DNA from: Oribacterium sp. WCC10
Lineage (GTDB): Bacteria; Bacillota; Clostridia; Lachnospirales; Lachnospiraceae
Assembly (NCBI RefSeq): GCF_900113415.1
Contig: NZ_FOPH01000014.1
Location: forward strand, 1-64,000
Length of the DNA stretch: 64,000 nt
Reading direction: 5' to 3'
A program made the translations under genes and the position numbers. Positions within the stretch are counted from its first letter, which is position 1, and each line of letters begins with the position of its first letter. The notes under the pieces were generated by a model that worked only from the letters and a program-made list of their open reading frames with translations, did no database searches and was not told where the DNA came from. Of this stretch, positions 1-64,000 are shown piece by piece.

Positions 1-219
1 AAAGTGGCTCCGATACTGCTTCTTATATTGGCAGCTGCATCCGCACTTGGAATGGGCGGCGGGATATGGATGTTTTGTGAGGGAATTAAAACAATGAAAC
101 TACCATATGCCTCAGTAATTTCCGGAAAAGTGAAGATCATACTTTCTGTTATTATTTTTGCAGTATGTCTCCTGATATTTATCTTCTCAATGAGAGGATA
201 TGTTTCTATAAGGCTATGA
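1..219 (+). CDS. C-terminal part of a small membrane protein (5' partial)
   Basis: The reading frame is open from the first base of the window, so this is probably the end of a longer gene; the GTG at position 4 is only one possible start. Two hydrophobic stretches (about residues 3-25 and 43-62) look like membrane helices joined by a short basic loop. No family is recognised. It ends 53 bases before the next gene on the same strand. Confidence 0.45.
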   Translation, partial: KVAPILLLILAAASALGMGGGIWMFCEGIKTMKLPYASVISGKVKIILSVIIFAVCLLIFIFSMRGYVSIRL

Positions 220-272
220 AAATAAGTTAAGGGATATAATTAAAATAGACAATCTTAATACGGAGATCAGCT

Positions 273-1091
273 ATGAACACTAAGCTAACTATAATCGTTG
301 ATAATACTTCAACAGGTTTGCTCAAAGGAGAATGGGGACTGTCCGTTCTTGTTGAATATAATGATAAAAAGATACTTGTAGATGCAGGAGCTTCTGACTT
401 ATTTTTGAAAAATATTCGGGGACTTGGAATCGAAGTAAAGGATATAGATTATGGTGTACTGAGCCATGCGCATTATGATCATGCAAATGGAATACCGGCC
501 TTTTTTGAAAACAATGATAAGGCAGGCTTTTATATCAGGGATAGTGTTGATGCGAATTGTTATGGGAAGAAATTCATTTTCAGAAAATACATAGGTATAC
601 CACGAAACCTATTATGTAATTACCGCGACAGAATCATAATGGTTTCAGGTGATTACAAGATAATGGATGGAGTGTATCTGATTCCTCATAAAACAAAGGG
701 GTTATCAGATATCGGGAAAAGAGAATCTATGTACAGGAAGACCTCAGCCGGGTGGATTCCCGATGACTTTTCCCATGAACAAAGCCTTGTTTTGGAAACA
801 GAGAAAGGACTTTTGATAATCAATTCCTGTTCACATTGAGGGGCAGCAAATATCATTACTGAGATCAGAGAGACATTTCCGGAGAAGCATGTATATGGTC
901 TTATAGGTGGATTCCACCTCTATAACAAATCAGATGAAGATATACATCTTGTCGGAAAAAAGATCAGAGATACAGGGATAGATTATGTCTGTACCGGGCA
1001 TTGTACTGAGAAACATGCCTATGAGATATTGAAAGAAGAACTTGGCGACAGACTTGAAAAGATGATGGTCGGACTGAAGAAGGAATTTTAA
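273..1091 (+). pseudogene. MBL-fold metallo-hydrolase interrupted by an in-frame TGA
   Basis: The first 188 codons encode an MBL-fold hydrolase with the zinc motif SHAHYDH (H65, H67, D69, H70) and the second-metal motif NSCSH at residues 184-188. The very next codon (837-839) is TGA. After it the same frame continues for 83 codons with the rest of the family, including IIGGFH-like (LIGGFHLY) and TGHCT motifs, and stops at TAA 1089-1091. The whole protein would be about 272 aa, the normal length. The expected residue after CSH is small (often Gly or Ala), and TGA is one base from GGA, so a nonsense mutation is the simplest reading. Selenocysteine insertion is an alternative: no convincing SECIS hairpin was seen directly after the TGA, and no sel genes lie in the window. 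The substrate is unknown. Confidence 0.75.
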
Positions 1092-1092
1092 T

Positions 1093-1227
1093 ATGACGTA
1101 TCCAGAAGATAGAAAGGGTGCTGTATTAAAACAAGGATTTCCACTAGATGTAATAAGCATCATAGGGGAAATCCTCATTATTTTTAATAGTGATCTCCTG
1201 CTTTTAGATAATGGTAAAAATGATTAG
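1093..1227 (+). CDS. 44-aa open reading frame of unknown function
   Basis: A short frame starting with ATG one base after the MBL gene stop and ending in TAG. The product is rich in Ile/Leu in its second half. It may be a real small protein co-transcribed with the MBL gene or the remnant of the N-terminus of a longer one. It abuts the convergent reductase gene (one base apart). No family is recognised. Confidence 0.25.
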   Translation: MTYPEDRKGAVLKQGFPLDVISIIGEILIIFNSDLLLLDNGKND

Positions 1228-1228
1228 G

Positions 1229-3256
1229 TCAGTTTATTTGTGACAGTGCACTCTTTACGGCCTCACGAATTGCTTTAGATGTTACTGTTGCACCGCTGAC
1301 ACTGTCAATTGCATCAATTTCTTCAGGTGTTGAGAGTCCCACGAACTTATCAGGAAGCTGTTCTATGGCTTTTGAACCGATACCAGGGGTCTCGTTAGCC
1401 TTTATTATGTCAACTTTATCAATTGTTTTATCATCAGCTATCGTGACTTTAACAGTGACTTCTCCATCCATTCCCTGTGCTGTTCCCACATATTCATTAT
1501 TTGACAGTTCAACTTCCGTTTCTTTGGATCCATTTAAATCTGTGTCTTCACCAAGATGTTTTGGGGTAGATTCAACCTTGGTTTTCGGAATATAGTTTTC
1601 TATAACATCTTTCTTTCCGGCAGCTGCATTTGTACCGGCAATGTTTCCAAAAATGAAACACTCTGCAACATTTGTTCCGCCTTGATACATGCAAGCAGTT
1701 ATGCCGCCCATCTCGCCTGCACTATACAGATGTGGAATCGGATTGCCCGTAGTGTCGAGGATCTGTGCATTCTCATTTCTCTTTGGGCCACCCTGAGTAT
1801 TTAATATTTCACTCTTCATTGGCACAGCATAATATGCCTTCCCATCGAACGCCCGCATATATTCTTTTTCACGATCATGTCTCATATCACGTCCGTTATC
1901 GGCAAAGTAATTATAATCTTCGATAGTCTGTGTCAGCTTATCAGCGTCGCATCCGGTCTTTTCAGCGAGTTCCTTTATTGATGTAGCTTTCAATATTGTA
2001 TTTTTATAATCATCATTGAACGAACCGGCTTTATCTATCAAATCAGACTGTGTTTGATCGTATATCCACCATATTTTATTAGGGAACTTGGGATTTTCCC
2101 ACAAACCGTTTTCATATACATGTCCATGTCGTGGAGTCTCCGATTCATTTATAAATCGCTGACCATCATCGCCCACAAGTATCACACCACCTGTATTAAG
2201 TTCATTTTGTGCAAGTACAGCAATGTTTATGGCATTCATTCCATCCGGCACATTATAAGTGAGTCCTCCAAGACCGAAACCACCTTCATAACAACTCATA
2301 TGCCATAGGTCTGCACCTACATCCTGACACATTTTTATACCATCACCTGTATTATACAAACCACCAATAGGAGCGTAATTAATGATGCCAAGATACTGTT
2401 GAACCATATCTTTGTTGTCTTCGAAGCCGCCGGTTGCTACAACGACTCCACCTAGTGCCCGAACAAGAATCTCATTATCACCACGTTTTACTTTTACACC
2501 AAGAATCATCTTGGATGCCGGATCCTGAACAAGCTCCAAGGCAGGGCTCTCATACCAGACATCAATGTTTGATTTACGTTCAATGACAGCATTTTTTACT
2601 GTCTGGTAAAGAAAGCCGTCAGACACTCCGGTATGAGTTGAACATAATGCTACTTTATTACTTCCATCGAATTCAGGGTATTCAGGACTCATTTTGGCCA
2701 GTATTCCCCAAGTTGAAGGATCGCTGAGATCATGAAAATCCGAATCGTCCCCATTGAAAAAATTATCCCTTAACATTTCCCATGTTCCGCTGACACCTGT
2801 TGTTAATGTATCAAGCATGGCTTCGGGAAGTTCCCTTCCGGCTGCAAGAGATCTATAGTAATCTAATGCAGCCTGCTTATCACCATGTGCATAAGCAAAC
2901 ATTTGACCACATACTTTTGAATTACCACCAGCCTGTGATTCCGGCATTTTTTCCACAATTACGACAGAAGCTCCTTCATTTGCAGCTGATATGGCAGCAT
3001 TCATACCTGCAAAACCCATACCTAGAACTACAACATCATATTCTGCATCCCATTTAAATGTTTCGGCGATTGTATATTCGTCTTTTTTTGCACCATCATT
3101 TTTTATATCATTTGAAGTGCTTTCATCTGGGTTGTTATCAGGAGCCGTAGTTGCTTCAGGAACATCAGGAGCTGAACAACCTGTAGCATAAAGTGCTACT
3201 GTGGCAGCACCTGCAAATGTGCCGCGTAGGAATTCTCGTCGTGATAATTTTTTCAT
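1229..3256 (-). CDS. Tat-exported FMN-binding flavocytochrome c-type reductase (fumarate/urocanate reductase-like)
   Basis: The 675-aa protein starts MKKLSRREFLRG, a twin-arginine signal, followed by ATGC, a plausible lipobox, so it is probably a surface lipoprotein. An FAD-binding Rossmann motif (VVVLGMGFAGMNAA) opens a fumarate reductase/succinate dehydrogenase flavoprotein domain that spans most of the protein. The C-terminal 80 residues form an FMN-binding domain with DSVSGATVTS, where the Thr of SGAT is the usual site of covalent FMN attachment by ApbE. Known relatives use extracellular organic electron acceptors (fumarate, urocanate, methacrylate, cinnamate-like acids); the substrate here cannot be told. 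A longer frame runs to 3319, but the GGGGG ribosome site sits just before 3256 and the Tat signal begins there. It is divergent from the AraC regulator at 3402. Confidence 0.88.
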   Translation of the reverse strand: MKKLSRREFLRGTFAGAATVALYATGCSAPDVPEATTAPDNNPDESTSNDIKNDGAKKDEYTIAETFKWDAEYDVVVLGMGFAGMNAAISAANEGASVVIVEKMPESQAGGNSKVCGQMFAYAHGDKQAALDYYRSLAAGRELPEAMLDTLTTGVSGTWEMLRDNFFNGDDSDFHDLSDPSTWGILAKMSPEYPEFDGSNKVALCSTHTGVSDGFLYQTVKNAVIERKSNIDVWYESPALELVQDPASKMILGVKVKRGDNEILVRALGGVVVATGGFEDNKDMVQQYLGIINYAPIGGLYNTGDGIKMCQDVGADLWHMSCYEGGFGLGGLTYNVPDGMNAINIAVLAQNELNTGGVILVGDDGQRFINESETPRHGHVYENGLWENPKFPNKIWWIYDQTQSDLIDKAGSFNDDYKNTILKATSIKELAEKTGCDADKLTQTIEDYNYFADNGRDMRHDREKEYMRAFDGKAYYAVPMKSEILNTQGGPKRNENAQILDTTGNPIPHLYSAGEMGGITACMYQGGTNVAECFIFGNIAGTNAAAGKKDVIENYIPKTKVESTPKHLGEDTDLNGSKETEVELSNNEYVGTAQGMDGEVTVKVTIADDKTIDKVDIIKANETPGIGSKAIEQLPDKFVGLSTPEEIDAIDSVSGATVTSKAIREAVKSALSQIN

Positions 3257-3331
3257 TTTGTATCCCCCTCTCATCTGTAAGATTACATTTAAAATGTGAT
3301 TTTGTTCTGTTAAAATCATATCAAAGAGGTT

Positions 3332-3371
3332 ATTTTGGAATAAGGAAAATCTTTTATGCTTATCCCAAAAT
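3332..3371. promoter_or_regulatory. Inverted repeat between divergent reductase and AraC genes
   Basis: ATTTTGGAATAAG at 3332-3344 and CTTATCCCAAAAT at 3359-3371 form a 12-of-13 inverted repeat with a 14-bp gap, so the half-sites are centred about 27 bp apart. It lies in the 145-bp space shared by the two divergent genes and is the natural candidate for an operator of the AraC-type regulator. This is inference from position and symmetry. Confidence 0.5.
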
Positions 3372-3401
3372 ATTTTCCATCGATCAAGGGAGATAATTAA
3401 A

Positions 3402-4631
3402 ATGAGAAAGCTGCTTGCTGATGGTGAGAACAGATTAAGAAAAGTCGATACAGACTGGGTGAAAAATAATATGCTATTTAACTATATTCTGTATGATGAC
3501 AATTCTTTGCTCACAAAAAGCTTTGTAGATAATAATTCCATTGAAATCAATTTTGATCCTTCCAACTATTATCTGTGTATATCCGGAGCTAACAAGAAAT
3601 ATAATCTGATATATGATAAAACAAACTTTTCTATTCAGTTACATGCATATCACGAAGTAGAAAACCATATATATGATCTGATGGATAAGACACATTATAA
3701 AGGAAATCAATGTCTCCTTAAAATTGATAACAGCAAGCAGAGCGCAATTATTTTCACTCCGGAAAAATCAACTACATGTACACCGGAGAAACTTGCCGGG
3801 TTAATGTCTAAAACATATATCGAAGGGATTCCTCATCTTTCAAAATATTCTGTAACTTCATTAGTTGGACCTTTTCATAGTTTTGAAATGCTTAATATAG
3901 CATATCAGGAAGCCAGAAGACTGAATGATCTCTATTTTTTCAACTTAAGTGGAGCAGTAATCACACAGGATCTGATTGACAGGATATCTACAAACAATTC
4001 TGTCGGACAGCTCTTTGTAAATCTGCGCAGTTTAAGAAATTCCATGTGCACAGGTTCATCGGATGAAGCTTTAAAGCTTTGTGACTATATATTTGATAGT
4101 CTTCTTGCACCTTCATTTTCTATGGTTCATGTGAATTATGCCTATGTCTTTTTTGAAGATCTTTTTAACACGTTTGAATTGGTATACCAAGAGATACAGC
4201 CACTACAGTTTAATGATATAAATGATTTTTATCAGCTTAAGGACTTCCAGGCATATGTTAAGGCTAATATCAAACAGGTCATGACTGATCTGAAGAAAAC
4301 AAAACGATTCTCTGCCTATATTATGTTAACTATTGGATTTATCCGTGGAAATATAAACCAGGATCTGTCTCTATCACGCCTTGCCGGCTATGTATCTATA
4401 ACACCAGCGTCATTAAGTAACCAGTTTCATGCTGAAACAGGAGTTGCACTTACTGAGTTTATATCCAATGAACGAATTGAATTTGCAAAAAAGCTTTTAA
4501 GGAGCACAAGTGATACAACTGAGGTAATTAGTCAAAAATCCGGATTTGCTTCCGTTCAATATTTCAGAAAAGTTTTTAAGAGAATTACTGGGTCAACTCC
4601 CGGTGAGTATCGAAAAGGACTGTCGAACTAA
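3402..4631 (+). CDS. AraC-family transcriptional regulator
   Basis: A 409-aa protein whose last about 100 residues are a double helix-turn-helix AraC domain: NINQDLSLSRLAGYVSITPASLSNQF for the first helix-turn-helix and VISQKSGFASVQYFRKVFKRITGSTPGEYR for the second, the most conserved signature of the family. The first 300 residues do not match a cupin by eye and probably sense a ligand or protein partner. A GGGAG ribosome site precedes the ATG. Its divergence from the FMN-binding reductase suggests that it controls that gene in response to the reductase's substrate. Confidence 0.88.
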   Translation: MRKLLADGENRLRKVDTDWVKNNMLFNYILYDDNSLLTKSFVDNNSIEINFDPSNYYLCISGANKKYNLIYDKTNFSIQLHAYHEVENHIYDLMDKTHYKGNQCLLKIDNSKQSAIIFTPEKSTTCTPEKLAGLMSKTYIEGIPHLSKYSVTSLVGPFHSFEMLNIAYQEARRLNDLYFFNLSGAVITQDLIDRISTNNSVGQLFVNLRSLRNSMCTGSSDEALKLCDYIFDSLLAPSFSMVHVNYAYVFFEDLFNTFELVYQEIQPLQFNDINDFYQLKDFQAYVKANIKQVMTDLKKTKRFSAYIMLTIGFIRGNINQDLSLSRLAGYVSITPASLSNQFHAETGVALTEFISNERIEFAKKLLRSTSDTTEVISQKSGFASVQYFRKVFKRITGSTPGEYRKGLSN

Positions 4632-4651
4632 AAGGATAGTCCTTTGTTTTT
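4613..4651 (+). terminator. Intrinsic terminator of the AraC gene
   Basis: AAAGGACT (4614-4621) pairs with AGTCCTTT (4638-4645) and is followed by GTTTTT. The left arm lies inside the last codons of the AraC gene. Confidence 0.6.
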
Positions 4652-4835
4652 AATTATGGAACATACGCATAAAGATAATATTCGATGATATTGTGGCAAT
4701 TATATCCATGCAGAAATATGAATTGTATGGATCCTAGCTTTATAAATACATTGATTTTTGATAATGAGCGTTTTATCATAGTTTAATAGTTGCGCACAAT
4801 CAAATGAGGCTAAATATATAATCAGGAGGGATCAA

Positions 4836-5369
4836 ATGAAGGAAAAGGTAAATGTTAGTGACTATGCAAATTTGATCATAAAAGCTTTACCTAAGGGGAT
4901 ATTGCTTAATACCAATGCAGATAAGTTTAATTCTATGGTCATAGGATGGGGACATCTTGGGACATTATGGGGAAAAACCACATTTCATGTATATGTAAGA
5001 CAGGGACGCTTTACAAAAGGTCAGCTGGATAAAGCTGGGGAATTTAGTATAAGCATTCCTCTGGATAATCCTGATCCTTCGATTAATAAAATCTGTGGAT
5101 GGGAGTCTGGATTTAATATAGACAAGGTAAAAGAAGCTGGACTTGAACTGGAAGATGCTGAAGTAATAAAGACTCCGAGTGTTAAGCAGTATCCTTTTAC
5201 AATTGAGTGCAAGGTACTTTATTCCCAGGATCAAGATCTTGAAAGGATTCCTGAGGACATTAGGAAGAGGAGTTATCCAGAGGACGTTCCCGGATCTTAT
5301 CCAATGGCAAATAAGGATTTCCATACCATGTATGTCGGAGAGATAGTTGATGCATATATCATAAGATAA
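4836..5369 (+). CDS. Flavin reductase family protein (FMN-binding split barrel)
   Basis: A 177-aa protein of the flavin reductase-like, FMN-binding split-barrel family: the opening run MVIGWGHLGTLWGKTTFHVYVRQGRFT (residues about 34-60) and the EFSISIPL strand match the FMN-phosphate binding part of small NAD(P)H:flavin oxidoreductases. An AGGAGGG ribosome site precedes the ATG. It probably reduces free or bound flavin; a role in feeding reduced flavin to the upstream FMN/FAD reductase is possible but only suggested by proximity. Confidence 0.8.
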   Translation: MKEKVNVSDYANLIIKALPKGILLNTNADKFNSMVIGWGHLGTLWGKTTFHVYVRQGRFTKGQLDKAGEFSISIPLDNPDPSINKICGWESGFNIDKVKEAGLELEDAEVIKTPSVKQYPFTIECKVLYSQDQDLERIPEDIRKRSYPEDVPGSYPMANKDFHTMYVGEIVDAYIIR

Positions 5370-5504
5370 AGTAAGAGGTAGTTACATTAACATGCCATAT
5401 TAGTTGTATAAGAAATAATATGAATGATAACGTATATGTTTCTTTGAAGACGCTTTCTTAATAAAATAAATTCATATGTCAATAGATATATCATTCAATT
5501 TTAT

Positions 5505-5538
5505 GACCTGCTCAAAATTTTGGGCAGGTCTTTCTTTT
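5505..5538 (+). terminator. Intrinsic terminator
   Basis: GACCTGC (5505-5511) and GCAGGTC (5524-5530) form a stem followed by TTTCTTTT. It ends the flavin reductase unit. The rest of 5370-5640 shows only a small hairpin, GTTCTG/CAGAAC (5547-5564), upstream of the next gene. Confidence 0.75.
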
Positions 5539-5640
5539 ACAGATTTGTTCTGTTGAAACAGAACATTAGTTCTGATATTATTAATTCAGGAATTGGAAGT
5601 AAGCAGATTCCTTTAGAAAGGTTTTAAGCTAAACAGTTAA

Positions 5641-5784
5641 ATGGTCAGAAAAAGCTTCTGCAGAATGTGGCGAGTGGCTTCGCTAAACGGAAAAACATCT
5701 GTGGAAACTCTTTATCGGTTTCTTTCCCTTTGCCGATTAAGAGAGATTGAAAAATATTATAGGCTTTTTCAGGAGGCATTGTGA
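5641..5784 (+). CDS. 47-aa basic small protein of a mobile element
   Basis: This short frame begins with ATG and ends with TGA directly against the ATG of the next gene (TGAATG), which implies translational coupling. The product is Arg/Lys-rich (MVRKSFCRMWRVASLNGK...). The tail of this frame carries the AGGAGG ribosome site of the downstream gene. No family is recognised; it could be a leader for translation of the zinc-ribbon gene. Confidence 0.4.
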   Translation: MVRKSFCRMWRVASLNGKTSVETLYRFLSLCRLREIEKYYRLFQEAL

Positions 5785-6096
5785 ATGAGTAGGAAGTTGG
5801 ACAGAAGAGAGAGGTTTGTTGCGTCTTGTAACTATTGTGGGACATTTCTCCAGGAGACACAGGGTAATTGTAAATGCAATGTGGTATGTTCCGGGTGTGG
5901 GAGGAACATGGCTGTTGTGGTCAGAAAGGGAAAGGTAACGGTCTTTGAAGAGAGGCACGATGACGATCCTGTATATATGGACAGAATTCGTATGATTAGT
6001 TATGTAGCCGGATTGAAGAGACTTGAGAATGAACACAGCAAAATGGTTGCAGAATCAGGAAAACTTTATGAGATGAGTGTTCCGAATAAGATCTGA
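5785..6096 (+). CDS. 103-aa zinc-ribbon small protein
   Basis: Four cysteines in two pairs (SCNYCG at about residues 14-19 and VCSGCGRN at about 35-42), with two more cysteines in GNCKCN between, indicate a small zinc ribbon. The rest is a charged helical tail. It has a strong AGGAGG site overlapping the end of the 47-aa gene. Such small zinc-ribbon proteins are common in Lachnospiraceae integrative elements, but no exact function can be given. Confidence 0.6.
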   Translation: MSRKLDRRERFVASCNYCGTFLQETQGNCKCNVVCSGCGRNMAVVVRKGKVTVFEERHDDDPVYMDRIRMISYVAGLKRLENEHSKMVAESGKLYEMSVPNKI

Positions 6097-6112
6097 TAAA
6101 AATAGAAAATTG

Positions 6113-6335
6113 AATATAGTGAGATCCCTGCGTACAGACTGCTATACCGGTCATCTAGGTTTTGTCCTGATAAAACCGTAGCCCGAGGGGGGCGCGGTAC
6201 AGAGCCTCAGATGTTAAATGAGTTACGGATAAGTAGCACGCGGATGGTCAATAGTTTGCCGAGAGCTGAACTATACGGTAATGATGCGATGTAAAATCCT
6301 ATCGTTTGGATTATTACATAGATGCAACTACTTAA
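6113..6335 (+). other. GC-rich, hairpin-rich non-coding stretch
   Basis: No convincing gene is present in 6097-6534. This part contains several short stems: GGTTTT/AAAACC (around 6160-6180), GCCC/GGGC in the segment near 6180-6200, and a 10-bp stem ATGTAAAATCC with GGATTATTACAT (near 6290-6320). It is GC-richer than its surroundings and leads into the strong hairpin at 6342. It may be part of one larger structured RNA or the 5' leader of the XRE gene. No named RNA family is recognised. Confidence 0.25.
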
Positions 6336-6341
6336 TAATGT

Positions 6342-6441
6342 AAAGAGGAGCCTGCAAAACGAAGCTGGTCATCAGAATACTGTGTGAAAACACAGATATG
6401 TTCTGTATGTGACTGGGTGTATGTTTTGCAGGGTTCTCTTT
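6342..6441 (+). ncRNA. Candidate structured RNA (100 nt, GAAA tetraloop)
   Basis: Nested pairing is clear by eye: an outer 19-nt stem, 6342-6360 with 6423-6441 (17 Watson-Crick pairs, one G-U, one mismatch); then GTCA 6368-6371 with TGAC 6410-6413; then CAGAA 6373-6377 with TTCTG 6401-6405; and a perfect 6-bp stem CTGTGT/ACACAG (6380-6395) closed by a GAAA tetraloop. No clear U-run follows, so it does not look like a simple terminator. It lies about 95 bases upstream of the XRE gene start. It could be a small RNA, an attenuator or a recombination hairpin. Confidence 0.4.
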
Positions 6442-6534
6442 ATTAACCATTTGGAGCTTATAGACTGCAGTTGTTAGCTTATGCGCTTTTTCGGATCGGC
6501 TTCCGTTTTGGAAGGCACCGGAAAGGTGCGAAAG

Positions 6535-6903
6535 ATGAAAAAGAACCATGGAATTGACACAACAACTGTAGGAGGAAGAATCAAGTATTGGAGATGGTAC
6601 GCAGGGATTAATCAGGAAGAGCTTGCAGAAAAGATGTTTACATCAAAGCAAATGATATCAGCTTACGAGACAAATAAGGTAGATGTCAAAGCCTCTGTAT
6701 TGATTGAAATAGCCGATGTACTTGGTATAGAAGTAGGGTGGTTATTTGCAGATCAGTTTGATAAAAAAGTAAATGAAAATGGAAAATATGATACAGAAGA
6801 ATTACTGACAATGTATGATCTTCTTCCTAAGGAGATGCAGAAAGTTGCTATCGAACAGATGAAGTCACTTCTATCGTACTGTGAAAGAACCGCTGTCAGA
6901 TGA
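6535..6903 (+). CDS. XRE-family helix-turn-helix regulator
   Basis: A 122-aa protein with an N-terminal XRE DNA-binding domain (GGRIKYWRWYAGINQEELAEKMFTSKQMISAYETN, residues about 14-48) followed by the segment LGIEVGWLFADQF, which is shared word for word with the paralogue at 11443, and a short C-terminal helical tail. The longer frame starts at 6481, but a GGAAAGGTG site lies just before the ATG at 6535. It probably regulates the mobile element or its own promoter. Confidence 0.75.
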   Translation: MKKNHGIDTTTVGGRIKYWRWYAGINQEELAEKMFTSKQMISAYETNKVDVKASVLIEIADVLGIEVGWLFADQFDKKVNENGKYDTEELLTMYDLLPKEMQKVAIEQMKSLLSYCERTAVR

Positions 6904-6923
6904 GAAAAATTAATCATACATTA

Positions 6924-7017
6924 CACATACACACATTGTTCTAATACAAAATGTAGTGTGTATGTGATAATGCCATTTGACATTCACACATTCTTTTGGT
7001 TAAAATGAATGTGTGAA
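6924..7017 (+). promoter_or_regulatory. abiE promoter with two inverted-repeat operators
   Basis: A promoter TTGACA (6977-6982), 18 bp, TAAAAT (7001-7006) precedes the AbiE pair. One inverted repeat, CACATACACACATT (6924-6937) with AATGTAGTGTGTATGTG (6950-6966), lies upstream of the -35 box. A second, perfect 11-bp repeat, TTCACACATTC (6983-6993) with GAATGTGTGAA (7007-7017), covers the spacer, -10 and start region. Paired inverted repeats bound by AbiEi are the known autoregulation scheme of AbiE systems, so this arrangement supports the gene calls. Confidence 0.7.
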
Positions 7018-7030
7018 AGGTGGTGGCTGT

Positions 7031-7618
7031 ATGGCGTCGATAATAAGAAACATGATAAATGAATCTTCAAACGGTCTGATAAGAGTGTCTGATATTGAGT
7101 CTTCAGGCGGAGACAGGCATGATATAAAAAAATATGTTGAGGATAATTCTATCGTAAGGGTTGGGCGGGGATTATACCAGATAGCAGATCAGTGGGAAGA
7201 TGAGCTTTATATATTGAGCCTCAAGTATTCAAGAGGAATCATTTCTCATGAAACTGCGTTATACATCCATGGGTTCACAGACAGAACTCCGTCCATATAC
7301 ACTCTGACATTTCCACGAGGATATAACGCACCATCACTAAAGAACGAGAATGTTCAGATAAAAAGAGTTAAAAAAGAGAACTATGATCTGGGTATCATAG
7401 ATGGAAAATCATTTTATGGTAATCCTGTGAGGCTTTACAATATTGAAAGGACATTGTGCGATATCGTAAGAGGAGAAGGAAGTGATATTCAAATCGTTCT
7501 CGATGCTATGAAACGATATGCAAAATATGAGAATAAAAATATAAATATACTTTTTGAATATGCAGAGCAGTTACACGTAAAAAAGAAGATATTACGTTAT
7601 ATGGAGATATTGTTATGA
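7031..7618 (+). CDS. abiEi: AbiEi antitoxin (type IV toxin-antitoxin)
   Basis: A 195-aa protein with an N-terminal winged helix (residues about 1-55: IIRNMINESSNGLIRVSDI ... GRGLYQIADQ) and the AbiEi hallmark SRGIISHETALYIHGFTDRTP, FPRGYNAPSL and YNIERTLCDIVRG. Family members repress their own operon and neutralise AbiEii. The frame is open from 7013 (GTG), but AGGTGGTGG precedes ATG 7031, which is taken as the start. It overlaps the toxin gene by 4 bases (ATGA). Such pairs give abortive phage resistance and stabilise mobile elements. Confidence 0.88.
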   Translation: MASIIRNMINESSNGLIRVSDIESSGGDRHDIKKYVEDNSIVRVGRGLYQIADQWEDELYILSLKYSRGIISHETALYIHGFTDRTPSIYTLTFPRGYNAPSLKNENVQIKRVKKENYDLGIIDGKSFYGNPVRLYNIERTLCDIVRGEGSDIQIVLDAMKRYAKYENKNINILFEYAEQLHVKKKILRYMEILL

Positions 7619-8463
7619 AAACAGCTAATGCGATGCAGCTTAAGGCACTTATAAAGAAGAAGTCAAAGGAACTGAATGTGGCTCCACAGCTCGTCCTTCA
7701 AAATTATATGTTGGAGAGACTGCTTGAAAGAATCAGCAGATCAGAATATTCCGACAAGTTCATCATAAAGGGAGGCTTTTTACTGTCTTCTATCGTAGGA
7801 CTGTCAACGCGTGCCACCATGGATCTTGATACTACTATTAAAGGTTTTACGTTAACCAAAGAGAATCTAAGTAATATCATTACGGATATATGTGATGTTG
7901 AAGCAGAAGATGATGTGAAATTTGAACTGCTAAAACTTGATGATATCCGTGAAACGGATGACTATCCGGGATTAAGAGTGTTCTTGGATGCAAATTATCC
8001 TCCAATGAAGGTGCCTCTGACAATAGATGTTACAACGGGAGATAAGATAACCCCGAAGGAAATTGATTATTGTTACACATCTATGTTTGATGATACAAAG
8101 ATAAATATACTGGCTTATACCATAGAGACTGTATTGGCTGAAAAGCTTGAGACGGTTCTGGCAAGAGGAATAGCAAATACAAGGCCAAGAGATTACTATG
8201 ATATTTATGTTCTGTTAAGAACGAAGGAAAAGGACATAGATTATCCTGTTTTGAAACAGGCTTTGTTGGCTACCTGTAACAAGCGTGGATCAGCATATAT
8301 CATAGACAGTTATGAGACTATTATTGAAACATTGAACAAAAGCGCTGAGCTACAGGGACAATGGAAGAAATATCAGAAAGCCTACCTGTATGCAAAGGAT
8401 ATTGAGTATACAGATACCTGTAAGGCTGTATATGAAATAATGAATCGATTGAATAATTTATAA
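7615..8463 (+). CDS. abiEii: AbiEii nucleotidyltransferase toxin
   Basis: A 282-aa protein of the AbiEii/AbiGii nucleotidyltransferase family. The motif FIIKGGFLLSS (about residues 48-58) followed by RATMDLDTTIKGF (about 64-76) supplies the GG...S and D-x-D catalytic pattern of DNA polymerase beta-type transferases, and the later AEKLETVLARG...RPRDYYDIYVLL is the usual C-terminal family signature. Known relatives transfer nucleotides to tRNA or other targets and block growth when not neutralised. Its start overlaps the antitoxin stop, and a terminator follows at 8537. Confidence 0.9.
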   Translation: MKTANAMQLKALIKKKSKELNVAPQLVLQNYMLERLLERISRSEYSDKFIIKGGFLLSSIVGLSTRATMDLDTTIKGFTLTKENLSNIITDICDVEAEDDVKFELLKLDDIRETDDYPGLRVFLDANYPPMKVPLTIDVTTGDKITPKEIDYCYTSMFDDTKINILAYTIETVLAEKLETVLARGIANTRPRDYYDIYVLLRTKEKDIDYPVLKQALLATCNKRGSAYIIDSYETIIETLNKSAELQGQWKKYQKAYLYAKDIEYTDTCKAVYEIMNRLNNL

Positions 8464-8536
8464 ATTGATGAAAATATAATCATAGTAAGAGAAATTCCGG
8501 GGAAGTGTTCTAAACCGGAGGTTTCTCATAATATGG

Positions 8537-8586
8537 ACGCATGAAAAGAAACTGGTTTATAACAGGATCTTTTCATGCGTTTTTTG
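8537..8586 (+). terminator. Intrinsic terminator of the abiE operon
   Basis: ACGCATGAAAAGA (8537-8549) pairs perfectly with TCTTTTCATGCGT (8568-8580), followed by a T-run. The stem is 13 bp. Confidence 0.85.
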
Positions 8587-8863
8587 GATGAATAAAACTA
8601 AAAAACTCATGTTAGCGCAAAAAATATCTCTTATCTGAAAAATCCCCTAGCATAATTCAAATGAAACAAAAGTCATAGGCGTAACAACGAAACCAGAACG
8701 GTGAATATTCCGATGCGACGAAGTCGCCAATCCGGGAAAATGGAAATCATTAGTCCGGTTACCGGAAATCAGTTATTAATGCGGCAGAGCCGCCTGTCCG
8801 GTGTGGCGTGAGCCACCAGTCCGGACAAGTTTGAGCCGCCGCTGATTTATAGTACCTTTACAA

Positions 8864-9640
8864 TTACATACGGTCAGTTTCTGGGAGACCATATACCTCT
8901 CGCATAGATAAATCCCTGGAGGGATCCACCGGAACGATATCGATGACATAACCGTCATGGACGATACGATCCAAGATGGCATCTGCAAGGGGAGATGCAT
9001 CTCCACCGAGCTGCTCATACCATCCATCCTTACTATACTGTGAACAGAAGATAGTGGATGACCTCTTCCTTCTGTGATGGAGCAGTTCAAAGATGTCCTG
9101 CTGTTCCTCCTGTGTGGGTTTCATAAGTAGCCATTCATCAAGGATGAGGAGGATGGGGTTGGCATACTTAGCCATCACTTTACGGTATGTGCCGTTATCC
9201 CTCGCAGTCTTAAGATCAATGAGGAGATCCGGTAGCCGCACATACTTTGTAGTATAGTAGTGCTTACACGCTTCCATACCAAATGCACATGCCATAAAGC
9301 TTTTGCCACTGCCTGTTGCACCGGTAATAAAGATGTTGCGGTAGTCGGCGATGTACGCGCAACTGGCGAGCCGTTTAATCAGCTCCTTGTTAAGCTTACG
9401 CCCAGATGTGTAATCGATATCTGCAATGCTGGCAGATGGCTGATCAAACTGAGCATTCTTGATGAGACGCTTAAGCCTATTATTTTTACGGCTGGTATAC
9501 TCCGTATCCACGAGAAGACCGAAGCGATCTTCGAAGGATACCTCCTTCATAGACGGATCATTCTCCTGTATACGGAATGCATCCGCCATAGATGTAAGCT
9601 TCATTTCGATAAGTTTATCTATGGTTACCTGATTGGTCAT
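8864..9640 (-). CDS. istB: IS21-family transposition helper ATPase IstB
   Basis: A 258-aa AAA+ ATPase. Walker A is ITGATGSGKS (about residues 105-114), Walker B is LLILDEWLL (about 164-172), and the N-terminal part (MTNQVTIDKLIEMKLTSMADAF) is the typical IstB helical domain. IstB recruits and activates the IstA transposase at the target DNA. An AGGAGG site sits before the start, two bases after the istA stop, so the pair is one transcription unit. Confidence 0.95.
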   Translation of the reverse strand: MTNQVTIDKLIEMKLTSMADAFRIQENDPSMKEVSFEDRFGLLVDTEYTSRKNNRLKRLIKNAQFDQPSASIADIDYTSGRKLNKELIKRLASCAYIADYRNIFITGATGSGKSFMACAFGMEACKHYYTTKYVRLPDLLIDLKTARDNGTYRKVMAKYANPILLILDEWLLMKPTQEEQQDIFELLHHRRKRSSTIFCSQYSKDGWYEQLGGDASPLADAILDRIVHDGYVIDIVPVDPSRDLSMREVYGLPETDRM

Positions 9641-9642
9641 GA

Positions 9643-11190
9643 TTATTTCCTCCTATAGTAGTTGGCACCTCTTGTGATGCCGTTTGCATTATTCTTTGGG
9701 GTGTCAGTGCTATCGCCTGTGCTCTCAGGAACAGAATCCTTAGCGGCTGAAAGTATGTTGCTTACGCTCTTGTAACTGGGACTCTGCGTGTATGACAAGG
9801 CTGTTTTACAGGCTGCTTCAAGCTCTTGTGGCGAATACTTATCCGCTATCTTCAAAAGCCCCATACAAGCTCTGTAAGACTGTTGCTCCACCCGTTTGGA
9901 TCGGAGGATTGAATCTATGACTTTGGCTGTGTTTTCACCTATCCCTTCTGCCCATTTGCGGAAACGATCACCGTTCCACTCCAGATAATGCTGGTGTTCT
10001 TTCGGCATATGTTCCGTAACGGTGCTGTACTGACCTTTGCGGCCGTATAAACGCCTGTGAGAGGCGATACGGTTCTGATTATAGAAAACCTCTATAATAG
10101 TGCCTGTTACCCTTACATCGACTTTCTTGCCGATGTATTCATACGGAATTGAGTATAGCATTCCGTCCACAGATATGTGATAATTGAACTGAACGGTGGC
10201 TTGTTTCCATTCCGCCAGTTCGTATCGGGTAGTGGGTAACGGTGTCAAAAGTGGCAGTTCTTCGTCGTGGAAGAGTTCGTACCGGCTACCCTCTTTCTTT
10301 TGAAAGGGACGCTTATTGAATTCTTCCAGCTTTACTCTTATTGCCGTATTAAGCTCGGCGATGGTAAAGAACTGCTCATTGCGCAAGGCGGCAACGATCC
10401 ATGTGGATATATTGCCTACGCTACCTTCGGCATTTGGCTTATCTTTTGGCTTGCGTACACGAGCGGGAATGATGGCTGTGCCGTAATGCTCCGCAAGCTC
10501 ATGGTATACGGCATTAATGCGTTGATCCTTCCAGCCTTTGTTGTGGATAACCGCTGTTTTACAATTATCCGGCACGAGGATTTTTGCTACGCCACCGAAA
10601 TACTCATACATATGGACATGGGCATCAATCCATGATTGCTGTTTCTCATCAGCAAAGGCTTCGACATAAGCGTACTGGCTGTACGTCATCACACCAACGA
10701 AGATGTATGCTTCGGTTATCTCGCCGGTGTACGGATCGACGAGCTTGGCTGTATCGCCAGCCCAGTCCACCTCCACCTGCTCACCGGGCTTCCGGTTGAT
10801 ATGCATGGTGGCACGGCGTTTGTTTTCGTCCTGCTGGATGTAGTAGCAGAACTGGGAATACATCAGAGGTTCCTCACCGGCTTGTCGGCAGTCTTCCATG
10901 TATTCAGTCCATAGGAGTTTCTTGGAAACGCCGTTCCTTAAAAGCTCCTTACGAATGTGGTCATAATCCGGCATTCGTTTTGTGGATGATACTGCGTTCT
11001 CTTTTGTTAACATGAGCTTTTGCAGCTCTGCGTCAGTCATTGATTCATCCAACGGCCATGAAAGATTCAATTCCTTAGCTCGTTTTTGAACTTTGACGAC
11101 GGTCTTTTGTGCAACACCACAACTTGCCATGATGTTGCGCTGAGAAAAACCTAGGTTGGTAAGCCTAATAATTTCTCTGTACTTGGTCAT
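9643..11190 (-). CDS. istA: IS21-family DDE transposase IstA
   Basis: A 515-aa protein with an N-terminal helix-turn-helix (IIRLTNLGFSQRNIMASCGVAQKTV, about residues 7-31), a retroviral integrase-type catalytic core beginning at VEVDWAGDTAKL (first Asp) and continuing through KILVPDNCKTAV (second Asp) and KPKDKPNAEGSV (Glu), and the C-terminal beta-barrel region. The length matches IS21-family transposases. No frameshift is seen, so the element may be active. Confidence 0.95.
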   Translation of the reverse strand: MTKYREIIRLTNLGFSQRNIMASCGVAQKTVVKVQKRAKELNLSWPLDESMTDAELQKLMLTKENAVSSTKRMPDYDHIRKELLRNGVSKKLLWTEYMEDCRQAGEEPLMYSQFCYYIQQDENKRRATMHINRKPGEQVEVDWAGDTAKLVDPYTGEITEAYIFVGVMTYSQYAYVEAFADEKQQSWIDAHVHMYEYFGGVAKILVPDNCKTAVIHNKGWKDQRINAVYHELAEHYGTAIIPARVRKPKDKPNAEGSVGNISTWIVAALRNEQFFTIAELNTAIRVKLEEFNKRPFQKKEGSRYELFHDEELPLLTPLPTTRYELAEWKQATVQFNYHISVDGMLYSIPYEYIGKKVDVRVTGTIIEVFYNQNRIASHRRLYGRKGQYSTVTEHMPKEHQHYLEWNGDRFRKWAEGIGENTAKVIDSILRSKRVEQQSYRACMGLLKIADKYSPQELEAACKTALSYTQSPSYKSVSNILSAAKDSVPESTGDSTDTPKNNANGITRGANYYRRK

Positions 11191-11406
11191 AATTGCGACC
11201 TCCTTATAATGAATTTACACCCTCAGGTGCATGGATTCATTATAAGGCTATATAGAAACAGCGATTTCCTTTTTGCCGGAATTGCGATTTCTTCAAAAAC
11301 GGAATAGTGATTTCCGATCACCGGACAGGTGATGGATTTCTCTCCGGATTATTCAAACGGTTGGGATAATAAATGTTCCTATGATTTTTTGTTTTTAAAA
11401 ACATAT

Positions 11407-11431
11407 TCCTAACGCTCTGTTTTCGTTAGGA
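11407..11431 (+). promoter_or_regulatory. Perfect 8-bp inverted repeat upstream of the second XRE gene
   Basis: TCCTAACG (11407-11414) and CGTTAGGA (11424-11431) surround a 9-base gap and end 11 bases before the ATG. The right arm contains the ribosome binding sequence (TTAGGAAGGA), so the repeat could act as an operator or as a hairpin that hides the ribosome site. Confidence 0.4.
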
Positions 11432-11442
11432 AGGACTAAAAG

Positions 11443-11862
11443 ATGGGAGAAAGAAGATTCAACAAGAAACACAAACTGAGTTTCGACATCGAAGAATGCG
11501 AGCCAAAAACTATGGGAGGGAGGATAAGGTATTGGAGACGGAAAACAGGAATGACTCAGGAAAATCTTGCTGAAGGGATGAATTTATCTAAGCAGACAAT
11601 ATCGTTTTATGAAAATGATGTAACAGATGTTAAAGCATCTAAATTGGTTGATATAGCTGAAACGCTTGGAATAGAAGTAGGGTGGTTATTTGCTGATCAA
11701 TTTGCTGAAAAATTTGCTGAATTAAATAATGAAGGCATTAGTCAGTTGGATGATAAAGAGATGTGCTCAATTTATCATTCACTTTCATCTGAGTTGCAGT
11801 CAGTTGCCGCTGAACAGATGAGATGCCTTTTGAATTTTTATGAGAGTCAAAAGAAACACTAG
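11443..11862 (+). CDS. XRE-family helix-turn-helix regulator (paralogue of 6535)
   Basis: A 139-aa protein with an XRE domain (GGRIRYWRRKTGMTQENLAEGMNLSKQTISFYEND, residues about 26-60), then TLGIEVGWLFADQF, identical in its core to the protein at 6535, and a similar C-terminal helical tail ending in AAEQMRCLLNF. The two proteins flank the AbiE genes and the IS21 copy. AAGGA precedes the ATG. Probably a mobile-element repressor. Confidence 0.75.
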   Translation: MGERRFNKKHKLSFDIEECEPKTMGGRIRYWRRKTGMTQENLAEGMNLSKQTISFYENDVTDVKASKLVDIAETLGIEVGWLFADQFAEKFAELNNEGISQLDDKEMCSIYHSLSSELQSVAAEQMRCLLNFYESQKKH

Positions 11863-11881
11863 TTGTAGTTAAGCTGAAAAA

Positions 11882-11950
11882 ACCTGTCATACTCAATGAT
11901 ATATGAGAGTGATACCCCAAGGATTGTTGAGTATGAGCAGGTCTTTATTC
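11882..11950 (+). terminator. Long terminator hairpin
   Basis: ACCTGTCATACTCAA (11882-11896) pairs with TTGAGTATGAGCAGGT (11927-11942) over about 14 bp and is followed by CTTTATTCTTT. It ends the XRE gene. The remainder of 11950-12195 shows no gene. Confidence 0.65.
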
Positions 11951-12195
11951 TTTGGGACTGTTTCTATTTGGGCAATGCATTAGTGTCATGGGTTTGGAAA
12001 AGAATAAACTAATAGGCGGAAAACAAGATTACAAACCAAATTAAAGATACTTTGCAGATTAAAATGGTGGAAAGTCAAATACAAATTGACCAAAGTCAAA
12101 GACAGCTTTCTCGAAGTTAGGCATACAGAGTCATAGAATAATACATGTAAACAAAAACAAATATAAAAAGTCACGTTAGACAGGAGGTATGAGAG

Positions 12196-12744
12196 GTGGC
12201 AAATTTAGTTAAGAAGTATGCAGTGGCTGATGCTTCAGGGCGAGTTGATCTGATCTATAAGTATTATTCTGTGTTTCTTAAAACGGTTGATGGACGTATA
12301 GAGGGGCTGCTGTATCTGATCGAAAACGAGAAAGAATCTAATAGAAGAGCTGAAGATGATGATTTGGGGGTAAGGATTCAGAGAAGCAGGTTAAGTAATC
12401 CAACGGCTGATGAATCAATAAGTCATGTAACCATTAGAGAAGCTCTGAAGACTTGTGATTTTTCTGGAGGTGTACTTGATGGGACAGATCGTGAAGAAGA
12501 GTTTAAAAAAGAAGCATTGCTGCTCAAAGTGATGAGACATGACTATGATCTCTTTAAGAGACAGGTTGAATGTCTGGATGAGGAAGATAGAAGTATTTTT
12601 ATTTCCTATATTAATAGGAAGAAATCCACTGGAGAGATTGCTGCTGAGATTGGTTCTGGAGTTGATACAACTCGTAACAGAATTTATAAAATCAAGCTGG
12701 AAGTTAAAGAGAATATGCTTGAATATCTTGAGGGAAGATTGTAA
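12196..12744 (+). CDS. Sigma-70 region 4-like regulator of a mobile element
   Basis: A 182-aa protein starting at GTG 12196, 8 bases after a clear AGGAGG (12182-12187). The C-terminal third (YDLFKRQVECLDEEDRSIFISYINRKKSTGEIAAEIGSGVDTTRNRIYKIKLEVKENML) reads like a sigma region 4 helix-turn-helix, as in phage and conjugative-transposon late regulators. The first 100 residues are charged and helical. It stands at the head of the excisionase and integrase genes, so it may switch on excision. The family name is uncertain. Confidence 0.55.
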   Translation: MANLVKKYAVADASGRVDLIYKYYSVFLKTVDGRIEGLLYLIENEKESNRRAEDDDLGVRIQRSRLSNPTADESISHVTIREALKTCDFSGGVLDGTDREEEFKKEALLLKVMRHDYDLFKRQVECLDEEDRSIFISYINRKKSTGEIAAEIGSGVDTTRNRIYKIKLEVKENMLEYLEGRL

Positions 12745-12757
12745 GGAGGATGCAGAT

Positions 12758-12982
12758 ATGCCTAAGTCAAGGATAGTTGTCCCACAGTTAGAGGAGAAGG
12801 TCTTAAAGGGTCAGAAGAAATTCGTAAGATACGCAGAAGGAGCAGAACTCTATTCGGTAGGAATTCATACATTTCAGGAAATGGCAAAGGAAGCGGGAGC
12901 AATATACAGAGTCAAGAGATGTGTTTTGGTTAATACTCAAAAGATTGATGAGTACCTTGAAAACTTTTGCGAAAATTCTTAA
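12758..12982 (+). CDS. Excisionase-like small DNA-binding protein (DUF6462-type)
   Basis: A 74-aa protein with TAAGGAGGA before its ATG, 13 bases after the preceding stop. The core KFVRYAEGAELYSVGIHTFQEMAKEAGAIYRVKRCVLVNTQKIDEYLENF matches small winged-helix excisionases of Tn916-type elements, which bind next to the recombination sites and direct the integrase to excision. Two related genes follow at 14951 and 15221. It directly precedes the integrase gene. Confidence 0.7.
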   Translation: MPKSRIVVPQLEEKVLKGQKKFVRYAEGAELYSVGIHTFQEMAKEAGAIYRVKRCVLVNTQKIDEYLENFCENS

Positions 12983-13148
12983 CAGTGTATATACGTCCAT
13001 ACAGATTCATACAGAGTCACGGACGTGATTGTAAGATGGTTTAAGCACTATTGTCTGGAATATATGGATTGAAAATGAGGAATAGTTGGAAATATAATCG
13101 TTATAGAACCGGCTGTTCCTCTTTTTTTATGAAAGAATGAGGAAGAAT

Positions 13149-14369
13149 ATGGCTAGAAAAGATAGTAAAGGATACAATCTACGAACGGGAGAATGTCAGA
13201 GAAAAGATGGTAAGTATTCATATGCTTTTACAGACAGATTTGGTAAGAGACATTTTATTTACTCAAAAACATTAGTAGAGCTTAGAGAAAGGGAGCGGGC
13301 ACTGCAAAGAGACTACGAAGACGGATTAGATCCATATAAGGCTAAGACAATAGAAGTCAATCATATGGTTGAAAGTTATTTAAGTCAGAAGCATGATCTT
13401 AAGACTTCAACAAAAGGTTCTTATCGCTTTATGTTCAAGCAGTATATACATGATAATTTTGGGAAATCAAAGGTCATAAATGTTAAGTATTCTGATGTTA
13501 AGAGATTTTATTATAGTCTCATGATGGATAAAGGAATTTCTGCAGCCACAGTAGATCATGTGCATACATTGCTTCATCCTGCATTTCAGATGGCAATAAG
13601 GGATGGACTTATCAGAACGAATCCAACAGATGGAGTTATGGCTGAGATAAAGCGTAGCAAATTCTGGGTAAAAGGAAAAAGACAAGCACTGACGATTAAA
13701 CAGCAACAGGTATTTCTCGACTTTTTTAAAGATAATCGGGAATATGAGGGCTGGCTTCCTATAATAACAGTGCTTCTAGGGACCGGAATGCGTATAGGAG
13801 AATGCCTCGGGCTGACATGGGATGATCTTGATTTCGAAAATAGAATTATTAGCGTTAACCATACTATAAGCGACAGACCGGACGAGAAAGGAGTTTGTAG
13901 AAAGAGAATCCAAAGCACCAAAAGTAATGCTGGAACAAGGACTATACCAATGATTGAAGAAGTATATCAGGCATTTCTGACGGAATATGAGTATCAGAAG
14001 ATATTGGGATTCTGTGAGGAGGTAGTTGATGGCTATTCAGGATTTGTATTCTCAACAGCCAAACATACAGTATATCTTGCAGAGGCAGTAAACAACGCTA
14101 TTCATAGGGCAATTGATGAATATAATAAGCGGGAAAAAATAGCAGCAGCCAAGGAATATAGGGATCCATTTATACTGCCTCAGTTATCTGCACATGTTCT
14201 TAGACATACCTTCTGTACAAGACTGTGTGAGAATGAATCAAATCTTAAGGTTATCCAGAGTATAATGGGACATGCGGATATTACAACTACAATGGATATA
14301 TACGCTGAAGCCACTAAAGAGAAGAAGCAGGAAGTGATGAGGAATCTGGATGGAAAGATCATAATCTGA
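13149..14369 (+). CDS. int: Tn916-type tyrosine recombinase (integrase)
   Basis: A 406-aa integrase. The N-terminal arm-binding domain (GYNLRTGECQRKDGKYSYAFTDRFGKRHFIYS) is like that of the Tn916 integrase; then come a core-binding domain (about residues 70-160) and the catalytic domain with TGMRIGECLGLTWDD (first Arg), HVLRHTFCTRL (His-x-x-Arg) and MGHADITTTMDIYA (His and the Tyr nucleophile). All catalytic residues are visible. ATG 13149 is preceded by AGGA at 5 bases; ATG 13137 lacks a good site. It integrates and excises the surrounding element; the attachment sites were not found by eye. Confidence 0.93.
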   Translation: MARKDSKGYNLRTGECQRKDGKYSYAFTDRFGKRHFIYSKTLVELRERERALQRDYEDGLDPYKAKTIEVNHMVESYLSQKHDLKTSTKGSYRFMFKQYIHDNFGKSKVINVKYSDVKRFYYSLMMDKGISAATVDHVHTLLHPAFQMAIRDGLIRTNPTDGVMAEIKRSKFWVKGKRQALTIKQQQVFLDFFKDNREYEGWLPIITVLLGTGMRIGECLGLTWDDLDFENRIISVNHTISDRPDEKGVCRKRIQSTKSNAGTRTIPMIEEVYQAFLTEYEYQKILGFCEEVVDGYSGFVFSTAKHTVYLAEAVNNAIHRAIDEYNKREKIAAAKEYRDPFILPQLSAHVLRHTFCTRLCENESNLKVIQSIMGHADITTTMDIYAEATKEKKQEVMRNLDGKIII

Positions 14370-14851
14370 TTTCATATCGAAGATAAATCCGAATAAATGT
14401 ATGGACAAATCTCTCAATATTTAATAGAATAAAAAAAGGTATATTATAGAGATGTGCTGTTAGAAAATATGTTGTAAATTATCTTTATTGGATTAGTTTG
14501 GACGTATTTGGTCAAAGATGGATAAAACTATAGAGAGCATATATATGACCAAAGAATACTCTATGGATACACTAGTTTCATAAAGCTCAATGAGGTTCAA
14601 TGGAAAAGTCAGCCATGTGTAGATAGATATATATGATTCTCTATGTACGGTGATGAGCCGGAATAAAAAAATATCCTGGTACCTTCCCGACTTTGAAGAA
14701 TGTAGACCGATAAAACCCAGTAAATATGCGGCTTTTGAGGTATTGTCAGAACGAAATTACAACAAATTGACAACAATTCTTCCGATAATCACGAAGAATC
14801 ACAAAGGATTATAAGTTGTTAGAGAAAATATTAGCCTAGAAATCAGGACCC
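14370..14851. other. Intergenic stretch after the integrase (possible attachment-site region)
   Basis: No gene or strong hairpin is seen in these about 480 bases. In Tn916-like elements the attachment site lies just beyond the integrase gene, so one junction might be here, but no direct repeat copy was recognised elsewhere in the window. Confidence 0.2.
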
Positions 14852-14900
14852 AAAGGGACCACTTTCTTGAAAGACATTTCAGGAGAGAGGTCCCTTTTTT
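14852..14900 (+). terminator. Intrinsic terminator
   Basis: AAAGGGACC (14852-14860) pairs with GGTCCCTTT (14889-14897), followed by further T residues. It separates the integrase from the next operon. It could also attenuate the operon starting at 14951. Confidence 0.75.
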
Positions 14901-14950
14901 GCGTTTCAAGACATCTGTAAATCAATCTTATTTTATCGGAGGAAAATCAA

Positions 14951-15205
14951 ATGAATGATCAGTATTACGATATTGAAAGAAGAACAGCAATAAAGGAAGA
15001 AGCAAGAATGTTCAGAAGAAAGCTCATCTCTTATGAGCAAGCTGAAATAATCTACAGCATATCACATCGGAAGATTCGAGACTTAGCAGAAGCAGCCGGT
15101 GCTGTTTACAGATTTAATGATGTAAACGTAAGAATCAATAAAGAGATTCTTGATGAATACTTGGAACGCTTCAGGCTGCCTGAGAATCCAAACGTAAAAA
15201 TATGA
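14951..15205 (+). CDS. Excisionase-like small DNA-binding protein
   Basis: An 84-aa protein with GGAGG before its ATG. The segment RRKLISYEQAEIIYSISHRKIRDLAEAAGAVYRFNDVNVRINKEILDEYLERF aligns with the proteins at 12758 and 15221 (AEAAGA-Y-x(n)-N-x(n)-DEYLE pattern), the excisionase or DUF6462 fold. It is the first gene of an operon that continues with a second copy and ParB. Its presence beside another excisionase suggests that remains of two elements are stacked. Confidence 0.65.
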   Translation: MNDQYYDIERRTAIKEEARMFRRKLISYEQAEIIYSISHRKIRDLAEAAGAVYRFNDVNVRINKEILDEYLERFRLPENPNVKI

Positions 15206-15220
15206 AAGGTGGGGATTCAA

Positions 15221-15481
15221 ATGGCAGGACAAGCATGGAAATATTCCGGAGAACTGGATGAAAGAGATCTGGCTTTTCTACAACATGAATTTATTACGAT
15301 AACGTTGGGGGTCGAATATTACGGGTTTAGTGTCAGACCTCTTACAAGAATGGCGGTTGAAGCCGGAGCTTTTTACAAGATAGGAAAGATGGTACGTATT
15401 AACAGAAACAGATTTGATGAGTATTTAAGAGAGAAGCAAAGGATTCCAAGAATAGGAGGCAAATTATGTACAAAGTCATAA
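15221..15481 (+). CDS. Excisionase-like small DNA-binding protein
   Basis: An 86-aa protein. A frame is open from GTG 15209, but AGGTGGGG precedes ATG 15221. The core LTRMAVEAGAFYKIGKMVRINRNRFDEYLREKQ matches the neighbouring excisionase-like proteins. It is the second of a tandem pair, followed 27 bases later by the ParB-like gene. Confidence 0.65.
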   Translation: MAGQAWKYSGELDERDLAFLQHEFITITLGVEYYGFSVRPLTRMAVEAGAFYKIGKMVRINRNRFDEYLREKQRIPRIGGKLCTKS

Positions 15482-15508
15482 GTAAGGTACTTACAAAGGA
15501 GGTCCACA

Positions 15509-16417
15509 ATGGCTAATAAGATTAGGGAAAAGATGAAACTTACAAGTGTTGATGATTTGCTGGGAGTTTCAGGTACAAAAGAAAATAGAACTGAGGAAAT
15601 TGAGATAAGCTTGATTCACCCTTTCAAGAATCATCCCTTTAAAGTAGTGGACGATCAAAGGATGGATGAGCTTGTTGATAGCATAATTAATCAGGGGGTA
15701 TTATCACCGGTTCTCGTAAGGCCAAATGGAGATGGAACTTATGAGATGATTTCCGGTCATAGAAGAATCCATGCAGCTAAAAGAGCTCAGTTAAAGAAAA
15801 TACCGGCAATTGTAATGGATCTTAATGATGATGAATCTACTATAATCATGGTGGACGCAAATCTCCAAAGAGAAGAGCTTCTGCCAAGTGAAAGAGCATT
15901 TTCTTTTAAGATGAAGATGGATGCAATGAGGCACCAGGGAGCTTGTCGACATAATGTCGACAAGTTAAATCCCGTAGAAAGAAAAACAGCTACGATAGTT
16001 GGTGAAGGAAGTGGTCTTACTGGAAGGAGTGTTCAACGATATATAAAGCTTACATACTTGCTCCCAGAGCTACTTGAAATGGTAGATAATAAACAGCTGT
16101 CATTAGTTAATGGGGTTGATATATCTGGGTTTGATAAAGAGGTACAGGAATACCTGTTAACTTATATCAAGGAAAAAGGGAAAATCCATCCTGCCCAGTT
16201 AAATGCATTAAAGGCTCAGCCCAATCTGGAGAACCTTACACCGTATACCGTAATGACAATTATGAAAGAGGCTATGGCTTCCAGGCCAAAGTCAAAGAAA
16301 GTATCGTTTACAGAAAAGAAACTGAACAAGTTCTTTCCTGCTGACTATTCAGCAAATAAGAGGGAGCAGATAATAATTGAACTTCTCACAAAATGGAAAG
16401 AAGAGCATGGATTGTAA
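15509..16417 (+). CDS. ParB/Spo0J-family protein without a ParA partner
   Basis: A 302-aa protein with the ParB N-terminal domain: the HPFKNHPFKVVDDQRMDELVDSI motif, then GTYEMISGHRRIHAAKRAQLKKIPAIV containing the GHRR nucleotide-binding box (about residues 88-91), then a helix-turn-helix region (KTATIVGEGSGLTGRSVQRYIKL, about 165-187). CTP-dependent clamp activity is known for the family. AGGAGG precedes the ATG. No ParA or parS repeat is seen; in Firmicute integrative elements such orphan ParBs usually sit among control genes. Confidence 0.85.
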   Translation: MANKIREKMKLTSVDDLLGVSGTKENRTEEIEISLIHPFKNHPFKVVDDQRMDELVDSIINQGVLSPVLVRPNGDGTYEMISGHRRIHAAKRAQLKKIPAIVMDLNDDESTIIMVDANLQREELLPSERAFSFKMKMDAMRHQGACRHNVDKLNPVERKTATIVGEGSGLTGRSVQRYIKLTYLLPELLEMVDNKQLSLVNGVDISGFDKEVQEYLLTYIKEKGKIHPAQLNALKAQPNLENLTPYTVMTIMKEAMASRPKSKKVSFTEKKLNKFFPADYSANKREQIIIELLTKWKEEHGL

Positions 16418-16493
16418 GATATTCGTTTTTGAGCCGGTCAGACTGGCACCTGTATGTCAGATACAAATATCAATAAAAAAAGTCATTTCCATA

Positions 16494-16551
16494 TTGATAT
16501 ATACGGTTACCGTATATATAATGATTATAAGCAAATATACGGTAGCCGTAT
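16494..16551 (+). promoter_or_regulatory. Promoter with two related palindromic operators
   Basis: A promoter TTGATA (16494-16499), 17 bp, TATAAT (16517-16522) precedes the helix-turn-helix gene at 16565. Two near-identical 15-bp palindromes, ATACGGTTACCGTAT (16501-16515) and ATACGGTAGCCGTAT (16537-16551), lie in the promoter spacer and just downstream of the start point, centred 36 bp apart. This is a classic layout for autorepression, probably by the downstream DNA-binding protein. Confidence 0.75.
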
Positions 16552-16564
16552 ACAAGGGGGCATT

Positions 16565-16849
16565 ATGGATGATTACAATTTAAGACTTGATAACATTGCT
16601 GATGGAATTTTAGTAGAGAAGACCGATTTGGAGGAGGTTGATGCTGGTAGGAAGAAAAGAATGTATGCCAGCGCTGCTGCTTATATAAGAAACCAGACAG
16701 GGATGAATAAGAAGGAGTTTGCAGAATACCTTGGGATTCCATATAGAACTTTACAGGATTGGGAACTCGGCAATACTCAGGCTCCGGAATATGTACTTCG
16801 TTTGATCGCTTACAAGGTTATGTGGGAGAAGGAAAGGGGGAACTTATAA
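16565..16849 (+). CDS. Helix-turn-helix regulator (94 aa)
   Basis: The start at ATG 16565 follows AGGGGG and the promoter/operator pair; a longer frame from 16454 would cross the promoter and is rejected. The C-terminal half (RNQTGMNKKEFAEYLGIPYRTLQDWELGNTQAPEYVLRLIAYKV) is an XRE-like helix-turn-helix similar to those of antitoxins. It overlaps the next gene by one base (TAATG), so the two are translated together. Likely binds the ATACGGT palindromes. Confidence 0.7.
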   Translation: MDDYNLRLDNIADGILVEKTDLEEVDAGRKKRMYASAAAYIRNQTGMNKKEFAEYLGIPYRTLQDWELGNTQAPEYVLRLIAYKVMWEKERGNL

Positions 16850-17160
16850 TGGTAGTATTATATGGCATTGGAATGATTATACGATTTATACTCAAAGTAG
16901 CTTTGTTGCCGGTTCAGGCAGCACTTACCCTTTTGCTTTTTGCGCTCTGTTATGTTGGTGGTTTAGTTACGTATGCATCGGAGTTGCTCGGGACATTCTT
17001 AATATTTTGTGGTATCTGCACTTTTTGGATGAAGGGACCAGCAACGATGGGATGGCAGGGTATAATTGCTGGAATTTTGTTCGCAATAATTCCACAGGCA
17101 TTAACACTATGGGGTGCGGAAGGAGTGCTTTGTTTAAAGGATTTATTGGGAAGAGTATGA
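16849..17160 (+). CDS. Small membrane protein of an integrative element (CD1845-like)
   Basis: A 103-aa very hydrophobic protein with three or four predicted membrane helices (about residues 5-25, 30-50, 55-70, 76-92). It overlaps the upstream regulator by one base. The size, topology and position among integrative-element control genes resemble the CD1845 family, but this is a tentative match. The DNA from 17161 to 17303 is AT-rich without a gene. Confidence 0.5.
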   Translation: MVVLYGIGMIIRFILKVALLPVQAALTLLLFALCYVGGLVTYASELLGTFLIFCGICTFWMKGPATMGWQGIIAGILFAIIPQALTLWGAEGVLCLKDLLGRV

Positions 17161-17303
17161 TTCATAACAATTTACGATAACCATTGTGATTTTCAACAAT
17201 TTCATTATCATAATGGCAACATAATAAAGAAAGAGTAAATATTCTTTTAGCTCCATTATGCAAGAGTGATCGGCGGATCACAATAAACTAGTATATTGGC
17301 CAA

Positions 17304-17332
17304 ATGGAATAATTATGGTATTATTATCCCAT
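17304..17332. promoter_or_regulatory. Imperfect palindrome upstream of the toxin-antitoxin genes
   Basis: ATGGAATAATTAT (17304-17316) and ATTATTATCCCAT (17320-17332) match in 11 of 13 positions as an inverted repeat, 20 bases before the antitoxin ATG. It is the likely operator for the Phd-type antitoxin, which represses its own operon in known systems. Confidence 0.5.
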
Positions 17333-17351
17333 ACAAAAGGAGGGTGATTAT

Positions 17352-17612
17352 ATGCCACTGATTATGCCTATCAAAGATTTAAAGGATACATCGCATATTT
17401 CTGAAATATGCCATAAGTCTGAGGAACCGATTTATATTACCAAGAACGGATACGGAGATATGGTGATGATGAGCATTGAGTTGTTTGAGTCTATGCAAAA
17501 GAAATGGAGTATGTACAGTGATATAGAGCTTTCCGAGCAGCAAATAAAAGAAGGTAAAACAAAGGATGCAAGAAAAGCTCTATCAGCAATAAGGGAGAAA
17601 TATGGCTTATAA
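17352..17612 (+). CDS. Phd/YefM-type antitoxin
   Basis: An 86-aa protein. The N-terminal half (IKDLKDTSHISEICHKSEEPIYITKNGYGDMVMMSIELFESM) is the Phd/YefM DNA-binding and dimer fold with the typical PIYITKNGYGDMVMMS strand pair; the C-terminal 30 residues are a charged, toxin-binding tail. AAGGAGG precedes the ATG. It overlaps the toxin gene by 11 bases. Confidence 0.88.
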   Translation: MPLIMPIKDLKDTSHISEICHKSEEPIYITKNGYGDMVMMSIELFESMQKKWSMYSDIELSEQQIKEGKTKDARKALSAIREKYGL

Positions 17613-17919
17613 TCTGATAATTACGGACAGGGCTGATGAGATGATTGATGAGAAAGTCAATTATCTACTCATAAAGTTCAAAAATCAGCAGGCTGCTTCT
17701 CATTTGTTGAATGGGATATCGGTGCTATATGATCGCATGGAGGATAATCCGTTCCAGTTTCCAGATTCCAAGGATCCATATCTTTTGAAGCGTGGATATA
17801 AGGAAGCCTATATTTCTGACATGGACTATAAAATGGTATTTAGAATTGATGGTGATGATCTGTATGTTGTCGGACTGTTCCATGATTTAGAAGATTATGC
17901 TTCGAAAGTAATGGAGTGA
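17602..17919 (+). CDS. RelE/ParE-family toxin
   Basis: A 105-aa protein of the RelE/ParE superfamily (NLIITDRADEMIDEKVNYLLIKFKNQQAASHLLNGI ... YKMVFRIDGDDLYVVGLFHDLEDY), with the helical hairpin and the last strand ending VVGLFHDLEDY typical of the fold. Family members cleave ribosome-bound mRNA or poison gyrase; which applies here is unclear. The overlap with the antitoxin gene and the upstream palindrome support a functional pair. Confidence 0.88.
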   Translation: MAYNLIITDRADEMIDEKVNYLLIKFKNQQAASHLLNGISVLYDRMEDNPFQFPDSKDPYLLKRGYKEAYISDMDYKMVFRIDGDDLYVVGLFHDLEDYASKVME

Positions 17920-17968
17920 ATACTCCATTGGAGATAGAGTAACACAAGAATCCAAAGAATATTAGGAA

Positions 17969-18010
17969 AAGGTCGTGAAACTTGGATAAAAACCAAGCGC
18001 CCACGACCTT
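17969..18010 (+). terminator. Terminator-like hairpin after the toxin gene
   Basis: AAGGTCGTG (17969-17977) pairs with CACGACCTT (18002-18010) around an inner CTTGG/CCAAG stem. Only a weak T-rich tract follows. Confidence 0.6.
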
Positions 18011-18070
18011 ATATTTGTTTGATTACCATTCCCTCAAAATCTTATATAATTAATGCATAAGGAGCAATTA

Positions 18071-18697
18071 ATGGATAAGACCGAAATAATCAAACGACTG
18101 GCTGTTTTAAAAGCTGAGAATATTGAAAAGACTATCGAAAAGAATCTATTGTCTCGTAAATTCGGGAATCGAATACCCTCAAAAAAGTTCATTGAAAAAT
18201 ACGAAAATTCAGAAGAATACAAAAGGATATTCCGGGCTGAATTAAAGAAGAACGAAGAGTATCATACGCTGATAACAGTCCCTGAGAACGACCTGAATCT
18301 TGATTATTTTTATGATGAGTATAAAGATTTTCTTGAGGAAGCCCTCCTCAGAACTGATTCTTTTCCTCAGCTCGTGCAGGTAGCAGTGAGCCTTCGCACA
18401 CGTCATGAGAAGAATTGTGCTAAAGAATTTTATAAAGAAATCAGCATAGAAAAACTGACACAGCGTTATATTTCAAAAGCATTGAATGCCGAAAGCAAAG
18501 AGTACATGGCTCTTAAAGAAGAGTCTGAGCAGATAATAGAATCGTATTTTTCTGAGAAAGAGAAGTGGCCAGACATAGCCAAGACTATCAATCTGGATTC
18601 AATGAGGATGCTGTTTTTTATATGGGGAGATTGCATTCTTGAGCCTGATGAGCTGAAAGATCATTTTATATTATTGCGGATTGCAAATGCATGTTAA
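18071..18697 (+). CDS. Hypothetical 208-aa charged protein
   Basis: ATG 18071 follows AAGGAG and is preferred to the in-frame ATG at 18053. The product is Lys/Glu-rich and helical (IIKRLAVLKAENIEKTIEKN...), with several Tyr-rich segments (NDLNLDYFYDEYKDF). No family is recognised. It converges with the WYL regulator gene (6 bases between stops). Confidence 0.55.
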   Translation: MDKTEIIKRLAVLKAENIEKTIEKNLLSRKFGNRIPSKKFIEKYENSEEYKRIFRAELKKNEEYHTLITVPENDLNLDYFYDEYKDFLEEALLRTDSFPQLVQVAVSLRTRHEKNCAKEFYKEISIEKLTQRYISKALNAESKEYMALKEESEQIIESYFSEKEKWPDIAKTINLDSMRMLFFIWGDCILEPDELKDHFILLRIANAC

Positions 18698-18702
18698 TCA
18701 CC

Positions 18703-19695
18703 TCATTTCAGGTATTGCGCTGTAAGGCGTCTCACTTCATCCTGCATCTTGTGAACGACTGTATCCGGACCGGTGATTTTTACACCTTCGCCCAGAGACA
18801 TGATCCAGCCCAGGAACTGATTGCTCGGGATTACATTGACGTGAACGCTGAAGGTGTTTTCATCTTTAGGAATCAGAGTTACGTCCTTGCCGAAACGGTC
18901 AATGATAATACCGGCTTTGTCGTTGCTGCATTCCAGAGTGACGCAGGTTTCTTCTCCGCCGAACATACCGAACACAGCCTTGGAATACTTGGCCATATCG
19001 AAGTTCTTAAAAGCTTCCTGACCTTCACGCTTAAACTTAACGACATCGAGATCCTTCATTTTGTCCACACGGTAATGCTTGATCTTATCAGCTTCAGAAT
19101 CGTAAGCAACGAGATAGTAGTACTCGTCATCCCACATCAGGCACCAGGGGCTGACCTGGTACAGGGCACCATCATGGCGCAGAACCTGATTGCCCTTGAT
19201 ATCCCATTGGAAATAGTGGAAGGTGATCTGCTTACTTTCCGCAATAGCAGAGTAAATGGTATCCACGTTGTTGTAGACCAGTTTATTCGGTGTCTTGATT
19301 CTTCCGGAAATAACAACCTGCCTCTGCAGCTGCTTTGCCTCATAGGTGCTGACCAGGTTTTCCAGCTTCTTGATCAGCTGCTTAGACTTCTTATCTGTGA
19401 TGAACTTAGCCGCCTGTACAGAATCCACCAGAAGCTTCAGTTCAGGAAGTTCAAACTGTCGTTTTCCAAGATGGTAATACGTGTTGCGACCGATCTTTTC
19501 GCTGATGATATCCAGACCGTAATGATCCAGTTCTGCAAAATCAAGATACAGTGTTTTCCTGTCTGCAGATACTTTATAGGATTCAAGTTTCTTAATGATT
19601 TCCTGCATGGTCAGTGAATGCTGATCATCCGTGTATTGTGTGAATATCTTTACCAGATAAAGCATTTTCAGCTTCTGATTTTCTCCCTTTGCCAT
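18703..19695 (-). CDS. WYL-domain transcriptional regulator
   Basis: A 330-aa protein with an N-terminal winged helix (LTMQEIIKKLESYKVSADRKTLYLDFAELDHYGLDI, about residues 28-63), a WYL sensor domain (ITFHYFQWDIKGN ... YQVSPWCLMWDDEYYYLVAYD, about 150-195) and a C-terminal WCX region. WYL proteins bind nucleic-acid ligands, and several (BrxR, CapW) repress phage-defence loci. It is a clear paralogue of the gene at 44440. It lies beside the mobilisation genes and close to the defence-like island, which could be its target. Confidence 0.85.
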   Translation of the reverse strand: MAKGENQKLKMLYLVKIFTQYTDDQHSLTMQEIIKKLESYKVSADRKTLYLDFAELDHYGLDIISEKIGRNTYYHLGKRQFELPELKLLVDSVQAAKFITDKKSKQLIKKLENLVSTYEAKQLQRQVVISGRIKTPNKLVYNNVDTIYSAIAESKQITFHYFQWDIKGNQVLRHDGALYQVSPWCLMWDDEYYYLVAYDSEADKIKHYRVDKMKDLDVVKFKREGQEAFKNFDMAKYSKAVFGMFGGEETCVTLECSNDKAGIIIDRFGKDVTLIPKDENTFSVHVNVIPSNQFLGWIMSLGEGVKITGPDTVVHKMQDEVRRLTAQYLK

Positions 19696-19783
19696 AGCCC
19701 CGGTTCCTTTCTTTCATTTCCCTTATGATAACACGAAGAGAAGTGTAAAGGAATGATTGAGTCTTGAAATCGGGACGCAAAGG

Positions 19784-21406
19784 TCAGCTTCCGCGCTCTT
19801 GGTTCTTAATGATTTCCTGTTCCCTTCCGGCCTCAAGAATGGTACGGACATTTTGTTCTACAGTTTGCAGTTCGCGCAATTTGGATCTGGCAAAGGAATA
19901 GCTTTCATATTGTTCATTTTTCTTTGCGACCTGTGCAGCCTTATCCTGTTTCAACTGCTTCAGCATGGGAATCTTTTTGCCGCCAGACAGTTTTCGTAAT
20001 TCTTTTCTTGCGGCTTCATAAAGCAGGATAGAAGATTCGTGTTCTCTGCGGAATGTCTGCTTGTCCGGAGCCTTCAGGTATTCCTTGTAAACTACTTTAT
20101 TGGCCAGATACTGGCCGGTGTTCCGGATCAATAGATTGGTCTTGCAGAGCTGTGCTTCCGTCTCTTTCAGCTCAGATAGTTCACGATCAACATCGGCTTT
20201 GGTAGATGCAAGCAGGGCAGTAAGTTCCTCTTCGGATCCGATACCATTTTCCTGCATGAAGGCCAGAGTATTTGGCATCTGCTGGAGATTGCCGATCTTC
20301 ACCTTCTCGGCATAATAGCGGTTCTGCTGAGCTTTAATCAGTGTCTCAACATCAACAATCAAACGAATGGAATGACCGGGGAATGCAGGCGCAGTGTGCG
20401 GTTGCATGGATCCTGAAACATGCTTGTGTTTTTCGGATGGTCGATATGGAAAATGCTTCTGTTTTTTTTGCCTGTAATTCCTGAAAATCTCTTCCAGATG
20501 CTCTTTTTCAAAGTCTGTTCCGAGCATTCTTGCACGGATCGGTTTGTTTCGGTCAGCTGGGAGATAGCTGAGGCAGCCCCTAGATTCATGCACGGAGATA
20601 CCATATTGCTCCAGCATCTTTCTGGTGAATTCTTTAAAGCTGTGAGAGTCACCTGCAACAGTTGTAATCTTCGTGCGAAGTTCTTCTTTTTCAGTGGTAT
20701 AAGTGGTTCGTTCCGGCATGATACCGGCAGCTTCCTTTTCTTTGTTTTCTTGGTTAAGAACAGCCTGTCCACGTCGTTTTGCCCAGTACTCCCTGTCAGT
20801 GATTCTCACCTTGGCTGGAGAGAGCAGATCGACCTGATAGAAGTCCTCACGCTGGCACAGATCCATGACAGACTGTTTGAGGAAGTTCATGTAGGATTTT
20901 GTGACATGGTGCTTGTGTCCGGCCAGTGCATCACCGGGACGTTCCATGAAATCCTGCATCTCAACATCCAGCTTACGGACGCTATTGATTACGATATGAA
21001 CATGGATATTGCCGGCACTGTTGTGGCCGTCTCTGTGTGTACAGACAATGGTTTGATGGCCGGGAAAATTACTGCTGGCAAACTCCATGCCGATCTCCTG
21101 AGCATGCTCCGGAGTCAGTCCGTTTTCATCACGATCTCTGGGATCAAAACTGATGATGTAATGATGAGCCTTGATTTCAGAACGAGTGCGGTTCTTACCA
21201 TATTTTGCATTGATTGCCTGACACTCAGCATTGAAACTGAATGGATTGCAGTTGATACCGTCAAGCAGATAGAAGTCACGTGGAATCTCATTGCCGGCAT
21301 CATCCAGAATGGGCTTATTGGTGAACTCATCATGCTGTATGGTCAGATAATCTGTGGCTGCATCATAGTTGGAGTTTTTGATAGAAATATGCTTAACAAT
21401 CGCCAC
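19784..21406 (-). CDS. Relaxase/mobilisation nuclease
   Basis: A 540-aa MOB-type relaxase. The N-terminal domain carries the strand HHYIISFDPRD (about residues 79-89) and the metal-binding three-His motif GNIHVHIVINSV (about 136-147); an N-terminal Tyr in the first 20-45 residues (NYDAATDYLTI) could be the nicking residue. The C-terminal half is a Lys/Glu-rich coiled coil. GTG 21406 has GGTGGG eight bases before it and gives the start MAIVKHIS; GTG 21415 is an alternative. It overlaps mobC. It would nick the oriT candidate just upstream and mobilise the region with help from another conjugative element, since no coupling or secretion genes are in view. Confidence 0.88.
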   Translation of the reverse strand: MAIVKHISIKNSNYDAATDYLTIQHDEFTNKPILDDAGNEIPRDFYLLDGINCNPFSFNAECQAINAKYGKNRTRSEIKAHHYIISFDPRDRDENGLTPEHAQEIGMEFASSNFPGHQTIVCTHRDGHNSAGNIHVHIVINSVRKLDVEMQDFMERPGDALAGHKHHVTKSYMNFLKQSVMDLCQREDFYQVDLLSPAKVRITDREYWAKRRGQAVLNQENKEKEAAGIMPERTTYTTEKEELRTKITTVAGDSHSFKEFTRKMLEQYGISVHESRGCLSYLPADRNKPIRARMLGTDFEKEHLEEIFRNYRQKKQKHFPYRPSEKHKHVSGSMQPHTAPAFPGHSIRLIVDVETLIKAQQNRYYAEKVKIGNLQQMPNTLAFMQENGIGSEEELTALLASTKADVDRELSELKETEAQLCKTNLLIRNTGQYLANKVVYKEYLKAPDKQTFRREHESSILLYEAARKELRKLSGGKKIPMLKQLKQDKAAQVAKKNEQYESYSFARSKLRELQTVEQNVRTILEAGREQEIIKNQERGS

Positions 21407-21770
21407 GATATTCACCCACCATTTCTTTCACTTTATCCCGCATATCATGTAGTACAGTGATGCATTCTGAAACCTCTTTAGCCATCCCTTCAGTAAATGT
21501 TCCTCCCTCGTTCAGATGCCTGGCAATCTGGTTGAGGTTGCCGCCGATCTTGCCAAGGTTACGGAAGACATCCAGCAGTTCTGTACTTTCAAATACCAGT
21601 TCCGGCTTCAATACAATCTTCTGGTTCAGAATCAGCCGCCGGATATATTCCGAAGGGGAGATACCGGCTAGCTCGGCATTTTTCTCCAATACGGACCACA
21701 TTTCATCTGTCATACGAACACCGACAAAATGTTCCTTTGCCGGCGGAATATCCTTTTTCTTTTTGCTCAT
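21393..21770 (-). CDS. MobC-like relaxosome protein
   Basis: A 125-aa protein: a ribbon-helix-helix N-terminal half (EHFVGVRMTDEMWSVLEKNAELAGISPSEYIRRLIL) and the conserved MobC segment LGKIGGNLNQIARHLNEGG (about residues 75-93). MobC helps melt oriT and anchors the relaxase. GGAGGGATTCC precedes the ATG on the minus strand. The gene overlaps the relaxase gene. Confidence 0.9.
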   Translation of the reverse strand: MSKKKKDIPPAKEHFVGVRMTDEMWSVLEKNAELAGISPSEYIRRLILNQKIVLKPELVFESTELLDVFRNLGKIGGNLNQIARHLNEGGTFTEGMAKEVSECITVLHDMRDKVKEMVGEYRGDC

Positions 21771-21782
21771 GGAATCCCTCCT

Positions 21783-21948
21783 TTTTAACCACGGAAGTGG
21801 TTAAAACTGTGACTGCCGCAGGCAGGAACCGGAGCACCTGTGCGACAGAAAATAAATACACTCTCGTAAATTAGCTGTGGACGGATAATTACGAGAGTGC
21901 TGAAAAAACAAACGTTTTTCACGAGGGCTTGGGGAGCGGAATCCCCAA
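21783..21948. other. Candidate origin of transfer (oriT) with three hairpins
   Basis: The space between mobC and the helicase holds three strong inverted repeats: TTTTAACCAC/GTGGTTAAAA (21783-21806, loop GGAA); CACTCTCGTAAA with TTACGAGAGTG (21859-21899); and TTGGGGA/TCCCCAA (21929-21948). Hairpin-rich DNA directly upstream of a mobC-relaxase pair is where oriT usually lies. The nick site cannot be told by eye. The first hairpin may instead regulate mobC. Confidence 0.55.
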
Positions 21949-22142
21949 CAAGTTGCCTGTTAACAGAGGTCCGAAATAGGATAACTGTTTAACAAGGCGA
22001 AACTTGCTCTGAGTATCTATGGGATTTGTCACTTTTCCTCAAAGTCCGAAAAATGGGACTGCATGGGTAGTAGAATGAAAATGGAACATTGTAAGAAAAA
22101 CAATATCACGAAGACAATCTGAGGTGAGAGAAGGAGGAAATC

Positions 22143-25100
22143 GTGAAAGAATATATCATCACTACTATGTTTTGCGGAGAGCACGGCCTGCATCTGTGTG
22201 AGCTGCCAACAGGATATGGAAAGACCTATAATGTCGTTCATGCGATGAAGGAGTACCTGGCTGATCCGGATAACCACAGGAAAATTATTTATCTGACAAC
22301 ACTTAACAAGAACCTGCCTGAAAAGGAATTACTGTCTGCGTTCGATAATGATGAGGCAGCATATCGGAGAAATGTACTGCGTATCCGATCCAACTTTGAT
22401 GAGGTGACTGAAAAGCTGGAAAATCTCGCAGTGCCGGAGGAGTTTCAGACAGATCGATATGATCAGCTATATGACCTGGTGCAGCGATACAATCGGGCAA
22501 TGGCAAGCAAGGCGACTGACCAGGAATATATTCAGGACATCAAAAACAGGCTGAACGATGCCGAGCGTGCATTCAGAGCTGAAATCACGAAGAAGCTGAA
22601 GCATAATTTTTATAATAAGCAGGCACGACTTAAGGCGATAAGAACTGATAATAATTGGAAATGGATAGGGCAGTTGTATCCTGCGGTTTTTACAGATGAT
22701 CACCAGATTTTGCTGATGAGTATCAGTAAGTTTATGAAAAGAAACTCTTGTCTGGTAGAGCCTAGCTATGAGTTTCTGAAGTCTGACCTGATCGAAGATG
22801 CAATCATCTTCATTGATGAGTTTGATGCTACGAAGGCAACCATTGAGGAGGCAATAACAGAAGGTGCATTGTCTATTCAGGAAGAGTATTTATCCTTATT
22901 CCGTCAAATCCTCAGAGGCTTAAATCCTAAATACCTGTCTCGGGCAATGAGAGATGCTTATCAGAATCTGGATGCTGAGGTTCCTGCTCAGTTCACCTTC
23001 GAAAAAATCTTGGAGGAAGCACAGGAAATTGAGGAGAAGTATGCGGTATATCTCAGCTATAAAACTGCTGAAGAGAGTGTCGACCGCAAACAAAATTTTC
23101 TTCTGAAAGATGCTACATATCATACTCTTTTCCATAACAACAAGGGGTATATACGGGCCGCAAGAAATGATGATGAGAACCGAATCGATATTTTCTTTGA
23201 GACAAGAGAAGAATTCTATGCACATGTAAAGAAAAACAAAGAGGAGAACATTGTCGTCTATGCGCTGCTTCGTGAGATCAATCGTTTTCTGATCCACTTC
23301 CGAACATTCCTCTTTGTGTGGGCCAGACATTACATGCAGGAGATCAATGCCAGACGAAATCCGGAAGATGATGAACTGACATTGGAGAATGCAATTAGTA
23401 CGATACTGGATAAGTTTGAATTGAGTCGTGCCGGTCAGCAGCTGGTTCTCAGTGAGATGCTAAGCTCATCTGTAAATCGTAAGCAGAAGGAACTTCTTCC
23501 GGACAATAGCTTCTATCAGCAGGGAATGGAAATCTTTGAATTTGAGGATCAGGATTCCCATCATGACTCCACGAATTTGCGTCTGGTTGCCGTGTATGAT
23601 ACACCGGAGAAAATTTTGACTTATTTGTCGGAAAAGACTTCCGTTATCGGTATATCAGCAACCGCAGAGATACCAAGTGTGGTTGGCAATTATGATCTGG
23701 GATATCTGAAAGAAAAGCTGGGAGATCATTTCCATCTGACATCGAAAGATACGAAAACCAAGATAGCTGCGCAACTTAAAAAAGGTTGGAAGGCTTACGA
23801 TGACGGGCTGGTTCGAATCCATGCGGAGATGGTGAAAAATGAGGAAGTGAATTTTGATGCGTTATCCGTGTGCAGTGAGATTTTTCATAATGAAGAATTA
23901 GCCATGATCTGTGCAAGATTGATTCAGAATACAGTTGAGAAGGACTATTACGCACTGAGATACTGTAATATCGTCCGTGCTATGCATCAGTTTTGCTCGG
24001 TGAAAATACAGTCTATGCTGTATCTGGGAATGGCTCTGCCCAAGAGAAATAATCCTGAACTGGACGAAGAACTTCTGAAGAAGCTCTTTAGCCTTGTGAC
24101 CCAGGATATTCAGGCAAGTAACAGTGCGGAATGCGATGTATTGAGTACAGAAAAGTCTTTGTGCATTCTTCGCAACAGTAACTTTGATAAAGATAAAGCT
24201 GCTTTGCTCGATAGGCTCGGGGCTGGGGACAAAGTATTTATCATGTCATCATACCAGACCTTGGGAGCTGGCCAGAACTTGCAGTACAAGGCACCGGACA
24301 AGGATAAACTGATAGAACTTGTGCCGTATCTGGAAAACGGAGATAAACGACACTTTTATAAAGATATCGATGCCATCTATTTGGGAGATGTTACAAACCT
24401 GACAGCGAATACCTATTCAGAGAAGAAGCTGACAGAGAAAGAGCTTTTAGGAATGCTGTTTCAAATCGAGGAATTGAAGCAGAATGCAGAGCTAAGTTAT
24501 GCAGAAGCGGATAATATGATCAAGCTTGCTTTTCGTGCGCACACTGGGCGTGGTCATATGGAAAGAAATGTTCTGTATCAGACAGAGAGTGTCCGACTGC
24601 AGGCTACTCGCCAGGTAATGCAGGCGGTTGGCAGAATGTGCAGAACATATCTGAAAGCACCGGACCTATACATTTATATTGAAGAGCAGCTGCTGGAGAA
24701 ATTATCGGCAGGAGAATTGAAAAAACATATTCTTCCACCGGAAATGGAGGCCATCGTAAAACTGAGAGAGGCCCTTGGCACGGAGTATTCCAATGAGGAA
24801 GTCAAGGTCCTGAAGCGGGCAGAAAAAGTTTCATCATTTGGCATGTGGAATATCAGGCAGACCCTGTCTCGAAACTGGACAGAGGACAGCATAGCTTTAT
24901 GGATGAATCTGCGGCAGACGACCCTTGCAAATCCTACGGCAGATTCAGAATTACGTGAGTCGGAAGAACTGATCCGTAAGCTTTATGTCACAAGCGGGCA
25001 GCCGCAAAACAGATATTTTTACTCTCAATATTCCGATTTCAGTGACGTCACAATCGACTTCGGAAGTGATGCGATTGCTTTTCGTAACAGTGGAAGAGCA

Positions 25101-25652
25101 AAACAGAAAGCTGACAGCGGAGAGGTACTTGTCTATGAAATGTCTGAGGCTGAATCTGGCCTGCCAGTCATTATGCAGTATCCTGGAATGAAAGAATTTT
25201 TCATTCATTCAGGGTATGCGACTGAGTTTCAAAAAAATGACTTTATGATGAGTCCGGTTGTGTTCCATAACATCTATAAAGGTGCACTGGGAGAAGTGGC
25301 AGGAAAGTATATTCTGAGACGAGAGCTTGGCATTGACCTTTCAGAGATTACGGATCCGGATAAATTTGAGTTCTTTGACTATGTGATGACACCGGATGTC
25401 TATGTGGATTTCAAGAACTGGAAATTCAGCTATCTCGCAGATCGTGACACGGTAAAAAAGGAAATTCTACGTAAACTGGATGCCATCGGTGGTAAACGAG
25501 TCTACATCATTAATATTATCGGTGATCCTACAGGCTACGTTCCGACTACACCGATCGATGCACGTATTATTGAAATTCCATGTCTGATTGATCAACAGGG
25601 ACATCCTGTTAGCAAGTGTCTAGGCATGATTCGAGAGGAGGACTTCAGATGA
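22143..25652 (+). CDS. Large SF2-type helicase of unknown system (1169 aa)
   Basis: Starts at GTG 22143 after AAGGAGG. Walker A LPTGYGKT is at residues 21-28, so there is no extra N-terminal domain. The DEAD-like box is FIDEFDA (about residue 225), a motif III-like GISATAE lies near 505, and motif VI QAVGRMCRT near 826. A large helical insertion of over 250 residues lies between motifs II and III. The last about 200 residues (NDFMMSPVVFHNIYKGALGEVAGKYILRRELGIDL ... FDYVMTPDVYVDFKNWKF) have the look of an added nuclease-like domain (GE...D...DFKNWK), though this is tentative. The stop overlaps the next gene's start (ATGA). Together they look like a two-gene DNA-processing or defence unit. Confidence 0.75.
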   Translation: MKEYIITTMFCGEHGLHLCELPTGYGKTYNVVHAMKEYLADPDNHRKIIYLTTLNKNLPEKELLSAFDNDEAAYRRNVLRIRSNFDEVTEKLENLAVPEEFQTDRYDQLYDLVQRYNRAMASKATDQEYIQDIKNRLNDAERAFRAEITKKLKHNFYNKQARLKAIRTDNNWKWIGQLYPAVFTDDHQILLMSISKFMKRNSCLVEPSYEFLKSDLIEDAIIFIDEFDATKATIEEAITEGALSIQEEYLSLFRQILRGLNPKYLSRAMRDAYQNLDAEVPAQFTFEKILEEAQEIEEKYAVYLSYKTAEESVDRKQNFLLKDATYHTLFHNNKGYIRAARNDDENRIDIFFETREEFYAHVKKNKEENIVVYALLREINRFLIHFRTFLFVWARHYMQEINARRNPEDDELTLENAISTILDKFELSRAGQQLVLSEMLSSSVNRKQKELLPDNSFYQQGMEIFEFEDQDSHHDSTNLRLVAVYDTPEKILTYLSEKTSVIGISATAEIPSVVGNYDLGYLKEKLGDHFHLTSKDTKTKIAAQLKKGWKAYDDGLVRIHAEMVKNEEVNFDALSVCSEIFHNEELAMICARLIQNTVEKDYYALRYCNIVRAMHQFCSVKIQSMLYLGMALPKRNNPELDEELLKKLFSLVTQDIQASNSAECDVLSTEKSLCILRNSNFDKDKAALLDRLGAGDKVFIMSSYQTLGAGQNLQYKAPDKDKLIELVPYLENGDKRHFYKDIDAIYLGDVTNLTANTYSEKKLTEKELLGMLFQIEELKQNAELSYAEADNMIKLAFRAHTGRGHMERNVLYQTESVRLQATRQVMQAVGRMCRTYLKAPDLYIYIEEQLLEKLSAGELKKHILPPEMEAIVKLREALGTEYSNEEVKVLKRAEKVSSFGMWNIRQTLSRNWTEDSIALWMNLRQTTLANPTADSELRESEELIRKLYVTSGQPQNRYFYSQYSDFSDVTIDFGSDAIAFRNSGRAKQKADSGEVLVYEMSEAESGLPVIMQYPGMKEFFIHSGYATEFQKNDFMMSPVVFHNIYKGALGEVAGKYILRRELGIDLSEITDPDKFEFFDYVMTPDVYVDFKNWKFSYLADRDTVKKEILRKLDAIGGKRVYIINIIGDPTGYVPTTPIDARIIEIPCLIDQQGHPVSKCLGMIREEDFR

Positions 25653-27775
25653 TTTTGACGAACAAATTCCATGTGGAATATGACTTTGCTTTGATTGATC
25701 GAGATTATGATATTTTTCTGGTTGAAAAACCTGGATACTTGGATAAGACCAATATTCTGGATCTTGCTACACAGAGGTTTCTGGCAAGAGCTGTGCAGTA
25801 TTCTTTTGGTAGGAAAGCATTGTTGCTGTTTGATAAGAATGATATATCGGAAAAACAGTTTAGAGAGGCCATCGAAACAGATTATCCGGATGCTACAGTG
25901 AAAAAACTGGATATCCTGAATGAGGACATCAGAAAGCAATCATTCTACTATCAGAATCGCCTGTTGCTTCAGTTGCTGGTGAATTCTATTCGTGTACCAA
26001 GAATGGAAGGATTCTCTTATAACAATCTGACCGGAAAGTTTTTCTATGGAGATCCAAGTTGGAGAAGCCGGGACAGAAAAACAAAACAACCGTATAGTAT
26101 GTACTTCCTAGAGATTTCCTTTGATCCTGGCATGTACCTGAACCTTGACGTAAGGACATTTCGTAAGAATAAGTATTCCAAATCAGGGCGATTTTATCTT
26201 ATTGATCCCAATACAGGAATTTTCCGTAGAAAGCTGAAGGAAGATAATGTTCGTCAGGAAGATTTATTTACGGAGGCCTCCTTTGGCAGCAGTCATAATA
26301 CAGTCGAGTATCTGGACTTTGGATCTTTTGAAGATTTTAGTAAGTGTAAGCTTGGTGTAATGGAACAGTTCTTGCAGGATGTTAAGAAGTATCTTGGCCA
26401 GTATGTCACATTGTCAGCAGAAGAGCGTGAAGGAGACCAGTGTTATAAGGAGTCTAAGAAGGAGAAAGACAATCTTTCCGGAGTAGATTATGCCGTAATC
26501 CTGGATAAGCTTGGAGTGAATATCGTCGATGTGTGCAGGACAGAGGTTTCTGAAAGAATAGTGAGTCGGCTGGTGGGAGAACTGCAGCGCTTTTACGGCA
26601 TTACGCCCCAGCTGGGGGAACTGCAGGAGTCCATGTATAACATCAGAGTGATCCATAAGCAGGAATACTACGAGGAACAGCAACTGCCGGATCCCCACAG
26701 TGATGATCTGCACGGCTATATCGTGCAGCATATGACACAGGAGGAGCATACTGATTTGCTTGGGGCACCTGGTGAAAAAGAATCTCCGGTCATTCACAAG
26801 ATACTGGTTGAATTGATCTTAAAGGGTGATGTTCGTGCAGGACAGATCAGCATCTATAACTGGGAAAAACTCTGTGCCAATAAGGATTGGACATTTGTGC
26901 AGCGACAGCGCCTCAAAGCGCCGGAAGGTGGCTTCGAAGTAATCACAAATTCAGCAGGGAAGACAACCAGGAATCGATTTTTATATTCAACAGTCAATAT
27001 TTCTCCTGACGGCAGGATGAATTTCCGGTCCTTTGATGACACAGAAATTGCTGCGGATGGATTTGAGGAAAAAATCAGGTATACTTTTGATACGTATGAG
27101 GATAAACAGCGCCGTGGACAAAAAGATGTGGAGGGGCTTGTGTTCTCGGATATAGAAAATATCCATGCTATTATCCGTACGAAAGAGAAGACCATGCCGA
27201 ATACCTCTGCAATCTGGAAAGGACTGAAGGCCACGAATGTCCGAGATGCCATTATCAGAGACGTTGTTATTGGAGCATTAGGCGCATATAAGGAATTCAA
27301 TCCTGCCGATGACATGTATGCGGATTCACTGGCAGCAGTACTAGGTGAACAGCAGCCCACCTTTACAAAGGGCGAGCTGAAGAAGCTGATGAACATGCGG
27401 ACTAAGGCTGGAAAACGATTCAATCGATTCCTCCACAATGAGTATGGCATCTGGGTATCTCCGGAAATCAAGGATTCTGATTTCTCTGATGAGTATTTGC
27501 TCGAGAATGTAACCGACATCAAATACTTTATAGATGAGGATACGGATGGAGAAGGCATCACGTCACTGAACTACTATGTAGGCCCGACAAAGGCAAGCCT
27601 ACAGTTATCCATTCACAATGCCAGCATCGTCCGTCAGGTACAGGCAGAGGAGGACGTTGAGTTCGAGGAGTTACTACCATTGATGGCTGTTGATTTTGTG
27701 AGAATCGGATCTTACACCGTACTTCCATTCCCGTTTAAGTATCTTCGTGAATGGGCGAATATCGACTGTGAGTAA
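25649..27775 (+). CDS. Large unknown partner of the helicase (708 aa)
   Basis: ATG 25649 overlaps the helicase TGA and is preceded by GAGGAGG, so the two are translationally coupled; a longer frame from 25616 is rejected. No family was recognised with certainty. Visible features: an N-terminal alpha/beta region, a segment EISFDPGMYLNLDVRTFR, a mixed strand/helix middle (NIRVIHKQEYYEEQQLPDPH...YIVQHMTQEE), a strand-rich part (VEGLVFSDIENIHAIIRT) and a C-terminus ending FVRIGSYTVLPFPFKYLREWA. The last segment resembles the C-terminal end of Argonaute/PIWI domains in spacing only; no DEDX residues could be assigned. Treat as unknown. Confidence 0.6.
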   Translation: MILTNKFHVEYDFALIDRDYDIFLVEKPGYLDKTNILDLATQRFLARAVQYSFGRKALLLFDKNDISEKQFREAIETDYPDATVKKLDILNEDIRKQSFYYQNRLLLQLLVNSIRVPRMEGFSYNNLTGKFFYGDPSWRSRDRKTKQPYSMYFLEISFDPGMYLNLDVRTFRKNKYSKSGRFYLIDPNTGIFRRKLKEDNVRQEDLFTEASFGSSHNTVEYLDFGSFEDFSKCKLGVMEQFLQDVKKYLGQYVTLSAEEREGDQCYKESKKEKDNLSGVDYAVILDKLGVNIVDVCRTEVSERIVSRLVGELQRFYGITPQLGELQESMYNIRVIHKQEYYEEQQLPDPHSDDLHGYIVQHMTQEEHTDLLGAPGEKESPVIHKILVELILKGDVRAGQISIYNWEKLCANKDWTFVQRQRLKAPEGGFEVITNSAGKTTRNRFLYSTVNISPDGRMNFRSFDDTEIAADGFEEKIRYTFDTYEDKQRRGQKDVEGLVFSDIENIHAIIRTKEKTMPNTSAIWKGLKATNVRDAIIRDVVIGALGAYKEFNPADDMYADSLAAVLGEQQPTFTKGELKKLMNMRTKAGKRFNRFLHNEYGIWVSPEIKDSDFSDEYLLENVTDIKYFIDEDTDGEGITSLNYYVGPTKASLQLSIHNASIVRQVQAEEDVEFEELLPLMAVDFVRIGSYTVLPFPFKYLREWANIDCE

Positions 27776-27791
27776 TCAATATACAAAAACC

Positions 27792-27813
27792 ATAGGTGCC
27801 TTTCACTGTGAAC
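27792..27813 (+). repeat. Half copy of a dispersed palindromic repeat (left arm)
   Basis: This 22-base stretch (ATAGGTGCC...CACTGTGAAC) matches, with one or two changes, the left arm of the perfect palindrome at 43546-43593. The complementary right arm is found alone at 38658-38679. It lies 17 bases after the helicase-partner stop. Confidence 0.7.
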
Positions 27814-27901
27814 ATAACCGGCAGGAATTATTGAAGTTAAGGACAATGTTGGAGGAGTACAGTAAGGGATTAGAATAAAAACGGAGGAGAGTGACTAAAG
27901 T

Positions 27902-30900
27902 ATGATAATCGAGACAGCATTAGTGGAACTAGCAAAAGCAGGGGGAACGGAACTATTTCTATCATCGAGTGAAAGCCTACTGAAGAAGGTTAAAACAGCA
28001 AAAGATATAAAACAATTATTCATTAATACGGGTGAATTTTTTGTTGATTATGAAAATGATGCAGATCAATTATTTGATGATATGGCCAACGTGCTTTCAA
28101 AGGAGAATATGACAAAGCTGGCCAATGATTTGAAGGATGAACCAGGATATAAATTAAAGGATAGGCTACTCAATTCGTTGATGGTAATCATGAAAGAATA
28201 TGAAATCCCGCACGGCATGGCTCTGTCATATGCGAACGCAATTCTATTTGCAATTATGGGGCAACTTCCGGTGGTTGCACCAGACAAATATGATCGTGCA
28301 TATCAAGCTGAATGGAAAGCAGAGCAGGAAGAAAGCTTTAAGGAGTTAGCAGAGAAATTTGAGAGATTAAGAAATGAACTTCAGATATATCAAAGTCGAC
28401 AGTTAGAGATATTATCAGCTGATGCGATTGATTTAGATATCAGGCGTCAAACTACTGATCCTAAGATAGGTTTTGACTTCTTTAATGTGGATGACGATAC
28501 ATTTAAGGAAGCACTTGAAAGTAAAAAAAATGATGAAGTTATAGCGATAAAAGCGCGATGCAAAGAAGAAGCTATCTATTGCACAATAAATGAATTATGG
28601 ATGCAAGGAGAAAATCGTCCAATATTCATAGTGAAGAATGAAGAAGACTGGAAGAGCTTACTTCAGATAAAGGATGCTGGAAATATTTATATACCATGGT
28701 TTTATTCAGATCAAATTGTAGCCATTCCTAATAATACTAATATATTTGTATTTACTGAACGTGTTCCGTCATTTATTAAAGGGGAGATAAATTTACGCCC
28801 ACGTACATACTCTACAATATCAGCATCTTTACAGAGAGCGGGGATGGGAATTAATGAAGCCAATAAATTAGTATCAGAGACTCATGGCCTATTTATACCG
28901 TTAAAGAAGAAATTGTTTAATGGAGCATATTTAAAAGAGCCTAGATGGTTAAATGGATTACATCGCAATATTAAGGAAACAGCATTATTGATAGGTCAAT
29001 GGACAGACTGTGATGGTGACAAGGCAGTTATAGAATTCTTAAGTGGCATTAAGTATCAAGATTTTATTTCAGAGATAAAGGAATATGCTAGGGATGAAGA
29101 TCCATTTATTCATATCGTAGATATCAATTCAACAAAGGAATATTATCTGGCAAGTGCTGAAAATGCATGGGATTATATTGATGTTGATAATGATAGTGAG
29201 ATCTGGAATAAATTTAAGGATGTTCTTCTTGAAGTTATAAATGAGGCAGAAAAACTATTCACATATTCATCTCAAGAAAAGCTTGTTGCACAGTTTAAAG
29301 GAGAAAAATTCTTTTGGTCTGCAGTAATAAGAAAAGGGATGTTACGTAGTCTTATTATGAAGGCTTACTATAAAAAAGATACTAATTGCCAAGTTCAGTT
29401 AGATTCTTTAGTAAGCAAAATTTTGGGATATATCCAAACTTCAGAACAGTGGCATTATATTTCAAACTTTTTTGTTGATTTATGTGAGGTATCACCGAAT
29501 AGTGTGCTTAATAAGCTAGAAGAAGAACAAATTAATCCTACGGGTCTAATGGAGCTGTTTGAAAATCAATCATCTGATTTCTTATTCGGCAGGAATGATT
29601 ATATTGAGATTTTGTGGGGAGTTGAGGAGTTCCTTATACAGAGAGAATACGCATCACGTGCATATTCATGGCTTCTATATCTTGATAATTTATCTTTTGA
29701 ATACAAATCAAATTCACCAAAGGATATCTTTGGGAAATTACTATGCCCGTGGCATAATTTTTCAGCATTTAGCAAAAGTAATGACAAAATAGAGATTGCA
29801 GCTAAGGCATTAGCAAAAGATAAAAATGCATGGGACCATATTTTTGGAGCACTACCAACAGGACATGCAAGTATTTTTGGCGACTTACATGCACCTAAAT
29901 ATAGAAATCATGTGGAAGAAGACACAATAACCAGAAAAGAGATGTATGACACCAATTTGGGATATATAGACCTTCTTTTAAAAGCAACTGATTTTAAACC
30001 CCAAAGGTGGAATGATCTGTTAAATATATATGATGAAGTTGAACCAGATATTCGAAAGAAGATTAAGGAAAAATTATTATTTGAAATTGCACAGATGGAC
30101 GATGATGAAAGGCTGATAATCAAGAATAACATCAGAAGACTGGTTTATAAGCATCGATATTTTGCGTCAGCTGAATGGGCTATGGGCGAAGATTTGATTG
30201 GTGAGATGCTTGATATACTAGATTCAATAAACTTCACCCAACAAGAATATGATTTTGAATATCTATTTAGACCTTCGTATGATGGTATTATTCTGGATCC
30301 AGTTCCTTATGATGTGGATGACAAAAGAGATATAAACGAAAGCAAAACAAAAGATCTCCTTGTCAAAAAAATAAACGAGTTTAAAGAAAATAATTATAGC
30401 CTGGAATTATTATCAAAGCTCTGTGCGAAGGAGAAGTCTTCCTATCTAGGTAGAGTATTGTCGGATTATTGGGCTGATGATTTTTTTGATAAAAATGTAT
30501 TCGCATCACTATATAAGTGCCAGAGTAAACATGAGATGGCAATAGAATACATTGAAGGATTGGCTCGCAGAGGAGTTGATGTATATACTAATGTAAACGA
30601 ATTAAGTGAGTGCGTAGAGTTAGATGATGATTTTAGAATTATACTATTTAGAATCGAAGCTTTATATACAGATAAGAAACCATTAGTCGATAATGCTTCA
30701 GTAGAAATAAAACGTGCATTTTGGAAAGATTTTCGATGGTTTTCATCTAATAATATGGATTGGGCAGTGGTAGAGTGCCAGCAGTATGGAACAGTTAATA
30801 CGTATTTGGACTTATTGTATAGATTCCATGAAAATCGAAATCTTACACCAGAGCAATTGCTTGAAAAAATGCAACGGATTGATGTGATGGAACGAGGAAG

Positions 30901-31624
30901 TAATAATTCGATGACGGATCATTATTTAAAAGAATTACTAAAGCCATTACAGGAGCAATGCATTGAAGATCGAGATAAATGTGCAAAGATAGCGCATATT
31001 GAGATTGCATTCTTTTATCTATTGGACTGGGAAGATATGAAGTGCTTTCAAAAGGAAATAAAGCACGATCCTGAAATGTATGCAGAAATGGTCTCAGTTA
31101 TATTTAGACATGATGGTGATGATCCCGAAGAAAGAAAAACAGAAGAGTTTCGTAATTATGCGAAGGTAATACATAGGTTGTTTGATATGGCAAAGTTTTG
31201 TCCATGTGAAGAAAATGGCACTGTTAGTTATGATGAGATCAAGGTGTGGGTAGATAAACTGATACGAATACTTGATTCGAATCACCAAAAAGAAATGTTT
31301 GGATATGTGTTAGGAAGGTTGTTTGCATATGCACCTAAAGCAGCTGATGGTCATTATCCATGTGAAGCAGTGTGCCAGATTATAGAGGAATATGGGGATG
31401 AATCTTTACTGAGTGAATATAGATGTGAGTTGTTCAATAAAAGAGGAATATTTAGTCCTTCAGCAGGTAGGGCAGAGAAAGACATTGCAGAAGGTTACAA
31501 AGATAATGCAGATTTTTTGAGCATTAAGTACCCGAAGACTGCTGATGTGTTTTTCAAAATGTCACAAAGATATGTATATGATTCTGACCTAGAAAGGCGA
31601 CGTGCCGAAAATGGATATTTTTAG
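27902..31624 (+). CDS. 1240-aa STAND-like helical protein lacking a P-loop
   Basis: ATG 27902 follows CGGAGGAGAG. Residues 1-130 are a helical bundle (ALVELAKAGGTELFLSSSESLLKKV...). Residues about 215-345 (EAIYCTINELWMQGENRPIFIVKNEEDWKSLL ... IPWFYSDQIVAIPNNTNIFVFTERVPS ... RTYSTISASLQRAGMGINEANKLVSETHGLFIPLKKKLF) read like the sensor and winged-helix part of a STAND NTPase, but no GxGKT motif is present. The last 800 residues are helical and repeat-like. STAND proteins often act as phage sensors; without a P-loop this one would have to sense or scaffold without ATP. The function is inferred only. Confidence 0.55.
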   Translation: MIIETALVELAKAGGTELFLSSSESLLKKVKTAKDIKQLFINTGEFFVDYENDADQLFDDMANVLSKENMTKLANDLKDEPGYKLKDRLLNSLMVIMKEYEIPHGMALSYANAILFAIMGQLPVVAPDKYDRAYQAEWKAEQEESFKELAEKFERLRNELQIYQSRQLEILSADAIDLDIRRQTTDPKIGFDFFNVDDDTFKEALESKKNDEVIAIKARCKEEAIYCTINELWMQGENRPIFIVKNEEDWKSLLQIKDAGNIYIPWFYSDQIVAIPNNTNIFVFTERVPSFIKGEINLRPRTYSTISASLQRAGMGINEANKLVSETHGLFIPLKKKLFNGAYLKEPRWLNGLHRNIKETALLIGQWTDCDGDKAVIEFLSGIKYQDFISEIKEYARDEDPFIHIVDINSTKEYYLASAENAWDYIDVDNDSEIWNKFKDVLLEVINEAEKLFTYSSQEKLVAQFKGEKFFWSAVIRKGMLRSLIMKAYYKKDTNCQVQLDSLVSKILGYIQTSEQWHYISNFFVDLCEVSPNSVLNKLEEEQINPTGLMELFENQSSDFLFGRNDYIEILWGVEEFLIQREYASRAYSWLLYLDNLSFEYKSNSPKDIFGKLLCPWHNFSAFSKSNDKIEIAAKALAKDKNAWDHIFGALPTGHASIFGDLHAPKYRNHVEEDTITRKEMYDTNLGYIDLLLKATDFKPQRWNDLLNIYDEVEPDIRKKIKEKLLFEIAQMDDDERLIIKNNIRRLVYKHRYFASAEWAMGEDLIGEMLDILDSINFTQQEYDFEYLFRPSYDGIILDPVPYDVDDKRDINESKTKDLLVKKINEFKENNYSLELLSKLCAKEKSSYLGRVLSDYWADDFFDKNVFASLYKCQSKHEMAIEYIEGLARRGVDVYTNVNELSECVELDDDFRIILFRIEALYTDKKPLVDNASVEIKRAFWKDFRWFSSNNMDWAVVECQQYGTVNTYLDLLYRFHENRNLTPEQLLEKMQRIDVMERGSNNSMTDHYLKELLKPLQEQCIEDRDKCAKIAHIEIAFFYLLDWEDMKCFQKEIKHDPEMYAEMVSVIFRHDGDDPEERKTEEFRNYAKVIHRLFDMAKFCPCEENGTVSYDEIKVWVDKLIRILDSNHQKEMFGYVLGRLFAYAPKAADGHYPCEAVCQIIEEYGDESLLSEYRCELFNKRGIFSPSAGRAEKDIAEGYKDNADFLSIKYPKTADVFFKMSQRYVYDSDLERRRAENGYF

Positions 31625-31743
31625 AATTTAGTCTTTGAAATACAATTTGTAGAGGAAATGTAGAGATAATGTAGATAGAAATTTATATTATTCGTGATGA
31701 AGACTATAATAAAAATGATTATAAAAAAGCAAAGGAGACGAAT

Positions 31744-32877
31744 ATGGGTCGGTTGCCATATGATGAAAACCTTAATATTGGTTACCTGAGCAGGCTCTTT
31801 GATGATACGAGCAATTGCTATAAATTTTTCTGGTTTCAAGCTATCCTTGAAAAACTTTCAGAGAATAAGATATCGTTTACCTATAATGAACTGATTAATG
31901 AAATGATTGCAGATGCCTGGTATATGGTAACAGAGTACAGGCTACGTCTTGGACCGTCAGGAGTAACGGATAATCTAGAAGAGGCCGTGAAGTATATCGG
32001 AGAAAAGAATATCTTTCCGGCATCAGAGAAGCGAGACAAAATAATAGAATGGCTTGAAAATACAGATGATAAAAAGCTCATAAGGTACAAGAAGGAACTG
32101 ATCAAAAATGTTCCTTACAGGATACAAGTGCCATTCTTTGATGAAATCAAAATAGATAAGCGCGAGTGGAGCAGACCTGATCAGTTGTCTCAAAAAATTA
32201 ATCAGCAGAGAAGACTCATCTATTATTATGAGGCGTTCTGTCAGTTAGATACTACTATTTGTGTTAATGAAGACTGGGTTTCTTACTTATTGCGCAATAA
32301 GGAAATTCTTTGTGGGTGGTTGCAGTTGAATCTGATACATTATCTGCAACGGCGCAACCCTAGTGTTCCGGGAATCGCAGATAAACTCAGTGCACCTGAG
32401 GCGAGAGATATCGAACGAGTACGCAAATACTGGAAGCTTATCATAGATATACGGCCCGATATACAGGATATTTACGGGCACAAGAATATGGTAGGAGAGA
32501 TCATATCGGTAGACCATTTTGTTCCATGGCAGTATGTGGCTCATGATGAACTATGGAATCTGCATCCTACCACTAAGTCTATAAACAGTAGTAAAAGTAA
32601 TGGACTCCCGGAGTGGGATTTGTATTTTGAACCGCTTTGTAGGATTGAGTATCTGTCATATTCTATGTCAAAAGAAAATGCTAAAGTATCTGAGGCTTTT
32701 GCAAAAGTTTCAAGGTACCATCTGAACAATGATGAAATCAGGAAATCGTTGTATGGTAATGACCTTGCTGAATCAGCTTTTTCAGAACGTTTACACAATA
32801 TTATCCGTCCGATATATGACGATGCGAAAAATAGTGGTTTTAAGGAATGGAGATATGAGGAGGCGCTATGTCAGTGA
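31744..32877 (+). CDS. HNH endonuclease domain protein
   Basis: A 377-aa protein with AAAGGAGACG before its ATG. An HNH nuclease motif is visible at about residues 255-285: SVDHFVPW (Asp-His), HDELWNLHPTTKSINSSKSNGLP (Asn and the second metal-binding segment). The N-terminal 200 residues are helical and unassigned. It overlaps the next gene by 10 bases, so both belong to one operon. Such stand-alone HNH proteins in islands usually cut DNA in defence. Confidence 0.8.
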   Translation: MGRLPYDENLNIGYLSRLFDDTSNCYKFFWFQAILEKLSENKISFTYNELINEMIADAWYMVTEYRLRLGPSGVTDNLEEAVKYIGEKNIFPASEKRDKIIEWLENTDDKKLIRYKKELIKNVPYRIQVPFFDEIKIDKREWSRPDQLSQKINQQRRLIYYYEAFCQLDTTICVNEDWVSYLLRNKEILCGWLQLNLIHYLQRRNPSVPGIADKLSAPEARDIERVRKYWKLIIDIRPDIQDIYGHKNMVGEIISVDHFVPWQYVAHDELWNLHPTTKSINSSKSNGLPEWDLYFEPLCRIEYLSYSMSKENAKVSEAFAKVSRYHLNNDEIRKSLYGNDLAESAFSERLHNIIRPIYDDAKNSGFKEWRYEEALCQ

Positions 32878-33194
32878 TCACTTATAACAAGCTTGTCAGA
32901 GACAAGATTCCGGAGATTATAAAAGAAGATAATAAAGAGTGTAGTGTACGTATTCTTGATAACGATGAATATCTGTCGATGGTTGATGCAAAGCTTGACG
33001 AAGAGCTTGCCGAATACCATAAAGATAAAAATTTGGAGGAACTAGCAGATATTCTGGAGGTGCTTTATGCTGTAACCAAGGCTAGAGGATTCAGTCTTGA
33101 AGAATTAGAAGCATGCCGTGCGGAGAAAGCAGAAAAACGAGGAACATTTGAGAAGAAGATTTTTCTCGAAAATGTACGTGAAGGAGATAAATGA
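32868..33194 (+). CDS. MazG-like nucleotide pyrophosphohydrolase
   Basis: A 108-aa protein: MSVITYNKLVRDKIPEIIKEDNKECSVRIL opens the all-alpha NTP pyrophosphohydrolase fold seen in many small Firmicute homologues, with acidic metal ligands in KLDEELAEYHKDKNLEELADILEVLYAV (EELxE...EExxD pattern, residues about 43-70). It would hydrolyse a nucleoside triphosphate or phosphoribosyl-ATP-like substrate. Its ATG lies within the end of the HNH gene. Confidence 0.85.
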   Translation: MSVITYNKLVRDKIPEIIKEDNKECSVRILDNDEYLSMVDAKLDEELAEYHKDKNLEELADILEVLYAVTKARGFSLEELEACRAEKAEKRGTFEKKIFLENVREGDK

Positions 33195-33318
33195 GAGCGA
33201 AGCGTGGTTGACATAGTTCAACACTATCCCCGTGTAGGCATTTCAATTCAAATACTAGGTTGACACCAGATACGTAGCGAATTATTCTGTTCTCATAAGC
33301 TTCGAAGGAGGCATATGT

Positions 33319-35058
33319 ATGGGAAATGATGAAATTTACCAACAGGTTATAGATGATTTTTATAGAACCGGATCAGTGAAGAAAACGTCTCAAAATGTTG
33401 GAACAACTTTAGTGCGAGCACAGCGCATCCTGATCACGGAAGGCCTGTGGAGCAGTCCGACTTCTGAGAAGGTGGTTGCCTTATATGCCCGGGGCAAGAC
33501 GGTTCCGCAGATTGCAGAGGAACTTTTCGTTTCGGAGAAGACAGTGCAGGCGTATCTCCCGTATACCAGAACGGACAAGGGATATGGCGGAGATGACCGA
33601 TCGGCGGATGCGGTAAAGAGCGATGATTATAGAAGGCGTATGCAGCGAGCGGCCCAGTCGCAGGTGTCGGAAGATAATATGAAAAAGGAGATAAAGGAGA
33701 TGGGAGAGAAAAAGCCTTTTGAATGGAATGAGGTTTCCAAAAATGAACTGAACACAGCCAGTAAGGCTTATGATAAAAAACTTGAGGAAGAAGAAAGCAA
33801 GAGTGTTAATGGTTCAGAACTTACAACGGAAGAGCTTTACGGTTCTCATATGAGAAAGCACCCCGAGGTTTTGAAGCTGGAGCTTATCCTTGATATTGAT
33901 AGTCTTCGAAAGGAAGACATGGAGGTATTGAAACAGTATGGCAAGGTGGAAAAAGGAATCACGAGAGAAATTCTTGTTCCGGCAGATATTACGCTTCATG
34001 CCTTAAACTATGCAATCTTACGTGCATTTGGATGGCAGAACAGCCACCTGCATCATTTCCGCCTGCCGAAGGAAGTGTTCCAGAAACTTACCGGTGGTAA
34101 GAACAAAGTAGATCAGCATGATTATGTGGAATATGATGGGCTGTATACGAATTGGATGAAGCTTTGCGGTCTGTATTTCCGTTTCCCTTGCGATGATTTT
34201 GAGGATCTGTATTGGGATGATGATTATAAGGAAGGACAGAGCATCAAGACTTGGTTTTCTAAGAAATATACCGGTCCGTACAAATACAAGGGGAAGTGGG
34301 AGCATTTCCATTTTGCAAATCCTGCGGCACAGAGCGTTTTGAAGAAGAATCCCATGATTCGTCAGCAGCTTTCTTTTGCTGAGTGGAGTAAGCTGAAGGA
34401 ATCCGGAAAGGATCCGGATAAGATGCCGGCCAAGATGATTCCGATTGAGGAGGCAACGATTCAGGAATTATCCTACGGATTTGAAGGGGGCATGGATGAA
34501 CTTTTGGAGAGAATTCCTTTGATCGAGCTGATGATTCCGGAGGGAATCAAAGAGGACCGAGACATTAACGATAAGATAGCGTTTCTGCAGAAACGCCAGG
34601 AGAACGAAGAGAAGGACCTTCCGGTTCTTCCTGTTACGGATGAGCTGATCTATGCCTATGATTACGGTGATGGCTGGGAAGTAAAGATTCGTTTGAAGGA
34701 GTGTTACTACACAATCCGTGAAGATAAGTCTGAAAGCTTTACTGAAGTACAGGAGGGTGTACGGTTAAATCTAAAGAAGGACAGATATTTGTCGGAGCAG
34801 ACAGCATTTGACAGGAATAACTTAAAGGTCAGCAAATCATTGGCGCTTAAGATTGCAACGGTGAATTATAAGAGAAGACCCGTATGCCTGAGCCTGGATG
34901 GACTGTCCCTTATGGATGATGTGGGAGGCATTCACGGCTATGTTGATCTCCTTCGTACCATTCACGGTAACGATCCGGAGGAGAAGGAAGACATGAGAGA
35001 GTGGGCTAAATGGATGGGCTGGACCGGCCGGATGAACAAGCCAGAGACACTTTTATAA
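33319..35058 (+). CDS. Plasmid pRiA4b ORF-3-family protein with N-terminal helix-turn-helix
   Basis: A 579-aa protein. The first 85 residues form two helix-turn-helix-like segments (VKKTSQNVGTTLVRAQRIL; KTVPQIAEELFVSEKTVQAYL). Residues about 185-330 (LELILDIDSLRKEDMEVLKQYGKV ... TLHALNYAILRAFGWQNSHLHHFRL) and about 425-460 (LIYAYDYGDGWEVKIRLKE) match the two halves of the pRiA4b ORF-3 (IS1096 TnpR-like) domain, whose role is unknown. GGAGG lies 9 bases before the ATG. It is GC-richer than its neighbours, which hints at separate acquisition. Confidence 0.82.
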   Translation: MGNDEIYQQVIDDFYRTGSVKKTSQNVGTTLVRAQRILITEGLWSSPTSEKVVALYARGKTVPQIAEELFVSEKTVQAYLPYTRTDKGYGGDDRSADAVKSDDYRRRMQRAAQSQVSEDNMKKEIKEMGEKKPFEWNEVSKNELNTASKAYDKKLEEEESKSVNGSELTTEELYGSHMRKHPEVLKLELILDIDSLRKEDMEVLKQYGKVEKGITREILVPADITLHALNYAILRAFGWQNSHLHHFRLPKEVFQKLTGGKNKVDQHDYVEYDGLYTNWMKLCGLYFRFPCDDFEDLYWDDDYKEGQSIKTWFSKKYTGPYKYKGKWEHFHFANPAAQSVLKKNPMIRQQLSFAEWSKLKESGKDPDKMPAKMIPIEEATIQELSYGFEGGMDELLERIPLIELMIPEGIKEDRDINDKIAFLQKRQENEEKDLPVLPVTDELIYAYDYGDGWEVKIRLKECYYTIREDKSESFTEVQEGVRLNLKKDRYLSEQTAFDRNNLKVSKSLALKIATVNYKRRPVCLSLDGLSLMDDVGGIHGYVDLLRTIHGNDPEEKEDMREWAKWMGWTGRMNKPETLL

Positions 35059-35062
35059 GGTT

Positions 35063-35110
35063 GGTATTTTTAACGGACACCTCGTTGTGTATTGTATAGT
35101 CAGAAGAAAA
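35063..35110 (+). repeat. Dispersed 48-base repeat, copy 1
   Basis: The sequence from GGTATTTTTAA to TATAGTCAGAAG matches 54630-54677 in about 43 of 48 positions, same orientation. It starts 5 bases after the pRiA4b-like gene and precedes the TIGR02452 gene. Copy 2 extends into a long hairpin. Confidence 0.7.
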
Positions 35111-35167
35111 CACATTAGGACTGATATACATGATAATACTTAATCCACAGGATAGGAAGGCGAAGAA

Positions 35168-36010
35168 ATGGGACGAGATGAAAATGTAGCAATATTCCAA
35201 GATACAGAAAAGATGTGCAGAGAGAACGTTCGGCTAAGGGAGTCTATAAAACAGGCATCTGAGAATCAGAAGCTTATTCTGGAGGGAGATTCATTATTTG
35301 CAACTGAGAAAGATAAGTATGATGAATCAGCTAAGATAGTAGTCTCAAAGAAAAAGACATTTGAGGCTGCAAGTGCATACAAAGGTATGAAAGTTGCTGT
35401 TCATAATTTTGCGTCAGCAACAAATCCGGGCGGTGGAGTGGTTAAGGGATCTACAGCCCAGGAAGAATGTCTGTGCAGATGCTCGACTTTGTACAGCATG
35501 CTTAATGTCAAGGAGATGTGGAATGGATTTTATGCTCCTCACAGGAATGCAGCTGATCCAATTCACAATGATGACATTATATATACTCCGGGAGTTGTAG
35601 TGTTTAAAACAGACACAGCAGCTCCTGTTGTCATGCCAGAAACGCAGTGGTATGAAGTTGACGTTATTACCTGTGCTGCTCCTAATCTACGGGACAATCC
35701 AAGTAATCCATATAACAAGAACGATGGAAATAGAAAGGCAAAAATATCAGATAGAGAGCTGCTTGAACTTCATGAAAAGAGGCTCAAGAGAATACTGGAT
35801 GTTGCTGTGGATAATGATGATGAAGTAGTTATATTGGGGGCATTTGGATGTGGAGCATTTCAGAATAAACCAGATATTGTTGCCAAAGCTGCATCAAATG
35901 TGATAGGCGACTTCCTACACCTGTTCAAAAATATAGAGTTCGCCGTATATTGCAGTCCAAGAGATAGCCGAAATTATGACGTGTTTAATAGGTTATTAGC
36001 TAACAGATAG
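35168..36010 (+). CDS. TIGR02452-family (bacterial-type PARG, macrodomain-like) protein
   Basis: A 280-aa protein with the signature VHNFASATNPGGGVVKGSTAQEECLCRCSTLY at about residues 77-108: the GGG...QEE loop holds the catalytic glutamates of poly(ADP-ribose) glycohydrolases. The later VDVITCAAPNLR and VVILGAFGCGAFQNKP segments are also typical of the family. It should remove ADP-ribose from proteins or nucleic acids. In an island with nucleases it may counter ADP-ribosylating phage or toxin activity. Confidence 0.9.
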   Translation: MGRDENVAIFQDTEKMCRENVRLRESIKQASENQKLILEGDSLFATEKDKYDESAKIVVSKKKTFEAASAYKGMKVAVHNFASATNPGGGVVKGSTAQEECLCRCSTLYSMLNVKEMWNGFYAPHRNAADPIHNDDIIYTPGVVVFKTDTAAPVVMPETQWYEVDVITCAAPNLRDNPSNPYNKNDGNRKAKISDRELLELHEKRLKRILDVAVDNDDEVVILGAFGCGAFQNKPDIVAKAASNVIGDFLHLFKNIEFAVYCSPRDSRNYDVFNRLLANR

Positions 36011-36021
36011 GAATAGGGATA

Positions 36022-36300
36022 ATGAAATTTGGCGATTTAAGGCAAATGATAGATAGAACAGCAAGGATACAGATTTGTGATCACGTCTCTGGAGATTATA
36101 TGGATTACAGATTTGTTGAGGATGTCCCACATGAAAATGATAGCAGGACGGTCTTTGGTATCGGGCTTGTGAGAAGCGAATACAGAGAAGAGGGAGTGTT
36201 AAGCTATGGGCGAAATTGCTATGCAATAGAGATAAGACTATTGGAACCAGAAACAATTCTGAGTAGCAAGGTATTAGAATATGAGGCAAACAACTTATAG
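36022..36300 (+). CDS. Hypothetical 92-aa protein after the PARG-like gene
   Basis: Starts 12 bases after the PARG-like gene stop with GGGATA before the ATG, so probably co-transcribed. The product has alternating strands (KFGDLRQMIDRTARIQICD...YMDYRFVEDV) and an acidic end. It resembles small phage or immunity-type proteins in size, but no family is recognised. Confidence 0.5.
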   Translation: MKFGDLRQMIDRTARIQICDHVSGDYMDYRFVEDVPHENDSRTVFGIGLVRSEYREEGVLSYGRNCYAIEIRLLEPETILSSKVLEYEANNL

Positions 36301-36440
36301 CGCAGGTTAAAGAGAATGGCAAATTGGCAGGAAAGATGCTTGTTATGGTTGAGAGCACTTTAGAGGTACACAAAACTGATTCTTCACTTAATTCCTTTAC
36401 TTTGAACTATTTTTTAATATTTTCTCACATAATCGTATCT

Positions 36441-36570
36441 CACCATTATCTTACATTAAAAACATATAAAAATGCATTAAAACCTTTAAAAACCATTAAA
36501 ATACATTAAAAACCATTAAATATACAATAAAGTCATTAAAAGCCTTTAAAAAGTGATATAATACCATTGA
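36441..36570 (+). repeat. Array of about 12 decamers at 10-bp spacing (consensus AACCATTAAA)
   Basis: Between 36441 and 36570 the word CATTAAA, or a one- or two-base variant, starts at 36454, 36463, 36475, 36484, 36494, 36504, 36514, 36525, 36534 and 36544, with looser copies at each edge. The spacing is 9-12 bases, mostly 10, which puts the A-tracts on one face of the helix. The array runs into the promoter: TATAAT at 36557-36562 stands 25 bases before the ATPase ATG and the repeats occupy the -35 and upstream positions. It may be curved DNA acting as an activator element or a multi-site array for a DNA-binding protein of the operon. Confidence 0.85.
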
Positions 36571-36587
36571 CAGGAGGTATCACTTTC

Positions 36588-37754
36588 ATGAACAAATCAG
36601 CTGAAATATTTAAGCCGGGGGCATTACCTGTGACTACTTATATTTCCAGAGAAGCTGCGCTAGGTTTTACTTATGAGGAGAGACTTGAGCAGGCGTTAAA
36701 TATGTCTGGGTATATAACACTTATTTCCGGTCCATCCAAAATAGGAAAAACGGTACTGTGTGAAAGAGTTGTGGGAATCGACAACCTTGTAGAAGTATTG
36801 GGTTCAGACTTTTTGAATAAAGAAAATGTATGGAAGACAATCGGTGCAAAGGCAGGGATGCCTTTATCGGGAATGGTTACTACAGGAAATACTGATAATT
36901 CTATATCTGAGGAGTACATTGTAACACGAGAAAATGTTATAGCTTATTATCAGGAGCATGAACTTGTGCTGCTTATTGATGATTTTCATTACGCAAGCGA
37001 AGAAATACAGCGATTTTTATCGCAACAGCTGAAAGATGCTATCAGGAAAGGACTAAAGGTAATAATATCTTCGCTTCCTCACAGATGTGACGATGCAATC
37101 AGAACCAATCCTGATCTGCAGGGACGTATAAGTATAATCGATATTAAGCCCTGGTCTAAGGATGAACTGAGACAGATTCCAAGAAAAGGATTTGAGCAGC
37201 TTGGAATATATGTTGATGATAAGTATATTGAAAGCTTAGTCGGCGAGAGCCTTGCATCACCTCAATTGATGCAATTGTTATGTCTGAATCTGTGTGTGCT
37301 TATAAAGGCAGATTCTGGTAATGCAGTTGATGTTAGCGAAGAGATTATAAAAAAAGCTTATAAGTTTTCAACTCTGAACCTGGACTTTAAAAATGTCACT
37401 GCCGTTATCAGTAATGGAAAGACAAAACGTGGTAGAGAACGAAAAAAATATTGTACAAGCAAGGGAGAGTTGGATTTATATTCGCTTATACTTGAAGCTA
37501 TTGCTCAGGATCCGCCAATAGAGGAGATTGGATTCGATGACCTGTTGACGAGAATCAATAAAACAATTGTTGAAGATGATAAGGTTACACCTAAATCATT
37601 AAAAGAATATCTGGGCAACATACAGGAAGTCCTAAACGATAAAAACAGAACTTTTGAGGTTCTTGAGTGGAGAGATAACGTACTGTATGTTATAGAAGCA
37701 TTATTCTTATTCTATTTACGTTGGGGGCGCAATGAACAGGGAACAGAGTATTGA
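36588..37754 (+). CDS. P-loop ATPase of the decamer-array nuclease operon
   Basis: A 388-aa protein. ATG 36588 follows AGGAGG by 10 bases; a TTG at 36567 is rejected. Walker A is ISGPSKIGKT (GPSKIGKT at residues 48-55) and Walker B is LVLLIDDFHYAS (about 125-136), followed by an AAA/STAND-like lid region with LPHRCDDAIRTNPDLQGRISII as sensor. The C-terminal 120 residues are a helical, winged-helix-like domain. It overlaps the nuclease gene by 23 bases. It probably controls the nuclease or loads it on DNA. The exact family was not named. Confidence 0.78.
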   Translation: MNKSAEIFKPGALPVTTYISREAALGFTYEERLEQALNMSGYITLISGPSKIGKTVLCERVVGIDNLVEVLGSDFLNKENVWKTIGAKAGMPLSGMVTTGNTDNSISEEYIVTRENVIAYYQEHELVLLIDDFHYASEEIQRFLSQQLKDAIRKGLKVIISSLPHRCDDAIRTNPDLQGRISIIDIKPWSKDELRQIPRKGFEQLGIYVDDKYIESLVGESLASPQLMQLLCLNLCVLIKADSGNAVDVSEEIIKKAYKFSTLNLDFKNVTAVISNGKTKRGRERKKYCTSKGELDLYSLILEAIAQDPPIEEIGFDDLLTRINKTIVEDDKVTPKSLKEYLGNIQEVLNDKNRTFEVLEWRDNVLYVIEALFLFYLRWGRNEQGTEY

Positions 37755-38454
37755 GTTTATTCAGGCTATAGAAGACACTAAAGCGTTAGAAAGAGCAATT
37801 TTAGATATCATAGATGAATTGAAATCAGAGGGCTCCAAAGAAATCGCAGATGGCTTAGAGCAGCTTATACCGATATCAAATAATAGATTTTCTGTAATTG
37901 GCCAGAAGGAACTATTACAGGAATCCAAAAGAAGAGCTATCAGCATACTTAAGAGTGAACCCCAATTTAATCACGTCAGCGAGAAAGAAGCATGTTGCAT
38001 CGTTGAGAGAGTATTAGGAAATGTGCAGCTTTATCTGCAGGATATGTTTAAGCGACAGCCACATACTAAATGTACTGACAGTATTTTGAGTATGCAAAAG
38101 TGTTTTGATATTGGTAATGAATATGATCTGCAACATATAGTATATGCTCTGCTAAGAGCAGTGTTTCCGCTTGCCAGAATAGAAGAGTATCAGGATGCAG
38201 GAGCGTGTGCTGTTAGAAAAGACATATGTATTGATGAGTTTGACATTGCGATAGAGTTAAAATGTACAAGAGATAGCCTTTCCGCTAAAAAGCTTTCAGA
38301 GGAAGTAGCATCTGACATTGTTCACTATGATAATAAAAACATTTTCCTTTTAATATATGATAAAGCCAGAATAATAGACAATATCGATGTATTTAGGGAT
38401 ACCTATGAGAAAACTGACATGAGTAAAAACGTGAAGGTGTTTGTGATGCTATAG
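37732..38454 (+). CDS. PD-(D/E)XK nuclease, DpnII/MboI-like C-terminal domain
   Basis: A 240-aa protein whose ATG lies inside the ATPase gene, after GGGGGCGCA. The C-terminal half reads EYDLQHIVYALLRAVFPLARIEEY ... IDEFDIAIELKCTRDSLSAKKLSEEVASDIVHYDNKNIFLLIYD, which fits the REase_DpnII-MboI domain: D in DEFD and the ExK of IELK form the metal site (about residues 168-180), followed by the helix and strand of the PD-(D/E)XK fold. The N-terminal 110 residues are helical and could contact the ATPase. No methyltransferase is adjacent, so it is not a standard restriction system. Confidence 0.82.
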   Translation: MNREQSIEFIQAIEDTKALERAILDIIDELKSEGSKEIADGLEQLIPISNNRFSVIGQKELLQESKRRAISILKSEPQFNHVSEKEACCIVERVLGNVQLYLQDMFKRQPHTKCTDSILSMQKCFDIGNEYDLQHIVYALLRAVFPLARIEEYQDAGACAVRKDICIDEFDIAIELKCTRDSLSAKKLSEEVASDIVHYDNKNIFLLIYDKARIIDNIDVFRDTYEKTDMSKNVKVFVML

Positions 38455-38657
38455 AAACCGATAAACATTCCTCGGCATCTTTTTTGGCCAAGGGAATTGC
38501 ACAAATAGCCAGTATGGATGTTTTTAAATGCAAAAAATAATAGTTAGCTGTCTGGCTGAGATGGATGAAATATAGTCGTAATACTGAGCATCAGCTCATG
38601 AGTGCGCTGCACTTGTGGCTGGTGCTTTTTCTTTTGTTCGAAAATCTCGAACATAAA

Positions 38658-38679
38658 GTTCACAGTGACAGGCACCTAT
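38658..38679 (-). repeat. Half copy of the dispersed palindromic repeat (right arm)
   Basis: GTTCACAGTGACAGGCACC plus TAT matches the right arm of the palindrome at 43572-43593 with one change and is the inverse of the half copy at 27792-27813. It lies just after a small GTTCGA/TCGAAC hairpin. The segment 38455-38650 otherwise shows no gene. Confidence 0.7.
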
Positions 38680-38694
38680 TTTGAGACCTGAGCC

Positions 38695-38919
38695 ATGAGG
38701 ATTAAGTCAAAATATGATTTATTAAAGAGAGTAAGTAATGCGATTGCTGCATTATCTAAGGATGAAAGATATCCGGAGAGCCTGGCATCACTTAAAGGTG
38801 CTGCAACTGGAAATGTCCGTTCACTATACAAGGTTGGAGACTTTTGATACTCTAAGGAAACCCTTGATGTTATGAGTATTATCGATGGCAGTCATGTTAT
38901 TTGGCAGAAAACAATATGA
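38695..38919 (+). pseudogene. Small gene remnant with an in-frame TGA
   Basis: ATG 38695 opens 50 codons (MRIKSKYDLLKRVSNAIAAL...NVRSLYKVGDF), then TGA at 38845-38847, after which the same frame runs for 23 more codons (YSKETLDVMSIIDGSHVIWQKTI) to another TGA. The reading continues smoothly across the stop, which suggests a recent nonsense mutation in a protein of about 74 residues or part of a longer one. No family is recognised. The remainder to 39085 has no gene. Confidence 0.4.
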
Positions 38920-39085
38920 TGCAGGTAAGATTTTTACAAATGGGAAACATCGTATTAAATAACAAATCAGAGCGCCCGGGAGCCTTTTTAAACGTAAACA
39001 TGGTATAATCAAACACATAAACATTATTCAAATGGGAGAACTATGAGATTTCTCAACTCTTTTGGCACCAATAAGAGGAAAGCAT

Positions 39086-39721
39086 ATGAATGTGTATGAT
39101 TTTGACGGGACAATTTTTTATTCGGATTGCTCGATAGGTTTTGCCCTGTGGTGCATGAAGCGGCACCCGAAGCTGTGGCTTACTTATCTGCCGGGAGTAA
39201 TAAAGACTCTGATACTACATAAAATGGGGATACTTTCGAATTACCGGCTTCAGCGAAAAATGTTCAGTTATCTGACCATGATCGATGACTTTGATACACA
39301 GATTGAGCTTTATTGGGACAAATACGAAAGCAGGATTTCTGAGTGGTATCTGGCACAGAAAAAGTCGGACGATCTTATAATCAGCGCCTCGCCGGACTGT
39401 ATCATCGGACCGATAGCTAAGAGACTTGGTGTGAACTACATGGCAACGGAATATGATCGTGAATTCGGCATATTTACGAATAATCTGATGTATGCCAAAG
39501 AAAAGGCAAAGTATATAATTGACCACGGTTTTCCCGTAATTGATAATTTTTACTCTGATTCACTTGCGGATACACCACTTGCGTTATGTGCTGAAAAGGC
39601 TTATCTGGTAAAGGACAATGCAACTACGGTAGTGGATTGGCCGGAACTCGATGATGAAACAATGAAAATGGTAAAAGATAAGATAAACACAGGTTGGAGT
39701 ATACATCTGAAAGAGGATTGA
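39086..39721 (+). CDS. HAD-IB family phosphatase
   Basis: A 211-aa protein; ATG 39086 follows GAGGAAAG, and a TTG start 24 bases earlier is less likely. HAD motif I is YDFDGTIFYSD (residues 3-13, Asp nucleophile and acid Asp), motif II is LIISASPD (about 100-107), and the later NFYSDSLADTPLAL (about 155-168) gives the C-terminal Asp pair. A four-helix cap follows motif I, as in phosphoserine-phosphatase-like HAD-IB enzymes. It is 3 bases upstream of the FGGY kinase gene, so the two are one unit; a sugar- or polyol-phosphate substrate is likely. Confidence 0.88.
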   Translation: MNVYDFDGTIFYSDCSIGFALWCMKRHPKLWLTYLPGVIKTLILHKMGILSNYRLQRKMFSYLTMIDDFDTQIELYWDKYESRISEWYLAQKKSDDLIISASPDCIIGPIAKRLGVNYMATEYDREFGIFTNNLMYAKEKAKYIIDHGFPVIDNFYSDSLADTPLALCAEKAYLVKDNATTVVDWPELDDETMKMVKDKINTGWSIHLKED

Positions 39722-39724
39722 TAC

Positions 39725-41314
39725 ATGCATAGCATTATTTATGACTTTGGTACCAGCAGTGTAAAAAGTTGCCTGTTTGAAATTGATACCAGAATAAAGC
39801 TTGTGGCTAGTGCTGTAGGTGAATATGGTCTTTATATTTCTGATGATGGAGGTGCCGAGCAGGATACAGAGGAATGGTGGACTGCTATTTGCAATACCAC
39901 AAAAGAACTGTTTGAAAAATCAGATGTTAAACCAACGGAAGTTGAAGGAATTGCATTCTGCTCACAGATGCAGGGCACTGTTCTTGTTGATAGGTATGGA
40001 AATGCCTTGAGACGTCCTATGAATTATCTTGACCAAAAAGGAGCAGGGGAATACAAAAAGTGTATGGGCACAGGGCTAATCAAGGTATCAGGCTGTAGTC
40101 TGTATAAGCTTTTGCGAAATCTGATTGTAAACTATGGCGCCAGTGTAAGTGCAAAAGATCCTGTCTGGAAATATAAATGGGTTGAAAATAACGAACCTGA
40201 AGTTTACAGAAAAATATATAAATGGCTTGATATAGGAGGCTATCTGGTAGCTCGTACCACCGGAAAGATTGTGCGTACGGCGGACGATGCATATGCCACC
40301 TTTCTCTATGATACCAGAAAGGGGAAAGAGGGGTGGAACAAGGGCCTTCTGAAAATGTATGGAGTAGATCCCGATCACATGCCGGATATCATTGACTGTA
40401 CCGATTTGGTCGGCGGACTTACAAAAAAAGCTGCAGATGATATGGGGCTTATAGAGGGAACACCTGTATTTGGCGGGGGCGGAGATATGACCTTCGTTAA
40501 TATAGGTGCCGGATGCGTAAGACCGGGAGATACACATATATATGTTGGCACATCGGGCTGGGTGTCTACCTACATGGATCATCAAACTGTCGATCTGAAT
40601 GCTATGATAACCGGTGTTTTGTCAGCAAAGAAGGGCTATTTCAGTTACTATGCGGAACTGGAGACTGCCGGTAAGTGTTTTGAGTGGTGCGCAAAGCATC
40701 TTGCGCTTGACGAGGTTGGAATATATCTGGATAAGATCAAGATTACTGATATTGAGGGCAGATACATAAGTCTTTATGACTATCTCTCTGATGAAGTCAG
40801 TAAAGTTCCGCCGGGATCCCATGGTGTGATATTCACTCCATGGCTGCATGGAAACAGATGCCCCTTTGAAGATTCCAATGCCGGCGGAATGTTCTTCAAC
40901 ATAAGGGTTAATAATGGAAAAAGAGATATGATAAGGGCTGTTCTTGAAGGAATCTGCTTTCATCTTCGCTGGCTTTTGGAATGCCAGGGAAGAAAGGTAA
41001 AAACTTCCGATCCCATAAGATTTGTCGGTGGCGGTGCATTGTCAGACGTCACTTGTCAAATGTTGGCAGATATAACAGAAAGAACTATAGAAACAGTCGA
41101 TAATACTCAGGAGGTTGGCGCTGTTGGGACAGCACTTGTTGTTGCAGCCGGAATCAAGGGAGATGATGTCCTTGAGCTTTCACGAAGGTTGGTAAGAGTC
41201 AGACATGTTTATAAACCAAATGTTTCCAACAGGGAAATCTATGAAAAAAATTACAGGGTGTTTAAGAGGCTTTATCGTTCCAATGCAAAGAACTTTAAGC
41301 TGATCAATTCTTGA
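39725..41314 (+). CDS. FGGY-family carbohydrate kinase (xylulokinase-like)
   Basis: A 529-aa protein. The N-terminal ribonuclease H-like ATPase fold begins IIYDFGTSSVKSCLF (phosphate-1 loop); EGIAFCSQMQGTVLVDRYG and RRPMNYLDQKGAGEY form the sugar-binding part, GAGCVRPGDTHIYVGTSGW is the conserved centre, and RFVGGGALSDVTCQMLADITERTIE is the second FGGY signature. The family phosphorylates sugars such as xylulose, ribulose or glycerol; the substrate cannot be told. The gene ends in a strong terminator. Confidence 0.92.
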   Translation: MHSIIYDFGTSSVKSCLFEIDTRIKLVASAVGEYGLYISDDGGAEQDTEEWWTAICNTTKELFEKSDVKPTEVEGIAFCSQMQGTVLVDRYGNALRRPMNYLDQKGAGEYKKCMGTGLIKVSGCSLYKLLRNLIVNYGASVSAKDPVWKYKWVENNEPEVYRKIYKWLDIGGYLVARTTGKIVRTADDAYATFLYDTRKGKEGWNKGLLKMYGVDPDHMPDIIDCTDLVGGLTKKAADDMGLIEGTPVFGGGGDMTFVNIGAGCVRPGDTHIYVGTSGWVSTYMDHQTVDLNAMITGVLSAKKGYFSYYAELETAGKCFEWCAKHLALDEVGIYLDKIKITDIEGRYISLYDYLSDEVSKVPPGSHGVIFTPWLHGNRCPFEDSNAGGMFFNIRVNNGKRDMIRAVLEGICFHLRWLLECQGRKVKTSDPIRFVGGGALSDVTCQMLADITERTIETVDNTQEVGAVGTALVVAAGIKGDDVLELSRRLVRVRHVYKPNVSNREIYEKNYRVFKRLYRSNAKNFKLINS

Positions 41315-41336
41315 AGATGAATATACCGGAGTAACT

Positions 41337-41373
41337 AAAAAGCCTCGACAACGTCCGATTGTCGAGGCTTTTT
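41337..41373. terminator. Bidirectional intrinsic terminator
   Basis: AAAAAGCCTCGACAA (41337-41351) and TTGTCGAGGCTTTTT (41359-41373) form a perfect 15-bp stem with a 7-base loop and A/T tracts on both sides. It ends both the kinase gene and the oppositely oriented Nif11-like gene. Confidence 0.95.
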
Positions 41374-41413
41374 AAAGTGTTTCAAAGTGTAAGAAAATAT
41401 AATAAAAGCTGTA

Positions 41414-41695
41414 TCAGCAACATGCGGGAAGATGAGGATCGCCGCTGGCTATTGCCTTTGCCTCTTCTTCCGATAACTCCTTCAGGTCATCATCACTGAT
41501 TCCCTGCATGCGGATAACGATAGTTTTTGCAACCTCATCCGGAATATCATAGCCTAATTCGAATGCAGCTTTCTGACCGGCCTGCCAGGGTTCTATTCCC
41601 TCGCTTTCAATAAAACGCCTCATCCCCTCGGAAATTTTGTTGCGTAATATGTCATTGTCCATAAACTCAGAAAAAAACTGCTTTGCGTCTTTCAT
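41414..41695 (-). CDS. Nif11-like RiPP precursor peptide ending in DPHLPACC
   Basis: A 93-aa protein with AGGAGGA before its ATG. The first 65 residues (KDAKQFFSEFMDNDILRNKISEGMRRFIESEGIEPWQAGQKAAFELGYDI) resemble Nif11-type leader peptides, which keep the pattern of a helical FF...L...L segment. The C-terminus is short, AIASGDPHLPACC, with two terminal Cys as possible modification sites. It is divergent from a radical SAM/SPASM gene 256 bases away, which could be its maturase. The usual GG leader end is not clear. A plain Nif11-domain protein remains an alternative. Confidence 0.65.
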   Translation of the reverse strand: MKDAKQFFSEFMDNDILRNKISEGMRRFIESEGIEPWQAGQKAAFELGYDIPDEVAKTIVIRMQGISDDDLKELSEEEAKAIASGDPHLPACC

Positions 41696-41951
41696 GTGGT
41701 TTTCCTCCTGTTATATCACGATCTGCAATGAGCTTCTTAACGCAGGATGGTTTACAGAGAACCCATCGAAAAGCAACTTCATTTTAACATACGGGATTAG
41801 CTAAATCAATTTGATATGATCTTAAGGCCTATTGCAATCATCATTGATAAACTTTATCATGTTATTAGCAGAAAATAATAATGTTTGTTCGTGTTTTAAA
41901 GAAAAAAGCCCTTATGTTAGGTGCTGCAAAATCAGTGTTAGGAGGTGCTGA

Positions 41952-43370
41952 ATGTTTTATATTCTGGAAAATGGTATCAGAGTAAAAAAGTGGGCGAGCG
42001 GATGGGCCTGTTGCGGCACGGAAGAGGCGAAAAAACCATTTCCACTGAGGCCTAAGGATTATAAACTTTTGAAAAGCTGTGATGGCATGACTGACCTTGC
42101 CGATAGTGATGCGCTGCGCGCATGGGAAGCCATGGGTGTGATCCGAAAATGTGAAAAAGGCGAAGCTCAGCTTTCGGAAGGACAGATTCAGGAATATCCA
42201 AATAAGCTGAACTGTGTCCTCGATTGGACAATCACCGATCGCTGTAACTACAACTGTCTGCATTGTTTCCATGCAGCGGACAATACTACACTGAAAGATG
42301 AGTTTTCCCGCGAAGAGGCCTTTCATCTTCTGAAGGAAGCACAAGCCTGCGGAATTACCCATGTTGAGCTCACAGGCGGAGAACCGACCATGTATCCGTA
42401 TTTCCGCGATGTTGTTCAGGAGGTTCATGACCTTGGCATGAAGCTGGGATGTGTTGTAACCAATGGCTCGCTGATGACCGAGGAGCTTGCAGCCTTCATC
42501 AAGAGGCTTCACCCGGATTGTTTGATTGCGATTTCCTTTGACGGCATTGGAATCCATGACTGGATGCGTCAGCACAAAGGAAGTGAGGAGAGTGCCAAGA
42601 ATGCCATCCGGATCTGCGTTGCTGCCGGTCTTAAGGTTGTCAGCAACATGAATGTAAACAGAAAGAATCGTGATGTGCTCTTTGATTCGGTCAAAATGCT
42701 TTCGGAAATGGGTGTTGACCATCTCCGTATCATAAAGACGACAGAAGTGCCCAGATGGGCTCTTAACTCCGAAGACTTTTCTATGACACCGGAGGAATAC
42801 TATGATTATTCCATAGAGTTTGCAAAACAATACCGCGAAAGCGGTCTGACTATCCCTGTAAGGCTTTGGCAGGTTCTGGCTCTGAATGGACGTGACAAAA
42901 TCTACCATATCGTTCCTGTTAAGGCATCCGGCAGCACTTTCTGCGAATATGAAATGATATGCCCTGACATGCTTAAAAAGCTTTCCGTCCAGCCTAGCGG
43001 TGAAATAATTCCATGTGCCCCGATGGCCGGAATACTCACCTCAAGAAACATCCACCTTGGCAATGTGAAGCATGACGGTCTGGTTAAGCTGCTTTCTGAA
43101 GGTGCGCTGTATGAACAGGTAACCTACACGGTTAAGGATAAACAAAAGGCCAATTCCAAATGTGCCGGCTGTAAGTATTTCAAATACTGTCAGGGCGGCT
43201 GTCCTGCCGTGGGATTACTTTTCAATGGCAGTCCTCTTGGTACCGACGATTATAAATGTATGTTCTTTGAAAAAGGGTATTACAAAAAGATCAGTGAGGC
43301 CATGGAAGGATGGAAGAATCTGCTTCCACTGACGGAAGCTGAGGAGCGTCTGCTCTCAGGAAAATCGTGA
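41952..43370 (+). CDS. Radical SAM/SPASM maturase-like enzyme
   Basis: A 472-aa protein; AGGAGG precedes the ATG. The radical SAM motif CNYNCLHC (C98, C102, C105) opens the barrel with ELTGGEPTMYPYF and ISFDGIGIHDWMR behind it. The C-terminal SPASM domain supplies Cys for extra clusters: FCEYEMIC, IPCAPMAG, CAGCKYFKYCQGGCP and YKCMFF (from about residue 330 on). The first about 85 residues with WACC and EYPNKLNCVL resemble a peptide-recognition (RRE/PqqD-like) region. Relatives form thioether or other crosslinks in ribosomal peptides. The divergent Nif11-like gene is the likely substrate. Confidence 0.85.
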   Translation: MFYILENGIRVKKWASGWACCGTEEAKKPFPLRPKDYKLLKSCDGMTDLADSDALRAWEAMGVIRKCEKGEAQLSEGQIQEYPNKLNCVLDWTITDRCNYNCLHCFHAADNTTLKDEFSREEAFHLLKEAQACGITHVELTGGEPTMYPYFRDVVQEVHDLGMKLGCVVTNGSLMTEELAAFIKRLHPDCLIAISFDGIGIHDWMRQHKGSEESAKNAIRICVAAGLKVVSNMNVNRKNRDVLFDSVKMLSEMGVDHLRIIKTTEVPRWALNSEDFSMTPEEYYDYSIEFAKQYRESGLTIPVRLWQVLALNGRDKIYHIVPVKASGSTFCEYEMICPDMLKKLSVQPSGEIIPCAPMAGILTSRNIHLGNVKHDGLVKLLSEGALYEQVTYTVKDKQKANSKCAGCKYFKYCQGGCPAVGLLFNGSPLGTDDYKCMFFEKGYYKKISEAMEGWKNLLPLTEAEERLLSGKS

Positions 43371-43545
43371 GAGCGCAAAGCACGAAACGCTTCGATATCG
43401 ACTTTTGACACTCACATAATATATGATGTAAGGGTCAAAAGTACCAAATCACGTGCTTGCACGTTGATTTGAGACTTTATGGCCCGCCCGAACACGAATA
43501 ACGTAGTCGTTTTGCACAGCAAAAGGACGAGAGTTATGAGAAACC
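43371..43545. other. Hairpin-rich intergenic stretch
   Basis: No gene is seen. ACTTTTGAC and GTCAAAAGT (around 43402-43443) form a 9-bp stem, and AAATCACGTGC with GCACGTTGATTT (around 43447-43471) a second; both could end the radical SAM transcript. Confidence 0.4.
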
Positions 43546-43593
43546 ATAGGTGACTGTCACTGTGAACAAAAGTTCACAGTGACAGTCACCTAT
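43546..43593. repeat. Perfect 22-bp palindromic repeat with AAAA loop
   Basis: Arm 43546-43567 (ATAGGTGACTGTCAC...GAAC) is the exact inverse of 43572-43593, separated by AAAA and followed by TTTT. Single arms occur at 27792 and 38658. It looks like a REP-type dispersed element and could also act as a terminator. Confidence 0.85.
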
Positions 43594-43597
43594 TTTA

Positions 43598-43688
43598 ACA
43601 ATTGCCACTTAGATAGCTGAGCTATCCGGCAGGCCGCTCCGACTCTTACAACTGCCACTTCGATGAATGAACATCTAGCAGGCCGCTC
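43598..43688 (+). repeat. Two tandem hairpin units of 50-base period
   Basis: Unit 1 (43598-43639) and unit 2 (43648-43688) share ACAA(T/C)TGCCACTT and GCAGGCCGCTC. Each can fold with an outer TGCC/GGCA (unit 1) or CTGC/GCAG (unit 2) stem, a covarying pair, and an inner GATAGC/GCTATC or GATG/CATC stem. The conserved structure with changed sequence suggests selection on the fold. Confidence 0.65.
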
Positions 43689-43885
43689 TACGTACCAAGA
43701 AGTTCAAGCGAAAACAATGCAAAATTCAATATTTTAATTATAAGAAACAGTGAACTTTTTGTAAAAATAGTAGCATTTATGTCAGCACATACCTTTAATG
43801 AATAGACACTTTGATAAGTTTCGGTATAACTTTTTATCATATGCTAGAATAGATTTGAAGATAATGACGTTGATTGGAGGAATTA

Positions 43886-44422
43886 ATGCCTACAGGTTAC
43901 AATTTGAATCCGAATATTCAAATGAAAATAGAGGATGAAAGAGCCGGGAGGCTCGACTACGTTTATGAAACGCTTCTATCTATAAATGAGTGTCAGGCAA
44001 GGATAGGAAGGAAAGTGACGGGAAAGCTTTCAGAGTACGAAGTGGAGACTAACGATGGGGTCTTATACATACTATTTGCCGATAATACAGAAAATACAGG
44101 CGGACTATATGTTGCACATCCACAGAAATACGCTGTCAGATTTGAAAGCATAAGCGATAAAACCTTGATAAGGGTCAGATACATCTGGGAAAACGATACG
44201 ATAAGTGTACAATACCTTTTAAGAGAGGATATTGACGCATTTTTCGAGACTTTGTTTGATGCATCTGTATCTGAGGCTAAAAAAATGATTTGGGTGGATT
44301 CTGCAGAAGAGTTTGTTCAAAAAGATCCATTGGGAATACATGGCACAAAAAAATTTTGGATAATAAGCACAGCTTTTGTTGTGATATGGATTATGTGTAT
44401 TCTATTTTCGAGTGTGCATTAA
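43886..44422 (+). CDS. Tail-anchored hypothetical protein (178 aa)
   Basis: ATG 43886 follows GGAGGAATTA and is chosen over TTG 43874. The soluble part is strand-rich (RIGRKVTGKLSEYEVETNDGVLYILFADN), and residues about 157-176 (FWIISTAFVVIWIMCILF) form one C-terminal membrane helix, so the protein is probably anchored with its bulk in the cytoplasm. It is 17 bases upstream of the WYL regulator start. No family is recognised. Confidence 0.6.
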   Translation: MPTGYNLNPNIQMKIEDERAGRLDYVYETLLSINECQARIGRKVTGKLSEYEVETNDGVLYILFADNTENTGGLYVAHPQKYAVRFESISDKTLIRVRYIWENDTISVQYLLREDIDAFFETLFDASVSEAKKMIWVDSAEEFVQKDPLGIHGTKKFWIISTAFVVIWIMCILFSSVH

Positions 44423-44439
44423 CAGGGGGGAATAAAAAG

Positions 44440-45441
44440 ATGTCCAGAGGCACCAACCAGAAGTTTAAGTTCACCTATCTCATGAAGGTAATGCTGGAAA
44501 AGACTGATGATGATCATGCACTTACCATGTCTCAGATCATGGAAGAACTTGAAAAGTACGATGTGACAGCGGAACGTAAAAGCATATATCAGGACTTTGC
44601 GGATATGGAGAAGTTCGGGATAGACATCATCAAGGAGCAGGCAGGACGGGACACATTGTATCATGTAGCTTCCAGAGAGTTTGAACTTGCAGAGGTAAAG
44701 CTTCTCGTTGATGCCATACAGTCTTCAAAGTTCATCACTCAGAGTAAATCCAGGGATCTGATCAGCAAGCTAAAGACATTTGTCAGTGAATATCAGGGAA
44801 GCACACTCCAGCGTCAGGTTTTTATCGATAATCGTGTGAAGTCCATGAACGAAAGTGTTTTCTACAATGTTGATGAAGTCTATAATGCCATCAATGAGAA
44901 TAAGAAGATCCGCTTCAAGTATTATAAATGGGATATCAATAAAAAACTTGTTCCCCGCCGAAACGGAGACTGGTTTATATTAAGCCCATGGGCGCTTACC
45001 TGGATGGATGAGAACTACTATATGGTTGCATTCGACGAGTGGGATGGCAAGATAAAGAGCTACCGTATAGATAAGATGATGCGAATATCAATCACAGATG
45101 AAGCCCGCGTCGGTAAGAAAGAATTCAAAGAATACGATATGGCGAAACTATCGAAATCAACATTCAGCATGTATGGCGGACCTAAGAAAAGAGTGACCAT
45201 ACAGCTTGATAACAGTATGTGTGGGGTCTTTCTGGATCGATTCGGAAAAGATGATATATCATTCCGCCCTGTTGATGATACCCACAGCGAGTTCTCGGTA
45301 GAAGTGAATGTGAGCCCACAGTTCTTTGCCTGGATCTTTGGCCTTGGAACTAAAGTTAAGGTTGTGGGACCGGAGGATGTTGTTAAAGAGCTGAAGGACT
45401 ACGGGAAGGCATTTCTTGAAAATTATAAGGAGATAAATTGA
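44440..45441 (+). CDS. WYL-domain transcriptional regulator (paralogue of 18703)
   Basis: A 333-aa protein starting at ATG 44440 after AGGGGGG; the frame extends upstream into the previous gene but that part is not used. It has a winged-helix N-terminus (LTMSQIMEELEKYDVTAERKSIYQDFADMEKFGIDI), a WYL domain (IRFKYYKWDINKKLVPRRNGDWFILSPWALTWMDENYYMVAFD) and a C-terminal WCX region, and aligns along its whole length with the protein at 18703. Likely regulates nearby accessory genes. Confidence 0.85.
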   Translation: MSRGTNQKFKFTYLMKVMLEKTDDDHALTMSQIMEELEKYDVTAERKSIYQDFADMEKFGIDIIKEQAGRDTLYHVASREFELAEVKLLVDAIQSSKFITQSKSRDLISKLKTFVSEYQGSTLQRQVFIDNRVKSMNESVFYNVDEVYNAINENKKIRFKYYKWDINKKLVPRRNGDWFILSPWALTWMDENYYMVAFDEWDGKIKSYRIDKMMRISITDEARVGKKEFKEYDMAKLSKSTFSMYGGPKKRVTIQLDNSMCGVFLDRFGKDDISFRPVDDTHSEFSVEVNVSPQFFAWIFGLGTKVKVVGPEDVVKELKDYGKAFLENYKEIN

Positions 45442-45444
45442 AGA

Positions 45445-45642
45445 ATGAAAAAAATGGTATTGAAAATTGTTTTTGTCATAGTGACAATAGTTGCTTTATG
45501 TGGTCTGTACTTAATTATTAATGGCTCATTGGAGATGTTTCCCACGGAAGAACAGATTGAAAAAACACGTATTACAGGTTGGATAATGTTGTCAGCCGGA
45601 GTGTTTATTGACGGTATTATATGTAAAGGAGACCAACTATGA
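45445..45642 (+). CDS. 65-aa membrane protein
   Basis: Starts 3 bases after the WYL stop. Two hydrophobic segments (about residues 5-26 and 44-58) with a short acidic loop indicate a two-helix membrane protein. Its stop overlaps the start of the next gene by 4 bases (ATGA). No family is recognised. Confidence 0.55.
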   Translation: MKKMVLKIVFVIVTIVALCGLYLIINGSLEMFPTEEQIEKTRITGWIMLSAGVFIDGIICKGDQL

Positions 45643-46649
45643 TAAACGAAAAACGACATGGTATAAGATATCTATATTTGATAACACTTTTTACCCTTTT
45701 GATTTCTATGACATCTTTTGCTGATCAGACTTACTATTATGCATACACAATAATGCCTGAGGAATCTCCCTATAGAGATTTAAGTAATTCCAGAAAGTCA
45801 ATATCTGTCACGGAAAATAATGATGGAAGTTATACTGTAGATGATGGTTATTCATCTGTGACATTAACAAAAGCTGATGATGGATCATATTATGGCATGA
45901 CCCAATATATTTCATATTCACTTAATAACGATCAGCTGTCATTAGGATATGATGATCCAAGTGCAGATATATTTTTAGCATCACCATTTACCGGAGGATG
46001 GGTCGATTTCGATAATAAATGGTATTATCTGGGAGACGATGGTAAGGCTCTTACCAATACGACAACTCCGGATGGATATCAGGTCAATGCTTACGGACAG
46101 TGGGTTGTGAATGGAGTTGTCCAGACAAAAGGAACTGAACAGAATGTGTCAGGTGGAATCACACCAACTATATGCGAGAAGTATAAGGACATCGTGATGC
46201 AGGAGCATTCTAAATCCAATGGTACCGGCTACAAACTTTTCTATCTGGATGATGACAATATTCCAGAAATGACGGTTAATTATCCGGGATATGGCCTGAA
46301 GATATTATCAAGTGATGGGGTTAATGTTTACTTCATAGCAGCTGATTCTTATGGTGATTATTTTCTGCCTTATGGAACTCATGGAAGAGACTATATCTGC
46401 TATGAGCGTTCCGGACGGATTGATACCGGTGCTAATGTAGATGCAACCACGACATTTATACCGGAGTACCTATTCTATGACAAAGTTAACAAAGCCTTTG
46501 TCTATGCAGATACAGCACCGGCAATATCCGGTAATTTCACCGAGCTATGCTACGATGATCTTTCTGCAGCGGAGATGTTAAGGGATCTTGATTATCTGGC
46601 GCAGGGTAAACAGCCTTTAGGCAGTGGTGGAGACTGGGCTGAAGGATGA
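45639..46649 (+). CDS. Secreted protein with a cell-wall-binding-type repeat
   Basis: A 336-aa protein with a signal peptide (residues 1-28, ending TSFADQ). Residues about 118-155 (GGWVDFDNKWYYLGDDGKALTN ... YGQWVVNG) resemble one to two choline/cell-wall-binding repeats. The rest (YKLFYLDDDNIPEMTVNYPGYG) is a beta-propeller-like region common in Lachnospiraceae surface proteins with EF-hand-like DDDN segments. It is translationally coupled to the 65-aa membrane protein. The role is unknown. Confidence 0.75.
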   Translation: MINEKRHGIRYLYLITLFTLLISMTSFADQTYYYAYTIMPEESPYRDLSNSRKSISVTENNDGSYTVDDGYSSVTLTKADDGSYYGMTQYISYSLNNDQLSLGYDDPSADIFLASPFTGGWVDFDNKWYYLGDDGKALTNTTTPDGYQVNAYGQWVVNGVVQTKGTEQNVSGGITPTICEKYKDIVMQEHSKSNGTGYKLFYLDDDNIPEMTVNYPGYGLKILSSDGVNVYFIAADSYGDYFLPYGTHGRDYICYERSGRIDTGANVDATTTFIPEYLFYDKVNKAFVYADTAPAISGNFTELCYDDLSAAEMLRDLDYLAQGKQPLGSGGDWAEG

Positions 46650-46673
46650 TCATATAAAACAAATATCTCAAAT

Positions 46674-46733
46674 ATGAATATGGAACGGACGAGAAATTTG
46701 GACAAACCAAGTTCCTCGACCGTTCCTATTCAT
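46674..46733 (+). terminator. Long terminator-like hairpin
   Basis: The arms ATGAATATGGAACGG (46674-46688) and CCGTTCCTATTCAT (46720-46733) pair with one bulge, continued by CGAGAAATTTGG with CCAAGTTCCTCG (G-U pairs), giving about 25 bp and an ACAAA loop. It follows the secreted-protein gene by 25 bases; no long U-run follows. Confidence 0.6.
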
Positions 46734-46774
46734 AGCAAATTATTATTGTGGTATGGTCAGGTATCTGTTTCATT

Positions 46775-47235
46775 CTATTTATTCTTTTTGTTCCGGGAGA
46801 GTTTGTCCAGGATAAGCTTAACCATATACTGCTGTTTGCCCGTGCTAATATCTTCTACATACGCAGAGAATACGTACCCACTGCCAATAAGCCTTGCGAT
46901 AGCTTCATTATTATACCTGGTCACATAACCGAGATGCATACCCTCATTTGTATTTATGCTATAGCCCATTGGTCATGCTTGTTTTCAGGCTCACGCTTAA
47001 GCTTAAGTTCCGTTCCCGGAACCAAAGACTCAAGAAGTTTCATCCCTTCGTCAGTTTCTTTTGTGAAATGATAATGCATTCCGGCAACTCAACCTATAAG
47101 TACCAGTATCCGGTCAGGATGCTTTTCTTTTAATGTTTCTTCCTTCCGGGCTGATATTTTAATTTCCTTGACCTGAGCTTCATAGCTTTTGATCTGCTTA
47201 ATATAGTACTCTAAATCAGGTTTTTCGAGATTCAT
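46775..47235 (-). pseudogene. Broken HIRAN-domain protein
   Basis: Reading the minus strand from 47235 gives MNLEKPDLEYYIKQIKSYEAQVKEIKISARKEETLKEKHPDRILVLIG, then a stop, then VAGMHYHFTKETDEGMKLLESLVPGTELKLKREPENKHDQWAIA and another stop; in a second frame INTNEGMHLGYVTRYNNEAIARLIGSGYVF follows. The parts together match a HIRAN domain (ELKREP...HD...AIA...GYVxRxxNEAIARL). At least one nonsense change and one frameshift are present. HIRAN domains bind DNA ends in helicases and nucleases. A few further bases upstream (to about 47340) look like more of the same decayed gene. Confidence 0.75.
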
Positions 47236-47560
47236 GAAATGATTAGCTTCCTGTATTCATGTCAAAACCTCATAGTCATCCGTTTCTATGGTTACATAAC
47301 AAGTATCGTAAGGTTTAAAGAGTTTTATTAGTATCCCAATGATGTGATCAGTAAAAATGAGCTTCTATAATCCTGGATTTAATAAAAAACGAAGTAAAAG
47401 AACAAATGTGCTGGCATTTTTAATGTACATATCTGGATGTAGTATATGGGCATACAGATAATCCAAATGAAAAAGTAATTGGTATCTTCTGACTGTTTTT
47501 GGGGAAAATATAAAAATGCTGAACAGCATAGGATAGTAGTAATGATCAAGGAGGTTCTGC

Positions 47561-47863
47561 ATGAAGCATATCGTTGTTGATTTGGAAATGAATACTATAC
47601 GTAGAAAGGATGAAGCCCGCAGAATATGTGGATTCGAAACTATCGAGATCGGTGCAGTTATGTTGGATGATAATCTGCAGGAGATTGCATCTTTTCGTAC
47701 ATATGTAAAGCCGGAACATTGTGATGGCATCGCAAAGAATATAAGTAGGCTCACCGGAATCACTGACGATAACGATGAAGGGAAACTAGACGGAGCTGAA
47801 ATGGCTTTTATGGATGAAGTGTTGTTCTCGGACGAGGACAAAGATGATGATTGCGAAGATTAA
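47561..47863 (+). pseudogene. Truncated DEDD-type 3'-5' exonuclease
   Basis: The first 75 residues (HIVVDLEMNTIRRKDEARRICGFETIEIGAVMLDDNLQEIASFRTYVKPEHCDGIAKNISRLTGIT) match the start of DnaQ-like exonucleases, with DLEMN supplying the first two acidic residues. The frame then ends in an acidic tail (LFSDEDKDDDCED) and lacks the later motifs, so the protein is cut to about half. Probably inactive. Confidence 0.7.
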
Positions 47864-47920
47864 TAAGAGATAAGACTGTATTAAGATAATTGAAAATAAT
47901 TTTATATTAGCTTTATATGA

Positions 47921-48043
47921 TATAAGAATGCTGATGACAGTCATGTCAATAACAAGTCAGCCTATGATAAACAGTATCTGGAAGGAAGATACGGAGCTGA
48001 TCCATATCTTGAGAATATGCTTGATGGAGGTTCTTTTGTATGA
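47921..48043 (+). pseudogene. C-terminal fragment of an unknown protein
   Basis: A start-less frame encodes KNADDSHVNNKSAYDKQYL... and ends in MLDGGSFV before TGA 48041-48043. It looks like the end of a lost gene. The rest of 47864-48164 shows nothing. Confidence 0.3.
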
Positions 48044-48164
48044 GTCTGCACCCATTATAGCGATCAGATATATTGATTGCATGCATCAACCATGGGTACA
48101 GTGACAAACTGAGGTACGGACTGTATAATTTATGTGTTGAACGAGAAGGAAATGGAGTACATCG

Positions 48165-48665
48165 ATGAGTGAGATGATAAAAGCTGATAAGGAATACTTG
48201 GATTGGATAGCAGACATAGCCATGAGATTCAAGCAGAGTCAGATAAAAGCTGCTACCAAGGTTAATGTAGAAATGCTTAGATTTTACTGGAGTCTTGGAA
48301 AAGACATATTTGAAAAAGATGTAAGTAATAAATATGGCACGAGTTTTTATAAAAAAATTAGTAACGATCTTCAATCCGAACTTCCAAATATTAAGTCTTT
48401 TTCTGTTACCAATCTTCACTATATGAGGTGGTTCTACGAGTTATATCCTAATGCCGAGAATTTACCCCAACTTGGGGGAGATTCTGAAAAGGTAGCAAAT
48501 TTACCTCAAGCTGGGGTAAATTCTGAATCGTTGATTTTTAGTATTCCGTGGGGACATAATAAGCTTATTATTGACAAGAAACTTTTTTACTACTTTAGAT
48601 GGTATTCATATGTAAAAGTAGAACTGCCTCTTTTTTCTTCATTCAAAGCACGTCCTTTAAAATAA
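48165..48665 (+). pseudogene. Truncated YhcG/DUF1016-type PDDEXK nuclease
   Basis: Residues 1-138 match the DUF1016 N-terminal domain (VNVEMLRFYWSLGKDIFEKDV ... SFSVTNLHYMRWFYELYP ... IPWGHNKLII). After about codon 138 the sequence diverges into unrelated residues, and the catalytic C-terminal domain is missing. The break coincides with the end of the oppositely oriented gene at 48590-48850, so a later insertion or deletion probably removed the rest. Confidence 0.75.
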
Positions 48666-48850
48666 GTATTGCCGACATGATCCATAGCGCGAGCTACATT
48701 GTCATAGCAGGAATTTGATGCATATTGATCCATACCAGGAAGCTTTCTGGCGTCTAGAGCAGTGAGCTGAGCTATCGGGGTATTTAGAGAAGATAAATAA
48801 TCTTTTATAATTAGCGCCATCGATTCATACTTATACATACCCTTTTCCAT
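48590..48850 (-). CDS. Hypothetical 86-aa protein
   Basis: ATG follows CCGGAGGAGG on the minus strand, 20 bases after the zinc-finger gene stop, so the two form an operon. The product (MYKYESMALIIKDYLSSLNTPIAQLTALDARKLPGMDQYASN...) is mainly helical; no family is recognised. Its 3' end overlaps the truncated YhcG frame, which marks a rearrangement junction. Confidence 0.5.
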   Translation of the reverse strand: MEKGMYKYESMALIIKDYLSSLNTPIAQLTALDARKLPGMDQYASNSCYDNVARAMDHVGNTYFKGRALNEEKRGSSTFTYEYHLK

Positions 48851-48869
48851 TATTCTTTACCTCCTCCGG

Positions 48870-49369
48870 TTAATCGTGATCAGGGATTAAGTTTTCTATA
48901 TACCGACACTTAGGATATCGACTGCATCCCAAGAACTGATTACCTTGATAGTTACCTTTTTTTGCTGTTCTGAGAACCATCTTACTTCCACATCTTGGAC
49001 AGAGCTTTTCCTTAGGTTCTGAAGGGGGGTGGAATCATCCGGTGTATGTGATGGATACCCTGCAGATGATGTAATAATAGTGGTGGGCGCAGATTCATGT
49101 TCTGTAAGCACCTCGGATTCAAGAGATTCTTTCAGGGTGTTGAATTTTTTAATATAGTCTTTTCTGTCAACATGGTTAATTGAAAGGATCTTATTTCCTA
49201 GTTCCAGGAGTTGCTTTCTACTGCTCTTAGAGTCAGATTTATATTTTTTTAAGGTATTATTTTCTATGCTCATACAGTTTTTGTAAATAAGCATATGACG
49301 TTCATTCTGTGTAATGTGGCTGTGAAAACAGCCGATATTGCTAGAATATGGTATTCCTTGAAGATTCAA
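48870..49369 (-). pseudogene. Topoisomerase-type zinc-finger protein with a frameshift in a G6 tract
   Basis: The N-terminal part (MSIENNTLKKYKSDSKSSRKQLLELGNKIL...) is read in one frame up to about 49030. In the next frame the sequence continues SEPKEKLCPRCGSKMVLRTAKKGNYQGNQFLGCSRYPKCRYIENLIPDHD and stops at 48870, a clean topoisomerase C-terminal zinc finger (CPRCG...GCSRYPKC). The two frames join at a run of six G on the plus strand (49024-49029); one base more would restore the gene. Sequencing error, phase variation or a true frameshift are all possible. The start codon is uncertain. Confidence 0.7.
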
Positions 49370-49510
49370 ATTATAATTTGGCTAAGCTTATGGATTATAA
49401 TAGATGTATCGTTGAGATCAAATTAATAAGCTTTCTCAGGATGATTTTGACAGAATAGAAAAGCAGTTAAGAGAGGATCTTGAAAACTACTACGCTGATA
49501 TGGGAGGATT

Positions 49511-50824
49511 ATGAGAAGGACTAACATAAAATGTTTAATCGTAATTGCCGTGTGCGCCATGGTTATACTTTCGGGATGTGAATCAAAGGATCAGATAATG
49601 GACGGTGACGGTATGTTTCAGACATTTTCCTATACGATTATAACACAGGATGATGCAAAACGTATGATGGAGCAGGATGACGGTCATGTGATTGTTGATG
49701 TCAGAAGACAGGATGAGTATGTTGAAGGGCATATTCCCGGAGCCATACTTATACCTAATGAAACTATAGAAAACGATCCGCCTGAAGAATTACCTGATTA
49801 TGAACAAATCATTCTTGTTTACTGTCGCAGCGGACGGATGAGCAAAGAAGCTTCTCAGAAACTCGCTGACATGGGATATAAGAATGTTTATGAGTTTGGG
49901 GGCATTATAGACTGGACAGGTGAAGTTGTGAAAAGTGAAGTAACAGAAGAAACATCTGAGGAAACAACAGAGGAAAAAACTGAGAACAAGGCTGAGAAAA
50001 CAACAGAGGAAAAGGCTGATCCGGTCAATAAAGAGGTAACTCTCCGATTTGATTCATTTGACGGAGGTGGACCGGAATATAATGTGATCATTAAGGACGA
50101 AAGCATTGTATCTTATACCGCTATGAGGGAGTATGCCAAAGAAGATCATGATATGATGACTGGTGCCGGATATGATGAGGTGTTCACGTTCACGGGAATA
50201 AAACCAGGTGAAACAGATATGCTTATAGAGGCGCGTTCACCGATAGCTGATAATCTTGATATGAACTATAAGGTAGTCGTCAGTGAAGACCTGAGTGTAA
50301 AAATAGAAGAGGTTTCAGTAAATGAGGTAGTCGAATCGGTTGATGAAGAAGTCGACCCTTACTGGGGAGTATTGCTTAGTTACAAAGAGGCCCAGGATGC
50401 AGGATATACAGAAGAAGAGTTAAATGAGAGAGGATATAAAACAGAACTCATTCAGCATGGATGGCCGAAAACAACAAATAATAATGAGGTCAGGTATCAC
50501 TATTATGACATAAACAACGATGACTGGATTGATCTTATAATCACATATTATGGGCAGATTGTGGATATATATTCACATGATGGAGATGCCGTATACTCTT
50601 ATGGTACACCATATAGAGGAATTGCCGAGCTTTATCCTGATGGCTCCCTTTCAGAGGTGGTCACCATGGGGGTTAAGGGATCTAGTACAAGGTGGTATAG
50701 ATATGATGAAAAGTCAGGGAAATTCCTTAAGGCAGATGGAGAACTACATCCAAAAGAATCGCCAGTTATCATGCCAGAGGGCAGAAAGATATCCGATGTG
50801 GGAGCGTCCAGGCTGTCAGACTGA
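49511..50824 (+). CDS. Rhodanese-domain lipoprotein
   Basis: A 437-aa protein with a lipoprotein signal (VILSGC, Cys23). A rhodanese domain follows (VIVDVRRQDEYVEGHIPGAILIPNETI ... LVYCRSGRMSKEASQKLADMGYKNVYEFGG, about residues 52-132) with catalytic Cys in YCRSGR. An acidic repeat linker (about 138-170, TEETSEETTEEKTENK) leads to a chagasin/I42-like domain (GAGYDEVFTFTGIKPGETDMLIEARSP) and a final domain of unknown kind. It should sit on the outer face of the membrane and handle sulfur transfer or act as a sensor. Its ATG overlaps the TGA of a gene fragment (about 49440-49514). Confidence 0.85.
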   Translation: MRRTNIKCLIVIAVCAMVILSGCESKDQIMDGDGMFQTFSYTIITQDDAKRMMEQDDGHVIVDVRRQDEYVEGHIPGAILIPNETIENDPPEELPDYEQIILVYCRSGRMSKEASQKLADMGYKNVYEFGGIIDWTGEVVKSEVTEETSEETTEEKTENKAEKTTEEKADPVNKEVTLRFDSFDGGGPEYNVIIKDESIVSYTAMREYAKEDHDMMTGAGYDEVFTFTGIKPGETDMLIEARSPIADNLDMNYKVVVSEDLSVKIEEVSVNEVVESVDEEVDPYWGVLLSYKEAQDAGYTEEELNERGYKTELIQHGWPKTTNNNEVRYHYYDINNDDWIDLIITYYGQIVDIYSHDGDAVYSYGTPYRGIAELYPDGSLSEVVTMGVKGSSTRWYRYDEKSGKFLKADGELHPKESPVIMPEGRKISDVGASRLSD

Positions 50825-50975
50825 TTGAATTGCCCAGAGATGTAGATGCCCTCTTAATCTGAATCATAATATGAGGTTAAATCTGATGGTTCTCCCCGAT
50901 ATTATAGCCGCCTAAGCTATGAAATTGGTGGTAGGAACTCTTACGGCCAAGCAGGGGCGCATGGAGGTATTACCT

Positions 50976-53735
50976 TTGAAAAATCAATTTCTGACAAATT
51001 ATACAGAAACGACTTTCCTGGACAAAATCAAGGAAAATCTGAGACACTGTAAGGCTTTTTCATTCTCGGTCAGCTTTATTAAGAAAGCTGGCTTGGTTTT
51101 GTTGTACAAAGATATTGAAGCTGCAGTGGAACGTGGCTGTCGGGGAAGAATTATTACTTCGACTTATCAGAATTTTACTGATATTGAGTCTCTTAAGAGC
51201 TTCTATTCTTTGATGGGGAGATGCCGGAATTTTCAATGCCATCTTGATTATGAAAGCTTTCACGATACCGGTTATGCAACACTTGGATATCATTCAAAAG
51301 GATATCTTTTTGAGTTTGATGACCATAGAGAATTGGTGATAGGATCTTCTAATATTACCAGGTATGCACTGATTAAAAATATTGAGTGGGATGTATCTGT
51401 AGCAGAGCGTTTCGAGCCAGGAGTATATGATGAGGCATTAAAAGAATTCAATGAGAAATGGGAAGCAACAGAGCTGCTGGATGCAGAACTTATAAATAAA
51501 TATGCTACAAAGCTTAATTTTGCCATAGAGCGTTGGGATATGGATTATGATTTGACCGCATCTAAGATCAGGCCAAATTATATGCAGAAGAAAGCTTTGA
51601 AGGAACTGAACAGATATCGAGCAATGGGAGTGAATCGTGCCCTCACAATAGCTTCCGCAGGTAGTGGTAAGACATACCTTGCGGCCTTTGACGCGCTTAA
51701 TTTTAATCCGAAGAGACTTTTGTATATCGTTCATGAGGGATCGATTCTTAAAAAATCTTTGGAGACATTTCAGGAAGTGTTTGGAAAGAATGTTTCATAT
51801 GGTATTTACAGTGGAACTAGTAAAGAGTCCGATGCAGATTTTGTATTTGCAACAAATATCACCATGTGTAATACATTGGAACTGTTCTCTAAGACTGAAT
51901 TTGACTACATTATAATCGATGAATGTCATCATGCCACTGCAGAAACTTATAAGAAAATTATAGGGTATTTTGAACCGGAATTTTTGCTTGGACTCACTGC
52001 AACGCCTGAACGATTAGATAACCAGGATGTTTTCGAGTTATTTGATCATAACGTACCGTATGAACTAAGACTTCGAGATGCCATTGCCAATGATCTGGTT
52101 GTACCGTTTAAATATTATGGAATTCGTGACAAGCTTGTGGATTACGGACTTTCCGGAAATGATGAACGAAGAATGATCGCACAGATGGCAAGAGAGGATC
52201 ATTGCGATTTTATAGCAGAACAGATAGAAAAGCACCATCCCCAAGGCAAGCTGAAATGTCTCGCTTTCTGTAGAAATGTTACACATGCTCGTATGATGTG
52301 TGAGGCTCTGGGCGAGAGGTATAAAACTGCCTATCTGACCGGAAAGAATGATATAGGCGAGCGTGTACGTGCCTACAATGATCTTCAGAATGATGCAAAT
52401 GATCTGGAAATACTGTTTACGGTTGATATCTTGAATGAAGGTGTAGATATTCCCGGGGTGAATATGGTCCTGTTTTTAAGGCCTACTGAATCTACAACCA
52501 TATTTATTCAGCAGTTAGGACGTGGACTTCGAAAGTACATGAATAAGGAATATGTGACTGTACTTGACTTTATTGGAAATAGTTATAAGAGAAGTGTTCA
52601 GATTGCTTTTGCATTAGGATCTTTATCAGAAAATTTTGTCATGGAAAAGCGGCTGATGGCATCCTTGGTAAAGGATGATTTCACTGCTCTTGGACTTGAA
52701 GATTATGGTGTAGAGATACATATTGATGACTTGAGTAAAGAGGAGATTCTTGAGTATATTGATAAAGAGAATTTTAATGCCATCAAATATCTCAAACAGG
52801 ATTATTTTAACTTCAAGAAATATATTGGGGCAGAATTCTATCCTCGGCATGTGGATTATATCAACAATGATTGTGCGCCTGATCTGATACGATTTATGAG
52901 TGTAAAAACACAGGGAAGAAAGAATTGTAGCTATTATAACTTCCTAAAGGGAATTGGTGAGGAGAACCTTCCCATTTTTTCTGATAGGCAGGTAGAGTTT
53001 ATCAACTATTTATCCGGTTTTTTACCACTTGTTAGGACTCATGAATACCGGATTGTTAAGCTGTTACTTGGCGGAGAAAAAACTTATCAAGATGTAAAAA
53101 CATATTTGGAAGAAGTGATTCCGGGCTCAACTCAGATGGAACTTGACCATGCATTAACTTATCTTCAGGTAGTTAAACGAGAAGGAGATGTATTACGTCT
53201 GGAAGTGTCGATGGATGATCAATTACTAGAATATGTGGAAGACCTTTTGGAATACGGCTTGATTCGATATGTAGTTGATGCCGGTGATGAAACCGGATTC
53301 AAACTCTGGCAGAATTATCGCATGGATCAGGTTCAGCTAAAGCTTCTAAAAAATCCATCAAATAATCAAGTTGGAACTTACTATTATGATGACTTTGTGG
53401 TTATTTTTGCTTCACTTAAGAAGGATTTAGATGAAGCGGATAAGCTGAATTATAAGGATAAGTTTCTGCAGCCGGATTTGTTCCAGTGGGAATCAATGAC
53501 AAATCTTCCTCAGTCTCATCTGGAGAAATTAATAAAGAGTAGTTTTACGCATGTGTTTATTCGAAAGGTGTCTGCGGAAAATGGATTAGTATTGCCCTTT
53601 ACTTATGTCGGAAAGGGTAAGCTTCAGAATCCTCGGAAGACAGAGGGCGGTAATGGAACCTATCTTTTTGATATCCATATGGAGAATGCTCTTCCGGAAT
53701 ATCTGCAATACGATTTTGGGTTAACAAAGGAATGA
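50976..53735 (+). CDS. PLD-domain SF2 helicase with DUF3427-type C-terminus
   Basis: A protein of about 920 aa. TTG 50976 is 8 bases after GGAGG and is preferred over ATG 50919 and 50961. The N-terminal phospholipase D-like domain carries YHSKGYLFEF (His-x-Lys) and ELVIGSSNIT (about residues 103-122). Helicase motifs follow: ASAGSGKT (about 226), IIIDECHHA (about 313), LGLTATPERL (about 338), FIQQLGRGLRK (about 510). The C-terminal 350 residues (FFTKYIGAEFYPRHVDYINNDC-like region onward) are of the DUF3427 kind. The protein probably unwinds and cuts DNA; homologues often sit beside a Nudix gene, as here. Confidence 0.88.
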   Translation: MKNQFLTNYTETTFLDKIKENLRHCKAFSFSVSFIKKAGLVLLYKDIEAAVERGCRGRIITSTYQNFTDIESLKSFYSLMGRCRNFQCHLDYESFHDTGYATLGYHSKGYLFEFDDHRELVIGSSNITRYALIKNIEWDVSVAERFEPGVYDEALKEFNEKWEATELLDAELINKYATKLNFAIERWDMDYDLTASKIRPNYMQKKALKELNRYRAMGVNRALTIASAGSGKTYLAAFDALNFNPKRLLYIVHEGSILKKSLETFQEVFGKNVSYGIYSGTSKESDADFVFATNITMCNTLELFSKTEFDYIIIDECHHATAETYKKIIGYFEPEFLLGLTATPERLDNQDVFELFDHNVPYELRLRDAIANDLVVPFKYYGIRDKLVDYGLSGNDERRMIAQMAREDHCDFIAEQIEKHHPQGKLKCLAFCRNVTHARMMCEALGERYKTAYLTGKNDIGERVRAYNDLQNDANDLEILFTVDILNEGVDIPGVNMVLFLRPTESTTIFIQQLGRGLRKYMNKEYVTVLDFIGNSYKRSVQIAFALGSLSENFVMEKRLMASLVKDDFTALGLEDYGVEIHIDDLSKEEILEYIDKENFNAIKYLKQDYFNFKKYIGAEFYPRHVDYINNDCAPDLIRFMSVKTQGRKNCSYYNFLKGIGEENLPIFSDRQVEFINYLSGFLPLVRTHEYRIVKLLLGGEKTYQDVKTYLEEVIPGSTQMELDHALTYLQVVKREGDVLRLEVSMDDQLLEYVEDLLEYGLIRYVVDAGDETGFKLWQNYRMDQVQLKLLKNPSNNQVGTYYYDDFVVIFASLKKDLDEADKLNYKDKFLQPDLFQWESMTNLPQSHLEKLIKSSFTHVFIRKVSAENGLVLPFTYVGKGKLQNPRKTEGGNGTYLFDIHMENALPEYLQYDFGLTKE

Positions 53736-53804
53736 TAGTGTGAAAAAACAGTTTTTTATCACTATTTGTGCCGCCGGCAAAAGGCGGCGGAATGGAGACC
53801 AACT

Positions 53805-54200
53805 ATGAGAATAGTTCGAGTAGTGGCAGCTGTGATAGTGTCTGAGGGCAAAGTATTTGCAACACAGCGGGGCTATGGGGAATTTAAAGATGGCTGGGAA
53901 TTTCCGGGAGGAAAGATCGAAACAGGTGAAACACCGGAGGCGGCATTAGCTCGTGAAATCAAGGAGGAACTTGATACTGAAATCAATGTGGAGGACTTCA
54001 TAGAGACTATAGAGTATGATTATCCGACTTTTCATCTGTCCATGGATTGTTTTTTGTGCAGCATAAAGAAGGGTAAGCTGACATTAAAGGAGCATGAGGC
54101 GGCGAAGTGGCTTGATTTGCAAACAATAGACAGTGTAGAGTGGCTTCCAGCGGATGTGACTTTGATTGATAAAATCAAAAGCAGGCTTAACACAAGGTGA
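53805..54200 (+). CDS. Nudix (MutT-like) nucleoside triphosphate pyrophosphohydrolase
   Basis: A 131-aa protein starting at ATG 53805 after GGAGA. The Nudix box GGKIETGETPEAALAREIKEELDTEI (about residues 36-61) contains the full G-x5-E-x7-REU-x-EE pattern. The size and the EFPGGKIE context fit 8-oxo-dGTP or CTP pyrophosphohydrolases of the MutT/YfoO type. It lies 70 bases after the DUF3427 helicase; a CCGCC/GGCGG hairpin (about 53771-53790) lies between. Nucleotide cleaning or a defence role linked to the helicase are both possible. Confidence 0.9.
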   Translation: MRIVRVVAAVIVSEGKVFATQRGYGEFKDGWEFPGGKIETGETPEAALAREIKEELDTEINVEDFIETIEYDYPTFHLSMDCFLCSIKKGKLTLKEHEAAKWLDLQTIDSVEWLPADVTLIDKIKSRLNTR

Positions 54201-54228
54201 ATACATAATTATTAGATAATAAATGTAG

Positions 54229-54588
54229 AGCAAATCAGGAGATAAGATAGTTAAGAAGATAAAGCATGTTAGATGGAATACTATAAAACAGGACATTGAG
54301 AATCCAAAACAGGACATTAATAAAGTAAAACAGGACATTGAGGAAGTAAAACAGGATATAGGGTTACATATTGAATTGTCTGCCAAAACAAAGCAGCATA
54401 TTGAAGTACTATTTACTGAATTTGGTTATGAAAAATACTTTGGAAGGATGGATGTTATGGAAATATTGGGCATCACAGCCTCTCCTGCATCTACATTAAT
54501 TAAAAAAATGTTGGATATGGAACTGATTTATGGTATTAAGGGCAAAGGTAAGGGTAAATATTTATTTAAAAAGACTAAGAATAGCTGA
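54229..54588 (+). pseudogene. C-terminal fragment: KQDI repeats plus winged helix
   Basis: A frame without a good start encodes three to four repeats of about seven residues (VKQDIEN, PKQDINK, VKQDIEE, VKQDIG) and then a winged-helix region (HIEVLFTEFGYEKYFGRMDVMEILGITASPASTLIKKMLDMELIYGIKGKGKGKYLFKK). It resembles the C-terminal DNA-binding domain of Fic-type or AlbA_2/RecG-like proteins. The upstream part is missing, so it is probably a remnant. TTG 54376 could give a short protein. Confidence 0.5.
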
Positions 54589-54629
54589 GTATTTATGATT
54601 AATTGTGTAATAACATGCTGATTTAAGAA

Positions 54630-54677
54630 GGTATTTTTAAAGGACACCTCATCGTGTAATGTATAGTCAGAAGCAAA
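54630..54677 (+). repeat. Dispersed 48-base repeat, copy 2
   Basis: It matches 35063-35110 in about 43 of 48 positions. Its last part (54662-54672, TATAGTCAGAA) pairs with TTCTGACTATA (54728-54738) and, with AAAGAAAC/GGTTGCTTCC-type pairs, makes a hairpin of more than 20 bp. The rest of 54740-55004 shows no gene. Confidence 0.7.
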
Positions 54678-55004
54678 GAAACAATCAGGAAAGTACCTGA
54701 TAGGAGATGGGACTGGTTGCTTCCTTTTTCTGACTATATATTTATTAAAGATATAAGTCAATATCAGTTTGTGATTGTACCAAGGATTGTAGTATGATTA
54801 TTTGCATATGCAATCGATAAATCGAAGTGTTTTAGCTCTTTCAGATTGACCGTTTTCTGCTTCTATTGATTGTCCGTGAACTGCTCTGTATACTGTCTTT
54901 CATAAAAATAGAAAGATGTCCCAGAGCACCCTCCCTGGAAAGTCGTGTACTCTGAGACCAATGGTATAAAACCATGTTTATGGTAACAGAGTATACCTGT
55001 TCAG

Positions 55005-55247
55005 GGCAACATATTTTTACCTGATGGCAGTGAATACCTTTGTTCCGTGTGCAAAGAAGGTACTCTCATCTTCCGGGATTACTGTAAGTGGATAGTCCGT
55101 CATGATGACGATTATGCAAATCTCCGCCGAATTGACATACCTTCTGATGATTTAAAACTGGTCGCCAGGGCGTTGCTGCCGGCAGGAATATATGTTGGAT
55201 GCAAGCTGAAATATGAGATGTTCCAGTACGAATTGATGGAGCAGTAA
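55005..55247 (+). pseudogene. Remnant of a zinc-ribbon transposon-type protein
   Basis: The frame reads GNIFLPDGSEYLCSVCKEGTLIFRDYCKWIVRHDDDYANLRRIDIPSDDLKLVARALL... and ends at TAA 55245-55247. The CSVC pair and following RDYCKWIVRHD resemble DUF6431-type proteins carried by IS elements. No complete gene or IS ends were found, so it is treated as a remnant. Confidence 0.4.
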
Positions 55248-55254
55248 GACGACC

Positions 55255-55267
55255 GACCTCTGGGGTA
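55255..55267 (+). repeat. 13-bp direct repeat, left copy (GACCTCTGGGGTA)
   Basis: Identical to 58378-58390. The two copies bracket a 3.1-kb unit with the MerR regulator and the Old Yellow Enzyme-type gene, which is GC-richer than its surroundings. Confidence 0.6.
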
Positions 55268-55311
55268 GTTTTTTACGTAGGCGGTGGGTAGTTCACCGTG
55301 TGAGGAATACC

Positions 55312-56142
55312 ATGAATATGTCAAAAAGAACCAGCGCCGTTGATTCATATTCCATTGGGGAAGTATCGACGCTATTAAGTATCTCGAGGGATATGATTCG
55401 CTATTATGAAAAACAAGGAGCGATCCGGGCGAGCAGAGGAGCAGAGAATAACTATCGGAGATACGATTCAATGGAAGTTTTCTGGCTTTTGGAAGCAATG
55501 CAGTATAAAAGCTGGGGGATTCCTATCAGTGAAATTTCCGGGATACGCAATCACGAATATACTATTAACACGGAACAATTTCTGGGTGAGGAAGTCAAAA
55601 GGATCAGGGCGGATATACAATATCGGGAACTATTGGCGCAGCGGTTGGAACAGCTGCAGATGAATATGCTGCTGAGTACCAAAAACATTGGATGTTTCTG
55701 GGTAGAGAGTATCCCTTCTGCATACTATTGCCATCTTGTTACAGGCCGCGGAGACGAGTACGAGCGAATAAATTTGTCAGAAAAGAGCAGTTCTTTTGTT
55801 TTTGACGATCAGCATTTGCCTTTCATTGACAGCGGACTTCAAGTCGAAGATGACCGGGTGGAATGGGAAATGGGCATACAGGAGAAATATGTCAGATCTT
55901 TGGGACTGGAGATACCTGAAGATTTTACAAAGATCTCCGGAGGTTTATGCCTGTGTACGCACATTGACATTGGTGAAATCGGCAGCTATAACCAGGAGGT
56001 CTTTCATGTTTTGCCGGAATACGCCGCTGAACATGGATTTAATGTACCGGACGGGTCCAAGATCAGAGGCGTCATATTGGGAAGAGGGTATGAGAACGGA
56101 GAGTTTCGCCGGATCGTGAAGATATATCTTCCAATCTTGTAA
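55312..56142 (+). CDS. MerR-family transcriptional regulator
   Basis: A 276-aa protein starting at ATG 55312 after GTGAGGAA; GTG 55300 is the open alternative. The N-terminal MerR helix-turn-helix (SYSIGEVSTLLSISRDMIRYYEKQGAIRASRGAENNYRRYDSMEVFWLLEAMQYKSWGIPISEI, about residues 12-75) is followed by a coiled dimer helix and a GyrI-like effector domain in the last 150 residues. It likely senses an aromatic or steroid-like compound and controls the adjacent reductase gene. Confidence 0.88.
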   Translation: MNMSKRTSAVDSYSIGEVSTLLSISRDMIRYYEKQGAIRASRGAENNYRRYDSMEVFWLLEAMQYKSWGIPISEISGIRNHEYTINTEQFLGEEVKRIRADIQYRELLAQRLEQLQMNMLLSTKNIGCFWVESIPSAYYCHLVTGRGDEYERINLSEKSSSFVFDDQHLPFIDSGLQVEDDRVEWEMGIQEKYVRSLGLEIPEDFTKISGGLCLCTHIDIGEIGSYNQEVFHVLPEYAAEHGFNVPDGSKIRGVILGRGYENGEFRRIVKIYLPIL

Positions 56143-56163
56143 GAACCAAAAAAGCAAGAACGA

Positions 56164-56190
56164 AAAACCTTGGAACTCCTCCAAGGTTTT
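56164..56190 (+). terminator. Terminator hairpin after merR
   Basis: AAAACCTTGGA (56164-56174) pairs with TCCAAGGTTTT (56180-56190), an 11-bp stem with a 5-base loop. Confidence 0.75.
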
Positions 56191-56230
56191 ATGAACACCG
56201 TTTGCCCTAGACAGTACCTTTTTTTATATA

Positions 56231-56312
56231 AAAGAGAAGAGAACAGAGGGATCATCGAGCTGTACGGAAGAATCGGCATCAACAGATTTACCTAAAGTCT
56301 CTTCTCTTTTTT
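56231..56312 (+). terminator. Second terminator or attenuator hairpin before the reductase
   Basis: AAAGAGAAGAGA (56231-56242) pairs with TCTCTTCTCTTT (56298-56309), followed by TTT, with a 55-base loop region that could fold further. Lying 84 bases before the reductase start, it may be an attenuator. Confidence 0.55.
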
Positions 56313-56395
56313 GGCATTGACACTGGAATCGTACCATTCGTTATTATTTTCACATAGACAACCACCTTTCCAAAAACACAAGGAGGAAAACGAAA

Positions 56396-58330
56396 ATGAT
56401 GACGGAACTTTTTACACCTGCCAAAATAGGTAACTGCGAAATCCCCAACAGGCTGATCGTGCCCGCAATGGTCATGAACCTGTGCACAGAAGACGGAATG
56501 ATCACAGAACGGTATATCAAGTATATCGAAGAGAAAGCCAAAGGCGGCTGGGGCATGATCATCACAGAAGACTATGCAGTAAATGTGAACGCGAAGGGCT
56601 ATAAGTTCATTCCGGGCCTTTACAACGACGAGCAGATTGAAGGCAACAAAAAGCTCACGGAAGCAGTCCACAAATATGAATCCAAAATCTTTTGCCAGAT
56701 GTATCATCCCGGACGCCAGTCCAAACATGATGTAAACGGAAACGTACAGCCGGTAGCGCCTTCTGCAATTAAGGACCCCTTCTGCATGGATCTTCCCCGT
56801 GAGATCACAGTAGAGGAGATCCACCAGATTGTGAAGGACTTCGGATCCACTGCCAAAAGAGTGAAAGAGGCAGGCTTTGACGGAATTGAGATCCACGCTG
56901 CGCACGGCTACCTGATCTCCGAATTCCTCTCTCCTTTCACAAACAAGAGAGTAGATGAGTACGGCGGATGTTTCGAGAACAGGACCCGCATCCTGGATGA
57001 GATCTATGCATGCATCCGCGAGAACGTCGGCAAGGATTTCCCGGTCCAGGTCAGAGTTTCAGCCAACGAGTACCTTCTGGGCGGCCGCACCGAGGCTGAT
57101 ACCTTTGAACTTGTCCGCCATCTGGATGAGCTGGGCGTTGACGCAATCCATGTTTCCAACGGTATGTATGCTTCTCCTGTCATTCGCCAGATCATCGCGC
57201 CGATGTACACGGAGCACGCCTTTAATATGAATACTGCGGAAATGGTCAGAAAACTGGTATCCTGCCCTGTCATCGTCACGAACCGCATCAACTCCCCCAA
57301 GATGGCTGATACTATTTTGAAGATGGGCAAAGCAGATTTCATCGGCATGGGCCGCGGATCTCTGGCAGATCCTTATCTCCCCGCCAAGGCGAAAGCAGGC
57401 CAGTTCGAGAACATCCGCTACTGCATCGGATGTCTCCAGGGCTGTGAAGCAGGCCTTTTGGCCGGAACCTGTGCGACCTGTCTGGTCAACCCTCGTGTCG
57501 GCCGCGAGTATGAGAATGCAATGGAAAAGACCGGAAATCCGAAGAAGGTCATGATCATCGGCGGCGGTCCTGCCGGCCTCATCGCAGCGGAGACTGCAGC
57601 GAAGATCGGACATAATGTTACCGTATACGAAGCAGGATCATGGCTCGGCGGACAGTTCCGCAGCGCCGCATTCCCGCCCGGAAAAGGCGAGCTCTCCACT
57701 TTCGTATCTTCACTGCGCAAGAGTCTCATTGATTTGAAGGTTCCGGTCAATATGGGAGTAGAGGTCACTGAGGAAATGATCCGTGACGAGAAGCCGGATG
57801 CAGTCATTGTTGCAACAGGCGCGAAGCCGCTTACACCTCCGATCAAGGGAATGGACGGCAGCAATGTCGTGAATGCGGAAGACGTACTCTTAGGTAAGAA
57901 AGATGTCAAGCCCGGTCCGGTCGTCGTCTGCGGCGGCGGCGAAGTTGGCGGAGAGACAGCGCACTTCCTGACCCAGTCCTGCCAGGACATCACACTGATC
58001 GAGATGCGCGATGACATCCTGGTCGATATGTTCCCGCTGATGAAGATGCAGCTGATGGAGTACATCAGAGACGCAGGCATCAAAGTATTGACCGGTGCAA
58101 AGGTCGCAGAGATCACGGAAGACAGTGTAAGCTACACAGATTCCAAGGGAACTCTCCACAGTGTACCTGCTTCGACTGTAGTATCTGCATTCGGATATAA
58201 GGCATACAATCCGCTTGAGGAAGCGGCAAAGAAATACTGCGACAATGTCAAAGTTGTTGGATGTGCTGTAAAAGCCGGCAACGCGCTGGTTGCTGTCAGA
58301 GAAGGTTATGAGGCCGCATTGGCTTTATAA
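56396..58330 (+). CDS. Old Yellow Enzyme-type NADH:flavin oxidoreductase with Fe-S and FAD domains
   Basis: A 644-aa protein in the 2,4-dienoyl-CoA reductase/BaiCD-type family. The N-terminal FMN barrel has GFDGIEIHAAHGYLISEFLSPFTNKRVDEYGGCFENRTRILDEI (about residues 159-202). A 4Fe-4S cluster is bound by CIGCLQGC...C..C (about 343-364, CATCLVNP). Then come an FAD domain (VMIIGGGPAGLIAAETAAKIGHNVTVYEAG, about 386-415) and an NAD(P)H domain (VVVCGGGEVGGETAHFL, about 504-520). It reduces C=C bonds of unsaturated acids, enals or bile-acid-like steroids; the substrate is unknown. GGAGG precedes ATGATG. Its codons are clearly GC-richer than nearby genes. Confidence 0.93.
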   Translation: MMTELFTPAKIGNCEIPNRLIVPAMVMNLCTEDGMITERYIKYIEEKAKGGWGMIITEDYAVNVNAKGYKFIPGLYNDEQIEGNKKLTEAVHKYESKIFCQMYHPGRQSKHDVNGNVQPVAPSAIKDPFCMDLPREITVEEIHQIVKDFGSTAKRVKEAGFDGIEIHAAHGYLISEFLSPFTNKRVDEYGGCFENRTRILDEIYACIRENVGKDFPVQVRVSANEYLLGGRTEADTFELVRHLDELGVDAIHVSNGMYASPVIRQIIAPMYTEHAFNMNTAEMVRKLVSCPVIVTNRINSPKMADTILKMGKADFIGMGRGSLADPYLPAKAKAGQFENIRYCIGCLQGCEAGLLAGTCATCLVNPRVGREYENAMEKTGNPKKVMIIGGGPAGLIAAETAAKIGHNVTVYEAGSWLGGQFRSAAFPPGKGELSTFVSSLRKSLIDLKVPVNMGVEVTEEMIRDEKPDAVIVATGAKPLTPPIKGMDGSNVVNAEDVLLGKKDVKPGPVVVCGGGEVGGETAHFLTQSCQDITLIEMRDDILVDMFPLMKMQLMEYIRDAGIKVLTGAKVAEITEDSVSYTDSKGTLHSVPASTVVSAFGYKAYNPLEEAAKKYCDNVKVVGCAVKAGNALVAVREGYEAALAL

Positions 58331-58347
58331 TATACCGTCATCATATG

Positions 58348-58377
58348 AAAAGCCCGGGGTCCGACCCCGGGCTTTTT
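58348..58377 (+). terminator. Strong intrinsic terminator
   Basis: AAAAGCCCGGGGT and ACCCCGGGCTTTTT form a perfect GC-rich stem with a CCG loop. Confidence 0.95.
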
Positions 58378-58390
58378 GACCTCTGGGGTA
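58378..58390 (+). repeat. 13-bp direct repeat, right copy
   Basis: Identical to GACCTCTGGGGTA at 55255-55267; it starts directly after the terminator. Confidence 0.6.
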
Positions 58391-58449
58391 ATTTGTCCAC
58401 ATATTCATATGCTAGCGTAAAGTTTTTGTAGGTTTAAGAAAATAGAAAA

Positions 58450-58517
58450 GAGAACGATCTCGAATAAGTGATAAAGTTATTGCGACGAAACAAAACTTTA
58501 GGTAGGAGATCGTTCTC
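58450..58517 (+). promoter_or_regulatory. 12-bp inverted repeat sequestering a transposase ribosome site
   Basis: GAGAACGATCTC (58450-58461) and GAGATCGTTCTC (58506-58517) are perfect inverses. The right arm ends exactly at the ATG of the next gene and contains the AGGAGAT ribosome sequence, so in a read-through transcript the start would be hidden. IS elements commonly protect themselves this way; the left arm may also be an IS end. Confidence 0.65.
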
Positions 58518-58808
58518 ATGTTTAACAGTATACAGCAGTTTGAAAGTGAAGGCATTAAAAATCTTAGAAAGGCTTATGAAATATTTAAAGGTAGACATCA
58601 GACTTTAGATGAAATTGAAGCATATGTTTACAACCAAATTGAAATCACAAAGGACTGCTATAAACTTGGAAAAAATCTTATTTATGACTGGAAAAACATG
58701 GCGGTTTCGCAATCAGAAGATGAGTTTGAAAGACATTCGAAAATCTACTTTATTGTAAACGGAATATCAATGATGAAGGGAAGGTACATTAAAAAATACT
58801 CCCTCTAA
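58518..58808 (+). pseudogene. Truncated ISLre2-like (UPF0236) transposase N-terminus
   Basis: The 96-aa product (MFNSIQQFESEGIKNLRKAYEIF ... YKLGKNLIYDWKNMAVSQSEDEF) resembles the N-terminal helical region of UPF0236/ISLre2 transposases, but these run to about 450 aa. The rest is missing and the frame closes just before the GntR gene's end. The match is by general pattern and is uncertain. Confidence 0.45.
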
Positions 58809-58857
58809 GTAGAACAAGGCCCTAATTAGTTCTCTTGTATACTGGGGAGGGAGCATA

Positions 58858-59571
58858 TCATTTTCTGCGTCCTTTATAAACTTCCTTATTGAACGGAATG
58901 ACATAAGTACATTCATAGTGAATGGCACTTATATTCGAGTAGATATAAATAGTTCCGTCTTTCAATATTCCTCGACTTGTAATGGACATTGCAGGGGTAT
59001 TTTTCTTGCAGTTCAACAGTTCTGATTCCTGCTTAGACAGTAGTGTGGGATGGTAAGCTGTCATGTAATGAGATATCTTGAATCCTTTTTTCAAGACATA
59101 GTTCTGGATAGAATCCTCTATAGTCTCGCGATTCAGATCCGGAAATAGTTTTACAGGCATATAACTTGTCTCAATCTGTGATATCTCATAATTTACGATT
59201 CTTATTCTTTGAAATTGCCATATCTTATCATCGGGAGACAAGTTAAATATGCTTCCGAGTTCAGTGCCGGCAACGATCTCGTTCAGAAAAAGCATCCTGG
59301 AACTAAGCTCACGATATGACACTTCAGTAAGAGAGTTATATACCATAGGATTATCCAAAGCCTTATCGCGAATATAGATACCATCACCCTGTATGGCAGT
59401 AACAAGTCCAATGTTTTGAAGCTGCTTCATGACCTTTTGAACAGTGAACCGGGAAACGTGATAAGAACTTGCCAGATCACGCTGAGTTGGCAACTTGTTA
59501 TCTGAAAACTGTTTTTGATATATCTTGCTTATAAGATCTGTTAGGATAAAAGCTGTTTTTCCGGAACGCAT
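58858..59571 (-). CDS. GntR-family regulator with UTRA domain
   Basis: A 237-aa protein starting MRSGKTAFILTDLISKIYQKQF at 59571, where AGGAGA precedes the ATG; a longer frame to 59631 overlaps the dehydratase and is rejected. The winged helix (LPTQRDLASSYHVSRFTVQKVMKQLQNIGLVTAIQGDGIYI, about residues 27-67) is followed by a UTRA effector domain (about 95-230). It starts 14 bases after the dehydratase stop, so it is co-transcribed and likely represses this sugar-acid unit. Confidence 0.88.
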   Translation of the reverse strand: MRSGKTAFILTDLISKIYQKQFSDNKLPTQRDLASSYHVSRFTVQKVMKQLQNIGLVTAIQGDGIYIRDKALDNPMVYNSLTEVSYRELSSRMLFLNEIVAGTELGSIFNLSPDDKIWQFQRIRIVNYEISQIETSYMPVKLFPDLNRETIEDSIQNYVLKKGFKISHYMTAYHPTLLSKQESELLNCKKNTPAMSITSRGILKDGTIYIYSNISAIHYECTYVIPFNKEVYKGRRK

Positions 59572-59585
59572 ATATCTCCTGTATT

Positions 59586-60785
59586 TTAAGGGGTGACCAG
59601 AGTTCCGTCGGGGATACGACTCTGTGTCCATTCATGGGGTCTGTATGTAACTGGGTGATGCAGGATTTCTTCTTCGTCAATATCTACACCTATTCCGGGG
59701 GCATCGATAGGATAAAAATATCCATTTCTTGCTTCATTATAACCCGGAAAGGCTTTCTTTGTTGAGTCCTTAAGCTCAATATTCTCCTGAATTGCCACAT
59801 TGTGCAGATGGATATTAAGATGCGTATTTACCGCAACTCCAATAGGTGTGATGTCAGAAGGCGTATGCCAGGCGATTCGGATTCCGAAAGAATCACATAA
59901 TGCAGCAAGCTTCAATGCAGGGGTAATGCCTCCGAGTTGTGAAACATGGCATCGCAGGAAATCAATGCTTCTACTTTGAATAAGCCCTTTCCACTCCATA
60001 GGATTATTAAATAATTCTCCTGTTGCGATAGGTGTTGAGCACTGACTTCTAAGCATTTGAAGCCATTCGTTCTGATCTGGTGGCAGAAGGTCTTCAATAA
60101 AGTAAGGATGATACTGTTCTACTTCTTTAGCAAATCTTATAGCCTGATCCGGAAAAAGACGTTCATGAACATCATGAAGTATATGGAAACTTTCTCCATA
60201 CTTTTCACGAATCTTTGCAAACATATGAAGGGTTTTTCTTATATAGTCATATTGGTCAAAATATGTTCCTGAAATAGGGTCCTCCGGAGTATGAAGTGCA
60301 TCCGGAATGCCACCATAAAAACCTAACTGGCAGCGTATGTGATTATAACCTTCAGATCTGATACGATCTATTTCCGAATACAGGTCTTCGAGATTATCTG
60401 CAACAGCATGTGTATAGGCAGGAATCGCCGTACGGGATTTTCCTCCGAAAAGCTGGTAAAGAGGCATATCCGCGAGTTTTCCTTTTACATCCCAAAGAGC
60501 CATATCTATACCGGCTATTGCATTATTTATTACAGGACCGTTTCTCCAATAAGCATTTACCATCATAAGGTGCCACAGATCTTCTATATCATTAGCGTCG
60601 CGACCTATGAGAATGGGCTTTAAATATTCATCTACCACAGTTTTTACTGCCAGAGGTCTCTGCTGGAATGTGGCACATCCTACTCCGTATACGTCTTTGT
60701 CTGTCATTATCTTAACACAGACCAGATTATGTCTATCAGGTCTTGTGATATAACAAATGATGTCTTTTATTATTGTGGGTCTCAT
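59586..60785 (-). CDS. Enolase-superfamily sugar-acid dehydratase (RspA/ManD-like)
   Basis: A 399-aa protein; ATG 60785 has AGGAG 6 bases before it (a GTG is one codon upstream). The N-terminal capping domain ([82 protein letters not shown]) is typical of mannonate dehydratase-like members; the barrel shows [34 protein letters not shown] (metal ligands) and [12 protein letters not shown]. The expected substrate is D-mannonate, D-gluconate or a related acid, but ManD-like proteins often have low activity. It is divergent from the PTS permease gene. Confidence 0.88.
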
Positions 60786-60806
60786 CACTTTCTCCTTTTC
60801 TCGGCA

Positions 60807-60870
60807 ATATCAGTCTGTTGATATTTTAATTTGCAAACTGACATAACGATTGTCGGTGGAGTATCTCCAC
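60807..60870. promoter_or_regulatory. Two palindromes between dehydratase and PTS genes
   Basis: ATATCA/TGATAT (60807-60824) and GTGGAG-TAT-CTCCAC (60856-60870) lie close to the dehydratase start in the 337-bp divergent space. The second is a perfect 15-bp palindrome and the best candidate for the GntR operator. The rest to 61122 is AT-rich promoter-like DNA without a gene. Confidence 0.45.
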
Positions 60871-61122
60871 GCCTTGATTGTAGACCTATTAAAGCATCCA
60901 GAAATGTTTAAAGTCAATGTGGCTTGTAAAAAGCTGTATATATCAAAAAATAACAATCCAATTCGTTTGAAAAGGTATAAAAAACCACGATTTTAAGCCG
61001 CTTTTAGATTCTATCGGCCTGAAAATGGGCAGATTTACAAACACTTTCTGCTATGTTACGATTCAGAACATAAAACAAAGCACGTGCAATGGTAAAACAT
61101 GAGAACAGGAGTAAACTTCACA

Positions 61123-62517
61123 ATGGAAAAGAAGGAAGTAGTGCAGAAAATCGTCGACTATGTCGGCGGTAAAGAAAATATCGTTAATGCATGGCATTGC
61201 ATGACCAGATTGCGTTTTGACCTAAAAGACAGATCACGTGTTAATGAAAAAGCCATCAAAGACCTTGAAGGTATTATGGGTGTTCAATATGCTAAAGAAC
61301 AGTTGCAGATAGTGATAGGAACAAGTGTACATAAGTACTACGACATACTGATGCAGATGCTGGATCTTTCAGAAAATACGATCCCTTCAAAGGATGAAAA
61401 AGCAGAGAAGAAAGATTTTATAACCTGGTTTATGGATATGGTATCAGGTGTCTTTGGTCCCATAGTTCCGGCTATAGCAGGTGCCGGAATGATCAAAGGT
61501 CTTATGGGAGGTCTGGTTGCTCTTGGAGTGATAACCAATACAACGGATACATATAAGATAGTTGATATGCTGGCAAGTGGTGTATTTACATATCTGCCTT
61601 TCTTTATTGCAGCATCAGCGGCAAAGAAATTTAAAACCAATCAGTATCTTGCAGTAGCTATGGCATCTATTATCATGTATCCAACAATGATAGATGCAGC
61701 TAAAGCCGGTGAGATCAGTAATTTCATGTTTGGAGGGGTGCTTCCGATTCCTGTATTCAATTACAGTGGTTCAGTTATTCCAATCATTTTTGGCGTTCTT
61801 GCCATGAGCTTTATTCACAAGAACGTAGATAAAATTGTTCCCGAAGCAGCAAGAACAGTAGTTACTCCAACATTAACAATCCTTATCTCCGGATTCTTTA
61901 CCCTGGCTGTTATAGGACCTGTTGGCATCTACTTTGGTAAGGCTCTTGCTTTTGTACTAGATGGACTTTTCGGTATTTCCCCTGTCTTGGCCGGAATCAT
62001 CATGGGACTTATTCGTCCGGTATCCATTCTTACAGGAATGCATCATGCCATGACTCCTATTGCATTGGAAAACTTTGCAACAAAAGGTTATGACATGCTT
62101 ATGCCTATGATGTTCATCGCGAATCTTTCAATAGTTGGTGCCGCACTTGGCTGTTACTTTAAAGAATCCACTCAGAAGGATAAAGCTATTGTCCTTTCAG
62201 CCGTACTCTCAGGAATCCTCGGAATCACTGAACCTGCTTTGTTTGGTGTTCTCACAAAATATAAGAAAGGATTTCTTGCAGCGACCATAGCAAGTACGGT
62301 AGGAAGTGCATTTATCGGAGCATTTGGTGTAAGACTTTTCGGATACATCACTTCCAGTATTTTCAGTATTCCTGCATATATCGGACCGTATTTTATATAT
62401 GCAGCTATAGGCTGGATAATTGCTTTCGGTCTTTCATTCACATTGTCCTATATCTTTGTAGTTAAGATGGATTCAAGTTCAAAAAAAGCTTTAGGGAATG
62501 TATCTAATGCCGCCTGA
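61123..62517 (+). CDS. PTS sugar permease EIIBC (glucoside/sucrose type)
   Basis: A 464-aa protein. The N-terminal EIIB domain has NAWHCMTRLRFDLKD with the phosphorylated Cys26; then a linker (about 85-105, KDEKAEKK) and an EIIC domain of about ten membrane helices with LTGMHHAMTPI and GITEPALFGV, the conserved sugar-channel motifs. No EIIA domain is attached, so a separate EIIA is needed. ATG 61123 follows ACAGGAG; ATG 61099 is in frame upstream. It lies divergent from the dehydratase and is probably controlled with it. Confidence 0.92.
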   Translation: MEKKEVVQKIVDYVGGKENIVNAWHCMTRLRFDLKDRSRVNEKAIKDLEGIMGVQYAKEQLQIVIGTSVHKYYDILMQMLDLSENTIPSKDEKAEKKDFITWFMDMVSGVFGPIVPAIAGAGMIKGLMGGLVALGVITNTTDTYKIVDMLASGVFTYLPFFIAASAAKKFKTNQYLAVAMASIIMYPTMIDAAKAGEISNFMFGGVLPIPVFNYSGSVIPIIFGVLAMSFIHKNVDKIVPEAARTVVTPTLTILISGFFTLAVIGPVGIYFGKALAFVLDGLFGISPVLAGIIMGLIRPVSILTGMHHAMTPIALENFATKGYDMLMPMMFIANLSIVGAALGCYFKESTQKDKAIVLSAVLSGILGITEPALFGVLTKYKKGFLAATIASTVGSAFIGAFGVRLFGYITSSIFSIPAYIGPYFIYAAIGWIIAFGLSFTLSYIFVVKMDSSSKKALGNVSNAA

Positions 62518-62568
62518 ACATTCCCGAAGGGATAGGAATAAAGGCGGTACTATATCTGGAATTAACAG

Positions 62569-62613
62569 AAAAGCTGTGAAGTAAATGATTACTCATTTTT
62601 TCACAGCTTTTTT
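62569..62613 (+). terminator. Intrinsic terminator of the PTS gene
   Basis: AAAAGCTGTGAA (62569-62580) pairs with TTCACAGCTTTT (62600-62611), followed by TTTG. Confidence 0.9.
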
Positions 62614-62662
62614 GTTGTGAAAGTAAAGATAGATAAGTGAATTAGATGCTTATCAATTACTT

Positions 62663-62780
62663 TCCAGGATAGCGGGGGAGGTAGAGCATCCGCTTCATAC
62701 GCGGAAGGTTATGGGATCCCTCGCAGAGCTCGGAGTCGCAAGCATGGCATCCCACGGATGCCTGCTACCCGTTCCTGGGA
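62663..62780 (+). ncRNA. tRNA-like element with CAT anticodon arm and a 45-base T-arm insertion
   Basis: A 7-bp acceptor-like stem TCCAGGA (62663-62669) / TCCTGGG (62773-62779) is followed by TA, a D-arm-like run ending GGTAGAGCA, a 5-bp anticodon stem TCCGC/GCGGA with the 7-base loop TTCATAC (anticodon CAT), and AGGTT as variable loop. The T-arm region is expanded and contains a 7-bp hairpin GGCATCC-CAC-GGATGCC; no TTCAA loop or CCA end is seen. It is either a decayed tRNA-Met/Ile2 gene disrupted by an insertion or a distinct tRNA-like RNA. Confidence 0.45.
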
Positions 62781-62915
62781 CTATTATTTAATCATTTTGA
62801 TAGAGCGATTTTCTAATTTATCAACCACGGGTTTATATACAATGGAATTAATCTCCAATACAATATATATGAGAAAAGGGCATAAGTTTATTGATTACAT
62901 GGTATAAGAAGCGAA

Positions 62916-63554
62916 ATGAATATTGAAAAAACAGGAAAAACATGCATTGAGAAAAAGTATAAAGGTTTTGAGAAGCCGGTTGATAAGATAAAACGATGGA
63001 AACGCAATATTAGGTTTATTTTTCAGCGTGTAAAGTATGGCTATTGTGATTCCGATGTATGGAGCATTGATTACTGGTTTTTGATGGTGATGCCTGGGAT
63101 GCTGAAACAATTGAAAGACACAACTCATAGCTATCCGGATTTTTGCGGAAACACTTCACATGCATTGTTTGGTACAGGTAGATCAGACAATGTTGATAAT
63201 GCAGGTATGAAGAAATGGGATGACATCTTGTCGGAAATGATATTTCTTTTGAATGAATCGAATGAGGATACCTGTACTAAGAAAAACAAATATGAAGAGG
63301 ATTATCATAAGGCATATCAGGAATTTAGAGAAAAATATGGGAAGCATGGACAAAAACTAAGAACAGAGGATGAAATTGCCAGGGAGAAACAAGAGGGCTT
63401 GTACAGGTTGTATCATCCAGGAGATGTGCCTGAATATAAAGAGATAGAAGACCGATATTTTGAAGAAAGTAGGAAACTTGACCAATATAGAGACGAATGC
63501 AAGGACAGAGCTATTGATATGTTTAAAGAATGGTTTTGGGACCTTTGGGATTGA
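62916..63554 (+). CDS. Hypothetical 212-aa phage-like protein
   Basis: The sequence starts with a basic N-terminus (KKYKGFEKPVDKIKRWKRNIRFIFQRVKYGYCDSDVWSIDYWFLMVMPGMLKQLKDTTHSYP) and ends in a charged, Tyr-rich helical half (YHKAYQEFREKYGKHGQKLRTEDE...). It resembles uncharacterised proteins found in phages of Firmicutes, but no function can be given. A weak ribosome site (GAAG) precedes the ATG. Confidence 0.6.
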   Translation: MNIEKTGKTCIEKKYKGFEKPVDKIKRWKRNIRFIFQRVKYGYCDSDVWSIDYWFLMVMPGMLKQLKDTTHSYPDFCGNTSHALFGTGRSDNVDNAGMKKWDDILSEMIFLLNESNEDTCTKKNKYEEDYHKAYQEFREKYGKHGQKLRTEDEIAREKQEGLYRLYHPGDVPEYKEIEDRYFEESRKLDQYRDECKDRAIDMFKEWFWDLWD

Positions 63555-63596
63555 TGAAAAGATTACATTCATAGTAGGCATAGAGGGAAAATATTT

Positions 63597-63953
63597 ATGG
63601 ATGAAGGATATGAAAAAATAATGGAAATCATTGAAATGAATAGATTTCGGCAGAGACTGGGACTATTGGATTACATAGCATGCTGGGAAGAACCTGACAG
63701 GGTAAAAGGACTTGACATTGAAGCTACAAAGAATAGGGTGTGCGATCTGATTAAATCAAAGGGATTAAAAGACAAGACTATTGCTGATAAATTGGGTATT
63801 ACTCCACAGGCAGTTAATAAATGGCGCCATAAAGGATCATTTTTTGTGATTGAAAACCTTTATGTTCTCAGCGGTCTCTTGGGTGTAAGTGTTGATAATC
63901 TTTTAGTCCCTGTGGCCGTAAAGAAATGGGAAGTTTTGATTGAGAAAAGATGA
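63597..63953 (+). CDS. XRE-type helix-turn-helix protein
   Basis: A 118-aa protein with an XRE domain in the middle (VCDLIKSKGLKDKTIADKLGITPQAVNKWRHKGSFFVIENLYVLSGLLGVSVDNLL, about residues 50-105). The first 45 residues are an extra helical part. GAGGG precedes the ATG. It follows the phage-like gene by 42 bases and may be its regulator. Confidence 0.75.
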   Translation: MDEGYEKIMEIIEMNRFRQRLGLLDYIACWEEPDRVKGLDIEATKNRVCDLIKSKGLKDKTIADKLGITPQAVNKWRHKGSFFVIENLYVLSGLLGVSVDNLLVPVAVKKWEVLIEKR

Positions 63954-63969
63954 GAGATAAGAATAGAAT

Positions 63970-64000
63970 ATGGCCATTTTTAAACAAAATAGCAGAAGAA
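63970..64000 (+). CDS. Possible start of a further gene (3' partial)
   Basis: An ATG at 63970 opens a frame (MAIFKQNSRR) that is still open at the window end. The ribosome site is weak, so this is only a possibility. Confidence 0.2.
   Translation, partial: MAIFKQNSRR

What the first reader, a model, noticed from the sequence alone, without database searches (positions are those of the whole stretch)
36441..38454. Helically phased decamer array in front of an ATPase plus DpnII/MboI-type nuclease operon
About 12 copies of a CATTAAA-type word sit at almost exactly 10-bp spacing (starts 36454, 36463, 36475, 36484, 36494, 36504, 36514, 36525, 36534, 36544) and run into the promoter of a two-gene operon: a P-loop ATPase (GPSKIGKT, IDDF) overlapping by 23 bp a PD-(D/E)XK nuclease (DEFD...ELK). 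There is no methyltransferase, so self-protection must work differently. The array could be the ATPase's own multi-site operator, a curved-DNA activator, or the self DNA on which the complex is parked until a phage disturbs it. I know of no named defence system with this layout.
Basis: partly seen in the sequence, partly recalled or inferred. Interest (0 to 1): 0.85.

Follow-up and report, generated by a model that had tools for sequence, protein, structure and literature searches.

The report
Ten-base repeat array controlling ATPase-nuclease operon
A small mobile bacterial gene pair, an ATPase plus a DNA-cutting enzyme that looks like an anti-virus system, carries in front of its start site a row of short repeats spaced one DNA turn apart, and many distant relatives of the pair carry the same kind of row, so the row is probably a built-in control switch.

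Summary
The array is real: 10 units (not 12) of a CATTAAA-type word at 36454-36552, mean spacing 10.0 bp. No dinucleotide shuffle of 1000 and none of 195 other sampled upstream regions of the genome has a comparable chain. It runs into an extended -10 box without a clear -35, before an ATPase and an overlapping nuclease gene.

The new result is conservation. Among 22 non-identical ATPase-nuclease pairs (other ATPases 40-63% identical to the window's), a significant about-10-bp array was found in 12 by a word-chain test, 18 by a spectral test and 11 by a word-independent fit; 0 of 7 relatives without the nuclease pass any. Words differ between lineages, but the array keeps helical register with the -10 box (p = 2e-5 over 22 loci; median p = 0.03 with one locus per ATPase cluster).

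The ATPase has an AAA+ fold with a predicted winged helix and matches only an unnamed PADLOC candidate (PDC-S59); the nuclease is DpnII-MboI/EcbAgaN-like.

Best reading: a defence-type operon whose array is a cooperative operator, probably bound by the ATPase (inferred). Main rival: an RNA polymerase alpha-subunit (UP-like) array. Comparable arrays precede at least two unrelated genes in the genomes examined.

The parts
36454..36552 (+). array of 10 TWAAA-core units, about 10-bp period, consensus AwmCATTAAA
36554..36562 (+). extended -10 promoter element TGATATAAT (TATAAT at 36557-36562); no good -35; array in helical register with it
   Evidence: consensus match only, no transcript data
36550..36586 (.). 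inverted repeat AAAGTGATA/TATCACTTT flanking the -10 and Shine-Dalgarno region; not seen in the homologous promoters I printed (read by eye)
   Evidence: I14
36572..36577 (+). AGGAGG ribosome-binding site for the ATG at 36588
   Evidence: sequence
36588..37754 (+). AAA+ ATPase, 388 aa, predicted C-terminal winged helix (Cdc6/Orc1-like layout); PADLOC PDC-S59-like (alternative TTG start 36567)
37732..38454 (+). helical N-terminal region plus DpnII-MboI PD-(D/E)XK nuclease, 240 aa, related to EcbAgaN
38606..38625 (+). terminator-like hairpin; in five near-identical copies the block shared with the window ends at 38595-38661

Best explanation
This is a horizontally moving two-gene sensor-effector operon, most likely anti-phage. 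An AAA+ ATPase with a Cdc6/Orc1-like layout (AAA+ then winged helix) controls a DpnII-MboI/AgaN-type nuclease that has no methylase beside it. The 10-bp array is a cis-regulatory operator belonging to this operon. Protein subunits bind one unit per helical turn, side by side on one face of the DNA that is fixed relative to the extended -10 box, and so set transcription of the operon, most likely by cooperative self-repression by the ATPase (alone or with the nuclease). Shown here: array, promoter layout, recurrence before homologous pairs, register with the -10, absence before nuclease-less relatives, predicted folds. Inferred: that the ATPase is the binder, that binding represses, that the system defends against phage.
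For: About-10-bp arrays before homologous pairs: TWAAA-chain test p<=0.005 in 12 of 22 pairs and 0 of 7 nuclease-less relatives; spectral test p<=0.05 in 18 of 22 and 0 of 7; word-independent unit fit p<=0.05 in 11 of 22 and 0 of 7. Spectral scores of pairs exceed 195 own-genome upstream regions (MWU p = 2e-11; orphans p = 0.98; 13 of 22 pairs lie above the controls' 95th percentile). Array phase relative to the -10 is shared (22 loci, R = 0.71, p = 1.8e-5); 98 control promoters R = 0.11, p = 0.29. In the window the last units cover the -35 region, and TGnTATAAT is present in 7 of 22, a layout suited to occlusion. Winged-helix pattern in the model (pLDDT 87), with Cdc6 the top fold match. Unit gains and losses between near-identical copies are multiples of 10 bp (L005 -20, L007 +20, L012 +10). 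The generic 5-unit pattern lies at the ATPase promoter in 6 of 10 pair-bearing genomes and nowhere else in 5 of those 6. Precedent: RptR represses a defence island by binding three 9-bp direct repeats over its own promoter (passages of PMC12255303).
Against: No binding, expression or phage data. Winged helices of Orc-like ATPases do not always bind DNA (recalled). Orphan relatives without the array align over the whole ATPase (L045), so the ATPase alone does not predict an array. The orphans are also the most distant relatives (22-36% identity against 40-63% for pairs), so the link to the nuclease may be a clade effect. Eleven of 22 pairs miss p<=0.05 in the unit fit; Paenibacillus pairs L019, L021 and L043 show no clear array there, and L019 fails all three tests. 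The 22 loci fall into 10 clusters at 60% ATPase identity; with one locus per cluster the register is weaker (median R 0.58, median p 0.034, p<=0.05 in 76% of 1000 draws). Over the ten genomes the generic pattern has about as many hits (41) as its reversed control (38). Comparable arrays precede unrelated genes in the own genome (C42) and in G752 (C76). Most of the 50 Foldseek rows shown are other AAA+ proteins (RuvBL, RFC), with TM-scores (query-normalised) of 0.5 or less.
Confidence: 0.42

Rival explanations
1. UP-element-like array: the repeats are minor-groove docking sites for the RNA polymerase alpha C-terminal domain, compensating for the missing -35 and giving strong constitutive expression; unit number acts as a rheostat. 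No operon-encoded protein binds.
For: AT-rich A-tract units in register with an extended -10 and no clear -35; unit number varies between copies; a similar array lies directly before an unrelated chemotaxis-receptor gene in G752. Stimulation by phased upstream A-tracts through alpha is recalled knowledge (Aiyar, Ross and Gourse); for H. pylori sabA I saw only listings and the abstract start of PMC4081817.
Against: In the window the last unit sits at about -28 to -18 (assuming a start about 7 nt after the -10), inside the core promoter, and the array reaches about -115; L047 has 13 units. UP elements usually lie at -40 to -60 (recalled). All ten window units keep a TpA step (many units of L020 and L055 do not). 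195 other sampled upstream regions of the genome do not use such arrays. Nuclease-less relatives do without.
Confidence: 0.3
2. The array is bound by another host factor (nucleoid protein, xenogeneic silencer or unlinked regulator) that keeps a toxic operon silent until phage takeover removes it.
For: AT-rich, mobile, potentially toxic cargo; fits any DNA-binding protein with a 10-bp footprint.
Against: The array travels with the operon between genera, so the factor would have to be general; yet 195 other sampled upstream regions lack such arrays.
Confidence: 0.13
3. Intrinsic DNA curvature is the conserved function (curved-DNA activator).
For: Predicted curvature exceeds shuffles (p<=0.05) in 7 of 15 loci run, including the window.
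Against: Modest (contour/end ratio 1.20 against 1.08 for shuffles in the window; 2.3 for perfect A6 tracts); 8 of 15 loci not significant; 7 of the 22 pairs were not run. The TpA in the words weakens A-tract bending (recalled; the T4A4 control agrees). The model's parameters are recalled, and its first run failed the sanity check and was corrected.
Confidence: 0.05
4. Self-DNA parking site: the ATPase oligomerises on the array and holds the nuclease idle; phage processes strip it off and release active nuclease.
For: Array is part of the moving unit; filament-driven activation is known for the DREN nuclease of SPARDA (passages of PMC12205087), and the nuclease here matches the PDB entry EcbAgaN.
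Against: A parking site needs no register with the -10 box, yet register is shared. No data on binding.
Confidence: 0.06
5. Neutral tandem-repeat drift without function.
For: Copy number varies; a 10-bp repeat also occurs between other genes (G752 C85).
Against: Different words but the same period, position and register before diverged homologues; 5 of 6 substitutions among 5 close copies fall in spacers (small numbers).
Confidence: 0.04

Closest known systems
PADLOC candidate PDC-S59
   Same: ATPase hits the profile at E 8.2e-22; 12 of 12 alignment members hit it
   Different: PADLOC entry is an unnamed candidate ('S' = single gene is my reading); here the ATPase is followed by a nuclease and preceded by an array. 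The nuclease-less Niallia plasmid relative L045 fits the model better (E 1.4e-31)
SPARDA (short Argonaute + DREN nuclease; AgaN)
   Same: nuclease profile matches EcbAgaN (E 1.8e-9) and the PADLOC Aga_Helical-REase models; that AgaN is the SPARDA nuclease subunit is recalled
   Different: no Argonaute or APAZ partner found beside it; an AAA+ ATPase stands in the sensor place
Type II DpnII/MboI restriction-modification
   Same: PF18742 nuclease domain (E 3.5e-28)
   Different: no methylase among 8 local proteins scanned; partner is an ATPase; 4 of 10 pair-bearing draft genomes show no D12 methylase (other methylase families not searched)
Cdc6/Orc1 initiators and Pyrococcus ATPase PAB2304
   Same: AAA+ plus winged-helix layout (Cdc6 1fnn is rank 1, PAB2304 2qen rank 19)
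   Different: 12-14% identity; query-normalised TM-scores 0.37-0.50; linked to a nuclease, not to an origin
RptR-regulated defence island
   Same: promoter-proximal direct repeats about one turn apart in a defence operon
   Different: three 9-bp palindrome-bearing repeats bound by a dedicated 79-aa repressor

Membership tests
PADLOC PDC-S59 | significant match to the candidate's profile | tested here: met
   12 of 12 members; best 9.6e-28
PADLOC PDC-S59 | single-gene system (my reading of the name) | tested here: not met
   nuclease homology follows the ATPase in the window and the other 21 pair loci (L050 half only, L017 broken, L019 displaced by 2 kb), though 7 orphans exist
Type II R-M (DpnII/MboI) | DpnII-MboI nuclease domain | tested here: met
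   E 3.5e-28
Type II R-M (DpnII/MboI) | cognate methyltransferase at the locus | tested here: not met
   none in 8 scanned local proteins; the genome's D12 methylase is on another contig
Type II R-M (DpnII/MboI) | GATC-specific cleavage | not testable with these tools
   needs enzyme assay
SPARDA | AgaN/DREN-type nuclease domain | tested here: met
   E 1.8e-9, profile 136-236 on chain 257-365; single-sequence search only E 0.51; Foldseek found nothing below E 0.08
SPARDA | short Argonaute plus APAZ | tested here: not met
   no such Pfam match among the 8 local proteins
Cdc6/Orc1-type ATPase | AAA+ domain followed by winged helix | tested here: met
   (predicted model; winged helix is my reading of its secondary structure)
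Cdc6/Orc1-type ATPase | sequence family membership | tested here: not met
   ORC-CDC6-like 12.2 bits against cut-off 27
Autoregulated multi-site operator | repeat array at own promoter, recurring with the operon | tested here: met
   (not in every pair)
Autoregulated multi-site operator | operon product binds the array | not testable with these tools
   needs EMSA or ChIP
UP element | A-tract sites at about -40 to -60 contacting alpha-CTD | tested here: inconclusive
   array covers that zone but also extends far to both sides; binding not testable

The most novel reading that the evidence does not exclude
The array is a DNA-encoded safety catch: an Orc-like ATPase assembles cooperatively on its own promoter repeats, which at once represses the operon and holds the AgaN-type nuclease in an inactive assembly. 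When phage replication or phage proteins strip or titrate the ATPase from the array, the nuclease is freed and the operon is switched on. A guide-free, methylation-free way of telling self from phage.
Probability: 0.1. Interest if true: 0.92.

Novelty: new variant of a known kind. Interest (0 to 1): 0.6.

Why it matters
How nuclease systems without a methylase are kept off in healthy cells is open. Here a recurring promoter element, tied by helical register to the -10 box and found with the nuclease-bearing branch, gives a concrete DNA handle. Binding, repression and release can be tested with one protein and one 100-bp fragment. It would also give a function to an uncharacterised defence candidate family (PDC-S59-like) and show an AgaN-type nuclease beside an ATPase instead of an Argonaute.

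Tried and rejected
Pure curvature: first run failed the known A4T4/T4A4 sanity check; sign corrected; modest and not general. RNA role: the array region folds no better than shuffles (z = -0.20) and no Rfam family reached its cut-off in the window. Split DpnII R-M: disfavoured. Conserved inverted repeat over the -10: not seen in the homologous promoters I printed (read by eye). Foldseek of the nuclease model: no match below E 0.08, so its assignment rests on sequence. Viral collections added only the Clostridioides prophage/phage copy.

Test mended: the unit fit seeded real sequences more densely than shuffles, which favoured the real ones (13 of 22 pairs at p<=0.05). With equal seeding and 300 shuffles it gives 11 of 22; that number is used. 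For this, and for the G752 C76 array read late, I lowered the best reading from 0.45 to 0.42 and raised the UP-element rival from 0.27 to 0.30.

Rows dropped before the 22/7 counts: near-identical copies L005-L012; duplicates L042/L061/L062 (as L014), L056 (as L020), L059 (as L044); fragments L023, L024, L037, L046, L057 (with L034, L038); and the 22%-identity hit L041/L060. Of these, L024, L046 and L057 were scored and showed no array. For L017, L057 and L065 the start of the match stood in for the start codon.

Paper searches showed no account of this pair with an array in the rows listed. Several lists were capped (10 of 36,558, 12 of 1,267, 12 of 17); preprints are not held. I opened passages of only two papers.

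Full report
OBSERVATION. The array is as described, with small corrections. The region 36454-36552 holds 10 units (11 with a degenerate first one) with spacing 9-11 and mean 10.0. Six units are exact CATTAAA and two are CTTTAAA. None of 1000 dinucleotide shuffles reached the chain of 10, and the word-independent unit fit gives z = 11.6. The array runs into TGATATAAT (extended -10), followed by AGGAGG and the ATG at 36588. No clear -35 is present. The ATPase (36588-37754) and nuclease (37732-38454) overlap by 23 bp.

THE PROTEINS. The ATPase matches AAA_22 (E 4.9e-06, just over its cut-off) and ATPase_2 and nSTAND1 below theirs. It also matches the PADLOC candidate PDC-S59 (12 of 12 aligned members). 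An AlphaFold model from 12 aligned rows, three of them near-identical (pLDDT 86.9), shows AAA+ followed by a pattern I read as a winged helix (helices 297-307, 316-326, 335-350; strands 359-362, 365-368). Foldseek ranks a Cdc6 first; PAB2304 is rank 19, and most of the 50 rows shown are RuvBL and RFC proteins, with query-normalised TM-scores of 0.5 or less. The nuclease is DpnII-MboI (E 3.5e-28), with invariant NEYD, E175 and K177 in 9 rows. Its profile finds EcbAgaN in the PDB (E 1.8e-9); the single sequence only reaches E 0.51. The DREN nuclease of SPARDA is switched on by filament-driven tetramerisation (passages of PMC12205087). That AgaN is the corresponding SPARDA subunit is recalled, not from a call.

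DISTRIBUTION AND MOBILITY. Eight Oribacterium, Butyrivibrio and other Lachnospiraceae records carry the ATPase at 99-100% identity. In six of these eight the block shared with the window covers at least 36466-38595; the other two (L011, L012) break off inside the nuclease gene. Flanks vary: L005 shares 7.9 kb at 99.3%, L006, L008, L009 and L010 keep whole or partial PARG-gene pieces with deletions between, and L011 shares nothing to the left of 36436. So the array moves with the operon. More distant relatives are rare: 10 of 397 family genomes, 4 of 398 phylum genomes (one of them only 22% identical) and 3 of 391 class genomes, each count including the own genome; 9 plasmid records and 1 phage record.

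RECURRENCE OF THE ARRAY. I assembled 22 non-identical loci in which nuclease homology follows the ATPase and 7 full-length relatives without it. Of the 22, L050 has only the N-terminal half of the nuclease, L017 is broken, and in L019 the nuclease hit lies 2 kb further on. The other ATPases are 40-63% identical to the window's (L017 not measured); the orphans 22-36%. Three tests were run. TWAAA chain: 12 of 22 pairs p<=0.005, 0 of 7 orphans. Spectral A/W periodicity against shuffles: 18 of 22 p<=0.05, 0 of 7. Word-independent unit fit: 11 of 22 p<=0.05, 0 of 7 (which replaces the less even). L019 fails all three; the other 21 pass at least one at p<=0.05 uncorrected. Pair scores exceed 195 own-genome upstream regions (MWU 2e-11; 13 of 22 above their 95th percentile), orphans do not (p = 0.98). 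Against 93 upstream regions from the same loci, 5 of 22 pairs exceed every control and 11 lie within the top 5%. Words differ by lineage: CATTAAA (window), ACAATAAAAA/CCATTAAAAA (L047), GGATAAAA-like (L049, L052), GGTATAAAA-like (L048, L017), AAAAAAGGTA (L020). The 22 loci form 10 clusters at 60% ATPase identity, so they are not independent.

SPECIFICITY. In 464 kb of the own genome (window included), 195 other upstream regions have chains of at most 2 units, and no chain of 5 or more exists elsewhere on either strand. A 4-unit pattern in the whole genome gives 23 hits, 13 of them in this array, against 15 for the reversed pattern. The best other place is C42, where 10.5 copies of ATTATGAAGA (period 10) and a short TWAAA array precede a tetrapyrrole methylase gene. 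The window-type word triple is found in 4 of 299 family genomes: the own one and G131, both at the ATPase, and one 2-mismatch place each in G231 and G261, not inspected. In ten pair-bearing genomes a 5-unit pattern gives 41 hits; 22 lie at the ATPase promoter, in 6 of the 10 genomes, and in 5 of those 6 there is no other hit. The reversed control gives 38 hits, so background is high in AT-rich genomes. Three other places were inspected. G176 C5 leads into no gene in its orientation (ORFs of 150 aa or more listed). G752 C85 lies about 260 bp before a sulfate-permease gene with a hairpin between. G752 C76 lies directly before a chemotaxis-receptor gene, so TWAAA arrays are not exclusive to this operon.

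REGISTER WITH THE PROMOTER. The phase of A's relative to the -10 box is shared across the 22 pairs (R = 0.71, p = 1.8e-5, mean 275 degrees). With one locus per cluster it is weaker (median R 0.58, median p 0.034, p<=0.05 in 76% of draws). It is not shared across 98 own-genome control promoters (R = 0.11, p = 0.29); the 17 controls with perfect TATAAT show some coherence at another phase (R = 0.51, p = 0.013, 26 degrees). The -10 was picked automatically; 16 of 22 are perfect TATAAT and 7 of 22 TGnTATAAT.

MICRO-EVOLUTION. Among nine close copies, unit differences are -20 (L005), +20 (L007) and +10 bp (L012); all keep phase. L010 has lost the first units to a junction with the PARG gene. L011, whose nuclease is reduced to a stub, is the only copy with a 1-bp indel in the array. 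Among the five copies of equal layout that I compared, 5 of 6 substitutions lie in spacers. These numbers are small.

MECHANISM. Recurrence, position over the -35 region and register point to a regulator that binds one unit per turn next to RNA polymerase. The operon's own DNA-binding candidate is the ATPase with its predicted winged helix, so cooperative autoregulation is my first choice (0.42). Alpha-CTD docking is the main rival (0.30). Curvature is modest and significant in 7 of 15 loci run. RNA structure in the array is not above chance. RptR gives a precedent for direct-repeat operators in defence islands (passages of PMC12255303). Defence itself is inferred from the nuclease type, the PADLOC candidate match and mobility; no phage test exists.

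NOT A DpnII R-M SYSTEM. No methylase was found among 8 local proteins scanned. The only PF18742 protein of the genome is this one, and a D12 methylase is on contig C47. Yet 4 of 10 pair-bearing draft genomes show no D12 methylase; other methylase families were not searched.

VERDICT. Real, recurrent before diverged homologues, and not described in the paper listings I saw (capped lists, no preprints). New variant of a known kind: a nuclease-effector defence-type operon with an unusual promoter array.

Noticed in passing
own genome G000:C42 2717-2900 (L079/L123): 10.5 copies of a 10-bp unit ATTATGAAGA followed by a short TWAAA array, upstream of a tetrapyrrole methylase gene: a second, different phased array in the same genome.
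   Followed up: partly
G752:C76 216865-216919 (L122 2366-2420, minus strand): About 6-unit TWAAA array directly before a methyl-accepting chemotaxis protein gene: phased arrays also occur before unrelated genes.
   Followed up: partly
35168-36007: PARG-type (TIGR02452) gene next to the operon; in L010 a junction fuses its interior to the truncated array.
   Followed up: partly
27902-31621: 1240-aa ORF without any Pfam, NCBIfam or PADLOC family at significant E-value, near an HNH protein (31744-32874) and a PRiA4_ORF3 protein (33319-35055).
   Followed up: no
41952-43367 and 44290-45438: Radical-SAM-like protein hitting the prokaryotic viperin models (E 4.6e-23) and a WYL-domain regulator (E 1.1e-26) downstream; the viperin hit may only reflect the radical-SAM fold.
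   Followed up: no
L022, L044, L045, L066-L069: Nuclease-less relatives of the ATPase, six of these seven on plasmids of Selenomonas, Niallia and Actinobacteria, without an array.
   Followed up: partly
L005 1270-9185: Oribacterium sp. P6A1 contig shares 7.9 kb with the window at 99.3% identity: very recent transfer or cross-contamination.
   Followed up: no
G000:C47 3199-3942: Dam-type (D12) adenine methylase elsewhere in the genome; its neighbourhood was fetched but not read.
   Followed up: no
54284-54356 and 49949-50019: Further tandem repeats in the window (21-bp x 3.5; 12-bp x 5.3 with an overlapping 24-bp row); not examined.
   Followed up: no
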